Source of the DNA: Actinomycetota bacterium
GTDB lineage: Bacteria; Actinomycetota; CADDZG01; WHSQ01
Length of the DNA stretch: 41,126 bases
Reading direction: 5' to 3'
Assembly (NCBI GenBank): GCA_013694625.1
Contig: JACDCD010000166.1
Location: forward strand, 1 to 41,126
This document shows positions 1-41,126 of the stretch, one piece after another (the first letter of the stretch is position 1; the number at the start of each line of letters is the position of its first letter). The notes under the pieces were generated by a model. The model ran no database searches. It had not been told where the DNA came from and saw nothing but the letters and a program-made list of their open reading frames with translations. A program made the position numbers and the translations under genes.

Positions 1-1
1 T

Positions 2-91
2 ACCCTACGGGTACGCACGACTCCTCGCGCCTTGCCCTCGCCGCGCAGTGCCGCCCTGGACGCTGGCGTTACTTCCGCGCAGGAGCACTAG
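2..91 (+). CDS. Possible 3' end of an upstream gene (partial)
   Basis: One plus-strand frame is open from the window edge and ends in a TAG directly before the purF ATG (TAGATG). Its last residues read ...LDAGVTSAQEH. The abutting stop would suit an upstream operon partner, often another purine gene next to purF, but the 29 visible residues are not recognisable. It may be a chance open frame. Confidence 0.3.
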   Translation, partial: TLRVRTTPRALPSPRSAALDAGVTSAQEH

Positions 92-1516
92 ATGGCCGAA
101 GTCAAGGACGCCTGCGGCGTCGTCGGAGTGTTCTCCCCCAGCGAAGACGTTCCCAGGCTCGTCTATCACGCTCTCTACGCCCTGCAGCATCGTGGCCAGG
201 AATCGGCCGGCATGGCGGTCTCGGACGGTGCGAGCATGGTGGTGTTCAAGGAGCTCGGGCTGGTGGCTCAGGTCTTCGACGAATCCGTGCTGCAGAGTCT
301 TCAGGGTCATGTCGCCATCGGGCATGTCAGGTACTCCACTACCGGGGCTTCGTCGTGGAACAACGCACAGCCGTCCTACAAGAGTGCGCCCTCCGGGCAG
401 TTCGCCCTCGCCCATAACGGCAATCTGGTCAACTCCAACGACCTGAGGGACTCGCTCAGGCTGGCTGGTGGCGACCCCACCCCTGGACGGGTGCTGAGGG
501 CGTCGTCTGACACCGACCTCGTCGCTTCCCACGTCGCGCGTGCGAACGCCGGAAGCACCAAGGAAGCGATTCTCCAAGTGCTGCCGCAGCTCTCTGGGGC
601 GTACTCGTTCACGATGATGGACGAGACGAGCGTTTTCGGCGCGCGCGATCCCCATGGTTTCCGGCCCCTTTGCATCGGTAAGCTTGGCGAGGACACGTGG
701 ATTCTCGCGTCCGAGACGTGCGCGCTGGATCTTCTGGGAGCGGACTTCATCCGTGACGTGGAGCCCGGTGAGCTCGTGTGCATAGATCACCACGGCTTGG
801 TGAGCGAAAGATTCGTCGACGTCCGTCACGCCTCATGTGTGTTCGAGCATGTTTATTTCGCACGACCCGACTCCAATCTGATGGGTCAGAACGTCTACGC
901 ATCAAGAGTCCGCATGGGAGAACGGCTCGCGGAAGAGGCCAACGCGGAGGCAGATTTGGTCATGCCGGTGCCCGACAGCGCCATTCCTGCAGCTCAGGGC
1001 TTCGCCCGGAGATCGGGCATCGCCTACGGTGAGGGCTTCGTCAAGAACCGCTACGTCGGACGCACCTTCATCCAACCTACTCAGGCCATGCGCGAGCAGG
1101 GTATCCGCATGAAGCTGAACCCACTGCGCGAAGTGATACAGGGCAAGCGAGTGGTTGTGGTCGACGACTCCATAGTGCGAGGCAACACGACGAGGCAGAT
1201 TGTCGCCATGCTCAAAGACGTCGGGGCGCGCGAGGTTCATATGCGCATCTCATCACCTCCGATCAAGTGGCCGTGCTTCTACGGCATCGACATGCCCGAT
1301 CGGGACGAGCTGATCGCCTCACACCTGGACGTCGATAGCATCCGTTCGCACATATCGGCCGATTCCCTGGCGTTTCTTTCTCTGCAGGGAATGGTCGAGG
1401 CTACGCGGCTCCCGCAGGAGAGCTTCTGCACCGCATGCTTTTCGTCGCGGTATCCGGTTCCGATTCCGCCCGCGGAGCTCCGTAACAAGCAGGTCCTCGA
1501 GCCGCAGGGCGTTTAG
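92..1516 (+). CDS. purF: Amidophosphoribosyltransferase PurF
   Basis: Catalyses the first committed step of purine synthesis, making 5-phosphoribosylamine from PRPP and glutamine in the cytoplasm. The start ATG has AGGAG six bases upstream. A seven-residue propeptide (MAEVKDA) precedes Cys8, the expected N-terminal nucleophile of this Ntn-type glutaminase once processed. The HRGQESAGM segment follows. The phosphoribosyltransferase PRPP loop (VVVVDDSIVRG) is near residues 354-364. Cysteines at about 249, 395, 446 and 449 (the last two as CTAC) match the four [4Fe-4S] ligands of the Bacillus-type enzyme. The length of 474 aa is normal. The next gene starts 4 nt downstream, so the two are probably co-transcribed. 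Confidence 0.97.
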   Translation: MAEVKDACGVVGVFSPSEDVPRLVYHALYALQHRGQESAGMAVSDGASMVVFKELGLVAQVFDESVLQSLQGHVAIGHVRYSTTGASSWNNAQPSYKSAPSGQFALAHNGNLVNSNDLRDSLRLAGGDPTPGRVLRASSDTDLVASHVARANAGSTKEAILQVLPQLSGAYSFTMMDETSVFGARDPHGFRPLCIGKLGEDTWILASETCALDLLGADFIRDVEPGELVCIDHHGLVSERFVDVRHASCVFEHVYFARPDSNLMGQNVYASRVRMGERLAEEANAEADLVMPVPDSAIPAAQGFARRSGIAYGEGFVKNRYVGRTFIQPTQAMREQGIRMKLNPLREVIQGKRVVVVDDSIVRGNTTRQIVAMLKDVGAREVHMRISSPPIKWPCFYGIDMPDRDELIASHLDVDSIRSHISADSLAFLSLQGMVEATRLPQESFCTACFSSRYPVPIPPAELRNKQVLEPQGV

Positions 1517-1520
1517 TGGC

Positions 1521-2303
1521 GTGCTAGACCTCACGGTGGATGCTGGCGTCGCAACGCTCAGGTTCAGCCGCCCGGAGGTGCTCAACGCCTTGGACGAGAG
1601 GTTGGGGGCCGAGGCGCTCGATGCCTTTCGTACTGTGGCCGGAGACGAAAGGGTTCGCTGTGTGGTCCTTACCGGAGCAGGGCGAGCCTTCTGCTCGGGT
1701 GAAGATCTCGGGGCTCTCGCCGAAGGCTATTCGCGGGGCGAGCCCGCCGATTTGGGTCGAATCTTGCGCGAGCGTTATAACCCGTTGATCCGGGCGATCC
1801 TGGCGGCGCCCAAGCCGGTGATGGCCGCATTGAACGGGGTCGCTGCCGGTGCAGGGGCGAGCATTGCTCTTGCATGCGATGTCAGGATCGCCTCTGCCGA
1901 AGCGAGCCTGGTGTGGCCATTTGTCAGAGTAGGCCTTGTCCCCGATTCCGGGGCGCTGTGGTTCCTTACGAGAATGGTGGGAGCTTCGCGCGCCTGGGCT
2001 CTGGTGGCAGACGCCAACCCGGTACCGGCACCAGATGCTCTGCAACTCGGGTTGGTCCACCGCGTGGTTCAGGCCGGCGAGTTCGAGTCTGTGTGGCGGG
2101 CAGAGGCGCAGCGTCTGGCGTCGGGACCGACGCGCGCCTACGCGCTAACCAAAGCCCTTCTGGCGCGTGCCTCTGAGCTGTCGTTGGATGAACAACTCGA
2201 GCGCGAGGTGGAGGCTCAAGCACAGGCAGGGGCAACTCTCGATCACGTGGAGGGCGTCCAGGCGTTCCTGTCCAAACGCCGACCCGAGTGGCAGGGCCGT
2301 TAG
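1521..2303 (+). CDS. Enoyl-CoA hydratase/isomerase family protein
   Basis: Crotonase-fold acyl-CoA enzyme of 260 aa, the usual length. It starts at a GTG four bases after the purF stop. The first oxyanion-hole segment (AGRAFCSGEDL, about residues 52-62) and the ALNGVAAGAGASIALACD segment with the second oxyanion glycine (about 102-119) are both present. The pattern resembles PaaG-like 2-(1,2-epoxyphenyl)acetyl-CoA isomerases and short-chain enoyl-CoA hydratases; the substrate cannot be fixed from sequence. An aromatic amino acid enzyme (HPPD) follows 97 nt downstream, which fits a role in aromatic or fatty acyl-CoA degradation, but that link is inference. Confidence 0.88.
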   Translation: MLDLTVDAGVATLRFSRPEVLNALDERLGAEALDAFRTVAGDERVRCVVLTGAGRAFCSGEDLGALAEGYSRGEPADLGRILRERYNPLIRAILAAPKPVMAALNGVAAGAGASIALACDVRIASAEASLVWPFVRVGLVPDSGALWFLTRMVGASRAWALVADANPVPAPDALQLGLVHRVVQAGEFESVWRAEAQRLASGPTRAYALTKALLARASELSLDEQLEREVEAQAQAGATLDHVEGVQAFLSKRRPEWQGR

Positions 2304-2399
2304 CGTCTTGGTGCACCGAGGCGCGATCGTGCAGGCGCGACCGGCGCGAGGAAGCCTTAGAGTGGATCATCACAGGCTGTGCATGAGGAGGTACCAGCG

Positions 2400-3494
2400 A
2401 TGATTACCGCGCCGGACCCGTTTCCCATTCTGGGAATCGACTACATCGAGTTCTATGTCGGTAATGCCAGGCAGGCGGCGCACTACTACAAGGCACTAGG
2501 CTTCACTCCTGTGGCTTATGCAGGGCTCGAGACCGGGTCGCGCGACCGCGCCTCCTATTGTGTGAGACAAGGCGAGATCAACCTGGTCTTCACCGGGGCG
2601 ATGCACTCAGAGAGCGGCATAGCCAGGCATGTCGGGGACCACGGGGACGGCGTTTACGACGTCGCGCTGCGCGTCCCCGATGCGGCCGAGTCCTATTCCG
2701 CCGCCGTCTCGCGCGGCGCAACCGGAGTGTCGCCGCCCGAGACGTTCGAGGACGATCGCGGCAAAGTGGTGCGTGCATCGATCGCGACCTACGGCGAGAC
2801 GATCCATTCACTGGTGAGCCGGGATGGTTACTCGGGGGCCTTCATGCCGGGCTTCAGCTCACTGGAGGCTGGTGACACCAAGGGTTTCGGCATTCGCTAC
2901 GTTGATCACGTGGTCGGGAACGTCGAGCTGGGAAAGATGAACGAATGGGTGAGCTTCTACGAGCGCATTATGGGGTTCACCGAGCTTGTGCACTTTTCAG
3001 ATGATGACATCTCGACCGAGTATTCGGCCTTGATGTCAAAGGTTGTGTGGTCTGGTGAGGGAAAGATCAAGTTTCCGATCAACGAACCGGCGCAGGGGAA
3101 GCGCAAGTCCCAAATCGAGGAGTACCTCGACTACTACGGCTCACCTGGTGTGCAGCACATCGCAATGGCGTCTGAGGACATCGTCGGGACGGTCGAGTCC
3201 ATGCGCGCCGCGGGACTCGACTTCCTGCAGATACCTGATACCTACTATCAGGACGCCAGAGAGCGCGTGCCGGAGATCGAACCGCAGTTGAACGACCTGG
3301 CTCGAAACGGCATCCTCGTGGACAAGGACGAGGACGGCCACCTCCTGCAGATCTTCAGCAAGCCGGTTCAGGATCGGCCCACGGTGTTCTACGAGGTCAT
3401 CGAGCGCCACGGCGCACGCGGGTTTGGCGCGGGGAATTTCAAGGCTCTGTTCGAGGCGATCGAGCGGGACCAGGCGCTGCGAGGAAACCTCTAA
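2400..3494 (+). CDS. hppD: 4-Hydroxyphenylpyruvate dioxygenase
   Basis: Non-haem Fe(II) enzyme that converts 4-hydroxyphenylpyruvate to homogentisate in tyrosine degradation. Two VOC-fold halves are visible. The C-terminal half carries the 2-His-1-Glu iron site: His of RYVDHVVGN (about residue 169), His of GVQHIAMAS (about 252) and Glu of VFYEVIER (about 331). The C-terminus RGFGAGNFKALFEAIE is typical of HPPD. The ATG at 2400 is chosen because GAGGAGGT lies 7 nt upstream; a GTG at 2379 would put this Shine-Dalgarno inside the gene. The product is 364 aa. No homogentisate dioxygenase is present in the window. The stop lies one base from the stop of the convergent E2 gene. Hydroxymandelate synthase is a less likely alternative. 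Confidence 0.95.
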   Translation: MITAPDPFPILGIDYIEFYVGNARQAAHYYKALGFTPVAYAGLETGSRDRASYCVRQGEINLVFTGAMHSESGIARHVGDHGDGVYDVALRVPDAAESYSAAVSRGATGVSPPETFEDDRGKVVRASIATYGETIHSLVSRDGYSGAFMPGFSSLEAGDTKGFGIRYVDHVVGNVELGKMNEWVSFYERIMGFTELVHFSDDDISTEYSALMSKVVWSGEGKIKFPINEPAQGKRKSQIEEYLDYYGSPGVQHIAMASEDIVGTVESMRAAGLDFLQIPDTYYQDARERVPEIEPQLNDLARNGILVDKDEDGHLLQIFSKPVQDRPTVFYEVIERHGARGFGAGNFKALFEAIERDQALRGNL

Positions 3495-3495
3495 A

Positions 3496-4650
3496 CTAGC
3501 CGGGTGGCGGCTCGGGGTGCTCGAGTTTTTCGATCACCTTCAAAATGAACTTTGCAGCGGCCATGCCGTCGAGGATGCGGTGGTCGAAGGTGACCGACAG
3601 ATTCATCATCTTGCGGATGACTATGTGACCGTTGCGCACCACGGGGCGATCGGTCGCCTTGTGCACGCCCAGGATAGCGGCTTGCGGGTAGAGCACGATC
3701 GGTGTCGCCATCAGGCCGCCAAACGCGCCAGGACTAGTTACGGTGAATGTCGAGCCCTGCAACTCGGTGAGCTGGAGATTTCCGGCGCGCGCCCCACTCG
3801 CAAGGCGCTCGATGTCGGTTGCGAGCTCCAGAACTGACTTGAGGCCGGCGTTGCGAATCACCGGAACCACCAGGCCGTCGGGAGTGTCCACGGCGATGCC
3901 GATGTCGCAACGGTCGTGGAAAACGATCTCGGAGGCGACTTCATCGAGCGAGGCGTTCAGTGCTGGGTACTGTTCGAGGGCGGCGGCCGCCGCCTCGACG
4001 ATGAATGGCAGGTAGGTGAGCTTCGGCGCGCCGGAAGAGCGCTCGTTGAATGGCTTTCGGATGTTGGCCAGCTCGGTGACGTCGCACTCTTCGACGTGGG
4101 TAACCGGCGGTACCCTTCGATGGGCCTCGCTCATCCGGGTCGCTACGGAGCGCCGGACTCCTCGCAACGGCTCGCGCCGCTCGGCGGCGTGCGGGGCCGG
4201 TGGCGAAGGAGAGCTCCCCTCCGCCTCGACATCGGCTCGCAGGATGCGCCCTCCAGGTCCGGAGCCCGCCAGGCCGTGGAGTTGAACTCCCAGGCTGCGC
4301 GCCAACTGCCGTACCGAGGGTGTGGCTTTGACCTCTCCGACGTCCCGGGCATTTTCTCCGCCGGGTTGGGGACCCTCGGCCGAGGCGCTCGGGGGCACAT
4401 CCACATCTTGATCGGGGGCGGCATCGATCGATATCAGCACCGCGCCGACGGGTGCGATGTCGCCCGTCCCGTAGTGGATCCTGGACACGACTCCGGCGTA
4501 CGGCGAGGGGATCTCGGCCGACGCCTTGTCGGTAATGACGTCCACCAACGCCTGATCCTCGGAGATGGTGTCCCCTTCCGCAACGTGCCACCGGTCGATT
4601 TCGGCCTCGGCCACGCCTTCCCCGAGGTCGGGAAGCTTGAAGTCGGGCAT
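3496..4650 (-). CDS. bkdC: Branched-chain 2-oxo acid dehydrogenase E2 (dihydrolipoamide acyltransferase)
   Basis: Acyltransferase core of a 2-oxo acid dehydrogenase complex. It has one lipoyl domain at residues 1-77 with the lipoylated lysine in ITDKAS (K42). A peripheral-subunit-binding domain follows at about 110-145 (TPSVRQLARSLGV...GPGGRILRADV). The catalytic domain occupies about 160-384 and has the HRxxDG signature (FDHRILDG, His357/Asp361). At 384 aa with a single lipoyl domain it matches bacterial BCKDH E2. Its ATG overlaps the E1beta stop by one base (TAATG). It is the last gene of the dehydrogenase operon and no E3 gene is adjacent, so E3 must be encoded elsewhere. A pyruvate or broad 2-oxo acid complex is possible, but the leucine dehydrogenase partner favours branched-chain substrates. 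Confidence 0.93.
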   Translation of the reverse strand: MPDFKLPDLGEGVAEAEIDRWHVAEGDTISEDQALVDVITDKASAEIPSPYAGVVSRIHYGTGDIAPVGAVLISIDAAPDQDVDVPPSASAEGPQPGGENARDVGEVKATPSVRQLARSLGVQLHGLAGSGPGGRILRADVEAEGSSPSPPAPHAAERREPLRGVRRSVATRMSEAHRRVPPVTHVEECDVTELANIRKPFNERSSGAPKLTYLPFIVEAAAAALEQYPALNASLDEVASEIVFHDRCDIGIAVDTPDGLVVPVIRNAGLKSVLELATDIERLASGARAGNLQLTELQGSTFTVTSPGAFGGLMATPIVLYPQAAILGVHKATDRPVVRNGHIVIRKMMNLSVTFDHRILDGMAAAKFILKVIEKLEHPEPPPG

Positions 4651-5660
4651 TACCAGCTGAGGACTGCGCGGGCGCCCGCCACTATGCGGTCAACCGATGG
4701 GAGGTAATCATCTTCGTTTGCGAACTGGGGAGAGGGGACGTCGAACCCGGTCACTCGTCCGACGGGCGCTTCGAGGTCTGCCATGACGCGCTCGTGGATG
4801 AGGCTCGAGACCTCCGCCCCTATCCCGGCCATTCGGGGCGCTTCGTGCACCACCAGGGCGCGTCCGCACGCGGACGCAGCCGCCGTGATCGCGTCGGCGT
4901 CCAGCGGATACAACGAGCGCAGATCCACCACGCGCGCCTCGACTCCCTCATCGGCCGACAGAGCGGCGGCGGCATCCATGCAAAGGGGAACGGTGGCGCC
5001 GTAGGTGAAGACGGCCAGGTCATCGCCGTTGCGGGCAGTGCGGGCGTGTGCGATCGCATTGTTGTAGATGTCGTCACTACTCGTGATTGGAAAGGGCAGC
5101 TCGTCGGAGACGTCTCCTCGAATGCTTCGGTAGATGCGCTTGGGCTCCATGAAGATCACGGGGTCGGGATCGAGGATTGCGGCCACCAGCATGTTCCGGG
5201 CGTCCCCGGGTGTGCTGGGAGAGACGACTTTGAGTCCCGGCACATGGGTAAACAGAGCTTCGGGACAATCCGAATGGAGCTCGGGGGCCCGGACGCCGCC
5301 ACCGTACGGGATTCGCACCACGATCGAAGCAGGGCATTCTCCTCTGGTACGCCATGCGTAACGCGCGGCGTGAACGACAATCTGCTCGAAACCCGGATAG
5401 ACGAACGCGTCGAACTGGATCTCGGCGACCGGAAGCATCCCGTAGAGCGACATGCCGATCGCAGATCCCACTATCCCCGCCTCGGCAAGGGGAGTGTCGA
5501 TCACCCTGTCGCCGCCGAACTCGTCCAGCAACCCTGCCGTCACCCTGAAGACCCCGCCGGTCTGAGCAATGTCCTGTCCCAGAACCACCACCCGGTCATC
5601 CTTCGCCATGACCTGTCGCAGGCCGAGGTTCAGGGCTTCGACCATCGTGAGCCGGCTCAA
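4650..5660 (-). CDS. bkdB: 2-Oxo acid dehydrogenase E1 beta subunit
   Basis: Beta chain of the thiamine-diphosphate E1 heterotetramer that decarboxylates branched-chain 2-oxo acids. Typical segments are present: VVVLGQDIAQTGGVFRVT near the N-terminus, DTPLAEAGIVGSAIGMSLYG, QFDAFVYPGFEQIV, and HSDCPEALFTHVPGLKVVSPSTP in the middle. The C-terminal transketolase-like domain includes VVDLRSLYPLD and VHEAP. The length of 336 aa is standard. The start is a TTG overlapping the E1alpha stop by 4 nt (TTGA), implying translational coupling; an internal ATG at 5645 is the alternative. Confidence 0.94.
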   Translation of the reverse strand: MSRLTMVEALNLGLRQVMAKDDRVVVLGQDIAQTGGVFRVTAGLLDEFGGDRVIDTPLAEAGIVGSAIGMSLYGMLPVAEIQFDAFVYPGFEQIVVHAARYAWRTRGECPASIVVRIPYGGGVRAPELHSDCPEALFTHVPGLKVVSPSTPGDARNMLVAAILDPDPVIFMEPKRIYRSIRGDVSDELPFPITSSDDIYNNAIAHARTARNGDDLAVFTYGATVPLCMDAAAALSADEGVEARVVDLRSLYPLDADAITAAASACGRALVVHEAPRMAGIGAEVSSLIHERVMADLEAPVGRVTGFDVPSPQFANEDDYLPSVDRIVAGARAVLSW

Positions 5661-6787
5661 GTCCCGGCCGGAGCTTCGGCGTCGCCGGTGGAAGGGCCCG
5701 GCTGCGGAGCCAGAGGTTTCACCGCGGGTGGGCGGTCCGTCCCCTGCAGCTCGGCGAGCCCTTCATCGAAGCTCCACGGGCGGCCCGAGGCGTAGACGTG
5801 GTCGAACAGAATCTCACGTCCGGGTTGCGCTATCGCCTCCATCTCGTGCACCGCCTGAGCGATGGTCTTCTTGGCCTCGGCGCCGATGCTCTGCAGGTCG
5901 TCGTCATCGAGCACCCCCAGCCGTAAGAGGTACGAAGCCATGCGATTCACCGGTTCGAGCGTCCTCCACCTCTGCGCCTCGGACTCATCCCGGTAGAGCT
6001 TTGGATCGTCGGCCGTCCCGTGCGCTCCGAGCCTGTAGCAGAAGGCCTCGATGAGCGTTGGGCCACCACCGTTACGCCCGCGCTCCAAGGCCTGGCTCGT
6101 GGCTGCGTAACATGCGAGAGGATCGAATCCATCGACCCTGACGCCGGGCATTGCGTAGGCGGCCGCCTTCTCTGAAATCGTCTCAGTAGCAGTCTGTTTG
6201 CTGAAGGGTGTCGAGATTGCCCATTGATTGTTGACACAGAAAAACACGGTTGCGACCTTGAACACGCTGGCGAAGTTCATTGCTTCGTGCCAATCGCCCT
6301 CCGAGGTGGCGCCGTCCCCGAACCATGCAATGGATGCAACCGGCTCGCGCCTGATCTTCGCCGCCCATGCCAGCCCGACCGCGTGGGGAAGATGTGTTGC
6401 GATGGGAACACATATCGGTGCGGTCCGGTGCTCTCGCGGATTCCAGAAGCCGTGGCGGCCGCCGTATCCCCGCCACCACGCCAGCACCGTCGATGGAGCA
6501 ACGCCCCGTAGGACTCCGATGGCGTTCTGTCTGTAGGAGGGAAACAGCCAGTCACGATCATCGCAGGCGTACAGGGGGCCGGCTTGGGTGCCCTCTTCCC
6601 CCCAATAAAGGGCATAGGTGCCGATTCGTCCTTGCCGCTGCAGCGCAACCGCACGCTCGTCGAAAGTCCTCAGCAACACCAGCCGGCGATATAGGGCGAC
6701 GAGGTCTTTGTTGCTCAACCCCTCGGGCACGTCGTTGTCTGGAACGCCGGCGCCATCGCCGATGACGTACAGGACCTCAGCCGTCAC
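5657..6787 (-). CDS. bkdA: 2-Oxo acid dehydrogenase E1 alpha subunit
   Basis: Alpha chain of E1. The thiamine-diphosphate motif begins with GDG (residues 157-159) in WFGDGATSEGDWHEAMNFA and ends with the NN pair near 186-187 (CVNNQWAIS). The YRLGAHGTADDPKLYR loop, which in branched-chain E1 is phosphorylated in animals, is also recognisable. The start is GTG, overlapping the stop of the amino acid dehydrogenase by 4 nt (GTGA). The C-terminal ~25 residues are a Pro/Ala-rich tail. The four overlapping genes should give one transcript converting Leu/Val/Ile through 2-oxo acids to branched acyl-CoAs, for catabolism or branched fatty acid priming. Confidence 0.94.
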   Translation of the reverse strand: MTAEVLYVIGDGAGVPDNDVPEGLSNKDLVALYRRLVLLRTFDERAVALQRQGRIGTYALYWGEEGTQAGPLYACDDRDWLFPSYRQNAIGVLRGVAPSTVLAWWRGYGGRHGFWNPREHRTAPICVPIATHLPHAVGLAWAAKIRREPVASIAWFGDGATSEGDWHEAMNFASVFKVATVFFCVNNQWAISTPFSKQTATETISEKAAAYAMPGVRVDGFDPLACYAATSQALERGRNGGGPTLIEAFCYRLGAHGTADDPKLYRDESEAQRWRTLEPVNRMASYLLRLGVLDDDDLQSIGAEAKKTIAQAVHEMEAIAQPGREILFDHVYASGRPWSFDEGLAELQGTDRPPAVKPLAPQPGPSTGDAEAPAGT

Positions 6788-7881
6788 GGCTCTACGCGTG
6801 GAGCCGGGCAGTTATCGGCCGCCCGCACGAGGCGAAGGCGGCTGATTTTGCGGATGCGCTCGTAGGCGTACTCCGAAGCGGCAGCGACGGTGGACATGTC
6901 CTGCTCCCGGGCAATGGCAAAGACGCTCTGCAGCGTTTCGAAGATGCTCTCGACACGCTTGATTGCACGCTCCCTGTTATAACCTTGTAGCTCGTCCGAA
7001 ATGTTGATGATTCCGCCCGCATTGACGACGAAGTCGGGAGCGTACACGATACCCAGATCCTTCAGCTTCTCTCCGTGCTCGTCACGCGCCAGAACGTTGT
7101 TGGCCGAGCCGGCAACAATCCTGCAGTTCAGCTCCGAGAGGGTGTGATCGTTGATGACGGCACCCATGGCGCAGGGGGCGAATATGTCCACATCGAGGGC
7201 ATAGATCCGGTCGAGTGGAATTGTCTCGACGCCGAAATCGGACACTGCACGCGCCAGGTTGCCGGCGTCGACGTCGGTGACGATCACCTCGGCGCCTTCC
7301 TCCGCCAGATAGCCGCAGAGTGCGTAGCCGACTTTGCCGACCCCCTGTACACCAACTCTCAATCCCTTGAGCTCGGCCGCACCGAACGCTTCCAAGGCGC
7401 AAGCCTTCATCCCTTGCAGGACACCGTACGCGGTTACAGGTGAAGGGTCGCCTGAGCCCCCGTAGGTGTGGGAGCACCCCGTAACCCAGCGAGTTTCGCG
7501 TCGCACGATGTCCATGTCCGCGAGGCTTGTCCCGACATCCTCCGCGGTGATGTAACGGCCACCCAAGGTCGAGATGAAGCGGCCGTAGGCGCGCAGCAGC
7601 TCTTCTGATTTCAGGCGTTTCGGATCGCCGATGATTACGGCTTTACCCCCACCAAGGTCGAGCCCTGCGGCGGCGGCCTTCAGGGTCATCCCTCGAGCCA
7701 ACCGAAGGACGTCAACAAGAGCCGCCTCTTCGTTCGGGTAGGGCCAAAAGCGCGTTCCACCCAGAGCCGGCCCCAACGCAGTCGAATGTACGGCGACGAT
7801 TGCTCGAAGGCTCGAGCGGTCATCGGAGAAGAAAACAATCTGTTCGAAGCCATCACCGTTGATGTGCTCGAACACTCCCAT
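6784..7881 (-). CDS. Leucine/valine dehydrogenase (Glu/Leu/Phe/Val dehydrogenase family)
   Basis: NAD-dependent oxidative deaminase of branched-chain amino acids, feeding 2-oxo acids to the BCKDH encoded directly downstream. The glycine-rich segment DLGGGKAVIIGDP holds a catalytic-site lysine. The Rossmann segment VGVQGVGKVGYALCGYLAEEGAEVIVTDVD and the NAGGIIN motif follow. With the ATG at 7881 the protein is 365 aa, normal for leucine dehydrogenase. That start is preferred over the ATG at 7899 because AAGGGGTGA lies just upstream of it. It is the first gene of the operon. A phenylalanine dehydrogenase activity cannot be excluded by eye. Confidence 0.93.
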   Translation of the reverse strand: MGVFEHINGDGFEQIVFFSDDRSSLRAIVAVHSTALGPALGGTRFWPYPNEEAALVDVLRLARGMTLKAAAAGLDLGGGKAVIIGDPKRLKSEELLRAYGRFISTLGGRYITAEDVGTSLADMDIVRRETRWVTGCSHTYGGSGDPSPVTAYGVLQGMKACALEAFGAAELKGLRVGVQGVGKVGYALCGYLAEEGAEVIVTDVDAGNLARAVSDFGVETIPLDRIYALDVDIFAPCAMGAVINDHTLSELNCRIVAGSANNVLARDEHGEKLKDLGIVYAPDFVVNAGGIINISDELQGYNRERAIKRVESIFETLQSVFAIAREQDMSTVAAASEYAYERIRKISRLRLVRAADNCPAPRVEP

Positions 7882-8032
7882 ATCGTCACCCCTTAGCATG
7901 CCCGGCGCGCCGTTGCACCCGGTGCCGTGCGTCTTGGTGCTTCAAGAGATCGTACCTAATGATGCCGGCTACAGATCGGCGGCCCCATCGTCTACTGCGT
8001 TCTTATGGCAGGGGGCGGGCTACAGTCCTTCT

Positions 8033-8839
8033 GTGATCCGAACTGCTTATCTGCGTGCCTATGAGCGGGCGTCCTGCTTTACTCAGGTGGAGCGGGATCG
8101 GTGGCTCGCGGGCTCGGCCGTGAGCGACCCGGCCGATGCGGGGGACTCTCGTAGGTGGCTGATCTCGGCGTCGATGCCCGGAGGCGAACCCCTCGCGGCG
8201 TCTTTGGGCGGCGCCATAGTTCGCCGGGTGGACGGACGCACGTTCCTGTGCCCTCACCGCACGCGTCTACGCATGCTTGCAGGGCTGCTCGCTTTCAGAA
8301 CGAGCGTGCCGCAGGAGGTCGCCGATGCATTCGTGCCCGAGAACGAGGCAAGGCGAGCCGCTGCGGAGCTGGCGGCGCTGGCCGATGCCAACCCTCGGGT
8401 TCGCTCCCATATCCTCCATGCCAACTGGCACGTTCCATTGAGATGGTTCACCGCATTCGATCCCCTGCAGCGGATCCTGACCGAGGACAAGGACGGATTG
8501 CGACTGCGATATGAAACCGACATGGCCGAGGCCAAGGCGCGTCTGACGCGATCGCTGGAGGTGTTGGACGAAGTGTCGTTCGACGAGTCGGTGGTGGATG
8601 CGGTGCGTGAGCTGGTGTCGTGGGTGGAGCAGTTCGCCGACGACGGGCTTCTGGAGCTCGACTACGGGACCGTGGCCGGCCTTTTCCTGCCGGAGGACCT
8701 GGTCGAAGACCACTCTGCGGCGGAGTTGTGGAGCTCATTGGACGCCCTCGCTGCGGGTGATCTCCCCTTGGCGGAGCGTCTGTTCTCCCAGATGGCCGAC
8801 AAATGGACGTTCGTGCGCTCATCGGAGGTCGTCAATTAG
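8033..8839 (+). CDS. Conserved-looking actinobacterial protein of unknown function
   Basis: I do not recognise a function. The GTG at 8033 gives 268 aa beginning MIRTAYLRAYE, a start reminiscent of an uncharacterised actinobacterial family (possibly DUF8083; recollection, not verified). The frame stays open upstream to 7859, but those residues have no protein-like character. The protein is soluble, with no signal peptide or membrane helix. A CPHRTRLRMLAGLLAFR segment and a HANWHVPLRWFTAFDP segment look the most constrained. The C-terminal half is acidic and helical. It is transcribed divergently from the leucine dehydrogenase operon, with about 150 nt between the starts. Confidence 0.7.
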   Translation: MIRTAYLRAYERASCFTQVERDRWLAGSAVSDPADAGDSRRWLISASMPGGEPLAASLGGAIVRRVDGRTFLCPHRTRLRMLAGLLAFRTSVPQEVADAFVPENEARRAAAELAALADANPRVRSHILHANWHVPLRWFTAFDPLQRILTEDKDGLRLRYETDMAEAKARLTRSLEVLDEVSFDESVVDAVRELVSWVEQFADDGLLELDYGTVAGLFLPEDLVEDHSAAELWSSLDALAAGDLPLAERLFSQMADKWTFVRSSEVVN

Positions 8840-8931
8840 CAGCCGGATAACCCCGTTGTCGGCCGCGGACATTCATTGCATTCTCGGGCCCGGTGGCCGG
8901 GTCGCCAAGTGAAATGAACGATCTGAAGGGG

Positions 8932-9004
8932 TGGCGAGGGGCAGAATCGAACTGCCGACACCGCGATTTTCAGTCGCGTGCTCTACCAACTGAGCTACCT
9001 CGCC
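8932..9004 (-). tRNA. tRNA-Phe (anticodon GAA)
   Basis: A complete cloverleaf reads on the minus strand. The acceptor stem is GGCGAGG/CCTCGCC with discriminator A. The D-arm contains GTAGCTCAGTTGGTAGAGC. The anticodon stem CGCGA/TCGCG encloses the loop CTGAAAA with anticodon GAA. The T-arm has GTTCGATTC. The length is 73 nt and the 3' CCA is not encoded. It is divergent from tRNA-Asp, with 92 nt between their 5' ends. Confidence 0.96.
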
Positions 9005-9096
9005 CACGGCCGCAAGGATAGCAACCGTCCTGGGAGTCTCCGGCGCGCCGGCGGGGCGATCCTGGGGTGGAACGTCTGTTAGCCTCGATTTACCTT

Positions 9097-9171
9097 GCCC
9101 CAGTGGAGCAGCTAGGAGTGCTCATCTCCCTGTCAAGGAGAAGGTCGCCAGTTCAAATCTGGTCTGGGGCG
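9097..9171 (+). tRNA. tRNA-Asp (anticodon GTC)
   Basis: The acceptor stem is GCCCCAG/CTGGGGC with discriminator G. The D-stem is GAGC/GCTC. The anticodon stem TCTCC/GGAGA encloses the loop CTGTCAA with anticodon GTC. The T-stem is GCCAG/CTGGT around the loop TTCAAAT. The length is 75 nt and CCA is not encoded. Confidence 0.95.
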
Positions 9172-9301
9172 CCCTATCCGCCGACCCCCTGAGGCGTCGC
9201 TGCAACGGGGGATCAAATGCCCAGGAGATCCACAGCCGGGGCCGCGGCTGTCGTCCGAAGCCGGGTGGGCGGCCGGGATCACGGATGCGATACTGCCCGG
9301 C

Positions 9302-10515
9302 GTGAAGGTCAACATCGTCGGCGCCGGCTTCGCCGGTCTGGCCGCCGCCGAGGCATTGAGCTCTGTTGGGATCGCCGTAGAGGTGTTCGAGGCGCGCTCC
9401 CGAATAGGAGGCAGGGTGTGGTCGCAGAGCCTGCCAACCGGCGTCGTGATCGAGCGCGGCGCGGAGTTCATCCTCGACGACTACGACACCACCCGGGAGC
9501 TGGCACGGCGTCTGGGCACACCGCTTGCGCCCACCGGCATGGCGTACGGGGATCGCGAGCCTCGCGGGGGTCCTGCGGTCGAGCGCGCCGAGCTCCTCAA
9601 GGTCTCCGACTTGGTGACCGAGCTCGCCCACGCGCACGCGGCTGATCCGGGTATGGCGCTCGGAGACCTTTTGGACGCAACTCCCATGTCGCCCGGCGCA
9701 CGGGCCGCGCTGGAGGCTCGACTATCAATCTCCGCCGCCCACGAGGCCGTCGAGCTTGCCGGGCACCTGGCTGCCCATACCTCGTCAACCTTTTCGGAGA
9801 GCCAGAGCGCACGGATTGGCGGAGGCAACTCGAGGTTGGCCGAGGCGCTGGCGCAGAGGCTCCCATCTCCGGTTCGGACCCGTCATTCCGTGGGACGCGT
9901 GGAATGGGCCGGCCGATCTGCAACGGTGAAGGGCCAGGGCTTCGAGGCGCCGGCGGACGCGACGATCATCAGCGTTCCGGCAACGGTTCTGGAGGACATC
10001 GTGTTCGAACCGGCCCTTCCCCCCAGCAAGCTGCTTGCCAATCGGAGCGTGGACTACGGTCACGCTGCGAAGCTCTCAGTACCTCTCGAGCGAGAGGCCG
10101 AACCAAGCGCGGTCATGAGCGTGCCGGATCGTTTCTGGTGCTGGACCGCCAGGGGTGAGGGAGGGGCCGTGCAACCCGTGGTGAGCTCCTTCGCAGGTTC
10201 GGCGACGGCTCTCCAAGCGCTCGGGGTCCGCGATGGAACAGGGTCATGGCTGGGGCGCCTGGCCGAGTTGCGCCCCGACCTGGCGCTATCGAGCGAGGAA
10301 GCCGTGGGCACGCTCTGGGATAACGACCCCTGGTCCCGAGCGGCCTACCCAGCGTCGAGCTGGCGGGTCACCCGCGCGACCACCTCGGGCTGGTGAAGCC
10401 CATCGGCGCCCTCTTCTGGGCCGGCGAGCACACCGCCGGAGAGTGGGCAGGGACGATGGAGGGAGCTCTTCGCAGCGGCCGGCGCGCCGCCGAACAGTTG
10501 ATCGACCGGCGCTGA
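9302..10515 (+). pseudogene. Flavin-containing amine oxidase, frameshifted near its 3' end
   Basis: FAD-dependent amine oxidase (monoamine oxidase family). It starts at a GTG with the FAD-binding motif VNIVGAGFAGLAAAEAL (GxGxxG) at residues 3-19, then FEARSRIGGRVWS and GAEFI. The 9302 frame ends at 10396 after DPWSRAAYPASSW, where the sequence stops making sense. From about 10351 the family's C-terminus continues in another frame: SVELAGHP, then PIGALFWAGEHTAGEWAGTM and EGALRSGRRAAEQL, to a TGA at 10513-10515. One base is missing within TACCCAGC at 10346-10353. Repaired, the protein would be 404 aa. The C-terminal segment binds the FAD flavin, so the 364-aa form is probably inactive. A consensus error in the CCC run is possible. 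Confidence 0.85.
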
Positions 10516-10588
10516 GGATCGCGGCCGGCGCGCCCGAACGCAGTATTCAGGCGCAGTCCGTCTGGGTGGCCTTCCCCCGGAGCTAGGG

Positions 10589-12112
10589 TCAGTCCAGCCG
10601 CAGGACCAGAAGTGCGACGTCGTCTTCCGCCTCCGTATCTAGCATGTGATCGAGTACCTGATCGCACAGCGCTTCGACGTCATCGGTATCTGTTGCGACG
10701 GCATCGCGCAAACGCATCATGCCCAGATCGAGCCCGCCCTGTTGTTCGATAAGGCCGTCGGTGTAGAGCAACAGCGTCGAGCCCGCTTCCATGGCGAACC
10801 TGTGGCATCTGTAAACGCCCTCTCCGAGCACCCCCAAGGGCGCCGAGACACGGTGGTCGAGGAAGGAGATTCGCTCGCCCGCTTCCCTGAGGAGGGGCGG
10901 GGGATGGCCGGCGCTCACCATGCTCATTCCATCCTCCGGATCCCAGACCAGATAGATCATGGTGGAGAAATGATCTCTATCGAGCGTGGGGAGCAGCCGA
11001 TTCAATCGAGCAACGACCTTCTCAGGCGGGTCGCCATCGAGCGCATAGGCGCGAAAAGCGGTTCTTGTTTGTCCCATCACCGACGCGGCGCGGACACCGC
11101 GGCCTACGACGTCGCCCACAGCGATGCCGGTCCGGCCCCCCGGTAGAGCTACCACATCGAACCAATCGCCGCCGACATTCACGCCTGCGGCACCCGGCAG
11201 GTACCGCACAGCTAGAGTCATGTCTGGGATGCGGGGCAATTGTTGGAGCAACAAACCGCGCTGAAGGGTTTCGGCAATTCGATGCTCCCGTTCATAGAGT
11301 CGCCCGTTCTCGATGGCCACCGAAGCCATCTGCGCCAACTGCACCAAGATTGATTGGTCCTTCTCCGAGAACGCGCCTTCATGTTTGTCCAGCACAAGGA
11401 TGGAACCGAGCTTTTGGTTGTGCCGGTCGGTCAGGGGCGTTACAAGCGAGCCGTTGACGGCGTGGTTCGGTTTCCCTGCGCGGACGAAAGCGCTCCAGGT
11501 GGGGTCCTGCTCGAGCTCCTCCTGGGTCATTACGATGGGATGACCGCCGCCGGTGACCTCCGAGTAGAGATTGGACAACTCGGCCTCGTGACCAAGTTTG
11601 CGCCATGCCGAATGTGCCCGGGAGCAGGAGATCTTCCAGTTGATGATGGTGGCGTCGACCAAATCTACGCTCGCTATGCAGCAATGAGCTCCGATCACCT
11701 GTCGCGCCTGCTCAGTGACCCGCTGCAGCATGTCATCGAACGAGAGACGTGAGTTGATGGTGACGGCCGCGTCGGCCAATTGATGTAGTTGAGCGGCATG
11801 GGTCTTCTCCAGAAGCGCGGTTTCCTGTGCTTCCCGAAACCCACGCTGAACCATCTCGAATGCCGAGAGGCTTTGCAGAAAAAAGTCGGCGGCCTCGGTC
11901 ACCAATTCGGTCTTGGCTTGGTCGCTGCGCTGCAACGCAGCGACCAATTCACCGTGATGAATCGCCGCCAGGTCGAGCATGCTCAGCTGTGCGGCAACGG
12001 CCTTACGACCCAGCTCATATGCGGCTTGCAGCGATTCTTCGTCTCTCTTGAGGAGGTAGTTCTCAAAAGCCAGGGCATACGCGTCGCCAAATCGTTTTCC
12101 CCTTGCCTTCAT
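10589..12112 (-). CDS. rsbU: RsbU-like PP2C (SpoIIE) phosphatase with RsbU_N and GAF domains
   Basis: Serine phosphatase at the output of the stressosome. Residues 1-90 resemble the RsbU N-terminal RsbT-binding domain (YLLKRDEESLQAAYELGRKAV...LDLAAIHH). A GAF sensor domain follows at about 110-265. The C-terminal PP2C/SpoIIE catalytic domain has the metal motifs GGDWFDVV, VGDVVGRG, LYTDGLIE and EDDVALLVL. The protein is 507 aa; classical RsbU lacks the inserted GAF domain. The ATG overlaps the rsbX stop (ATGA), the last of a chain of overlaps. Its expected substrate, phospho-RsbV, is not encoded in the window, so the downstream switch lies elsewhere or is different. The role is inferred from domains and context. 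Confidence 0.9.
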   Translation of the reverse strand: MKARGKRFGDAYALAFENYLLKRDEESLQAAYELGRKAVAAQLSMLDLAAIHHGELVAALQRSDQAKTELVTEAADFFLQSLSAFEMVQRGFREAQETALLEKTHAAQLHQLADAAVTINSRLSFDDMLQRVTEQARQVIGAHCCIASVDLVDATIINWKISCSRAHSAWRKLGHEAELSNLYSEVTGGGHPIVMTQEELEQDPTWSAFVRAGKPNHAVNGSLVTPLTDRHNQKLGSILVLDKHEGAFSEKDQSILVQLAQMASVAIENGRLYEREHRIAETLQRGLLLQQLPRIPDMTLAVRYLPGAAGVNVGGDWFDVVALPGGRTGIAVGDVVGRGVRAASVMGQTRTAFRAYALDGDPPEKVVARLNRLLPTLDRDHFSTMIYLVWDPEDGMSMVSAGHPPPLLREAGERISFLDHRVSAPLGVLGEGVYRCHRFAMEAGSTLLLYTDGLIEQQGGLDLGMMRLRDAVATDTDDVEALCDQVLDHMLDTEAEDDVALLVLRLD

Positions 12113-12714
12113 TCGGTCACCCTCAGGTAACGGACGACCAAGACCAGCGCATCGTCCGTGCTTCTCCCGTGCTCCCCAAGGATGCGGTCGGCTACCTGCT
12201 GTGGTGAGCCTGAGGCAGCGAGGGAATCGGAAAAGCTGCTTTGTACGCCGTCGCTTGTGAAGATCAATGTGCTGCCTCGCCGCAAACCAAGCGTCTCGGG
12301 TTGCAGTTGAGGAAGCTCTACCCCCGCAACACCTGCGGCAGGGAAAATCGCGCGACTAGGCCGCCGGCGCTCCACCAATCTTCCCTCGACGTTGCCGATG
12401 GCCACCCACGTCATCGTGTTATGACCGGCATCAATGGTCGCAAGGCTTATGGATGCCCCGCGAGTCTGATCCAGCGCCCTGTGACACCTTTCGACCAGTG
12501 CCGTGACCCCTTCACCGATGCCCTCTTCGATTACCTTTGCAGCCATGCGAGCGGCGGTTGCGGCTTCCGGCCCGTGTCCAAGTCCGTCGATGGCTGCCAC
12601 CAGCGTGACCTCGGCACAGGACTCGATAACCGCGAGGTCGCCGGATTCCGGCTCCCCGGAAAAAGGACGCATTGCGACCCCCCACTCGAGAGGCGACGGG
12701 AGTGGATCACCCAC
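12109..12714 (-). CDS. rsbX: RsbX-like phosphoserine phosphatase (stressosome reset)
   Basis: Single-domain SpoIIE/PP2C phosphatase of 201 aa. The first half has W-GVAMRPFSGEPESGD and the metal-binding motif VAAIDGLGHGPEAATAA; the C-terminal part has LIFTSDGVQSSF and DDALVLVVRY. Length and motifs match RsbX, which dephosphorylates RsbR and RsbS to reset the stressosome. It starts at a GTG overlapping the end of rsbT by 8 nt and ends overlapping the RsbU-like gene by 4 nt. No sensor domain is fused to it. Confidence 0.9.
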   Translation of the reverse strand: MGDPLPSPLEWGVAMRPFSGEPESGDLAVIESCAEVTLVAAIDGLGHGPEAATAARMAAKVIEEGIGEGVTALVERCHRALDQTRGASISLATIDAGHNTMTWVAIGNVEGRLVERRRPSRAIFPAAGVAGVELPQLQPETLGLRRGSTLIFTSDGVQSSFSDSLAASGSPQQVADRILGEHGRSTDDALVLVVRYLRVTE

Positions 12715-13120
12715 GCCGAGGGCCCTTCCACTTGGTCATCGTTACAGTGGTCCCCTCGCCAATCTCGGAGACCATGTGAAACTCATCCATGAGTCTTCTG
12801 GCGCCGGGCAGACCAAGTCCCAGACGGCCGCCCGAGGACTGACCATCTTGCAAGGCCATTTCTACATTCTCGATTCCGGGTCCGGAGTCGCTCGCGACTA
12901 CCTTGATGCCTTCCATTCCATTGAGGTTGACGATGCAGAGCAGAATCTGACCGTTACCCACATACTCGACGATATTGCGCGCCACCTCTGAGATTGCGGT
13001 TGCGAGCAGCGTCGCCTCGCTCTTTGACAGGCCCAGTTCTGTTGCCATGGAACGCCCGGTCTGGCGGGCGAGAACGACATCTCGATCTGACGTGATGGCG
13101 ACGAGGACTTCATTCCTCAT
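12707..13120 (-). CDS. rsbT: RsbT-like serine/threonine kinase
   Basis: GHKL-fold switch kinase. Motifs are the N-box ATAISEVARNIVEY, the G1 box SDSGPGI and the G2 region GGRLGLGLPGARRLMDEF, matching RsbT residue by residue over long stretches. RsbT is held by RsbR-RsbS, phosphorylates them under stress, and then binds and activates RsbU. The ATG at 13120 (137 aa) is preferred to a TTG two codons earlier. It overlaps rsbS by 11 nt and rsbX by 8 nt. Anti-sigma kinases of the RsbW type are similar in fold, but the LGLPGxxRLMDEF motif and the neighbours favour RsbT. Confidence 0.93.
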   Translation of the reverse strand: MRNEVLVAITSDRDVVLARQTGRSMATELGLSKSEATLLATAISEVARNIVEYVGNGQILLCIVNLNGMEGIKVVASDSGPGIENVEMALQDGQSSGGRLGLGLPGARRLMDEFHMVSEIGEGTTVTMTKWKGPRRG

Positions 13121-13487
13121 CGTCAAATGTCCTTCCGGCGATCCAACTATCCAGAAACTCGAGCCCTTCCTCTAGATCAAGAGCGGTATTGACATCGTCC
13201 ATGAGCAAGCCGAACTGCACCATGGCAAAGGCAACATCTGGTTGAATCCCGACGATGACCATCTCGGCGCCACGCAGCCTTGTAGTCAGGGCGACGGTGC
13301 GAAGAGAGCGCGACGCAAATGAGTCGATGACGTCCATCGCAGTCACGTCGACGATGATCCCGCTTGCTCTGACCTCCCCGATCTGCTTGAGGAGATTTTC
13401 CTGCAGCTCGAGAACCTCTCTGTCGCTGAGGGCGTCCTGAATCGAAGCGACTAGGTAAGGACCCTGCTTCAGGATTGGAACCGGCAT
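13110..13487 (-). CDS. rsbS: RsbS-like STAS protein (stressosome scaffold)
   Basis: Single STAS domain of 125 aa closely resembling RsbS: VPILKQGPYLVASIQDALSD at the N-terminus, VDVTAMDVIDSFASR in the middle and GIQPDVAFAMVQFGL followed by TALDLEEGL toward the end. Ser56 in VIDSFASR corresponds to the RsbT-phosphorylated Ser59 of Bacillus RsbS, so the switch residue is kept. It forms the stressosome core with RsbR and sequesters RsbT. It lies 11 nt after rsbR and overlaps rsbT. Confidence 0.94.
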   Translation of the reverse strand: MPVPILKQGPYLVASIQDALSDREVLELQENLLKQIGEVRASGIIVDVTAMDVIDSFASRSLRTVALTTRLRGAEMVIVGIQPDVAFAMVQFGLLMDDVNTALDLEEGLEFLDSWIAGRTFDDEE

Positions 13488-13498
13488 GAGCTTGGCGC

Positions 13499-14398
13499 TT
13501 ATCCCTTGGCTTCTGGCGTCGCGATTGGTGCTTTCCTCACTTCGTACCCGAGAAGTCGTTCAGCTTCTTCGATCCCACCCTGGAGGTCTCCCACCGTGTC
13601 CATCATGCTCAGGTCCACGCCCAGGGTGACGAGGGTTCTGGCGATATCGGAGGAGAGACCGGTTACCAGAACGGCGGCCCCCATGAGCCGGCAAGCCCTG
13701 ACAGTCTGAACAAGGTGATTGGCGACGTTCTTGTCCACCGCGGGCACGCCGGTGATGTCGATAACGACCACCCTTGCACGATTGCTTCGGACGGCATTCA
13801 ATAGTTGCTCCGTCAGCTGACCCGCCCGCTGCGAATCGAGCTCACCGATGATAGGTAGCGCCAGGAGGCGCTCTCGCACCTGAAGGACCGGAGTAGACAG
13901 TTCACGGATGGTGGCCTGCTGCTGTCCGATCACCCGTTCGCGTTCATGGACGAAGCTAACGCCTACGATGACGGCGATGCGATTGGCGGCAGGCTCGTAA
14001 GCGTCAAGCACACGATTGAATAGCTTGAAGTCCTCTTGATACTTTTGGAACAAGGAGCGTGCAAGCACATCCCTCAGAAGCAGCACGATGCCAAGGACCT
14101 CGTGAGTCTCCACCCCTCGCGGAATGATGCGCTCAGACAAGTCCTCGGCATATTCCTGAAGTGATTCCACGCTCCCCGTTTCGAGAGTGTCAACGTATTT
14201 GTCGAAGACCGATGTAACTTCCGAGAAGATCTCCTCTTCAGACATCGCCCCGAGCAGTTGGGCGTCGGTGATACGTTGCGCCCATTCCTCGCGTAGCTGG
14301 GTGCGGCTGTCGCGGAGGTGGGAAACTAACTCCGGCAAACAGGAGTTGCCATCTTCGGTGTTGGGTTCTTGCATCAGGGTTACATCGTCTTGCTGCAT
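13499..14398 (-). CDS. rsbR: RsbR-like stressosome sensor (RsbRD domain + STAS)
   Basis: First gene of the stressosome operon. With the ATG at 14398, which has AAAGGAAG seven bases upstream, the product is 299 aa; an upstream start at 14431 has no such site. The N-terminal ~150 residues are a helical RsbRD-type sensor domain (LRDSRTQLREEWAQRI...) rather than a globin fold. The STAS domain spans about 165-285. Of the two RsbT target sites, the Thr171 equivalent is a serine (S189, in LDSQRA), but the Thr205 equivalent is lysine (K223, in PAVDKNVANHL). This is discussed in the findings. No second RsbR paralogue is in the window. Confidence 0.92.
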   Translation of the reverse strand: MQQDDVTLMQEPNTEDGNSCLPELVSHLRDSRTQLREEWAQRITDAQLLGAMSEEEIFSEVTSVFDKYVDTLETGSVESLQEYAEDLSERIIPRGVETHEVLGIVLLLRDVLARSLFQKYQEDFKLFNRVLDAYEPAANRIAVIVGVSFVHERERVIGQQQATIRELSTPVLQVRERLLALPIIGELDSQRAGQLTEQLLNAVRSNRARVVVIDITGVPAVDKNVANHLVQTVRACRLMGAAVLVTGLSSDIARTLVTLGVDLSMMDTVGDLQGGIEEAERLLGYEVRKAPIATPEAKG

Positions 14399-14597
14399 CG
14401 ATCTTCCTTTCTCGGCCGGAACAGACACCATTCATGCTTACAATCTCGCCCGCCTGCGAGGGTCGCTCTGTGGAGCCGCAGCACCCAGGCCCATCATATT
14501 GGCATTTGATGGGGGATGTAAGGGCCGAGATGCTCCGGGGTCCCGGAACGCTACCCTCAGAGACGCGCCGTTAGCCGCAGGATGAAGGGAGCGCTGG
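14399..14597. promoter_or_regulatory. Divergent intergenic region between rsbR and tnaA
   Basis: About 200 nt between two divergent starts, so it should hold both promoters. I cannot fix -35/-10 boxes with confidence. It contains a perfect inverted repeat TCCGGG-GT-CCCGGA at 14534-14547. That repeat lies inside a 14-codon reading frame (14530-14574) that has no tryptophan codon and so does not look like a TnaC leader. AAGGGAG at about 14584-14590 is the likely tnaA ribosome binding site. Confidence 0.4.
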
Positions 14598-15953
14598 ATG
14601 GAAGACTGGAACACAATCATCGAGCCGTTCCGAATCAAAGCCGTGGAACCGCTGCGATTCACCACCTCGTCGGAACGGGAGGAGGCGCTCCGGCGTACCG
14701 GTTTCAACCTCTTTGGCCTACGCAGCGACGAGGTTCTCATCGATCTCCTGACCGACTCGGGAACCGGAGCGATGTCCGCCCAGCAGTGGGCGGCGCTCAT
14801 GCGGGGTGACGAATCGTATTCAGGCAGCAGCTCCTACGAGCGATTTGCCAAAGCGGTACAGGGCCTGACCGGGCTCGAGCACGTCATTCCTGTCCACCAG
14901 GGGCGCGCGGCAGAACGGATACTGTTTGCCGAGACAGTGAGTTCGGGATCAGTGGTCCCGAACAACACACATTTCGACACCACACGAGCCAATATCGAAC
15001 ACGACGGTGGGATTGCGCTTGACTTGCCTTGTCCCGAGGCAACAGACACTCAGTCCGAGGCGCCCTTCAAAGGGAACATGGACATCGGTGCTCTGGAAGC
15101 CGTACTCGAGGAACACAAGGGGAGGGTCCCTATGGTGTTCCTTACCGTAACGAACAACTCCATCGGTGGACAGCCCGTGTCTATGCGGAACCTCCGGGCC
15201 GTGCGCAAGGTATGTGACCGGCACGGAGTCCCTTTGTTTCTCGACGCCGCCCGCTTTGCGGAGAACTCCTGGTTCATCATCCAGCGTGAACCGGAGCATT
15301 CAGAGAGCAGCCCGTTAGATGTAGCCAGAGAGCTGTTCTCCTATGCCGACGGCGTGACAATGAGTGCTAAGAAGGATGGCCTTGCGAACATCGGTGGCTT
15401 TCTGGCCGTCAATGACGACGAGCTTGCTGCGCGCTGCAGTGCACTCCTCATCTTGACGGAGGGTTTTCCCACTTATGGCGGTTTGGCAGGCAGGGACCTG
15501 GAGGCCATAGCGGTGGGCCTTCAGGAGGTTCTCGAACCCGACTACCTTCGTTATCGTGTGCGCACCAGTGAGTATCTGGCAGACCGTTGCCGGGAGTTGA
15601 ATGTTCCCACCGTCCGCCCACCCGGAGGTCACGCGGTTTACCTCGATGCGGGGGCTTTGTTGCCTCATCTGTCGCGCAATCAGTTCCCGGCTCAAGCGCT
15701 AGCAGTGGAACTGTACCGCGTAGGTGGAGTACGGAGCGTTGAGGTGGGCTCCGTCATGTTCGGCGAGGCCGCGCAGCACGAGCTCGTTCGGTTGGCTCTT
15801 CCCCGCCGGGTCTACACACAGAGCCATATCGACTACGTCGGAGAGGTTATCGCCAGCGTGTCCGAGCAGCGCTTCGCCATCTCTGGGTTTCAGATCGTCC
15901 ATGAGCCGAAATACCTGCGGCACTTCACCGCACGCTTCGCACCGGAGGCGTAG
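14598..15953 (+). CDS. tnaA: Tryptophanase (tryptophan indole-lyase)
   Basis: PLP beta-eliminating lyase giving indole, pyruvate and ammonia from tryptophan. The N-terminus MEDWNTIIEPFRIK matches TnaA closely. The PLP lysine is K259 in MSAKKDG. The closest relative, tyrosine phenol-lyase, is separated by active-site residues. Here the residues are tryptophanase-like: Asp in THFDTTRA (Thr in TPL), Val in RSVEVGS (Arg in the SMER of TPL) and His in YLRHFTARF (Phe in TPL). The length is 451 aa, about 20 shorter than the E. coli enzyme, with no missing motif. The ribosome binding site AAGGGAG is present. No tryptophan permease gene is adjacent, and the next gene follows after 8 nt. Confidence 0.93.
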   Translation: MEDWNTIIEPFRIKAVEPLRFTTSSEREEALRRTGFNLFGLRSDEVLIDLLTDSGTGAMSAQQWAALMRGDESYSGSSSYERFAKAVQGLTGLEHVIPVHQGRAAERILFAETVSSGSVVPNNTHFDTTRANIEHDGGIALDLPCPEATDTQSEAPFKGNMDIGALEAVLEEHKGRVPMVFLTVTNNSIGGQPVSMRNLRAVRKVCDRHGVPLFLDAARFAENSWFIIQREPEHSESSPLDVARELFSYADGVTMSAKKDGLANIGGFLAVNDDELAARCSALLILTEGFPTYGGLAGRDLEAIAVGLQEVLEPDYLRYRVRTSEYLADRCRELNVPTVRPPGGHAVYLDAGALLPHLSRNQFPAQALAVELYRVGGVRSVEVGSVMFGEAAQHELVRLALPRRVYTQSHIDYVGEVIASVSEQRFAISGFQIVHEPKYLRHFTARFAPEA

Positions 15954-15961
15954 ACGGTAGC

Positions 15962-16453
15962 GTGAGCGGCACGATCTCGATCTTCGTGGTCGCATTGGTA
16001 ATGGCGGCCGGGCTTGTCGGCACCGTGGTTCCCCTGATACCCGGATTGCCGCTCATCTGGGCGGCGGCGCTGGGATACGGTCTCATCGGAGGGTTCGCCT
16101 TTGTCGACGCGGTGGCGATGTCGCTGATCACCGTGTTGCTCGCCGTAGGTGTGTTGGCTAAGTACGTGCTCGCGAGCCGGCGAGCCGGGACAATGAGAGC
16201 ACCCAGGAGCACACTTGTTTCAGGTGGACTGCTTGGCATGGTCGGATTTTTTGTCGTGCCGATCGTCGGATTCCTGCTGGGTGCCGTTCTAGGCGTGCTG
16301 CTCGCCGAACGGCGTCGCTCCACCGACTGGCCCATGGCCTGGGTGGCCGCCAAACAGGTGATAACCGGATTTGGCCTTGGCGTGTTGATCGAGATAGGTG
16401 CTGGAATTCTCATGATTGGATGCTGGGCGTTGTGGGCCTACGCGCAGGCTTGA
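15962..16453 (+). CDS. DUF456-family membrane protein
   Basis: Integral membrane protein of 163 aa with about four to five hydrophobic helices. The family hallmarks are the N-terminal glycine/proline-rich LVGTVVPLIPGLPLIWAAALGYG and the later GLLGMVGFFVVPIVGFLLGAVLGVLLAE. The function of the family is unknown. It starts at a GTG 8 nt after tnaA, so co-transcription is likely, but no functional tie to tryptophan breakdown is evident. Confidence 0.85.
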   Translation: MSGTISIFVVALVMAAGLVGTVVPLIPGLPLIWAAALGYGLIGGFAFVDAVAMSLITVLLAVGVLAKYVLASRRAGTMRAPRSTLVSGGLLGMVGFFVVPIVGFLLGAVLGVLLAERRRSTDWPMAWVAAKQVITGFGLGVLIEIGAGILMIGCWALWAYAQA

Positions 16454-16648
16454 CCCCCCGTGCGTGGGCTGTTTGGAGGGTATTGCCATGGTACCAAGAG
16501 AGACGGATCACCAGGAAAGGTCAGGAAGCAAGGCGTACCGACGCCACCACGGTCGCGATTTCAGGCGACCGAGGCGGCATCGACGCCTCCCGTATGCGCT
16601 CATTCGATTGGGGGCAGGCCCTCGTGGCTCGATTGGCGGCGAACGGAC
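16454..16648. other. Intergenic region with three tandem hairpins
   Basis: This is a convergent gap of 195 nt without a convincing gene. It contains three consecutive perfect stem-loops: GGCGT/ACGCC at 16532-16545, GGTCGC/GCGACC at 16551-16570 and GAGGCG/CGCCTC at 16571-16589. No T-run follows on either strand, so a standard intrinsic terminator is not supported. The purine-rich stretch before them loosely recalls an SRP RNA loop but lacks its conserved core. Confidence 0.45.
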
Positions 16649-18862
16649 CTACTGCACTGTGTTGTTGACGATGCGGTTCTCTCTTCCGCCATCACACGGA
16701 CTGTAGCCAGAGCATGTGAAAGCACCCGAGTTGATCGAGATGTTGTCGTGAACGTTGTTGCGCTTCATAGTGTTGCTCACGTCCCGGGTCGTGTTTGTCC
16801 CGAGGCATTTGGGCAATGCCATGTTGTGGGACTGCAAAGACATGTTAACGGCGCGCCCCTTGTTGTTCTTGAAGGTGTTGAAGGCGAAGGTTCCATCGTT
16901 TGAATCCGAGACCCTGATCCCGTCGGAGCCGTTCCCTTCAAAGGTGTTGTGGTGGATGTTGATCGAACAGGAGATTTCGTGGAAGTACCCGAAGCGGTCG
17001 TTGAAGCTGAAACGGTTGTTCCATACTTCGGAGTTGACGTTGTTGATGTCGGTCCAGAAGCCGTCTGAGAACCGGCTGTGGTGCATGTAGTTGCCTGTCA
17101 CCTTGAGATTCGTGGTCGAGGCGAACTTTGTGTTGCCGGCGTGCCATGGCCCTCCGTTTGCGGTCCCGAAACCGGCCTGGTTGTTGTAGGCGAACTCGTT
17201 GTTTTCGAGAAGAAGGCCAATGCCGGAGCCGAAAGATCCCATGGTGCCCTGCCAGGCGATGTAGCTGTCGCGTGTGGTAGAGCCGGTCTTCATCCTTGCC
17301 CCGTGAGAATGGCAGCCGAAGATAGTTACGTTGTCTAGCTGAGCGCCGGGGCCGAGGTCCGTACAGTTACCGGCAAACTTCTCCACGCGCACGTTACGGA
17401 GAGTGATTCCAGAGGCTGAGGACTGGATCCCTGCAGATTTGATGTCGGTTAACTCGAGGAGCTGGCCCGCCGGTGTGCGGTTGATGTAAACTTTGTCGGC
17501 AGCGTAGTCGAAGAAGTAGCCCGCGTCCGGAGCACTCCCAAGAGCGGAGAGGCTAGCGTAGGCTCGCATCGGACGGTTGCTGCGGAAGACATCGACATAG
17601 TCGCATGCCCTGGAGTACCCAGGACGTTCACAGGTTGACCCCGACTGCTGCACGGGAGTAAAGATCTGGCCCGACGAGACCCAGTTGGAGCCACTGGCGC
17701 TCCAGTCGGTGACCGTCTTCGCACCACTTATGATCGCGCCGTCCTCGGCTACAAGGGTGTCGCTGGCCCCAGGGGATATGTTGCCGGTGCGGTAGAAACC
17801 CGGTCCGTTGAGGCATACGCTGGACGAGGCATTCAAGGCTGCCTGTATGTTGCCGCCAGGGCTCACGTCCTCGCCTGAGACGCTCGCGCAGTCGATTCCC
17901 GGCTGCTGGCCAACTCCGGCCACGCTGGGCTCGGTGTCACCGTTACCGACACCAACGGGGGGCGGATCAGTCTCGTCGTTGTCGGCCGGGCTGGAGCAGC
18001 CCGGGTCGTCCGGATGGTTGTTCCTGGCGTCGCCGTCATTGTCCAGGCGATCGGAGCACTGCGATGGGTTGGGCGCCTCAGAGTCGTCGGTGGAGCTGTC
18101 ACACCCCTGATCGGCCGGGTAGTCGCTCACCCCGTCGCCGTCGTTGTCCTGACCATCCGAGCACTCGGGCAGGGGACGTTCGATGATCTCCATTGCGGTG
18201 ACGCGCGGTGCTTTGAGCACGCGCTCGAAATTGATGTCGAGGTTGCCGTCACCCGGTGTGACGGAGAAGGACTTCATGGTGCCCTTGTAGCCGCCAACTT
18301 CGGCGAAGGTATCGTAATCGTTCAGGACTTGCTGATTTTCGATGGTGACATCCACTTTTCGACAGCCAACTGACTGACAACCTGAGTAGATCTCGGCAAA
18401 GTAGAGACGCACGTCATAACTTCGGCCGGCTGTGACCGGAAAGTTCGTCTCCAGGTTTCCAAGAGTGGACGGCTTGTAGCGCTCATCCTGGAAGATGGCG
18501 GAATCCACGCCTGCCGGAACCGAGGAGTGGAGCGTGATTGCGCGAGTCGTCGCAGCGATCTTGCTGCCGGTCGAGCCAATGTAAGCCGAAGGAGCGGTGG
18601 CGCTGTCTGCCGTCCACCCTCCCGACGACGTCGAGGGACCACCCGTGTTGATCCTGTACCTGGTCACTCCGGGCCCGCTTGCGGCAGAGGCCGGCGAGGC
18701 ATCGATCACAGACAGGGGCAATGTTGTCAGTACAGAGGACAGAAGGGCGGTCACAAGGGCGGCCGAACGCAACCGTGGCCCCGCGCGCAACCTGCCAATC
18801 GGCGATTCTGCATGCGGCTGCAGGTGATCGCGGTGGAATAGCGAAAGAAATTGGTATGTCAT
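16649..18862 (-). CDS. Secreted malectin-like / Ca-repeat / right-handed beta-helix protein
   Basis: Large extracellular protein of 737 aa. It has a long signal peptide with an arginine-rich n-region, a hydrophobic core at about 35-55 and a likely cleavage after ASPASA. A malectin-like carbohydrate-binding domain follows at about 65-225 (YRINTGGPS...RSYDVRLYFAEIY...INFERVL). Two ~30-residue repeats with the pattern C-D--DNDGD--D-P-D-GC look like Ca-binding type-3 repeats (about 235-300). The C-terminal ~400 residues are a right-handed beta-helix rich in N-N turns. No catalytic residues, LPXTG or membrane anchor are seen, so binding or adhesion is as likely as polysaccharide cleavage. GGAGG lies 8 nt before the ATG. 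It looks less GC-rich than its neighbours. A c-di-GMP riboswitch precedes it. Confidence 0.85.
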   Translation of the reverse strand: MTYQFLSLFHRDHLQPHAESPIGRLRAGPRLRSAALVTALLSSVLTTLPLSVIDASPASAASGPGVTRYRINTGGPSTSSGGWTADSATAPSAYIGSTGSKIAATTRAITLHSSVPAGVDSAIFQDERYKPSTLGNLETNFPVTAGRSYDVRLYFAEIYSGCQSVGCRKVDVTIENQQVLNDYDTFAEVGGYKGTMKSFSVTPGDGNLDINFERVLKAPRVTAMEIIERPLPECSDGQDNDGDGVSDYPADQGCDSSTDDSEAPNPSQCSDRLDNDGDARNNHPDDPGCSSPADNDETDPPPVGVGNGDTEPSVAGVGQQPGIDCASVSGEDVSPGGNIQAALNASSSVCLNGPGFYRTGNISPGASDTLVAEDGAIISGAKTVTDWSASGSNWVSSGQIFTPVQQSGSTCERPGYSRACDYVDVFRSNRPMRAYASLSALGSAPDAGYFFDYAADKVYINRTPAGQLLELTDIKSAGIQSSASGITLRNVRVEKFAGNCTDLGPGAQLDNVTIFGCHSHGARMKTGSTTRDSYIAWQGTMGSFGSGIGLLLENNEFAYNNQAGFGTANGGPWHAGNTKFASTTNLKVTGNYMHHSRFSDGFWTDINNVNSEVWNNRFSFNDRFGYFHEISCSINIHHNTFEGNGSDGIRVSDSNDGTFAFNTFKNNKGRAVNMSLQSHNMALPKCLGTNTTRDVSNTMKRNNVHDNISINSGAFTCSGYSPCDGGRENRIVNNTVQ

Positions 18863-18870
18863 CGGCCTGT

Positions 18871-18875
18871 CCTCC
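18871..18875 (-). promoter_or_regulatory. Ribosome binding site of the secreted protein gene
   Basis: GGAGG eight bases upstream of the ATG at 18862. It lies immediately 3' of the predicted riboswitch. The segment GGAG could pair with CTCC at the 5' edge of the riboswitch (about 18955), which would allow translational control; that pairing is inference. Confidence 0.6.
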
Positions 18876-18960
18876 GTTCGGTGGCTGGGCGGCCTCCCTG
18901 GGGAGGTCCCTGGCTCTGCGTCCCCGTCTCACGACGGGTTTGCCCTTATCGCTGGAGATC
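18876..18960 (-). ncRNA. Cyclic di-GMP-I (GEMM) riboswitch
   Basis: The minus-strand leader of the secreted protein matches the GEMM-I aptamer core. GGGCAAACC (from 18945) runs into the stem CCCGTC/GACGGG closed by a GTGA (GNRA) tetraloop, and then GGGACGCAGAGCC (ending at 18912); the canonical string is GGGACGCAAAGCC. The second arm follows as AGGGACCTCCC-CA-GGGAGG and then CCGCCCAGCC. The receptor sequence usually seen for the GNRA loop (CCTAA-like) is replaced by paired bases, so tertiary docking may differ. This class binds c-di-GMP and often controls surface, motility and biofilm genes, which fits the adhesin-like product. Position directly before the Shine-Dalgarno suggests translational control. 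Confidence 0.75.
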
Positions 18961-19045
18961 TGATTGACCTCTCGCATGTCATCGACCGAAACGGCGATTT
19001 CCTTGAAGGAAGTGTCGGGCGCTCGAGCGCCTTTAGTCTCTGGCG

Positions 19046-19426
19046 ATGGACGAGGCGAAGAATCAGACGACGCCGGTTGACCCACTCGAGGCAACCCCGC
19101 CGGCCTTTCCCCCCGAGGAAGCCGCAGCCTTTGGAAAACGACTTTTCGGGTTGGACGGTGTGGTCTCTTGTCTGGACAGTGAACGGGACCAGAATCTACG
19201 CGTCGTGTCCGGCGAGGGCCGTTCGTATCTCCTGAAGATCTCGAATCCCGCCGACGACATCGGGGTCATCGAGATGCAGACGAAGGCGCTGCAGCACATC
19301 ATCCGAGGGGTTCCCGATCTTCCCGTCATGAGGCCTCTTCCTAGCGACGGGCCATCTGCAAGCGCGCACTCGATCGGTTCGAGGCGCATGTCCTGCCGGC
19401 TCTCCCCGGACTTCGAGCGCAGATAA
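19046..19426 (+). pseudogene. Phosphotransferase (APH) N-lobe fragment of a broken kinase-aminotransferase fusion
   Basis: The reading frame encodes the N-lobe of an aminoglycoside/hydroxylysine-kinase-like domain: FGKRLFGLDGVVSCLDSERDQN and then YLLKISNPADD with the ATP-binding lysine. After VPDLPVMRPLPSDG (about 19345) the frame turns to non-protein-like sequence and stops at 19426. The matching C-lobe continues in a different frame from 19345 (see the next feature). About 80-100 residues that normally lie between the lobes are absent, so a deletion plus frameshift has split the gene. Confidence 0.7.
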
Positions 19427-19458
19427 TCCATAATGACCTGACGCTCGACAACGTTCTC

Positions 19459-21162
19459 TTGGATGATGCTCGATCCGTGAGCGGAATCGTCGATTTCGGC
19501 GATCTCACCCACACGGCCCTCATCTGTGATCTCGCCATAGCATTGGTTTCGCTCATGTGGAGGCGCCCCGATCCATTCGAGGCTGCCGAGGCGGCGATAT
19601 CCGGCTACCGGTCGGTGGTCCCCATAGAGGATGCAGAGGCGGACCTCCTAGGCGATCTCGTTTCGGCGCGCCTGCTCGCGCTCGTCCTGATTGCGAACTG
19701 GCGGGTAACCAGGTACCCCGCCAACGCGGACTACATTACGGCGAACGTCGGGCTGGCGTGGAATTTGCTCGAACGCTTCGACGCAGTCGGATCGTCCCGC
19801 GTGGCGCGCCGATTGGGGGCCGCCTGCCTGGATGGATCGCCACCGCCACTCGCCGGAAGGTACCCGCAGACTGAGGAGCTTCTGGAGCGCCGCCGAAGAG
19901 TCCTGGGACCTGCCCTATCGCCCCTCTCCTACGAGCATCCACTTCATCTCGTGCGGGGCGCCGGGAGTTGGATGTTCGACAGCTCCGGCAACCGCTACCT
20001 CGACGCCTACAACAATGTTCCCGTGGCCGGACACAGCCATCCTCGAGTCACCCAGGCGATTGCCGATCAAAGCCGGACTCTGAACACCAACACGCGCTAC
20101 CTCCATCAGAGTGTGATCGAGCTCGCCGAGCGGATCGTTGCGACGATGCCGGACGGACTCGACACGGTTTTGTTCGTCAACTCAGGGAGCGAGGCCAACG
20201 ATGTCGCCTGGCGTCTCGCCACTGCGTACACCGGCGCGCCGGGGGCGATCGTGACTGAGAACGCTTACCACGGAGTAACGACCGCAACTTTCGCACTCTC
20301 ACCCGAGGAATGGAGAGAGGGCGAGTTACCCGCTCACGTCGAGAGGGTGCCGGCGCCGGATGGCTTCCGGGGTGTCTATCGCGAGGAGAGCCCCGATTGG
20401 GCCGGCCGCTATGCCGCACATTTCGACGAGGCGGTCGTCCGAATGCAAAGAGGCGGCAATAATCCCGCCGCGTTCTTCGTGGATTCCCTGTTCACAAGCG
20501 ATGGGATATTTGCCCCCCCTCCTCTCTATCTGCAACATGGTGTTGAGCATGTTCGTCAAGCTGGTGGTCTTATCGTCGCCGATGAGGTGCAGTCGGGGTT
20601 CGGACGCACGGGAGTGCATATGTGGAGCTTTCAGACCGCAGGGATCATTCCCGACCTCGTTACGCTCGGAAAGCCCATGGGCAACGGTCATCCCATTGCT
20701 GCGGTCGTGATCCGGGCGGAGATTGCCGAGAGGTTCGCGTCCAGTTGGGACATATTCAGCACGTTCGGGGGGAACCCCGTCGCGGCACGGGCGGGGCTGG
20801 CGGTTCTCGACGTTCTCGACGACGAGGCGCTTCAGGAGCGGGCTGGAGAGGTCGGCAGCTACCTGCAAGAGAAGTTAATGGCTTTGATGCGACACCATGC
20901 CTCCATCGGCGATGTACGAGGGATGGGTCTCATGATCGGAGTCGAGCTCGTCGAACATGGCCAGGAGCGCCGCCCGCACGGTCGTTTGACGCGCGCGGTG
21001 ATGAACAGCATGAAGGACAAGGGTGTCCTGGTCGGCTCCACGGGTCCCCACGACAACGTCCTGAAGATTCGCCCGCCTCTCGTGGTGAGGTCCGCCGAAG
21101 CAGACTTGATCGTAAAAAGGCTGCATGAGTCTCTGGTTGACCTGGCGGGGGCGGAGAGCTAA
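19459..21162 (+). CDS. Class III PLP aminotransferase with APH C-lobe remnant
   Basis: The frame is open from 19345 (after TAG at 19342) and encodes FEAHVLPALPGLRAQIIHN-DLTLDN, the APH catalytic loop HxDxxxxN, before the first ATG at 19459 (567 aa from there). The C-lobe runs to about residue 110. A complete class III aminotransferase domain follows at about 150-560 (DAYNNVPVAGHSHP, NSGSEANDVAWRLA, ADEVQSGFGRTG and the PLP lysine in LGKPMGNGHP). The arrangement resembles fusions of a hydroxylysine- or ethanolamine-type kinase with an AGXT2L-like phospho-lyase. The lyase domain looks intact and might still be made from 19459, but the kinase half cannot function. The substrate is unknown. Confidence 0.8.
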   Translation: MDDARSVSGIVDFGDLTHTALICDLAIALVSLMWRRPDPFEAAEAAISGYRSVVPIEDAEADLLGDLVSARLLALVLIANWRVTRYPANADYITANVGLAWNLLERFDAVGSSRVARRLGAACLDGSPPPLAGRYPQTEELLERRRRVLGPALSPLSYEHPLHLVRGAGSWMFDSSGNRYLDAYNNVPVAGHSHPRVTQAIADQSRTLNTNTRYLHQSVIELAERIVATMPDGLDTVLFVNSGSEANDVAWRLATAYTGAPGAIVTENAYHGVTTATFALSPEEWREGELPAHVERVPAPDGFRGVYREESPDWAGRYAAHFDEAVVRMQRGGNNPAAFFVDSLFTSDGIFAPPPLYLQHGVEHVRQAGGLIVADEVQSGFGRTGVHMWSFQTAGIIPDLVTLGKPMGNGHPIAAVVIRAEIAERFASSWDIFSTFGGNPVAARAGLAVLDVLDDEALQERAGEVGSYLQEKLMALMRHHASIGDVRGMGLMIGVELVEHGQERRPHGRLTRAVMNSMKDKGVLVGSTGPHDNVLKIRPPLVVRSAEADLIVKRLHESLVDLAGAES

Positions 21163-21186
21163 CGCGCGATAGTGAGCGCCAACCCA

Positions 21187-21455
21187 TCATCGGCCCACGA
21201 AGGCCGTCACCAAATCGGCGAGCTGGGCCGGAGAGTTGTAGTTGACCGCATGTCCTGCTCCGGGAACAACGGCGAGGGCTCCGGCGGGTAGCAGGGCGGC
21301 TGCCTCCTCCGCCCAGGGTTGAGAAACGGTGGGATCGCGACCGCCCCGCACCACGAGCGTTGGCTGGCGCATACGCGGAAGTTTCTTCTCTATTGCGTCG
21401 TTCATAGCGTGGCGATATGTCTGCCACAGGCGCGCGCTGCGCAGGGATGAGCCGC
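21187..21455 (-). pseudogene. C-terminal remnant of an alpha/beta hydrolase
   Basis: Directly after the stop of the MFS gene, the next frame encodes LWQTYRHAMNDAIEKKLP and then PTLVVRGGRDPTVSQPWAEE, VPGAGHAVNY and ADLVTAFVGR. This is the last ~80 residues of an alpha/beta hydrolase, with the acid (GGRDP) and histidine (GAGHAVN) of the triad. The nucleophile-elbow half is missing; the frame continues upstream only as antisense-like sequence inside the transporter gene. It is a truncated relic unless a 72-aa peptide starts at the internal ATG near 21404. Confidence 0.75.
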
Positions 21456-23009
21456 CTACGCGCTTGCCGCCTCGGATACTCTGTCCCCGAGCCTCAAAGG
21501 CTCCATTCCCGCTGCGTCGACCGGCATCAAGCGGGCGACGATGGCCGACGCCAGGAGGGCGATGGCCGCTCCCACCAGGAGAGCGATCCCCATCGCATCC
21601 ACAAAGGCCACCCTTGCCGCCGCTGCCAGTTCGGCTCCGGGTGTTCCTCCTACCCGGCCGGCGACCTCCAGAGCGGCGCCCAGGGAGCTGGTCGCGGCGC
21701 TTGCCACTGGAGCCGGCAGTGATCCAACCGCGGCCGATAAGCCTGCCGTGAACTGGGACGCCAGGATGCTTCCCAATACCGCCACGCCCAGCGCGCCTCC
21801 CAGTTCTCTCGTCGTGTCGTTGACGGCGGAGCCAACGCCGGCCTTTCCCAGGGGCAGAGAAGCCATAATTGCTGTTGTGGACGGAGGCATGCTCAAGCTC
21901 ATTCCTGTTGCCAGGATGATGAGGCTCAAAGCAATTATTCCGTAGCCGGAATCGGCTCCGATGCTTGACAGAATCACGAGTCCAACAGCAACCACAGCCA
22001 GACCGGTCGAGACCACTCGCTTGACGCCGAACCGCTCCACAACGCGAGCGCTCTGGGGCGCCACTAGCATCAGCGTGAGTGCCATGGGTAGCGTCAAGAG
22101 TCCGGCTTCGAACGGCGAGTATCCCTGAACCGTCTGCAGGTACTGGGTGAGCAGGAAGAACGTCCCGAACATCGCGAAGAAGACCAGAGTTATGGCGCCG
22201 CTCGCCGTGCTGAAACGCCGATCCAGGAAGTAACGAAGATCCAGCATCGGATGATTCGTTCTGAGCTCCCAAAGAGCAAAAGCAAACAAGATGGCAGAGG
22301 CGGCGAAGAATGCTCCGACAGTGGTCCCGCTGCTCCATCCGTGTATGGGGGCTTCGATGATGCCGTAAAGGAGCGCCCCGAGGCCGATGATCGACAGCGT
22401 CGCCCCCAGGGGATCGAGAGGCGCTTCGCTCGGGTCACGAGAGGTAGGGACGAGCCAGCGCCCGCCCAGGAGAGCGGCGATGACAACCGGGGCATTCAAC
22501 AAGAACACAGAACCCCACCAGAAGTGCTCAAGCAGCCAGCCGCCGGCTACGGGCCCTATTGCCGCCCCCGCTCCGGACAGCCCGGCCCAGATGGCAATGG
22601 CGCGTCCGCGTTCTCGAGGCGGAAAGACGTTTGTGAGAATCGACAGTGTAGCCGGCATGACAAGAGCTGCTCCGGCACCCATGGTGGCGCGGGCAACGAT
22701 GAGGTGAGCCGGAGAGGTTGCCAACGTCGAAAGAGCGGAAGCAACTCCGAAGATAACCAGTCCGACGACCAGCGCCCCCTTTCGTCCGAAGCGATCCCCA
22801 AGAGCGCCACAGGTCAGCAACAGTCCAGCGAATACGAGCGCATACGCGTCCACCATCCATTGCAGATCTGTCGATGTGGCCTGAAGCTCCCGCACGAGGG
22901 TGGGCAGGGCCACATTGAGGACGGTGTTGCCCACGATAATCATGACCAAGCTGAGGCACAGAACACTTAGAGTCCACCACCGGCGACGGTGGATGACATC
23001 CTCGTCCAT
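21456..23009 (-). CDS. MFS drug efflux transporter, DHA2 (EmrB/QacA) family
   Basis: Fourteen-helix major facilitator of 517 aa from the ATG at 23009 (the frame extends to a TTG at 23039). Family motifs are visible: VLNVALPTLVRELQATSTDLQWMVDAYAL at helix 1-2, the loop motif GALGDRFGRKGAL, and motif C in helix 5 (SGAGAAIGPVAGGWLLE). It probably exports drugs or other amphipathic compounds with proton exchange. No regulator gene is adjacent. It diverges from glutamate decarboxylase across a ~325-nt gap, and a truncated hydrolase abuts its 3' end. Confidence 0.92.
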   Translation of the reverse strand: MDEDVIHRRRWWTLSVLCLSLVMIIVGNTVLNVALPTLVRELQATSTDLQWMVDAYALVFAGLLLTCGALGDRFGRKGALVVGLVIFGVASALSTLATSPAHLIVARATMGAGAALVMPATLSILTNVFPPRERGRAIAIWAGLSGAGAAIGPVAGGWLLEHFWWGSVFLLNAPVVIAALLGGRWLVPTSRDPSEAPLDPLGATLSIIGLGALLYGIIEAPIHGWSSGTTVGAFFAASAILFAFALWELRTNHPMLDLRYFLDRRFSTASGAITLVFFAMFGTFFLLTQYLQTVQGYSPFEAGLLTLPMALTLMLVAPQSARVVERFGVKRVVSTGLAVVAVGLVILSSIGADSGYGIIALSLIILATGMSLSMPPSTTAIMASLPLGKAGVGSAVNDTTRELGGALGVAVLGSILASQFTAGLSAAVGSLPAPVASAATSSLGAALEVAGRVGGTPGAELAAAARVAFVDAMGIALLVGAAIALLASAIVARLMPVDAAGMEPLRLGDRVSEAASA

Positions 23010-23335
23010 CAATGCATCCGATCTCAAGCTGCCCTCCAAAAGTGGGTGTCGTCCTGGTCCGACGACCTATCGCGAAACGAACAAGGCAGGGTGGCGAACT
23101 ATTCCAGGGAGTCAAACCAGCGGCACCTCAGTCACCCTGGACCCGGCCAAGGATGTGTGGCCCGTCGGATCACGGGTATTGGACCTCTTCCATAAGCTGA
23201 GCCAAACGAACGCTCTTCACTCACCACGGGATGAGGATGCATGGGATGGCTTAGTCTCATGCTCGAATTGGGGGAAGCTTCAACTGTTTCCTCCTGATGA
23301 AGCAGATCTGCACCGACGTGCAGAAAGGTGGATCT
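23010..23335. promoter_or_regulatory. Divergent intergenic region between the MFS pump and gad
   Basis: About 325 nt without a convincing gene; ORFs across it have no protein-like character. It must hold promoters for both neighbours. It contains an 8-bp stem-loop GCATGGGA/TCTCATGC with one G-T pair and an 8-nt loop at 23239-23262, about 75 nt upstream of gad, and a smaller CCCGT/ACGGG hairpin near 23160-23176. I see no riboswitch class that fits. Confidence 0.4.
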
Positions 23336-24733
23336 ATGGCTCTTCACCAATGTCCGCCGCTCGGGGCTATCGACCAGAACCTGAGCATTCGGCCGCAGTT
23401 CGTGCAGACGGGGGAAATTGGGGAGGTCCCCCGATACCGGCTGTCCAGAGGCGAGTTGTCGCCTGAGACCGCCTACCAGATCATTCACGATGAGTTGATG
23501 CTGGACGGGAACGCGCGACTGAACTTGGCGACCTTCGTCACCACCTGGATGGAGCCGCAGGCAGAACGCTTGATGGCGGAATGCGCCGACAAGAACATGA
23601 TCGACAAGGACGAGTACCGGCAAACGGCGGAGTTGGAGATGCGATGTGTGAGCATGCTCGCCCATCTGTGGGGAGCATCGGACGCACAGCGCGCCACCGG
23701 CTGTTCCACAATCGGTTCCAGCGAAGCCTGCATGCTGGGCGGTCTCGCCCTGGTGCGGCGATGGCGCGAACGGGCCAAGATGGCAGGCCGAACGGCGGAA
23801 CGACCTAACCTTGTGATGGGAGCGAACGTTCAGGTCTGCTGGGACAAGTTTTGCCGTTACTGGGATATCGAGCCGCGACAGGTACCGATCTCGCACGGCC
23901 GAACACATCTCACTGCCGATCCGGCGGTTGAGGCTTGCGACGAGAACACAATTGGGGTCATCGCAATCCTCGGATCGACGTTTGACGGCAGCTACGAACC
24001 GGTGCAGGAGATCGCGACTGCGCTGGATGGTCTGGCTGACGACAGAGGGATCGACGTGCCCATCCACGTTGACGGAGCTTCCGGCGGGTTTGTTGCCCCC
24101 TTTCTTGACCCTGACCTGCATTGGGACTTCCGCCTGCCGCGCGTTCAATCCATCAACGCGTCCGGCCATAAGTACGGGCTCGTGTACCCGGGTGTCGGCT
24201 GGGTTGTGTGGCGCAACCAAGACGCTCTTCCAGACGATCTCGTCTTCGATGTCAATTACCTGGGCGGCAACATGCCTACCTTCGCCCTCAACTTCTCCCG
24301 CCCCGGCGCTCAAGTGGTGGTCCAATACTTCAATCTGCTGCGCCTCGGGTGGGACGGGTACCGGCGTGTACAACAGGCATGTCGCAGCACCGCTCAATTG
24401 CTGGCGTCACAGATTGCCGCGCTGGGACCTTTCGATCTCATCTCCGACGGCAGCGGCATTCCCGCGTTTGCTTTCCGTCTGAATCATCAGGTCGAGCACT
24501 ATTCGGTCTTCGACATTTCCGAGGCCCTCCGGGCGCGCGGATGGCTCGTCCCCGCCTACAGCTTCCCGCCCAATCTGGAAGATCTCACCGTTCTCAGAAT
24601 CGTCGTGCGCAACGGTTTCGGACAAGACCTGGCCCATCTGTTCCTAGAGGACCTACAGCGGGTGGTGACGCAACTAGCCAAAGGCGGACGGCCGGCGCCG
24701 GAGGAGCAGGAGTCTGGGTTTAACCATTGTTGA
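23336..24733 (+). CDS. gad: Glutamate decarboxylase
   Basis: PLP group II decarboxylase that converts glutamate to GABA and CO2 while consuming a proton, typical of acid resistance. The ATG at 23336 has AAAGGTGG upstream and gives 465 aa, the usual length; the frame reaches back to 23297. Family motifs: LDGNARLNLATFVTTWMEP near residue 55-75, GCSTIGSSEACMLGGLAL, HVDGASGGFVAPF and the PLP lysine K279 in NASGHKYGLVYPGVGW. No glutamate/GABA antiporter gene is adjacent, although an MFS pump is divergent. Confidence 0.96.
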   Translation: MALHQCPPLGAIDQNLSIRPQFVQTGEIGEVPRYRLSRGELSPETAYQIIHDELMLDGNARLNLATFVTTWMEPQAERLMAECADKNMIDKDEYRQTAELEMRCVSMLAHLWGASDAQRATGCSTIGSSEACMLGGLALVRRWRERAKMAGRTAERPNLVMGANVQVCWDKFCRYWDIEPRQVPISHGRTHLTADPAVEACDENTIGVIAILGSTFDGSYEPVQEIATALDGLADDRGIDVPIHVDGASGGFVAPFLDPDLHWDFRLPRVQSINASGHKYGLVYPGVGWVVWRNQDALPDDLVFDVNYLGGNMPTFALNFSRPGAQVVVQYFNLLRLGWDGYRRVQQACRSTAQLLASQIAALGPFDLISDGSGIPAFAFRLNHQVEHYSVFDISEALRARGWLVPAYSFPPNLEDLTVLRIVVRNGFGQDLAHLFLEDLQRVVTQLAKGGRPAPEEQESGFNHC

Positions 24734-24787
24734 AGGAGACTTTCCAGGGGCGTCTCTGGTCCGAGCGCTGGGATACCCTTGACTTAC

Positions 24788-25522
24788 ATGCCGAATGACG
24801 AGATCCGGGACACGCCCCGGTCACCGGAGCTGCCCCTCGGGCCGGGTGCTCCGAAGTTGATTGCCTCGGTTCTCAATGCGGATCTGGACCGGTTGTCAGA
24901 AGTGTGCGGGGAGATGGAGCAGGCGGGACTCGACGGCATCCAGTGGGACGTCATGGACGGCCGTTTCGTCCCCAACCTCACCATGGGCCCGGCAACTATT
25001 GCAGCATGCCGCAAGGCCACTTCACTTCCGTTCGAGGCCCACCTTATGATCGAAGAACCGGAACGATCCATTGAGCAGTACGCTGCGGCGGGCTGCGAAT
25101 ACATCATCGTCCATGTCGAGGCCTGCCGTCATCTGCATAGAGTGCTCGATGCGATCAGTAGCTTGGATGTCAGGGTGGGGGTTGCCCTCAATCCTGCGAC
25201 CCCTCTGGAGGCAATCGCCCATGTCACGGATCTCATAGACGTGCTGCTGCTCATGACCGTCAACCCGGGGTTCGGAGGACAGTCCTACATCGAATCGATG
25301 AAGTCCAAGATAAGGACGGCGCGCGACCTCATGTCCCGTTGGCCGGATGAGGCGCATCTCGAGGTCGACGGGGGTATCTCGCCTTCGACCATCGCCGGCG
25401 CGGCGTCGGCGGGAGCAGATTGGTTCGTGATTGGATCCGCGTTGTTCAAGCATGAGGGTGGAATGGAGGGTGCCGTGAACCATATGCGCGCTGAGGCTTC
25501 GCGCGCAGCTCTCGACTCTTAG
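24788..25522 (+). CDS. rpe: Ribulose-phosphate 3-epimerase family protein
   Basis: TIM-barrel epimerase interconverting ribulose-5-P and xylulose-5-P in the pentose phosphate pathway. Motifs: LIASVLNADLDRL at strand 1, WDVMDGRFVPNLTMGP, AHLMIEEPE, LLMTVNPGFGGQSYIESMKSKI and LEVDGGI. Of the four metal ligands, the Asp in WDVMDG, the His in AHLM and the Asp in VDGG are present, but the first His (VHFD in E. coli) is Gln here (IQWD). The ATG at 24788 gives 244 aa with a ~20-residue N-terminal extension; a TTG at 24779 is the alternative, and neither has a clear Shine-Dalgarno. It lies 54 nt after gad. Confidence 0.88.
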   Translation: MPNDEIRDTPRSPELPLGPGAPKLIASVLNADLDRLSEVCGEMEQAGLDGIQWDVMDGRFVPNLTMGPATIAACRKATSLPFEAHLMIEEPERSIEQYAAAGCEYIIVHVEACRHLHRVLDAISSLDVRVGVALNPATPLEAIAHVTDLIDVLLLMTVNPGFGGQSYIESMKSKIRTARDLMSRWPDEAHLEVDGGISPSTIAGAASAGADWFVIGSALFKHEGGMEGAVNHMRAEASRAALDS

Positions 25523-25597
25523 ATCATGTAGGTTTTGCCGGTAGGAGCGATGACGTCTATCATCGCATGTGATTCAAAATCATGGGAGGGGGCCCTC

Positions 25598-27088
25598 GTG
25601 GATGTCGTCTCCGTAGACGACTCACCCCTCAGCATCGACGAACTGTTGAACGTTGCGAACGGAGCCGGCGTCGAATTGTCTCCCGTTGCGATGATCAGCA
25701 TCCAAGACAGCCGATCAGTTGTGGACAGTGCTTTGGCGACGGGCAGAGCTGTCTATGGGCTCAATACCGGTCTCGGCCATATGAGTAACGTGCGATTGCC
25801 CGACGAGGATCTGCTGGCAATTCAGGAGATGGTGCTGGCAGCCCACGCGGGTGGCTTTGGCCGTGACCTGCCCACCACCATAGTGCGAGCTGCCATGATG
25901 GTCCGGATCAATGGCATGGCGCGGGGCGGCTCAGGCGTCAGCCCGGCGGGTGTTGACATCCTGGTAGCTATGCTCAACATGCGCGTGCATCCCGTGATGC
26001 CGGCGCGTGGCTCTGTGGGAACCGGCGATCTCAGTCAGTTGGCTCATGTGGCAATGGTTGCCATAGGAAAGGGCAAAGCCGAGTACAAAGACGAGGTGAT
26101 GGAGGGGGCGGTTGCGCTTCGGCGCGCGGGTATCACCCCTCTGACGCTGGCGCCCAAGGATGCACTGTCCCTCATGTCCGCGAACGGAGTCTCCATCGGC
26201 CACGGCGCCATCGTAATTCGGCGTGCGGCCGAAGTTGCGGAGCTTGCCGACGTGGCCGCGGCCCTGTCGCTTGAGTCGATCGGAGGCAACCCCTCTATCG
26301 TCCACCCCTTCGTGGCCGCCTCCAAGCCGGTAACCGGTCAGGGGGAAGCGAGCCGCCACATCCAGGCATTGTTGGAGGGAAGCTATTTGTTCGATCCGGA
26401 CGGTCCGGCAACCATACAGGATGCTCTGTCATTCAGAGTTGTCCCCCAGGTTCATGGGGCTGCTCGGGAGTTCCTCAGGCTCGCTCGAAACAGCGTGGAG
26501 ATCGAGCTCAACTCCCGTAGTGACAACCCGCTTGTTTTCGAGGCGGAAGGAACAATGATCCACAACGGCAACTTTCATCCGATAATGATGGCCCTTGCGT
26601 TCGATGCCCTCCGTCCCGCCCTTGCCCATATTGGGCAATTGAGCGAGCGACGGATGAGCCATCTTTGGGACGCAATTTTTGCGAGTCCGGCCCACGCTCC
26701 CGACGGCCCGCCGAGAGACTTTCTTGGTCTGTCCCTCAGGTACTCCGCTGCCCAGGTGTTTGCCGAGCTCAAGCAGCTTGCCTCGCCGGCTACCCTCGAC
26801 TGCCCGCCGTTGGACATAGGTGTCGAAGACCATGCGACAAGCGCACCGTTGAGCGTGTCCAAGACCGAGCTCGCCCTCGATCTACTCGAGGACATTCTGG
26901 CAATCGAGTTCCTCATGGCGCGCGATCTCCTACAATCGGCACATCCGGTTCGACGTCTGGGAAAGGGGACCCGTACAGCACTCGAGGTGACCGACCGGGC
27001 TCTCGCCCAGCTTCCAGCATCCAGATCGGCTGCGGATGCCCATGCGGCACTGCGACAGGTGCTGCGGAAATCCCTCTTCGAGTCATAA
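25598..27088 (+). CDS. Histidine ammonia-lyase-like protein lacking the MIO triad
   Basis: Member of the HAL/PAL aromatic amino acid lyase superfamily. The GTG at 25598 is favoured because GGAGGGGG lies 5 nt upstream (496 aa); the frame begins at 25535. Conserved parts are YGLNTGLGHMSN (active-site Tyr), IQEMVLAAHAGGFG, LESIGGNPSIVHPF, QDALSFRVVPQVHG, SRSDNPLVF and the NGNFH segment. The MIO-forming loop, normally GSVGASGDLAPLAH, reads GSVGTGDLSQLAH (residues 138-150), so the Ala-Ser-Gly that cyclises to the cofactor is replaced by Thr-Gly, one residue shorter. Ordinary ammonia-lyase chemistry is therefore doubtful. No other hut genes are nearby. Confidence 0.85.
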   Translation: MDVVSVDDSPLSIDELLNVANGAGVELSPVAMISIQDSRSVVDSALATGRAVYGLNTGLGHMSNVRLPDEDLLAIQEMVLAAHAGGFGRDLPTTIVRAAMMVRINGMARGGSGVSPAGVDILVAMLNMRVHPVMPARGSVGTGDLSQLAHVAMVAIGKGKAEYKDEVMEGAVALRRAGITPLTLAPKDALSLMSANGVSIGHGAIVIRRAAEVAELADVAAALSLESIGGNPSIVHPFVAASKPVTGQGEASRHIQALLEGSYLFDPDGPATIQDALSFRVVPQVHGAAREFLRLARNSVEIELNSRSDNPLVFEAEGTMIHNGNFHPIMMALAFDALRPALAHIGQLSERRMSHLWDAIFASPAHAPDGPPRDFLGLSLRYSAAQVFAELKQLASPATLDCPPLDIGVEDHATSAPLSVSKTELALDLLEDILAIEFLMARDLLQSAHPVRRLGKGTRTALEVTDRALAQLPASRSAADAHAALRQVLRKSLFES

Positions 27089-27142
27089 GGGGACTTCAAA
27101 CCCCAACCATCCAACGCAGAAGCGGCTAGCATCTGGGGTCTT

Positions 27143-27337
27143 ATGGGTGAACCGGTCTGCTGGATGGACATGCTGTGCCCCTTCTGCGGGCTTCTGATCG
27201 AACACAGAGACGCTGTCACTTGTCCCCACTGCGGGGGCGCAAAGGCCGGAGCCAGAAGCCGGCCGTCCGGACCCGGACATCGAAGCCCCCGTATGATCCC
27301 TGCCGCAGGCGCCCGCCTGCCAAAGGTGACGGGATGA
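27143..27337 (+). CDS. Small zinc-ribbon-like protein
   Basis: Short 64-aa frame with two CxxC pairs, CPFC at about residues 12-15 and CPHC at about 27-30, spaced like a zinc ribbon (DMLCPFCGLLI...VTCPHCGG), followed by a basic, probably disordered tail. Its TGA overlaps the mrpE ATG (ATGA), as in coupled genes of this operon, which supports it being translated. The function is unknown. The Cys pattern is the only family-level evidence, so a chance ORF remains possible. Confidence 0.5.
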   Translation: MGEPVCWMDMLCPFCGLLIEHRDAVTCPHCGGAKAGARSRPSGPGHRSPRMIPAAGARLPKVTG

Positions 27338-27810
27338 GGCAACGACTGGCTCACTGGTTTGCCTGGTGGGTCGCCCTCGTGCTCTTGTGGCAATTGTTCG
27401 TAAACACCTTTGCAGCGCCGGAGGTGCTCGCAGGCCTGGTGGCTGCCGCTATCGCCGCCACCGCCGCCGAGGTCGTCCGGGGACAGGGCCTAATCCACTT
27501 TCGACCCAGGGTGCCGTGGTTACTGCGCGCCCGCAAGCTTCCACTTGCCGTGATCGTCGACTGCCGGATAGTTGTGGGCGCGCTGTGGCGGCGTCTGGGA
27601 CGGGGACAGACCGTGAAGGGCGCCTTCACGGCCGTCCCCTTCAATGCGGGAGGCGACGACGCCGAGGCGGCCGCTCGGCGTGCCCTTTACGTAATGGCGA
27701 TCTCTTTGACGCCGAATACTTTCGTCATCGGCATCGACAGAGAGAACAATGTCATGCTCGTTCATCAACTGGTATCCACCAATCCAACCAGAGCTACCGA
27801 GTTGTTGTGA
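27334..27810 (+). CDS. mrpE: Mrp-type antiporter subunit E
   Basis: Membrane protein of 158 aa with N-terminal helices (WFAWWVALVLLWQLFVN) and the MnhE signature toward the C-terminus: KLPLAVIVDCRIVVGALWRRL and MAISLTPNTFVIGIDRENNVMLVHQL. First core gene of the antiporter operon. The ATG at 27334 is chosen because it overlaps the upstream TGA; the longer frame from 27175 is mostly a shadow of the zinc-ribbon ORF. In the complex, E is a small accessory subunit. Confidence 0.9.
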   Translation: MRQRLAHWFAWWVALVLLWQLFVNTFAAPEVLAGLVAAAIAATAAEVVRGQGLIHFRPRVPWLLRARKLPLAVIVDCRIVVGALWRRLGRGQTVKGAFTAVPFNAGGDDAEAAARRALYVMAISLTPNTFVIGIDRENNVMLVHQLVSTNPTRATELL

Positions 27811-27817
27811 GAGCGGC

Positions 27818-28069
27818 ATGAACATTTGGCTTATTGCGGCGGTGATTCTTCTGTTGGGCCTGATTCCATGTGGGGTCGTGTGTTTCAGGGGCGCGCCGCT
27901 GCAGCGACTTGTAGCCCTCGAAATGGCGGGCACCCTCGATGTCATGGTTCTGCTTCTTCTGGCTCAGGGGTTCAACCAGCCTCCCTTCTATGACCTTGCC
28001 CTCGTACTGTCGTTGCTGTCCTTTGCAGGAGGACTTGTCTTCGTTCGCTTTTTGGAGCGTTGGGTGTGA
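27818..28069 (+). CDS. mrpF: Mrp-type antiporter subunit F
   Basis: 83-aa protein with three hydrophobic helices and the MnhF pattern RGAPLQRLVALEMAGTLDVMVLLLLAQG. The ATG at 27818 lies 7 nt after mrpE. Its stop overlaps the GTG of mrpG. Subunit F is an accessory membrane component of the cation/proton antiporter. Confidence 0.88.
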   Translation: MNIWLIAAVILLLGLIPCGVVCFRGAPLQRLVALEMAGTLDVMVLLLLAQGFNQPPFYDLALVLSLLSFAGGLVFVRFLERWV

Positions 28070-28416
28070 CGTTCCAGGAGGTCGGAATCGCTGTCCTTTT
28101 GTTCGCCGGGGTGGGCCTTACGCTAATCTGCTGCATCGGTATCTGGGTCATGCCGGACACCTATGATCAGCTGCATTTTGCCGGGCCCGCAACTGCCGTG
28201 GCACCGGTCGCAATAGCAGGGGCGGTCATCCTAGAGGAATCGCTTTCGCAATCCGGAGTAAAGGCCGTGCTGGTGGCTGTGGTGATTGGCGTGACCGGTC
28301 CCGCGTTGACCCATGCAACCGGGCGCGCGGCACGGATTCGAGAGCACGGCCACTTCGTAGCAGTGCCCGAAGAGATGCCGGCCGGAAGTACACCGGCGGA
28401 CCCGCCTGCGAGTTAG
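28066..28416 (+). CDS. mrpG: Mrp-type antiporter subunit G
   Basis: Three-helix protein of 116 aa with the MnhG hallmark IGIWVMPDTYDQLHFAGPATAVAPV. A GTG at 28066 overlaps the mrpF stop (GTGA) and is preferred over a TTG two codons earlier. The C-terminus is a short Pro/Ala-rich tail. The next gene starts 16 nt downstream. Confidence 0.9.
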   Translation: MTFQEVGIAVLLFAGVGLTLICCIGIWVMPDTYDQLHFAGPATAVAPVAIAGAVILEESLSQSGVKAVLVAVVIGVTGPALTHATGRAARIREHGHFVAVPEEMPAGSTPADPPAS

Positions 28417-28432
28417 TGGGAGAGGGGATGGG

Positions 28433-28672
28433 ATGGACTTACTTCATGGGCTAGTGCTGGTGTTCGTTGCCATAGGGGGGACGGCCGTCGTCCTCACCCG
28501 GGATCCACTTGCGCAGTCCATTGTGGTGAGCTTCTACGGGATACTCCTGGGGATCCTTTTCTTTGTGTTTCAGGCTCCCGACGTCGCGCTCTCTCAGATT
28601 GTGGTCGGGGCCGTAGCACTCCCGATGATGATCTTGCTGGCCCTTGCAAAGGCCAAGGCAGAGGAAGAATGA
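28433..28672 (+). CDS. DUF4040 subunit (MbhD/MrpA C-terminal-like)
   Basis: 79-aa membrane protein with two to three helices and the DUF4040 pattern DPLAQSIVVSFYGILLGILFFVFQAPDVALSQIVVGA. In classical Mrp systems this segment is part of the large MrpA; in Mbh-type and many actinobacterial or archaeal systems it is a separate gene, as here. GAGAGGGGAT precedes the ATG. Its stop overlaps the next gene (ATGA). Confidence 0.88.
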   Translation: MDLLHGLVLVFVAIGGTAVVLTRDPLAQSIVVSFYGILLGILFFVFQAPDVALSQIVVGAVALPMMILLALAKAKAEEE

Positions 28673-29442
28673 GCCTGAGAGGGCGTCGCAACCTTTTCGC
28701 ACTGGGGGTTCTGGGGTTCTCCGTGCTCTTCCTGTGGGGATTGAACGGCCTTCCGGCCTTTGGTCATTATGAAGGCGTTTACGGCATAACCCTCAATCGA
28801 GTGGCCGTGACGCAGAGGCATGCGACCAATCTGGTTGCAGCGGTCACCTTCGACTATAGGGGCTTCGACACGCTCGGCGAAGAGTTCATCCTGTTCGCCG
28901 CAGTGGTTGGCGTCGCGATCTTGTTGCGAGCGCAGCGCGATGAGGCGGCTACCCCCGATGAGGAGGATGAGGAGACCAAGGATGAAAGCCGCGACGCTCC
29001 ACACACCAGCGACGCCGTAAGGGTTCTGGGACTCGCGTTGATCGGACCTACCGTGTTGTTCGGGCTCTACATCGTGGCGCATGGACACCTTACTCCCGGG
29101 GGAGGGTTCCAGGGGGGCGTGGTGCTCGCCACCGCAGCCCTGCTGGTTTATCTGACAGGAGAGTACGTTGCCTTGAGGAGGGTCAGTCCTGAAAGCGTGA
29201 CTGAGTTGGCGGAGTCCGTCGGAGCCGGAGGTTACGCAGCCATTGGTTTCATCGGCCTTCTGACAGGCCAGGCCTTTCTCACCAATGTACTGCCATTGGG
29301 GATGACCGGGCAGTTGAACTCGTCGGGCACCATCCTGCTGATCAACCTGGCCGTGGGCGTGGGGGTTGCGGGCGGTTTCAGCCTCATCCTCGCTGAGTTC
29401 CTAGAGCAAACACTGCTCGTCCGGGAACGGGAGCACGGTTGA
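28669..29442 (+). CDS. mrpB: Mrp-type antiporter subunit B (MbhE-MrpB fusion)
   Basis: 257-aa membrane protein. The N-terminal part (about 1-90) resembles the MbhE-like segment, including NLVAAVTFDYRGFDTLGEEFILFAAVVGV, normally the end of MrpA. An acidic linker (TPDEEDEETKDE) follows. The C-terminal part (about 115-250) is MnhB: LYIVAHGHLTPGGGFQGGVVLATAALL and PLGMTGQLNSSGTI. The ATG overlaps the DUF4040 stop and the end overlaps mrpC by 4 nt (TTGA). Confidence 0.9.
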   Translation: MSLRGRRNLFALGVLGFSVLFLWGLNGLPAFGHYEGVYGITLNRVAVTQRHATNLVAAVTFDYRGFDTLGEEFILFAAVVGVAILLRAQRDEAATPDEEDEETKDESRDAPHTSDAVRVLGLALIGPTVLFGLYIVAHGHLTPGGGFQGGVVLATAALLVYLTGEYVALRRVSPESVTELAESVGAGGYAAIGFIGLLTGQAFLTNVLPLGMTGQLNSSGTILLINLAVGVGVAGGFSLILAEFLEQTLLVREREHG

Positions 29443-29783
29443 GCTTTCTTCCCTTCGCAGTCGCGGCTTGGCTTTTCGCAGTGGGACTTTACGGAATAGT
29501 CACGAGTCGCCACCTCATTCATCTTGTGGTCTGTCTTTCGGTGGTTCAGTCATCGACGTACGTTCTTCTTCTCGCTATTGGGTATCGGACGGGGGCGAGC
29601 GCGCCGATCTTCGTCGAGATTCCTCCCGGCGCGCCGGCCGTCGACCCGGTGGTACAGGCACTCACGCTCACCGATGTCGTCGTTGCCGCGACGGTCAGCG
29701 CATTGTTGCTGGCGATGGCGGTGCAGGTGCACAAGAAGGCCGGCACCTTTGATCCCGACGAACTAGATACCCTCCAAGGCTAG
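29439..29783 (+). CDS. mrpC: Mrp-type antiporter subunit C (NuoK-like)
   Basis: Three-helix protein of 114 aa homologous to NuoK. Motifs include YGIVTSRHLIHLVVCLSVVQSSTYVLLLAIG and the family mark DPVVQALTLTDVVVAATVSALLLA. It starts at a TTG overlapping the mrpB stop. It is followed by the 91-nt structured spacer rather than directly by mrpD. Confidence 0.9.
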   Translation: MSFLPFAVAAWLFAVGLYGIVTSRHLIHLVVCLSVVQSSTYVLLLAIGYRTGASAPIFVEIPPGAPAVDPVVQALTLTDVVVAATVSALLLAMAVQVHKKAGTFDPDELDTLQG

Positions 29784-29874
29784 TGGTTCGTCGCGCAAGT
29801 AGCGCCTGCACCGAATGCATCGGTAATTTGCGCGATGAGCACTTGTGCTTCTTCCCCTTGATAGCCCCTGACTC
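29784..29874 (+). other. Structured spacer inside the Mrp operon
   Basis: The only sizeable gap in the operon. TCGCGCAA (29791-29798) pairs perfectly with TTGCGCGA (29828-29835), enclosing a second perfect stem ACCGA/TCGGT around ATGCA (29810-29824). A short AGCAC-TT-GTGCT inverted repeat follows at 29838-29849 and then a pyrimidine-rich stretch. mrpD has no visible Shine-Dalgarno. The element could be an attenuator or an RNA-processing site; which one cannot be told from sequence. Confidence 0.5.
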
Positions 29875-31701
29875 GTGAGCGTTTTACTGCCGCTGTCGGT
29901 TGTGGTACCCCTCGTGGCCGCGACACTGCTGATGGCCGCCTCGCGGGCATGGAACAGGCGTGGCTACGACGTGTTCGCCATTGCCGCAGCCGGGAGTGTT
30001 CTGGTGATCTGCATTGTCTTGTTGTTCAACTCCACCCGAGAGCCCATGGTCTATTGGTTCGGGGACTGGAGTCCAAAGGATGGCGTTGCACTCGGCGTGT
30101 CTTTCGTTGCAGAGCCCATTGCACTCACCCTGGCGACGCTGGCGGCGTTTCTCGTGACGGCGTCACTGGTCTATTCATGGCACTTCTTCGACACGGTGGG
30201 AAATCTCTTTCACGTGCTCATGCTCGTGTTCCTTGGCGCGATGATCGGCTTCTGTCTGACCGGCGATCTTTTTACCCTGTTTGTCTTCTTTGAGCTAATG
30301 AGTGTGACTGCGTTCTCCCTCGCCGGGTACAAGATAGAGGAGGAAGGCTCTCTTCAGGGATCGCTGAACTTCGCAGTCACCAATAGCATTGGCGCGTTCT
30401 TGATTTTGAGCGGTATCGCACTTCTCTACGGAAGAACCGGAGCTCTCAATCTGGCGCAGATCGGCGAATCTCTTGCCGGGGGCCCGGCCGATGGGCTGGT
30501 GATAACCGCTTTCGTGTTTTTGATCGCAGGCTATTTCGTCAAGGCTGCGGTTGTCCCGTTCCACTTCTGGCTTCCCGACACTTACGCGTCGGCCCCCACT
30601 CCGGTTTGCGTTTTGTTTGCGGGAATTCTCAGCGAACTGGGCCTCTACGCCATAGCTCGGGTGTACTGGACAATGTTCGACGGTGTGTTCGGAGCAGGGC
30701 TCGTCAACCTCCGAGCGGTAATGGTCGGGACGGGAGCCGTCACTGCAATCGTGGGGGCTGTTATGTGCTGGCCACAACGTCACATCAAGCGGCTCCTGGC
30801 GTTCTCCACCGTGAGTCACGTGGGAATGTTCCTGGTAGGTGTTGGACTGTTCTCCCCGGTCGCCCTTGCGGGAACGGTCGTCTATCTGGTGACCGACGGA
30901 CTGGTGAAAGGGTCCTTGTTCTTCTGCGCCGGCATTCTGCTGCACCGCCTCAGCAGCGTTGATGAGCTTGGCTGCGATGGCTTAGGGCGAGACATCCCCT
31001 ACACCGGCATCCTTTTCCTGCTTGGCGGGCTGGGCCTTGCAGGACTGCCGCCCTTCGGGACCTTTGTAGGCAAGGCGATCATCGAGGAGGAGGCTGCCCA
31101 CCTCGGCTATTCGTGGGTGACCTATCTGGTGGTGGCGGCCTCGGTGCTGACGGCGGCGCCGGTGCTGCGGGCGGGAGCGCGCGTCTTCTGGGGATACGGC
31201 CCCGGGGATGCCTACGGCCACCATTCTGAGGCCGAGGGGGACGAGGGGGAGCCGGAAACGAGTGAAGCACGTGACATCACCCCTCCGCTCATGTGGGTGA
31301 CGGCCGCTGCCCTGTTGGGAGTGAGTTTGGTGGCGGGCATGATCCCAGATCTGTCGATCAGGCTCGAGCCCGCAGCAGACTTCTTCCTCGATCGCGGCGC
31401 GTACGCAGATCTGGTCCTCAGAGGCGTGACGCCGCACGAGGTGCCTCTGCCACCCGGCGCGCCGCTGCTCAAGGGTGCGGTGATCGGGTTGATCACCGCC
31501 CTCGCTGCCGTGTTCGCTGCGGCGATGGGACTGTGGCATGCCAAGCTGCCGGCGTCGATGAAAGGCATAATCGCCAAGGGCCTTGGCCCTCCCTTTGGGA
31601 GGCTGAGGGCACTTCACTCAGGGCATGTGGGCGACTACGTCGCCTGGCTCACCGTCGGTGTAGCCGTCCTCGGTGGTCTGCTGGCTGCCACCATTGGATA
31701 G
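29875..31701 (+). CDS. mrpD: Mrp-type antiporter subunit D (NuoN/NuoM-like proton channel)
   Basis: Large polytopic protein of 608 aa with about 14 or more helices, the proton-conducting antiporter-like subunit. Diagnostic segments: GDLFTLFVFFELMSVTAFSLAGYKIEEEGS with the key glutamate of helix 5, AGYFVKAAVVPFHFWLPDTYASAPTPV with the helix 7 lysine, and HIKRLLAFSTVSHVGMFLVGV. An extra C-terminal part (about 480-608) with two to three helices exceeds the usual ~490-500 aa. It starts at a GTG without a clear ribosome binding site. It is the only antiporter-like subunit in the operon. A stand-alone NuoN/HyfB-type role is excluded by the neighbours. Confidence 0.93.
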   Translation: MSVLLPLSVVVPLVAATLLMAASRAWNRRGYDVFAIAAAGSVLVICIVLLFNSTREPMVYWFGDWSPKDGVALGVSFVAEPIALTLATLAAFLVTASLVYSWHFFDTVGNLFHVLMLVFLGAMIGFCLTGDLFTLFVFFELMSVTAFSLAGYKIEEEGSLQGSLNFAVTNSIGAFLILSGIALLYGRTGALNLAQIGESLAGGPADGLVITAFVFLIAGYFVKAAVVPFHFWLPDTYASAPTPVCVLFAGILSELGLYAIARVYWTMFDGVFGAGLVNLRAVMVGTGAVTAIVGAVMCWPQRHIKRLLAFSTVSHVGMFLVGVGLFSPVALAGTVVYLVTDGLVKGSLFFCAGILLHRLSSVDELGCDGLGRDIPYTGILFLLGGLGLAGLPPFGTFVGKAIIEEEAAHLGYSWVTYLVVAASVLTAAPVLRAGARVFWGYGPGDAYGHHSEAEGDEGEPETSEARDITPPLMWVTAAALLGVSLVAGMIPDLSIRLEPAADFFLDRGAYADLVLRGVTPHEVPLPPGAPLLKGAVIGLITALAAVFAAAMGLWHAKLPASMKGIIAKGLGPPFGRLRALHSGHVGDYVAWLTVGVAVLGGLLAATIG

Positions 31702-31706
31702 TCCGG

Positions 31707-32126
31707 TCAGGATGCGTGGTCCCGGCGCCCCCCTTCGTCCTGAAGGGCCGTAAGCCACACCCAGTAGATGAACAGAATCTGGAGGGGCAGCCGGGCCACC
31801 AATGTCACAGAACCCCCGGGGATCCCGGGATATCGATTCGGATAAATCGCCATGTGTACATTGGCGGGGTAGATGGCGATGAGCGTCGCTATGAGGAGCC
31901 AACCCGCAGCACGCCGGGTCCGTGCATGCATCGTGCCCAGTCCGCCGGCGATCTCGGCGACTCCCGAAATGTAGACCAGTGCAAGTGGCGCCCCAAGGAC
32001 ATCCGGAACAGCAGATACATACAGTTGCGGCAGCACAAAGTGGTTGACTCCGAGGAGAACCATCACCGGCCCTGCGAAAACCTGGGCAATCCTCGGCATC
32101 ACCCGGCGGTGATTGGCGCGTTTCAC
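31707..32126 (-). CDS. DoxX-like membrane protein
   Basis: 139-aa protein with four hydrophobic helices and the DoxX-type pattern PRIAQVFAGPVMVLLGVNHFVLPQLY and LVYISGVAEIAGGLGTMHARTRRAAGWLLIATLIAIYPANVHMA. The biochemical role of such stand-alone DoxX proteins is poorly defined (quinone or redox-linked). It starts at a GTG overlapping the methyltransferase stop by 4 nt, and ends 5 nt from the convergent mrpD stop. Confidence 0.85.
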   Translation of the reverse strand: MKRANHRRVMPRIAQVFAGPVMVLLGVNHFVLPQLYVSAVPDVLGAPLALVYISGVAEIAGGLGTMHARTRRAAGWLLIATLIAIYPANVHMAIYPNRYPGIPGGSVTLVARLPLQILFIYWVWLTALQDEGGRRDHAS

Positions 32127-32626
32127 CGCCCCGCTGGGGCCGGCGTTGCCTTAGTTGCCTTCCAGGTCTCCTCCGACGGCCAGCTACGCGCCCATTCCAG
32201 CGTGACGAAATCGTAAGTGGTCTCTCGATCCGGTTCCGGGCGGAGCTCAATGAGGTCTGTTATCTCGAACCCGTTGCTCCGCAACAAGCGGATCCATTCT
32301 CCGTAGCCAAGATGAAACTCCACCCAAGTGTCGTCCGGCCACTCGAACCGCTTCATGCCAAAGTAGTCTCTCTTCATCGGGTCGAGGCCGACGGGACGAG
32401 CCCCCCGGCGGGCAAGCCAGGCCGACACGTACCCCGTGCCGCAACCCAACTCGAGTGTGTCCCTCTCAGAGACCTCGGGTAGCAATCCTACCTGCGATTC
32501 AGGAATGCTCCAGATCCCCCAAGAGGGCTCGCTGCTCCTCCATTGACTACGTCCGGCTGCTTCGTAGCCGGCGGCGTTGCGCCCCCAGGCAGCCCTGTTC
32601 TGATCGAGATAATCGGGGGCTTCCAA
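32123..32626 (-). CDS. Class I SAM-dependent methyltransferase with internal deletion
   Basis: The N-terminal part has the SAM motif I, LELGCGTGYVSAWLARRGARPVGLDP, at about residues 58-83. The text then jumps to MKRDYFGMKRFEWPDD, WVEFHLGYGEWIRLLRSNGFEI and DLIEL, which in this family is the C-terminal third. The middle of the Rossmann fold (strands 3-5, about 100 residues) is absent, in frame. The product is 167 aa against a usual ~260-270. It is probably inactive. It starts at a TTG 8 nt after the small membrane protein gene. Confidence 0.8.
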   Translation of the reverse strand: MEAPDYLDQNRAAWGRNAAGYEAAGRSQWRSSEPSWGIWSIPESQVGLLPEVSERDTLELGCGTGYVSAWLARRGARPVGLDPMKRDYFGMKRFEWPDDTWVEFHLGYGEWIRLLRSNGFEITDLIELRPEPDRETTYDFVTLEWARSWPSEETWKATKATPAPAGR

Positions 32627-32633
32627 GCCTTCC

Positions 32634-32834
32634 TCAACCCTTCTTCTTGATCTCGACGTTGGGAATGCCGCCGATGTGAAGGTCGATACCCAGCAGGACC
32701 AGGGGCCACAGGAGAACGGCGAGAAGTGCCGAGATCACGGCAGAGAGATCGTTGAGGCTGCCCAGGTAGTTGTTGCTGCTCGCGATGACGAGCCCCACTG
32801 CGAGATAGACGATGATGATGATCAGCTTGAGCAT
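32634..32834 (-). CDS. Small two-helix membrane protein
   Basis: 66-aa protein beginning MLKLIIIIVYLAVGLVIA, with a second hydrophobic helix (VISALLAVLLWPLVLLGIDL) and a lysine-rich C-terminus. GAGGAGGT seven bases upstream fixes the ATG at 32834 rather than the frame start at 32903. The family is not recognised. It is the first gene of a three-gene minus-strand cluster with the methyltransferase and the DoxX-like gene. Confidence 0.75.
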   Translation of the reverse strand: MLKLIIIIVYLAVGLVIASSNNYLGSLNDLSAVISALLAVLLWPLVLLGIDLHIGGIPNVEIKKKG

Positions 32835-33029
32835 GTAACCTCCTCTGGTGCCGCGTTCGAGATGGTGTGCGGCCGGCCGGAAGGTCACGAGGCGCCTATG
32901 CACCGTCCGCCGGACACTCTCGAAGCACTATAGGCGGGTCACACGGCAGAGACAAGATAGTCCAGAGCCGCCAGGCCTGCCCGGCGATGAGACCCGGACA
33001 GTCCTGCACCTTCCCCTTAGGCTTATCTC

Positions 33030-34202
33030 ATGACGGAGATCTCCTTTGCCGGTCTGCTGATCGTCGGCGTTGTGGCGTTCCTGGCTCCACTCATCGCCGC
33101 TCTTGTGCCGCGCGTGTCGGTCCCGTCTGTAGCGCTCGAGGTCTCTGCGGGCATCGTTCTCGGCCCCTTCGGTTTCGGAATAGTGCGGCCGGACGCTGCC
33201 ATACATGTCCTGTCGACACTTGGGTTGGCGTTCCTGTTGTTTCTCGCCGGCATGGAGATCGAGCTGGAGCAACTGCGTGGCCGGCTCTTGCTGGTTGCGG
33301 CTGCAGGATGGGCGATTTCGTTTGTGCTGGCGCTTGCAGCGGCCTATACGTTGCACGCGCTCGGTATCATCATCAACCCATTGCTCATAGCCATTACGCT
33401 GTCGGCAACGGCCCTCGGGTTGATCGTTCCGGTTCTCAAGGATGCGGGTGAATCTCACAGTCTCTTCGGGCAATTGGTTATCGGGGGCGCCTCCATTGCG
33501 GAGTTCAGCCCCATTGTCTTGGTTTCTTTGTTTTTCTCGACGCAAAGTTCTTCGGTGATCACAAAGCTGGTCTTGTTGGCTGGACTTGCGACACTGATTC
33601 TGCTCGTGGCCGTCATCTTGTCGGCAGGATCGAGATCGAGGCGACTGTCGGATGCGATGCTGTCACTTCAGGACACGAGTGCACAGATACGGGTTCGAGG
33701 CTCGATGCTCCTGCTGCTTGGAGCCACCGTGGCGGCGTCCGATTTCCGGGTCGATGCAATCCTCGGAGCCTTTCTTGGCGGAGTCGTCTTGAGCGTGGTG
33801 GACCGTGATCTCGACGAGCAGTACGGGCATTTCCGGATCAAGCTCAACGCCGTGGGACACGGCCTTCTTATCCCGGTGTTCTGGGTGACGACGGGGCTCG
33901 GCTTCAACGTCGGCGCGTTGATCGAAAGTCCCAGTACGTTGCTCCGGGTGCCGCTGTTTCTGCTCCTCTTGCTCCTGGTCAGAGGACTCCCCTCCCTTGT
34001 CTATCGTCCGCTGGTCGGAGGGCGGAAGGTGATAGCGGCGGGATTGTTGCAAGCTACCTCGCTGACCTTTATCGCCGTGGTCACAGTGATCGGGCGCCAA
34101 CTGGATCAACTCACGGAGGCGAATGCTTCGGCCTTGCTCGCTGCGGGCCTCCTTTCCGTCCTGCTGTTTCCTGCGCTCGGGCTCGCGGCGCTCAAGCGTT
34201 GA
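33030..34202 (+). CDS. CPA2-family cation/proton antiporter
   Basis: 390-aa transporter with about 11-12 helices and the Na+/H+ exchanger fold: an N-terminal PSVALEVSAGIVLGPFGFGIV segment, LAFLLFLAGMEIEL and GAFLGGVVLSVVDRD. The residues expected for ion binding (in the FLAGMEIE and GASIAEFSP regions) are present. There is no C-terminal TrkA-N/RCK regulatory domain. Monovalent cation export or K+/H+ exchange is likely, but the ion is not readable from sequence. No Shine-Dalgarno is visible before the ATG, which may indicate leaderless translation. Confidence 0.9.
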   Translation: MTEISFAGLLIVGVVAFLAPLIAALVPRVSVPSVALEVSAGIVLGPFGFGIVRPDAAIHVLSTLGLAFLLFLAGMEIELEQLRGRLLLVAAAGWAISFVLALAAAYTLHALGIIINPLLIAITLSATALGLIVPVLKDAGESHSLFGQLVIGGASIAEFSPIVLVSLFFSTQSSSVITKLVLLAGLATLILLVAVILSAGSRSRRLSDAMLSLQDTSAQIRVRGSMLLLLGATVAASDFRVDAILGAFLGGVVLSVVDRDLDEQYGHFRIKLNAVGHGLLIPVFWVTTGLGFNVGALIESPSTLLRVPLFLLLLLLVRGLPSLVYRPLVGGRKVIAAGLLQATSLTFIAVVTVIGRQLDQLTEANASALLAAGLLSVLLFPALGLAALKR

Positions 34203-34275
34203 CGACGAGCCGGGCTCGGCCGGCTGGAGAACGACAGACGATGCCGGGCCAAAAGGCAGAGCCCACTCCTCGAAG

Positions 34276-34965
34276 CTAGAGATGTGCCTCGAGAACTTCG
34301 GGTGTGCCCGGTCGGGACAGAGTTATTTCTTCGATGTCATGGAGATCGACGGGTACGACGCTTCCCCAGCTTCCTTGCCCATGCTCGATGAGCATCGTGC
34401 CGAGAACCACCCGGGGGCCTACATTCATCTCGAGGTGGACCTTGAAGCGGCCCGAGAGCGCTGGTTCGGATACCACCACGAAGATCCACGACGGCGACCC
34501 CTGATAGCCAAAGATGTGACCTCCGCCCTTCCCCGCGCGTCCGTAGAGGGGTTTGGCTGCAAAGTAGCCACCGTTTGCGACGGCGAGTGTGCGGCGATAG
34601 CTCGACCCGAGGTCACGGTCTGCGCTGGTCGCACGCAGAACCACCCCGGCGGTTGCGACGACCAGGAGAAGCGCGGCAGCCATCAGCGCGGCAACCCGGC
34701 GCAGTGTGTGCCGCCGCGACGGAGATTGCCGTGACTCGTGAATTCGCTCCAGAACCCGTGTTTCGAAGCCGATCGGCGGCTCGTGGGGCGGGACGAGCAG
34801 CAACAGGTCGTCGGCAAGACCGGAGAGCTCATCGAGCAACTGCCTGCAGCGCGCGCAGCCTGCTAGATGCTCGACCGAGAGCGCTCGTTCCTCTCCGGTC
34901 GTAGTCCCCAGGGCAAGCTCCGGGGCAAGCTCTGCAAAGTCGCGGCAGCCTATTTCATCGCTCAT
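34276..34965 (-). CDS. Anti-sigma factor (RskA-type, zinc-binding)
   Basis: 229-aa membrane anti-sigma factor. The N-terminal cytoplasmic domain has the zinc anti-sigma motif HxxxCxxC (EHLAGCARC, about residues 33-40). One helix follows at about 88-108 (AALMAAALLLVVATAGVVL). The extracytoplasmic part is an RskA-like domain (about 115-229) with GYFAAKPLYGRAGKGGGHIFGY and VHLEMNVG. It overlaps the sigma gene by 11 nt and should hold that sigma factor inactive until the signal is received. Confidence 0.9.
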   Translation of the reverse strand: MSDEIGCRDFAELAPELALGTTTGEERALSVEHLAGCARCRQLLDELSGLADDLLLLVPPHEPPIGFETRVLERIHESRQSPSRRHTLRRVAALMAAALLLVVATAGVVLRATSADRDLGSSYRRTLAVANGGYFAAKPLYGRAGKGGGHIFGYQGSPSWIFVVVSEPALSGRFKVHLEMNVGPRVVLGTMLIEHGQGSWGSVVPVDLHDIEEITLSRPGTPEVLEAHL

Positions 34966-35512
34966 GATAGACCTCGAGCATCACGCGCAGCTTCAGCATG
35001 GCGGTCCGGATTCGTGTCTTGATGGTTCCCAGAGGTACGTTCTCCAGTTCGCTTATCTCTCGGGCGGTGCGACCCAGGAAGGCGGCCATCACAAGTGCGC
35101 GTTGCTGTTCGTTGGGAAGACGCGCCAGCGCGGCGCGAAGCCGAGCGGCATCAGGTGCTGCAGACCCTTGTTCCTCCGGACCTGGATCCTTGCTCGCCAT
35201 CCCCAAGGCAAGGATCGCCTGCGGATCGATTGGTTCCGACCGTCGCATGCGCACAGCGTCGATTGCGACATTTCGTGCGATCGCCAGCAGCCAGGTCGGA
35301 ACCCGGCCGCGCCTGGGATCGTAAGCATCAGCATGTTGCCATGCTTTGACGAAAGTCTCCTGCGCCACATCTTCCGCCGTTCGCTCGTCTCCGACGATCA
35401 TCAGAGCGAGCCCGTAGATGCGGCCCTGGAACCGCCGGACCAGAGCCGCTGCCGCTTCGTCGTCCCCCGATGCCAGACCCGCAAGCAACGCTTCATCCGA
35501 CACAGACCACAT
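34955..35512 (-). CDS. ECF RNA polymerase sigma factor
   Basis: 185-aa extracytoplasmic-function sigma factor. Region 2 reads GRIYGLALMIVGDERTAEDVAQETFVKAWQHADAYDP followed by WLLAIARNVAIDAVRMRR. Region 4 reads RLPNEQQRALVMAAFLGRTAREISELENVPLGTIKTRIRTAMLKLR. It is encoded just before its probable anti-sigma factor, a layout close to SigK/RskA. No Shine-Dalgarno precedes the ATG, so it may be leaderless. Its promoter target is unknown; autoregulation is usual for this class. Confidence 0.94.
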   Translation of the reverse strand: MWSVSDEALLAGLASGDDEAAAALVRRFQGRIYGLALMIVGDERTAEDVAQETFVKAWQHADAYDPRRGRVPTWLLAIARNVAIDAVRMRRSEPIDPQAILALGMASKDPGPEEQGSAAPDAARLRAALARLPNEQQRALVMAAFLGRTAREISELENVPLGTIKTRIRTAMLKLRVMLEVYHER

Positions 35513-35615
35513 CAGATATGTACGTACCAGAGGTCATCGGGGATTGACTCCCCCGGGCAGATAGTCTTCACGGCCGGCAATGGGCTAATTCCCATTCGCT
35601 CAGGCTACGGGCCCT

Positions 35616-35966
35616 TCAGCGCTTGACCCGAAAGACGCGATTCAGGATCCCGCCCAGAACGCTCAGGAAGAGGGCCGCCAACACGGCGCCGCCGAAGCCA
35701 TCGATGACAAGGGCATCGGTGAGTTGTGCGGTGATGGTCAGCATCACCGCGTTGATGATCAAACTGAACAATCCGAGTGTCAGGATAGTGAGAGGGAGGG
35801 AGAGCAGGCGCACCAAGGTGCCGAGGACGGCGTTGACGAGGCCGAAGACTGCAGCAACGATCAAGTAGGAGAGGGGCCCGCCGATGATGTCCACACTGTC
35901 GAGCAACTGAGCCGTGACGGCCATGGCTACGGAGAGCACTAGCCACTTCAACAGCAAATAGCGCAA
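35616..35966 (-). CDS. Phage holin family 4 / YvlD-like membrane protein
   Basis: 116-aa protein with four hydrophobic helices: LLLKWLVLSVAMAVTAQLLDSV, GGPLSYLIVAAVFGLVNAVLG, LPLTILTLGLFSLIINAVML and GFGGAVLAALFLSVLGGILN. This is the PF04020 pattern, a chromosomal family named after holins but not tied to phage here. It starts at a TTG with GGGGGG just upstream. Its role is unknown. Confidence 0.87.
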   Translation of the reverse strand: MRYLLLKWLVLSVAMAVTAQLLDSVDIIGGPLSYLIVAAVFGLVNAVLGTLVRLLSLPLTILTLGLFSLIINAVMLTITAQLTDALVIDGFGGAVLAALFLSVLGGILNRVFRVKR

Positions 35967-36150
35967 AGAACCCCCCGTCCCTACCGGTCTTACGATGCAT
36001 GGAAGATGCGAAGTGAGCCTATCGCCCTCGTCCTCACCTTCGATGACCGCGCCCTTTGTGCCCGGCGGCTTTGGCTGGACTAAGCCGGCATTCTCGAGGC
36101 GGTCAGCCGATGCCGTTTAAGTCGTGTGTATGTAAACACACGCCTGGGAG
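35967..36150. other. Intergenic region, 184 nt
   Basis: It separates the holin-family gene start from the 3' end of the large membrane protein gene. It holds one clear hairpin (36123-36142, listed separately) and presumably the promoter of the holin-family gene. Nothing else is recognisable. Confidence 0.4.
36123..36142 (-). terminator. Candidate terminator hairpin
   Basis: Perfect 7-bp stem CGTGTGT/ACACACG with a 6-nt loop, 9 nt downstream of the large membrane protein gene on its strand. Only a weak, mixed A/T stretch follows, so Rho-independent termination is plausible but not secure. Confidence 0.4.
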
Positions 36151-38253
36151 TCAGGGAGGAGGAGGCCGCACCCGCTCGGCCATGGACTCTCCTGTGGTGG
36201 TGAGATCGAGGGTGACTCCGGCCTCGTCTCTATCCTTTTGACCATCCGGAGCATGGCCGCTGATCAACCACTTCTTCATGTAGTGGACGCAGTCGCGCAC
36301 CTTGTCCTCTTGAAAGAAGTGAGAATGCCCGGCCAGCTCGACCCAGGCGGGGCGAACATCCTCGAGTGCCGCAGGGGTGCAGGGAATCTCATAGCTTAGC
36401 GGCCGAACCGCCGGATCGTCCACCTCGACGTCCTGGGGATCGTGCCGCTTGGCTGCCGCAAAGACAGGTCCGCCGATGGGGTCGGTCTTCCTCCAGAAGT
36501 TCCACCACCCCATCTCAGCGTCGCCGAGGATCTTCTCCCGGAGGTCTTGGATGTCGGCGTCGCCGAAGTAAGCGGGAAAGAGGGCGCCGTACAAGGTGGT
36601 TACGGGACACCCATAGGTGATGAGGGCAACTGAGGTGAGCTTTTGCTCCTGGAGAGAGGCAAGTGCGGCAAACGCGATCACCGAACCCTGACTGTGCGCC
36701 GACACCAGTACGCGCCGTCCGGCCTGAACATGGTGGTTGATCCTCCCCTGGAATTCGGGCACGGCTCTTTCTGTGTAGGGCCGAACGGCGAACGGATGAA
36801 AGCGCCGTGGCCAGAACGTCAACACGTCCCACAGGATTCCTATGGTTCGCCTGAGGCGCACCGTGCTTGCGGATCTCCGGACGAGCGCAATCGCCGCCAC
36901 CACGGCTGCAGGCAACACCCACTGGGCGACCCGAAAGCCCAGGTCTGTGGCATCCGGGGGCTGTAACCACAGAAGTGGGTTCAAGGAGGGATCGGCGCGC
37001 ATGGATGCAGCAATAATGCCGAAGATCAAGAAGCTGGAGGCAAAGAAGGACAACAATGCATCGGCTCGGTGCCCGGCCTCTGCGAGTCCCCTGGTCCTTG
37101 CGACCTTCATTCGATAGCTCGGTTCGACACCGTCGAGCTCTTCGCCGATCCAGCTCGTCCGGGCGGCCAGGTCTCCGGCGGTTCCAGAACGTGCCCAACG
37201 CCAGACGAACACCGCGCCGAAGACGGCCCAGACGAGAGCGACGAGCAGGAATATATCGAGCAGAGCCAATTCCGGCCCCCACGGCTTTTCGATTGAAGCG
37301 GGACCGGCGTTCACTTCCGCTATCACCTGCCTGCCAACCAGCAGCACAAGCGCCGAAAAGCAGCCGTTTGTGAGCGCCACAGCAATGGTGGCAGCAACTG
37401 CGGCGCGCATACGAGGCTGTCTTGTACCCGGCACTTGGCCTCCCGTTGACCACGACGCGAGGGCCAACAGGATCAGCAGTCCGATCTGCAGACCACCGAT
37501 GGGGGTGAAGAGCTGGCCGAGCAGTAACCGGTTGGAGCCGAACGCGGCCACCGACTTGATTGCCACGGCGCAGAGGGCGATTCCGGCTGCAATCAAATGC
37601 AGGCTCAGCCCTGTGTCGACGGCTTTCTCGTGGGAGAAGAATGCGGGCGAGCGAAGTGATTCCTCCGGCTCCCACCGCCGCGGTGTCCCATCGTCTGCGA
37701 GAACATCGGGGACCGGCGCGCGGGCTTCGAACTCCTTCTTCGTGCTTCGGCCTATCCAAAAGAGCGCGAACATCGCGCCGCCTGTGGCAACTATCCCGGC
37801 AACCACTCCCAACCCGCTCCATCCCTCACCCCAGAGTCTGGCGACGAGCTGATAGCCGACTAGATCAACCAACAGAATCGCCGTCCACAAGGTCCAGGTG
37901 ACCGTCAACAGAATGCCGAGGACCTGCACGAGCCCCCGTATGAGGTCGATCTGGCGGCGCCTGGCGGACTCGAAGGAAGGATGCATCCACCCCGCAACAT
38001 TCAGGAGTGTGAAGGGCAGAAGCAGGATCCACAGAGGCTGAAGCGGGGAGCTCGACGTGAGGGCGCCCCAATCGTAGCCCTCGACGTTGCGGCCCTCGCG
38101 ATCGGCGCGCCGGGCGAGAAAAACCGTGCCACGTCCCTCTCCCACCACGACTGCATCATCCCGGGATCGGAGACCGAGAAGGGCCTCACCCGGAGAGCCG
38201 CCGACTCCGTGGATTCTGAGCTCACGTACCTCGAAGCGACCGGGTTCTGCCAC
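36151..38253 (-). CDS. Large integral membrane protein with lipase-like AHSQG motif
   Basis: About 700 aa from a GTG at 38253; the frame extends to a GTG at 38307. It begins FEVRELRIHGVGGSPGEALLG, typical of an uncharacterised actinobacterial membrane protein family. Roughly eight to ten hydrophobic helices lie between residues 75 and 490 (for example LWILLLPFTLLNVAGW and LLTVTWTLWTAILLVDLVGY). The C-terminal cytoplasmic part contains RRVLVSAHSQGSVIAFAAL (Ser near 520), a variant alpha/beta-hydrolase nucleophile elbow, and later WVELAGHSHFF with a candidate His. Both ends of the protein (HGVGG, AHSQG) look like pieces of a hydrolase fold split by the membrane region. The substrate is unknown. 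Confidence 0.8.
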   Translation of the reverse strand: MAEPGRFEVRELRIHGVGGSPGEALLGLRSRDDAVVVGEGRGTVFLARRADREGRNVEGYDWGALTSSSPLQPLWILLLPFTLLNVAGWMHPSFESARRRQIDLIRGLVQVLGILLTVTWTLWTAILLVDLVGYQLVARLWGEGWSGLGVVAGIVATGGAMFALFWIGRSTKKEFEARAPVPDVLADDGTPRRWEPEESLRSPAFFSHEKAVDTGLSLHLIAAGIALCAVAIKSVAAFGSNRLLLGQLFTPIGGLQIGLLILLALASWSTGGQVPGTRQPRMRAAVAATIAVALTNGCFSALVLLVGRQVIAEVNAGPASIEKPWGPELALLDIFLLVALVWAVFGAVFVWRWARSGTAGDLAARTSWIGEELDGVEPSYRMKVARTRGLAEAGHRADALLSFFASSFLIFGIIAASMRADPSLNPLLWLQPPDATDLGFRVAQWVLPAAVVAAIALVRRSASTVRLRRTIGILWDVLTFWPRRFHPFAVRPYTERAVPEFQGRINHHVQAGRRVLVSAHSQGSVIAFAALASLQEQKLTSVALITYGCPVTTLYGALFPAYFGDADIQDLREKILGDAEMGWWNFWRKTDPIGGPVFAAAKRHDPQDVEVDDPAVRPLSYEIPCTPAALEDVRPAWVELAGHSHFFQEDKVRDCVHYMKKWLISGHAPDGQKDRDEAGVTLDLTTTGESMAERVRPPPP

Positions 38254-38437
38254 CCCTACCCCATTTCCCGGCGTGCCCAATGGGTGAGAGATACGAATAA
38301 TGCACACCCATCACCTACTCGGTGCGAGTTCTGGTTCATGCTTCACTGCAGTGCATCAGGTAGCCCCCATGTGAGGCTTCAGGCTAGCGCCGCAAGGGCC
38401 CGTCAGGGTGACAAATTCGAGAATGAATGATTTGTTG
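38254..38437. other. Intergenic region, 184 nt
   Basis: Lies between two minus-strand genes. It contains a perfect 10-bp palindrome CACTGCAGTG at 38344-38353. An imperfect inverted repeat, GACAAAT with ATTTGTTGTC (38409-38438), overlaps the stop of the VOC dioxygenase gene and might act in termination. No gene is supported. Confidence 0.35.
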
Positions 38438-39361
38438 TCAGGCGCGCGCAGCCGAGCGTGGGTTCGGCAGCCGTGTGAGCGTCTTTTCCAGCTTGTCCCG
38501 ATACTGCTCGTAGTTGGGCGGGAGTGACAATCCCTCGCCCAGATGCTCGATGGGTTCGTCCGCATCGAACCCCGGGCCCATCGTTGCGATCTCGAACAAC
38601 ACACCGGAAGGCTCCCGGAAGTAGATCGAACGGAAGTAGAAGCGATCGATGATTTCGGTCGGTCTGCCCCCTCCCTGCGCCACACGATCACGCCAGGCGG
38701 CATGTTCGTCCATCGTTGACGACCACGCGACGTGGTGAACGCTCCCCGCGCCTTGAAGCCCGGTCCTCGCCGGAGGCGCGTCGTATGCATAGAAGGCACC
38801 TCTACGTTCGCCATGCACCTCCCACGTGCTTTGGGATGCCGGTTCGAAGTGCAGAGCCTCCTCCAACAAGGCGCGGCTTGCAACTGGATCTGAGGTATAG
38901 GCGCGTACGCCATCGAACCCCTGCAGAGCCATGCCCTCCGGGATGTCCGGATGCTCGGCGGTCAACGGATCATCGGTGGTTTCGACCACCCGGAGCTCGT
39001 GGCCGAGCCCTTCGGGATCGCTGAACTGCAGCCCTTCTGTAGATCTATGCGAATCAGTCCCGTGCGCGTGGAGCCTTTGCTCCCAAAAGCTGAGCGCCTC
39101 CTCACCCGAGACACGCCATACGACCCGGTGCACCATCCCGGCACCCGCTCGACCCCTGGCTGCGCCGGGATACTCGAAGAAGGTGATGTCGGAGCCTGGA
39201 TCGCCGCGCTCATCTGCATAGAAGAGGTGGTAGACGGTGGGGTCGTCCTGGTTGACCGTTTTCTTCACCATCCTGAGGCCCAGAACGCCGGCATAAAATT
39301 CGACGTTGCCTGGGGCGTCCCCCGTAATGGCCGTTATGTGGTGGAGTCCCTCGAGGCGCAT
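38438..39361 (-). CDS. Ring-cleaving-type VOC dioxygenase (MhqO/PcpA-like)
   Basis: 307-aa protein of two tandem vicinal-oxygen-chelate modules. Metal-site motifs: the first module has LEGLHHITAITGD at the start and VHRVVWRVSG; the second has GSVHHVAWSSTMDEH (about 200) and the final ligand Glu in PSGVLFEIATMGPGF. This matches hydroquinone-type ring-cleaving dioxygenases. AGGAGG lies five bases before the ATG. An inverted repeat CCTAG-N11-CTAGG overlaps that site. The true substrate is unknown, and glyoxalase-like alternatives exist. Confidence 0.9.
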   Translation of the reverse strand: MRLEGLHHITAITGDAPGNVEFYAGVLGLRMVKKTVNQDDPTVYHLFYADERGDPGSDITFFEYPGAARGRAGAGMVHRVVWRVSGEEALSFWEQRLHAHGTDSHRSTEGLQFSDPEGLGHELRVVETTDDPLTAEHPDIPEGMALQGFDGVRAYTSDPVASRALLEEALHFEPASQSTWEVHGERRGAFYAYDAPPARTGLQGAGSVHHVAWSSTMDEHAAWRDRVAQGGGRPTEIIDRFYFRSIYFREPSGVLFEIATMGPGFDADEPIEHLGEGLSLPPNYEQYRDKLEKTLTRLPNPRSAARA

Positions 39362-39368
39362 CGTTCCT

Positions 39369-39389
39369 CCTAGTCCGTTTGGTTCTAGG
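39369..39389. promoter_or_regulatory. Inverted repeat overlapping the ribosome binding site of the VOC dioxygenase
   Basis: CCTAG and CTAGG separated by 11 nt, ending 7 nt before the ATG and covering part of AGGAGG. It could be an operator for a repressor or an RNA hairpin that hides the ribosome binding site. No regulator gene is adjacent, and a 5-bp repeat can arise by chance. Confidence 0.3.
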
Positions 39390-39451
39390 CACTCAGCCTT
39401 TGCGATGGAATCGCCCAGGTGCCGCCGAGTTGCCCATAGAAGCAGCCGCGC

Positions 39452-39868
39452 CTATCTGGTGCGTTGACGGTCGGGCGCAACCTTGAGGATTACGCGCTCG
39501 GTCTCGATCGGGTTGGAGTAGGGCTTGCCGTGATACTTCTGACTCAACTCGTCTATGTGACGGCGGGCATCGGATCCGGCGACCGTCTCGACGACTCGGC
39601 CGCGCACCTCAGCATAGCTGTAGGCATCATCGCTGTCCCAAATGACTACTGAGACACGCGGATCGCGCTGGACATTGCGGAACTTCACCCGTCCCGTCTC
39701 CGTGTTTATGAGGAGGTGATCGTCGTCACAGTCGATCCATATCACGTGGGTGGCGGGGCCTCCATCGGCCAGCAGAGTCGTGATCGTCGCGAAGTTCGCC
39801 CCCCGAGCTAGGCGTCTCACCTTGTCCTCCAGCATGGGGCCAGCATAGCCGCTGCGCTGCCCGCTCAT
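39452..39868 (-). CDS. PPOX-class (pyridoxamine 5'-phosphate oxidase-like / F420-dependent) flavoprotein
   Basis: 138-aa split-barrel protein: FATITTLLADGGPATHVIWIDCDDDHLLINTETGRVKFRNVQRDPRVSVVIWD is the cofactor-binding half, and YAEVRGRVVETV then SQKYHGKPYSNP complete the PPOX-family pattern. Whether it uses F420 or FMN cannot be decided here; F420 is plausible in an actinobacterium. GGGGAG six bases before the ATG at 39868 supports that start; an internal ATG lies at 39835. Confidence 0.87.
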   Translation of the reverse strand: MSGQRSGYAGPMLEDKVRRLARGANFATITTLLADGGPATHVIWIDCDDDHLLINTETGRVKFRNVQRDPRVSVVIWDSDDAYSYAEVRGRVVETVAGSDARRHIDELSQKYHGKPYSNPIETERVILKVAPDRQRTR

Positions 39869-39917
39869 CCCTTGCTCCCCTAGGCGCAGCCCGTCTTGAC
39901 GACCTAGGTATGGATCG

Positions 39918-41126
39918 TCAGGGGCAGCCGGCTCCTATGCAGCGACGATCGGCGGCCAGCTGCTCTGCTATGCGGGCGATGTCGGGGTCATTCGCGGGGT
40001 CACCGTCAAACAGCAGGTTGTTGAGCTGCCAAGGGTCAGACTCGAGGTCGTAGTATTCGCGAAACGTAGGTGTTGAACCATCGTCTCCGTAGTATTCGAT
40101 GTACTCGTATTCGTGCGTGTAGGTCGCAGCCCACTCTGGAATTCTGCCGAGGTCGACATAGTGCTCGAGAAGCAGCCGTTCCCTCAGCCTGTCGCCGAGC
40201 AAGGGGATTCCGTCCATGGGATAGGCGTCATCGGGCTGGAGCCCCGCTGCGCCGAGAATCGTGGGCGCGACGTCGATGTTGGCCGCGAGCCTGTTTCTAG
40301 CTGCGCCCGCTTCCACGCGGCCGGGCCAACGCATGAACAGCGGGAGCTTCACAGAGGGCTTGTACGGACTTCGCTTCTGGCTGCCCTGGGCGTAGAGCCC
40401 GTGCTCTCCCCATAGAAAACCATTGTCGGACATAAAGAAGGCCAGGGTGTTCTCTTTGTCGTCGAGTTTCTCGAGCGTCGCAAAAACGCGCTCGACCAGA
40501 TCGTCGACCGACATCAGGCTGCGCAACTGATTCCGACGCACCATCCGGACCTTCTCGAGGGTGATGCTTCTATCGCGCACAAAGGGTGGCTTGTCTCTGC
40601 GGTCTCTTTCGAAGACCGCAGGATTCCCCGACCAGTACCCTACCGGCGCCTCCGCATGATCACTTTCCGGGCGGGCCGGGACATGGGGCGCCGCCGTGGA
40701 CACGTACATCAGCCAGGGCCGATCGTCGCTCCCTTCGGTGCCGCCCAGGAAGCGAACTGCTCGGTCGGCTATGTAGTCGGTGGAATAGGTTTGCACGGCC
40801 CGCACCGCGCCGTTCACATTCCAGTCGGTTCCGGCGGAGACAAGCCCGCTGTTGGGGAAAACCGCCCAGCGATCGAAGTATGGAGGATCGGTCCTGATGG
40901 GCCACGAGTTGAAGTACTTCCCAAAGAATGCAGTCCGGTAGCCGGCCTCGCCAAGATAGCGTTGAACGGTCGATTCTTGGTCAAGGAGGCCGGCAGATTC
41001 ATTGTTCTTTACGCCGTGATTGTGCGCGTATCTTCCCGTGAAGATGGACGCTCGAGAAGGACAACACAGAGGAGTGGTTGCAAAGGCGTGGGTGAACTCG
41101 GTGCCGTTTGTCCTGAACACCCGCCG
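39918..41126 (-). CDS. Sulfatase family protein (5' end outside the window)
   Basis: The frame is open to the window edge, so the N-terminus with the first metal ligands is missing. The sulfatase signature C-x-P-S-R is present as LCCPSRASIFTGRYAHNHGV; the first Cys would be converted to formylglycine by a maturase not seen here. Further landmarks are GYRTAFFGKYFNSW, APHVPARPE, FMSDNGFLWGEHGLYAQGSQKRSPY and the C-terminal EYYDLESDPWQLNNLL. About 400 residues are visible. It resembles arylsulfatase or N-acetylglucosamine-6-sulfatase types; the substrate is not determined. Because the Cys site is of the CxPSR type, oxidative FGly-generating enzyme processing is expected. Confidence 0.93.
   Translation of the reverse strand, partial: RRVFRTNGTEFTHAFATTPLCCPSRASIFTGRYAHNHGVKNNESAGLLDQESTVQRYLGEAGYRTAFFGKYFNSWPIRTDPPYFDRWAVFPNSGLVSAGTDWNVNGAVRAVQTYSTDYIADRAVRFLGGTEGSDDRPWLMYVSTAAPHVPARPESDHAEAPVGYWSGNPAVFERDRRDKPPFVRDRSITLEKVRMVRRNQLRSLMSVDDLVERVFATLEKLDDKENTLAFFMSDNGFLWGEHGLYAQGSQKRSPYKPSVKLPLFMRWPGRVEAGAARNRLAANIDVAPTILGAAGLQPDDAYPMDGIPLLGDRLRERLLLEHYVDLGRIPEWAATYTHEYEYIEYYGDDGSTPTFREYYDLESDPWQLNNLLFDGDPANDPDIARIAEQLAADRRCIGAGCP

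Follow-up and report, generated by a model that had tools for sequence, protein, structure and literature searches.

A gene for a secreted protein on the minus strand of the window (the whole 41,126-nt stretch of Actinomycetota DNA analysed here) is preceded by a candidate c-di-GMP riboswitch, which raises the questions of which ligand this leader senses, in which direction it would switch translation and what drives its transcription. The gene and the features of the aptamer are as follows:

16649..18862, minus strand: regulated gene, 737-aa protein (Pfam PF11721, E 2.1e-13; PF13229, E 7.4e-12)
18876..18953, minus strand: c-di-GMP-I aptamer (RF03167, 59.8 bits; RF01051, 54.2 bits)
18944, 18920, 18917, 18916, 18890 and 18881, minus strand: pocket and tertiary bases G20, C44, A47, G48, G83 and C92, respectively (bases checked)
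18932-18929, minus strand: GUGA loop (from the sequence)
18905-18904 with 18895-18894, minus strand: tetraloop receptor (from the sequence)

The protein combines a malectin domain with a right-handed beta-helix (Pfam) and has what looks by eye like an N-terminal signal peptide, in agreement with the secreted malectin/beta-helix protein that a sequence-only reading had placed here; no sequence relative of it was found in the PDB at E 0.001.

A cmscan of the whole window placed the aptamer at 18876-18953 (minus strand) with RF03167, c-di-GMP-I-GGC, at 59.8 bits (E 8.5e-12), barely over that model's cut-off of 59, and a whole-genome search scored the ordinary c-di-GMP-I model RF01051 at 54.2 bits in the same place, against a cut-off of 35. 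Judged by these covariance scores, the element is a class I c-di-GMP aptamer, as the sequence-only reading had proposed under the name GEMM-I, and the pieces listed there all lie where it put them on the minus strand: GGGCAAACC, the CCCGTC/GACGGG stem with its GTGA loop, GGGACGCAGAGCC, the CCTCC/GGAGG stem, and GGAGG 8 nt ahead of the ATG at 18862. What it took for a separate second stem is P3 of the aptamer itself, which has a 4-nt loop in the predicted fold. Its extent of 18860-18960 does enclose the aptamer, but the whole unit of promoter, P0 hairpin, aptamer, Shine-Dalgarno and start codon is longer, at about 19006-18860 (minus strand), and both the P0 hairpin and the WhiG-type promoter had been missed. 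The copies used for comparison comprise 85 of 86 match rows from 38 genomes (one 57-nt contig-end fragment was omitted), and 69 of them were aligned after leaving out 2 identical rows and 14 rows under 50 bits. In this alignment 83.9% of the cells are paired and covariation scores 0.403; shuffling gives 70.8% and 0.164, and neither observed value is reached in any of 500 shuffles. Pairing is low in the columns of the P1 core (67% of cells) and of its extension (51%), where the register varies.

The window aptamer has G20, A47, C92 and the C44-G83 pair. Across the alignment G20, C44, G45, C46, A47 and G83 are invariant (69/69) and C92 is kept in 65 of 69 copies, while base 48 (18916) is G in the window and in 3 of 69 copies and A in the other 66. 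Position 48 is conserved, and we did not take it as decisive for membership in RF01051. The available part of PMC3764141 counts A48 among the key conserved pocket bases and describes, in Vc2 numbering, receptor roles for C59-G79 and U60-A78, which we mapped onto the window ourselves. In the window both pairs are present alongside the GUGA tetraloop, and 34 of the 69 copies have the two pairs jointly. The sequence-only reading had seen no receptor for the GNRA loop and had suggested a variant subclass on that ground; we reject this suggestion, since with the receptor in place it loses its stated reason, A48G notwithstanding. Like Vc2 of Vibrio cholerae, the type example of RF01051, the window therefore has a three-helix aptamer with the G20/A47/C92 pocket, C44-G83, and a GNRA loop with the C59-G79 and U60-A78 receptor; it differs from Vc2 in A48G, in a two-sided platform (P0, anti-Shine-Dalgarno and Shine-Dalgarno) and in a WhiG-type promoter directly upstream. 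Replacements of the tertiary pair by A44-U83 (11 of 85 copies), first taken as natural compensatory changes, were not used as evidence because most lie within or in frame with open reading frames; these copies stay in the counts of the P1-extension tests, the P0 swap test and the 83-copy promoter count.

If the element belonged to c-di-GMP-I-GGC, sensed cGAMP or were some other variant, its signal would not be c-di-GMP, and there is indeed something to suggest this, as RF03167 is the top-scoring Rfam family and A48G falls within the pocket. However, the consensus of RF03167 has G at position 47 (presumably the kind of pocket letter to which the name GGC refers), and the window has A there, as do 69 of 69 aligned copies, so the copy is not filed under that family and the GGC reading is set aside. 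For cGAMP (GEMM-Ib) aptamers the mark is A at the position of G20, which we take to be A14 of the cGAMP riboswitch; in the window this base (18944) is G, as in 69/69 copies. A14 is named among the ligand-binding bases in the available part of PMC6274999. The regulated genes and the 18 GGDEF matches in the source genome likewise suit c-di-GMP, and we consider an altered ligand most unlikely. A decayed copy, no longer able to bind ligand because of A48G and leaving the gene constitutive, would fit the conservation of this pocket base, yet an orthologue with 87% protein identity keeps A48G along with the other pocket bases. We also equate A48 with A42 of the cGAMP riboswitch. In a simulation of that riboswitch A42 touches the ligand through N3 or O2′ (PMC6274999, available part), and G has both groups, which leaves decay a very slim chance. 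The best reading of these sequences is that the window holds an ordinary c-di-GMP-I aptamer, presumably binding c-di-GMP, in a new arrangement.

The arrangement begins with the expression platform, whose elements are:

18966..18971, minus strand: 5′ arm of P0, GAGGUC, Shine-Dalgarno-like (minimum free energy fold), near the predicted 5′ end of the mRNA
18955..18960, minus strand: 3′ arm of P0, GAUCUC (fold and test over copies)
18954..18957, minus strand: anti-Shine-Dalgarno CUCC (competing pairings; P0 uses 3 of its bases, the P1 extension all 4)
18871..18875, minus strand: Shine-Dalgarno GGAGG, whose GGAG (18875-18872) is the partner of 18957-18954 in the extended P1

That CTCC at the 5′ edge might pair with the Shine-Dalgarno had already been suggested from the sequence, and this pairing is backed by comparison of the copies and by a compensatory change from C-G to G-C between the window and a paralogue (C74), read by eye. 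We relied on copies because the stability of the window leader's own fold is not significant (z –1.51, 17/200 shuffles). Over 85 copies the P1 extension is more stable with its own arms (–9.61 kcal/mol) than with swapped ones (–7.94 ± 0.25 kcal/mol; 0/200 swaps reach the observed value), and the same holds for 67 non-redundant copies (–7.63 against –6.14 ± 0.28; 0/500). Among 42 translational representatives own arms are only modestly better (14/500 swaps reach). In the window itself the extension amounts to 4 pairs only (–6.7 kcal/mol), beyond mismatched or bulged bases.

The competing hairpin P0 is present in the minimum free energy fold of the window leader. For the 17 translational copies that have a promoter match at a distance of 14-36 nt upstream, the leader has a minimum free energy of –6.78 against –3.50 ± 0.39 for dinucleotide shuffles (0/200 reach). 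The 43 nt upstream of the aptamer fold no better than shuffles in the window (z –0.05), and over 85 copies their mean z is –0.42. Swapping the arms of P0 gave 0/500 in the window's family and 1/500 over all 83 copies, and was not significant within the genus (228/500) or outside the family (161/500). For 20 translational copies of other genomes, in tests drawing on 51 of 60 copies with exact ends, the values were 17/300 for the P1 extension and 28/300 for P0, so P0 is, on these comparisons, a feature of the window's family, and whether it extends across the phylum is not clear. Constrained folding of the window leader gave –42.2 kcal/mol for the P0 state and –37.3 kcal/mol for the Shine-Dalgarno-masked state, against –45.9 kcal/mol unconstrained. 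The comparisons support a switch in which CUCC would pair alternatively with GGAG of the Shine-Dalgarno (P1 extension, OFF) or within the 5′ hairpin P0 (ON).

Upstream of P0 lies a promoter-like sequence:

19003..19006, minus strand: –35 element TCAA (consensus TAAA)
18979..18986, minus strand: –10 element GTCGATGA (consensus GCCGATAA), its end 25 nt ahead of the aptamer; 9/12 letters together with the –35, spacing 16

Scored against the WhiG/sigma-28 consensus with a spacing of 14-17, this putative promoter has 3 mismatches and that of the orthologue, which keeps GGTCGAT (G001:C129), has 4 (8/12). With a weight matrix trained without the window's genus it scores 13.9 and ranks second among the 82,176 positions of the window's two strands. 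Its place fits a rule of the family: of the 49 copies with a score of 9 or more, 25 have a –10 that ends 20-28 nt upstream. A match of 10/12 or better stands ahead of 27 of 83 copies (of 84 distinct ones, one with a short upstream region was omitted), where 0.8 are expected from shuffles or 0.6 from control windows. Other genomes follow suit: among the matches listed, 39 of 74 copies, in 31 of 47 genomes, have such a match against 1.16 expected. These 74 remain from 87 top-listed copies outside the first 61 genomes (some come from genera or families shared with those), once 1 skipped copy, 9 that do not match the core pattern and 3 out of position are taken away. The gene thus appears to have a sigma-28/WhiG-type promoter 25 nt upstream of the aptamer and would depend on WhiG.

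The source genome (G000) encodes both partners of the RsiG-WhiG switch. The WhiG gene (G000:C58; 272 bits, above the curated cut-off) matches the PDB chains 6pfj_A (E 3e-103; RNA polymerase sigma factor by name) and 7lq4_A (E 1.5e-36; WhiG by name), and by eye has dprA-xerC and rpsB-tsf as neighbours. A first RsiG pattern search in this genome gave 6 matches where a reversed control gave 4, and by eye no match had Ser in frame; fixing Ser in the pattern over 20 genomes led to a profile that located an RsiG-like gene (G000:C201, E 1.2e-76). The profile matches PDB chains named RsiG (7lq2_B, 7lq3_B and 7lq4_D, E about 1e-6) and 6pfj_T, named AmfC (E 5.1e-27), 6pfj being, we assume, the Streptomyces RsiG-WhiG complex. 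The exact c-di-GMP motif E(X)3S(X)2R(X)3Q(X)3D stands in an RsiG-like context in 14 of 20 genomes (by eye; 11 loci frame-checked), and in the source genome H replaces Q in both copies while E, S, R and D are kept; its RsiG is a putative c-di-GMP binder. Among the matches listed, 30 of the 31 genomes that have the promoter also have an RsiG-like gene, against 12 of the 16 that do not (p 0.04), and the four of these 16 that lack the gene all belong to genus g118. Flagellin was not found in the source genome, nor by Pfam in any of 16 family genomes. RsiG carrying c-di-GMP binds WhiG, as reported for Streptomyces and Rubrobacter in the available part of PMC8325347. Shared with that system are the WhiG and RsiG homologues, the flagellar-type promoter consensus and, as in Rubrobacter, strict sites ahead of GGDEF and pilus genes. 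Here, by contrast, the promoter feeds a c-di-GMP riboswitch, a word absent from the available part of that paper's main text.

We think it probable that the locus is a c-di-GMP-I riboswitch that turns translation off under a WhiG-type promoter, forming a double c-di-GMP lock. The mRNA would start at the sigma-28/WhiG-type promoter, and without ligand P0 at its very start would hold CUCC (18957-18954), leaving the Shine-Dalgarno free for translation. Binding of c-di-GMP in the three-way junction would stabilise P1, whose extension would strip CUCC from P0, pair it with GGAG and hide the ribosome-binding site. High c-di-GMP should block transcription too, because c-di-GMP-loaded RsiG binds WhiG; new transcripts would be prevented and existing ones left untranslated, a coherent control of a regulon of surface and secreted proteins.

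An ON switch, with the Shine-Dalgarno freed by the ligand-bound aptamer, has a precedent in Vc1, a positive-acting c-di-GMP-I element before a secreted protein (PMC4744006, available part). In the window, however, the partner of the Shine-Dalgarno is the strand extending P1, a helix that ligand should stabilise, and this pairing and the competing hairpin are mutually exclusive, making this direction very improbable. Rather unlikely, but to be taken more seriously, is a translational OFF switch on its own, with the promoter independent of WhiG or RsiG unresponsive to c-di-GMP and hence no second lock. It would account for the modest promoter scores of the window and its orthologue, for H in place of Q in the RsiG motif, and for the missing good promoter match in 15 of 16 copies of genus g118, among the matches listed, and in 18 of the 21 copies from other genomes of the class (G016-G023), where just 3 copies reach 9/12. 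Against it stand the position of the promoter, its rank in the window, the enrichment in other genomes and the association with RsiG-like genes described above.

For Actinomycetota at large we lean slightly towards the view that many c-di-GMP-I riboswitches are built into the first nucleotides transcribed from WhiG-type promoters. A single messenger would then act twice on one gene, with RsiG-WhiG governing transcription and the leader governing translation or elongation, and the window's family would add a Shine-Dalgarno-mimic hairpin that makes the default ON. The annotated GGC label may be wrong for actinobacterial aptamers with A47. The aptamer class itself is already known, and what would be new is its coupling to WhiG-type promoters. 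For the Actinomycetota concerned, represented here largely by draft genomes, the coupling offers a testable regulon of secreted CAP, beta-helix and glycan-active proteins, type IV pilins and a nucleotide-sugar dehydrogenase. If it is true, c-di-GMP would control a single gene by two independent routes, one an anti-sigma factor and the other an RNA, both predicted to act with the same sign.

An Rfam scan of the whole window gave RF03167 (c-di-GMP-I-GGC) as the best family for minus-strand positions 18876-18953 (59.8 bits, E 8.5e-12, curated cut-off 59 bits), and in the whole-genome search RF01051 (c-di-GMP-I) also passed there with 54.2 bits (cut-off 35 bits). The covariance searches thus bear out the c-di-GMP-I aptamer proposed in the sequence-only reading, and by sequence the segment is almost certainly a class I c-di-GMP aptamer. 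The GGC assignment was dropped: the RF03167 consensus carries G at position 47, a base seen there in 0 of 69 aligned copies, and as the window also lacks this G its base content places it with ordinary c-di-GMP-I despite the label. The Rfam scan also returned two divergent tRNA genes, unrelated to the riboswitch:

8932-9004, minus strand, tRNA gene
9097-9171, plus strand, tRNA gene

In the alignment of 69 distinct copies (each at least 50 bits) 83.9% of the cells assigned to pairs in the named structure are paired, versus 70.8% in shuffles, 231 versus 89 cells changed on both sides, and the covariation score was reached by 0 of 500 shuffles. The signal comes from helices P2 and P3, with 88-100% of cells paired; pairing falls to 67% in the P1 core and 51% in the P1-extension columns, where a variable register makes the pattern less regular. 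Using position roles for Vc2 from PMC3764141 and PMC4744006, mapped onto our copies by equal length, nine positions do not vary (G20, C22, G32, A35, C44, G45, C46, A47 and G83), C92 is retained in 65/69 copies and A48 in 66/69. The window keeps G20, A47, C92, the C44-G83 pair and the GUGA loop, and deviates by A48G, shared with its orthologue and one other copy. The usual tetraloop receptor was not evident in the sequence-only reading, yet on the same numbering the window has both receptor pairs, C59-G79 and U60-A78 (together in 34/69 copies), so the receptor is present and was overlooked.

The window's own genome (98.2% complete, 230 contigs) holds five aptamer copies, which precede the following genes:

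window, malectin/beta-helix protein
C109, nucleotide-sugar dehydrogenase
C74, Exo_endo_phos protein
C65, protein without Pfam match
C102, gene apparently out of frame

An orthologue of the window's riboswitch gene, 87% identical at protein level, lies on contig C129 of the same-genus genome G001. RF03167 matched in 38 of the 61 genomes of the relatives search (86 match rows in total) and RF01051 in 128 of 296 genomes sampled across the phylum. By Pfam, relatives' riboswitch genes encode CAP-domain proteins, a type IV pilin and a glycosyl hydrolase; more genes of these kinds were recognised by eye from their N-termini, and secretion was likewise judged by eye.

Several copies are unusual. In L044:273-900 (contig C102 above) a secreted-protein gene follows the riboswitch, with its signal peptide seemingly out of frame past a five-T run; the aptamer and the flanks compared are identical in L051 (G001:C230), which may reflect an artefact of assembly or binning. 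Two relatives carry c-di-GMP-I aptamers in tandem, in the same orientation and 1-3 kb apart, and in G021 a CAP-like secreted protein (by eye) follows the second:

L097:367-454 and 1443-1529 (G021:C126), tandem aptamers
G016:C59:354073 and 357160, tandem aptamers

GEMM-like 78-nt segments scoring 34-50 bits with RF03167 occur at loci including L094-L096, L090, L091 and L089, and at

L100:298-375 and 1781-1858, GEMM-like segments
L101:762-839, 1823-1900 and 2574-2651, GEMM-like segments

A44-U83 replaces C44-G83 in 11 of 85 copies, and most such segments lie within, or share the frame of, open reading frames encoding the conserved peptide DKGDLAARPASK..GP..QASGLP; they are either coding look-alikes or dual-coding riboswitches. 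At L100 a sigma-factor-like gene (by eye) adjoins the segments.

The suggested pairing of CTCC at the 5′ edge with the Shine-Dalgarno sequence is upheld by arm swaps and by a paralogue. CUCC immediately 5′ of P1 can pair with GGAG immediately 3′ (the P1 extension); own arms gave –9.61 kcal/mol versus –7.94 ± 0.25 for swapped arms in 85 copies (0/200 swaps reach), and –7.63 versus –6.14 ± 0.28 in the 67 left after removal of near-duplicates (0/500). The result is weaker in 42 translational copies, where Shine-Dalgarno sequence and start codon directly follow the aptamer (14/500), as one would expect among copies with similar Shine-Dalgarno sequences. Paralogue C74 shows a compensatory C-G to G-C change, CCUCG/CGAGG versus UCUCC/GGAGG in the window (by eye).

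The CUCC strand is also the 3′ arm of an upstream leader hairpin, P0 (GAGGUC-AAUCA-GAUCUC in the window, UGGAGC/GCUCCA in C109, AGGUC/GACCU in C74), and at least 3 nt are common to P0 and the P1 extension in 29/42 translational representatives. Where a promoter match lies 14-36 nt upstream (17 translational copies), P0 folds at –6.78 versus –3.50 ± 0.39 kcal/mol in shuffles (0/200 reach), and in 15 other translational copies it is not more stable than shuffles (37/200). The wider upstream fold gave little signal (mean z –0.42). Swapping P0 arms gave a positive test in the family and a negative one in the genus and outside the family, and there was no clear replication in 20 translational copies taken from other genomes, among the matches listed (28/300 reach); on these comparisons P0 characterises the family and is not general in the phylum. 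Constrained folds of the window favour the P0 state over the Shine-Dalgarno-masked state by ∼5 kcal/mol, and it would therefore be expected ON without ligand and OFF with ligand, whose binding would pay this cost. The leader is probably a translational OFF switch.

Upstream of the aptamer, GTCGATGA ends 25 nt before it and TCAA lies 16 nt before GTCGATGA, resembling the flagellar/WhiG consensus (–35 TAAA, –10 GCCGATAA) given in PMC8325347. Matches to at least 10 of the 12 consensus letters precede 27/83 copies, against 0.8 expected from shuffles and 0.6 from control windows; four are perfect. Under a matrix built from 42 sites, none of them in the genus, the window site ranks second of 82,176 positions, and a WhiG-type promoter before the riboswitch is a likely reading. 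The sole window site above it (35878, plus strand, 15.8) has no Rfam match and is not closely followed by a plus-strand ORF of 150 aa. In 47 genomes beyond the first set, 39 of 74 copies taken from the top of the matches listed reach 10/12 (1.16 expected). The coupling is not common to all clades: 3/21 copies in the relatives G016-G023 reach 9/12, and in genus g118 15/16 copies fall below 10/12, among the matches listed.

A FliA/WhiG factor scores above the curated cut-off in the window's genome and in 20 of 22 genomes tested. The former lies between dprA-xerC-like and rpsB-tsf genes (names by eye) and best matches PDB 6pfj_A (E 3e-103), and also 7lq4_A, named WhiG. Flagellin (Pfam) was found in 0 of 16 family genomes, and the factor is therefore unlikely to be flagellar there. 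An RsiG profile built from six relatives matches PDB chains named RsiG (7lq2, 7lq3, 7lq4) and 6pfj_T, named AmfC (E 5.1e-27); 6pfj is the Streptomyces RsiG-WhiG complex. This profile finds an RsiG-like gene on contig C201 of the window's genome (E 1.2e-76) and in 35/37 genomes, several matches being weak and of single-motif length. H replaces Q in both c-di-GMP motifs of the C201 protein, and its c-di-GMP binding is a plausible prediction. Among the matches listed from the 47 other genomes, an RsiG-like gene occurs in 30/31 whose promoter reaches at least 10/12 versus 12/16 without such a promoter (p 0.04). Many RsiG matches are weak, and the four of the 16 that lack one all belong to a single genus. 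G030, in the first set, has neither RsiG nor a promoter candidate before its riboswitch.

The strict promoter pattern occurs at 30 sites in 16 family genomes, versus 4 for the reversed pattern, and by coordinates 5 of the 30 lie directly before riboswitches, four of them flagged as such. Ten proteins after other strict sites comprise, by Pfam, four GGDEF proteins, one PilM, one Flp pilin, one type IV pilin, one HAMP-GAF protein, one DUF1996 protein and one without a match; the Rubrobacter WhiG set in PMC8325347 also includes pilus and c-di-GMP-turnover genes. At L142:1500-1640 (G006:C4) a type IV pilin gene has a strict promoter and a leader without riboswitch match, so promoter-riboswitch coupling can be lost or gained. 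GGDEF matches number 18 in the window's genome and are present in 31/31 genomes tested; two of its GGDEF genes directly follow strict sites:

G000:C8:11897-11922, minus strand, strict WhiG-type site before a GGDEF gene
G000:C196:28891-28917, plus strand, strict WhiG-type site before a GGDEF gene

In the part of the open-access literature covered, we found no paper linking WhiG promoters with c-di-GMP riboswitches. The aptamer in the window is real and of the ordinary c-di-GMP-I kind; its regulatory setting is unusual. We lean towards a double lock, in which c-di-GMP would act on transcription through RsiG-WhiG and on translation through the riboswitch; and because strict sites directly precede GGDEF genes, WhiG may in turn direct expression of enzymes producing the signal by which it is controlled.
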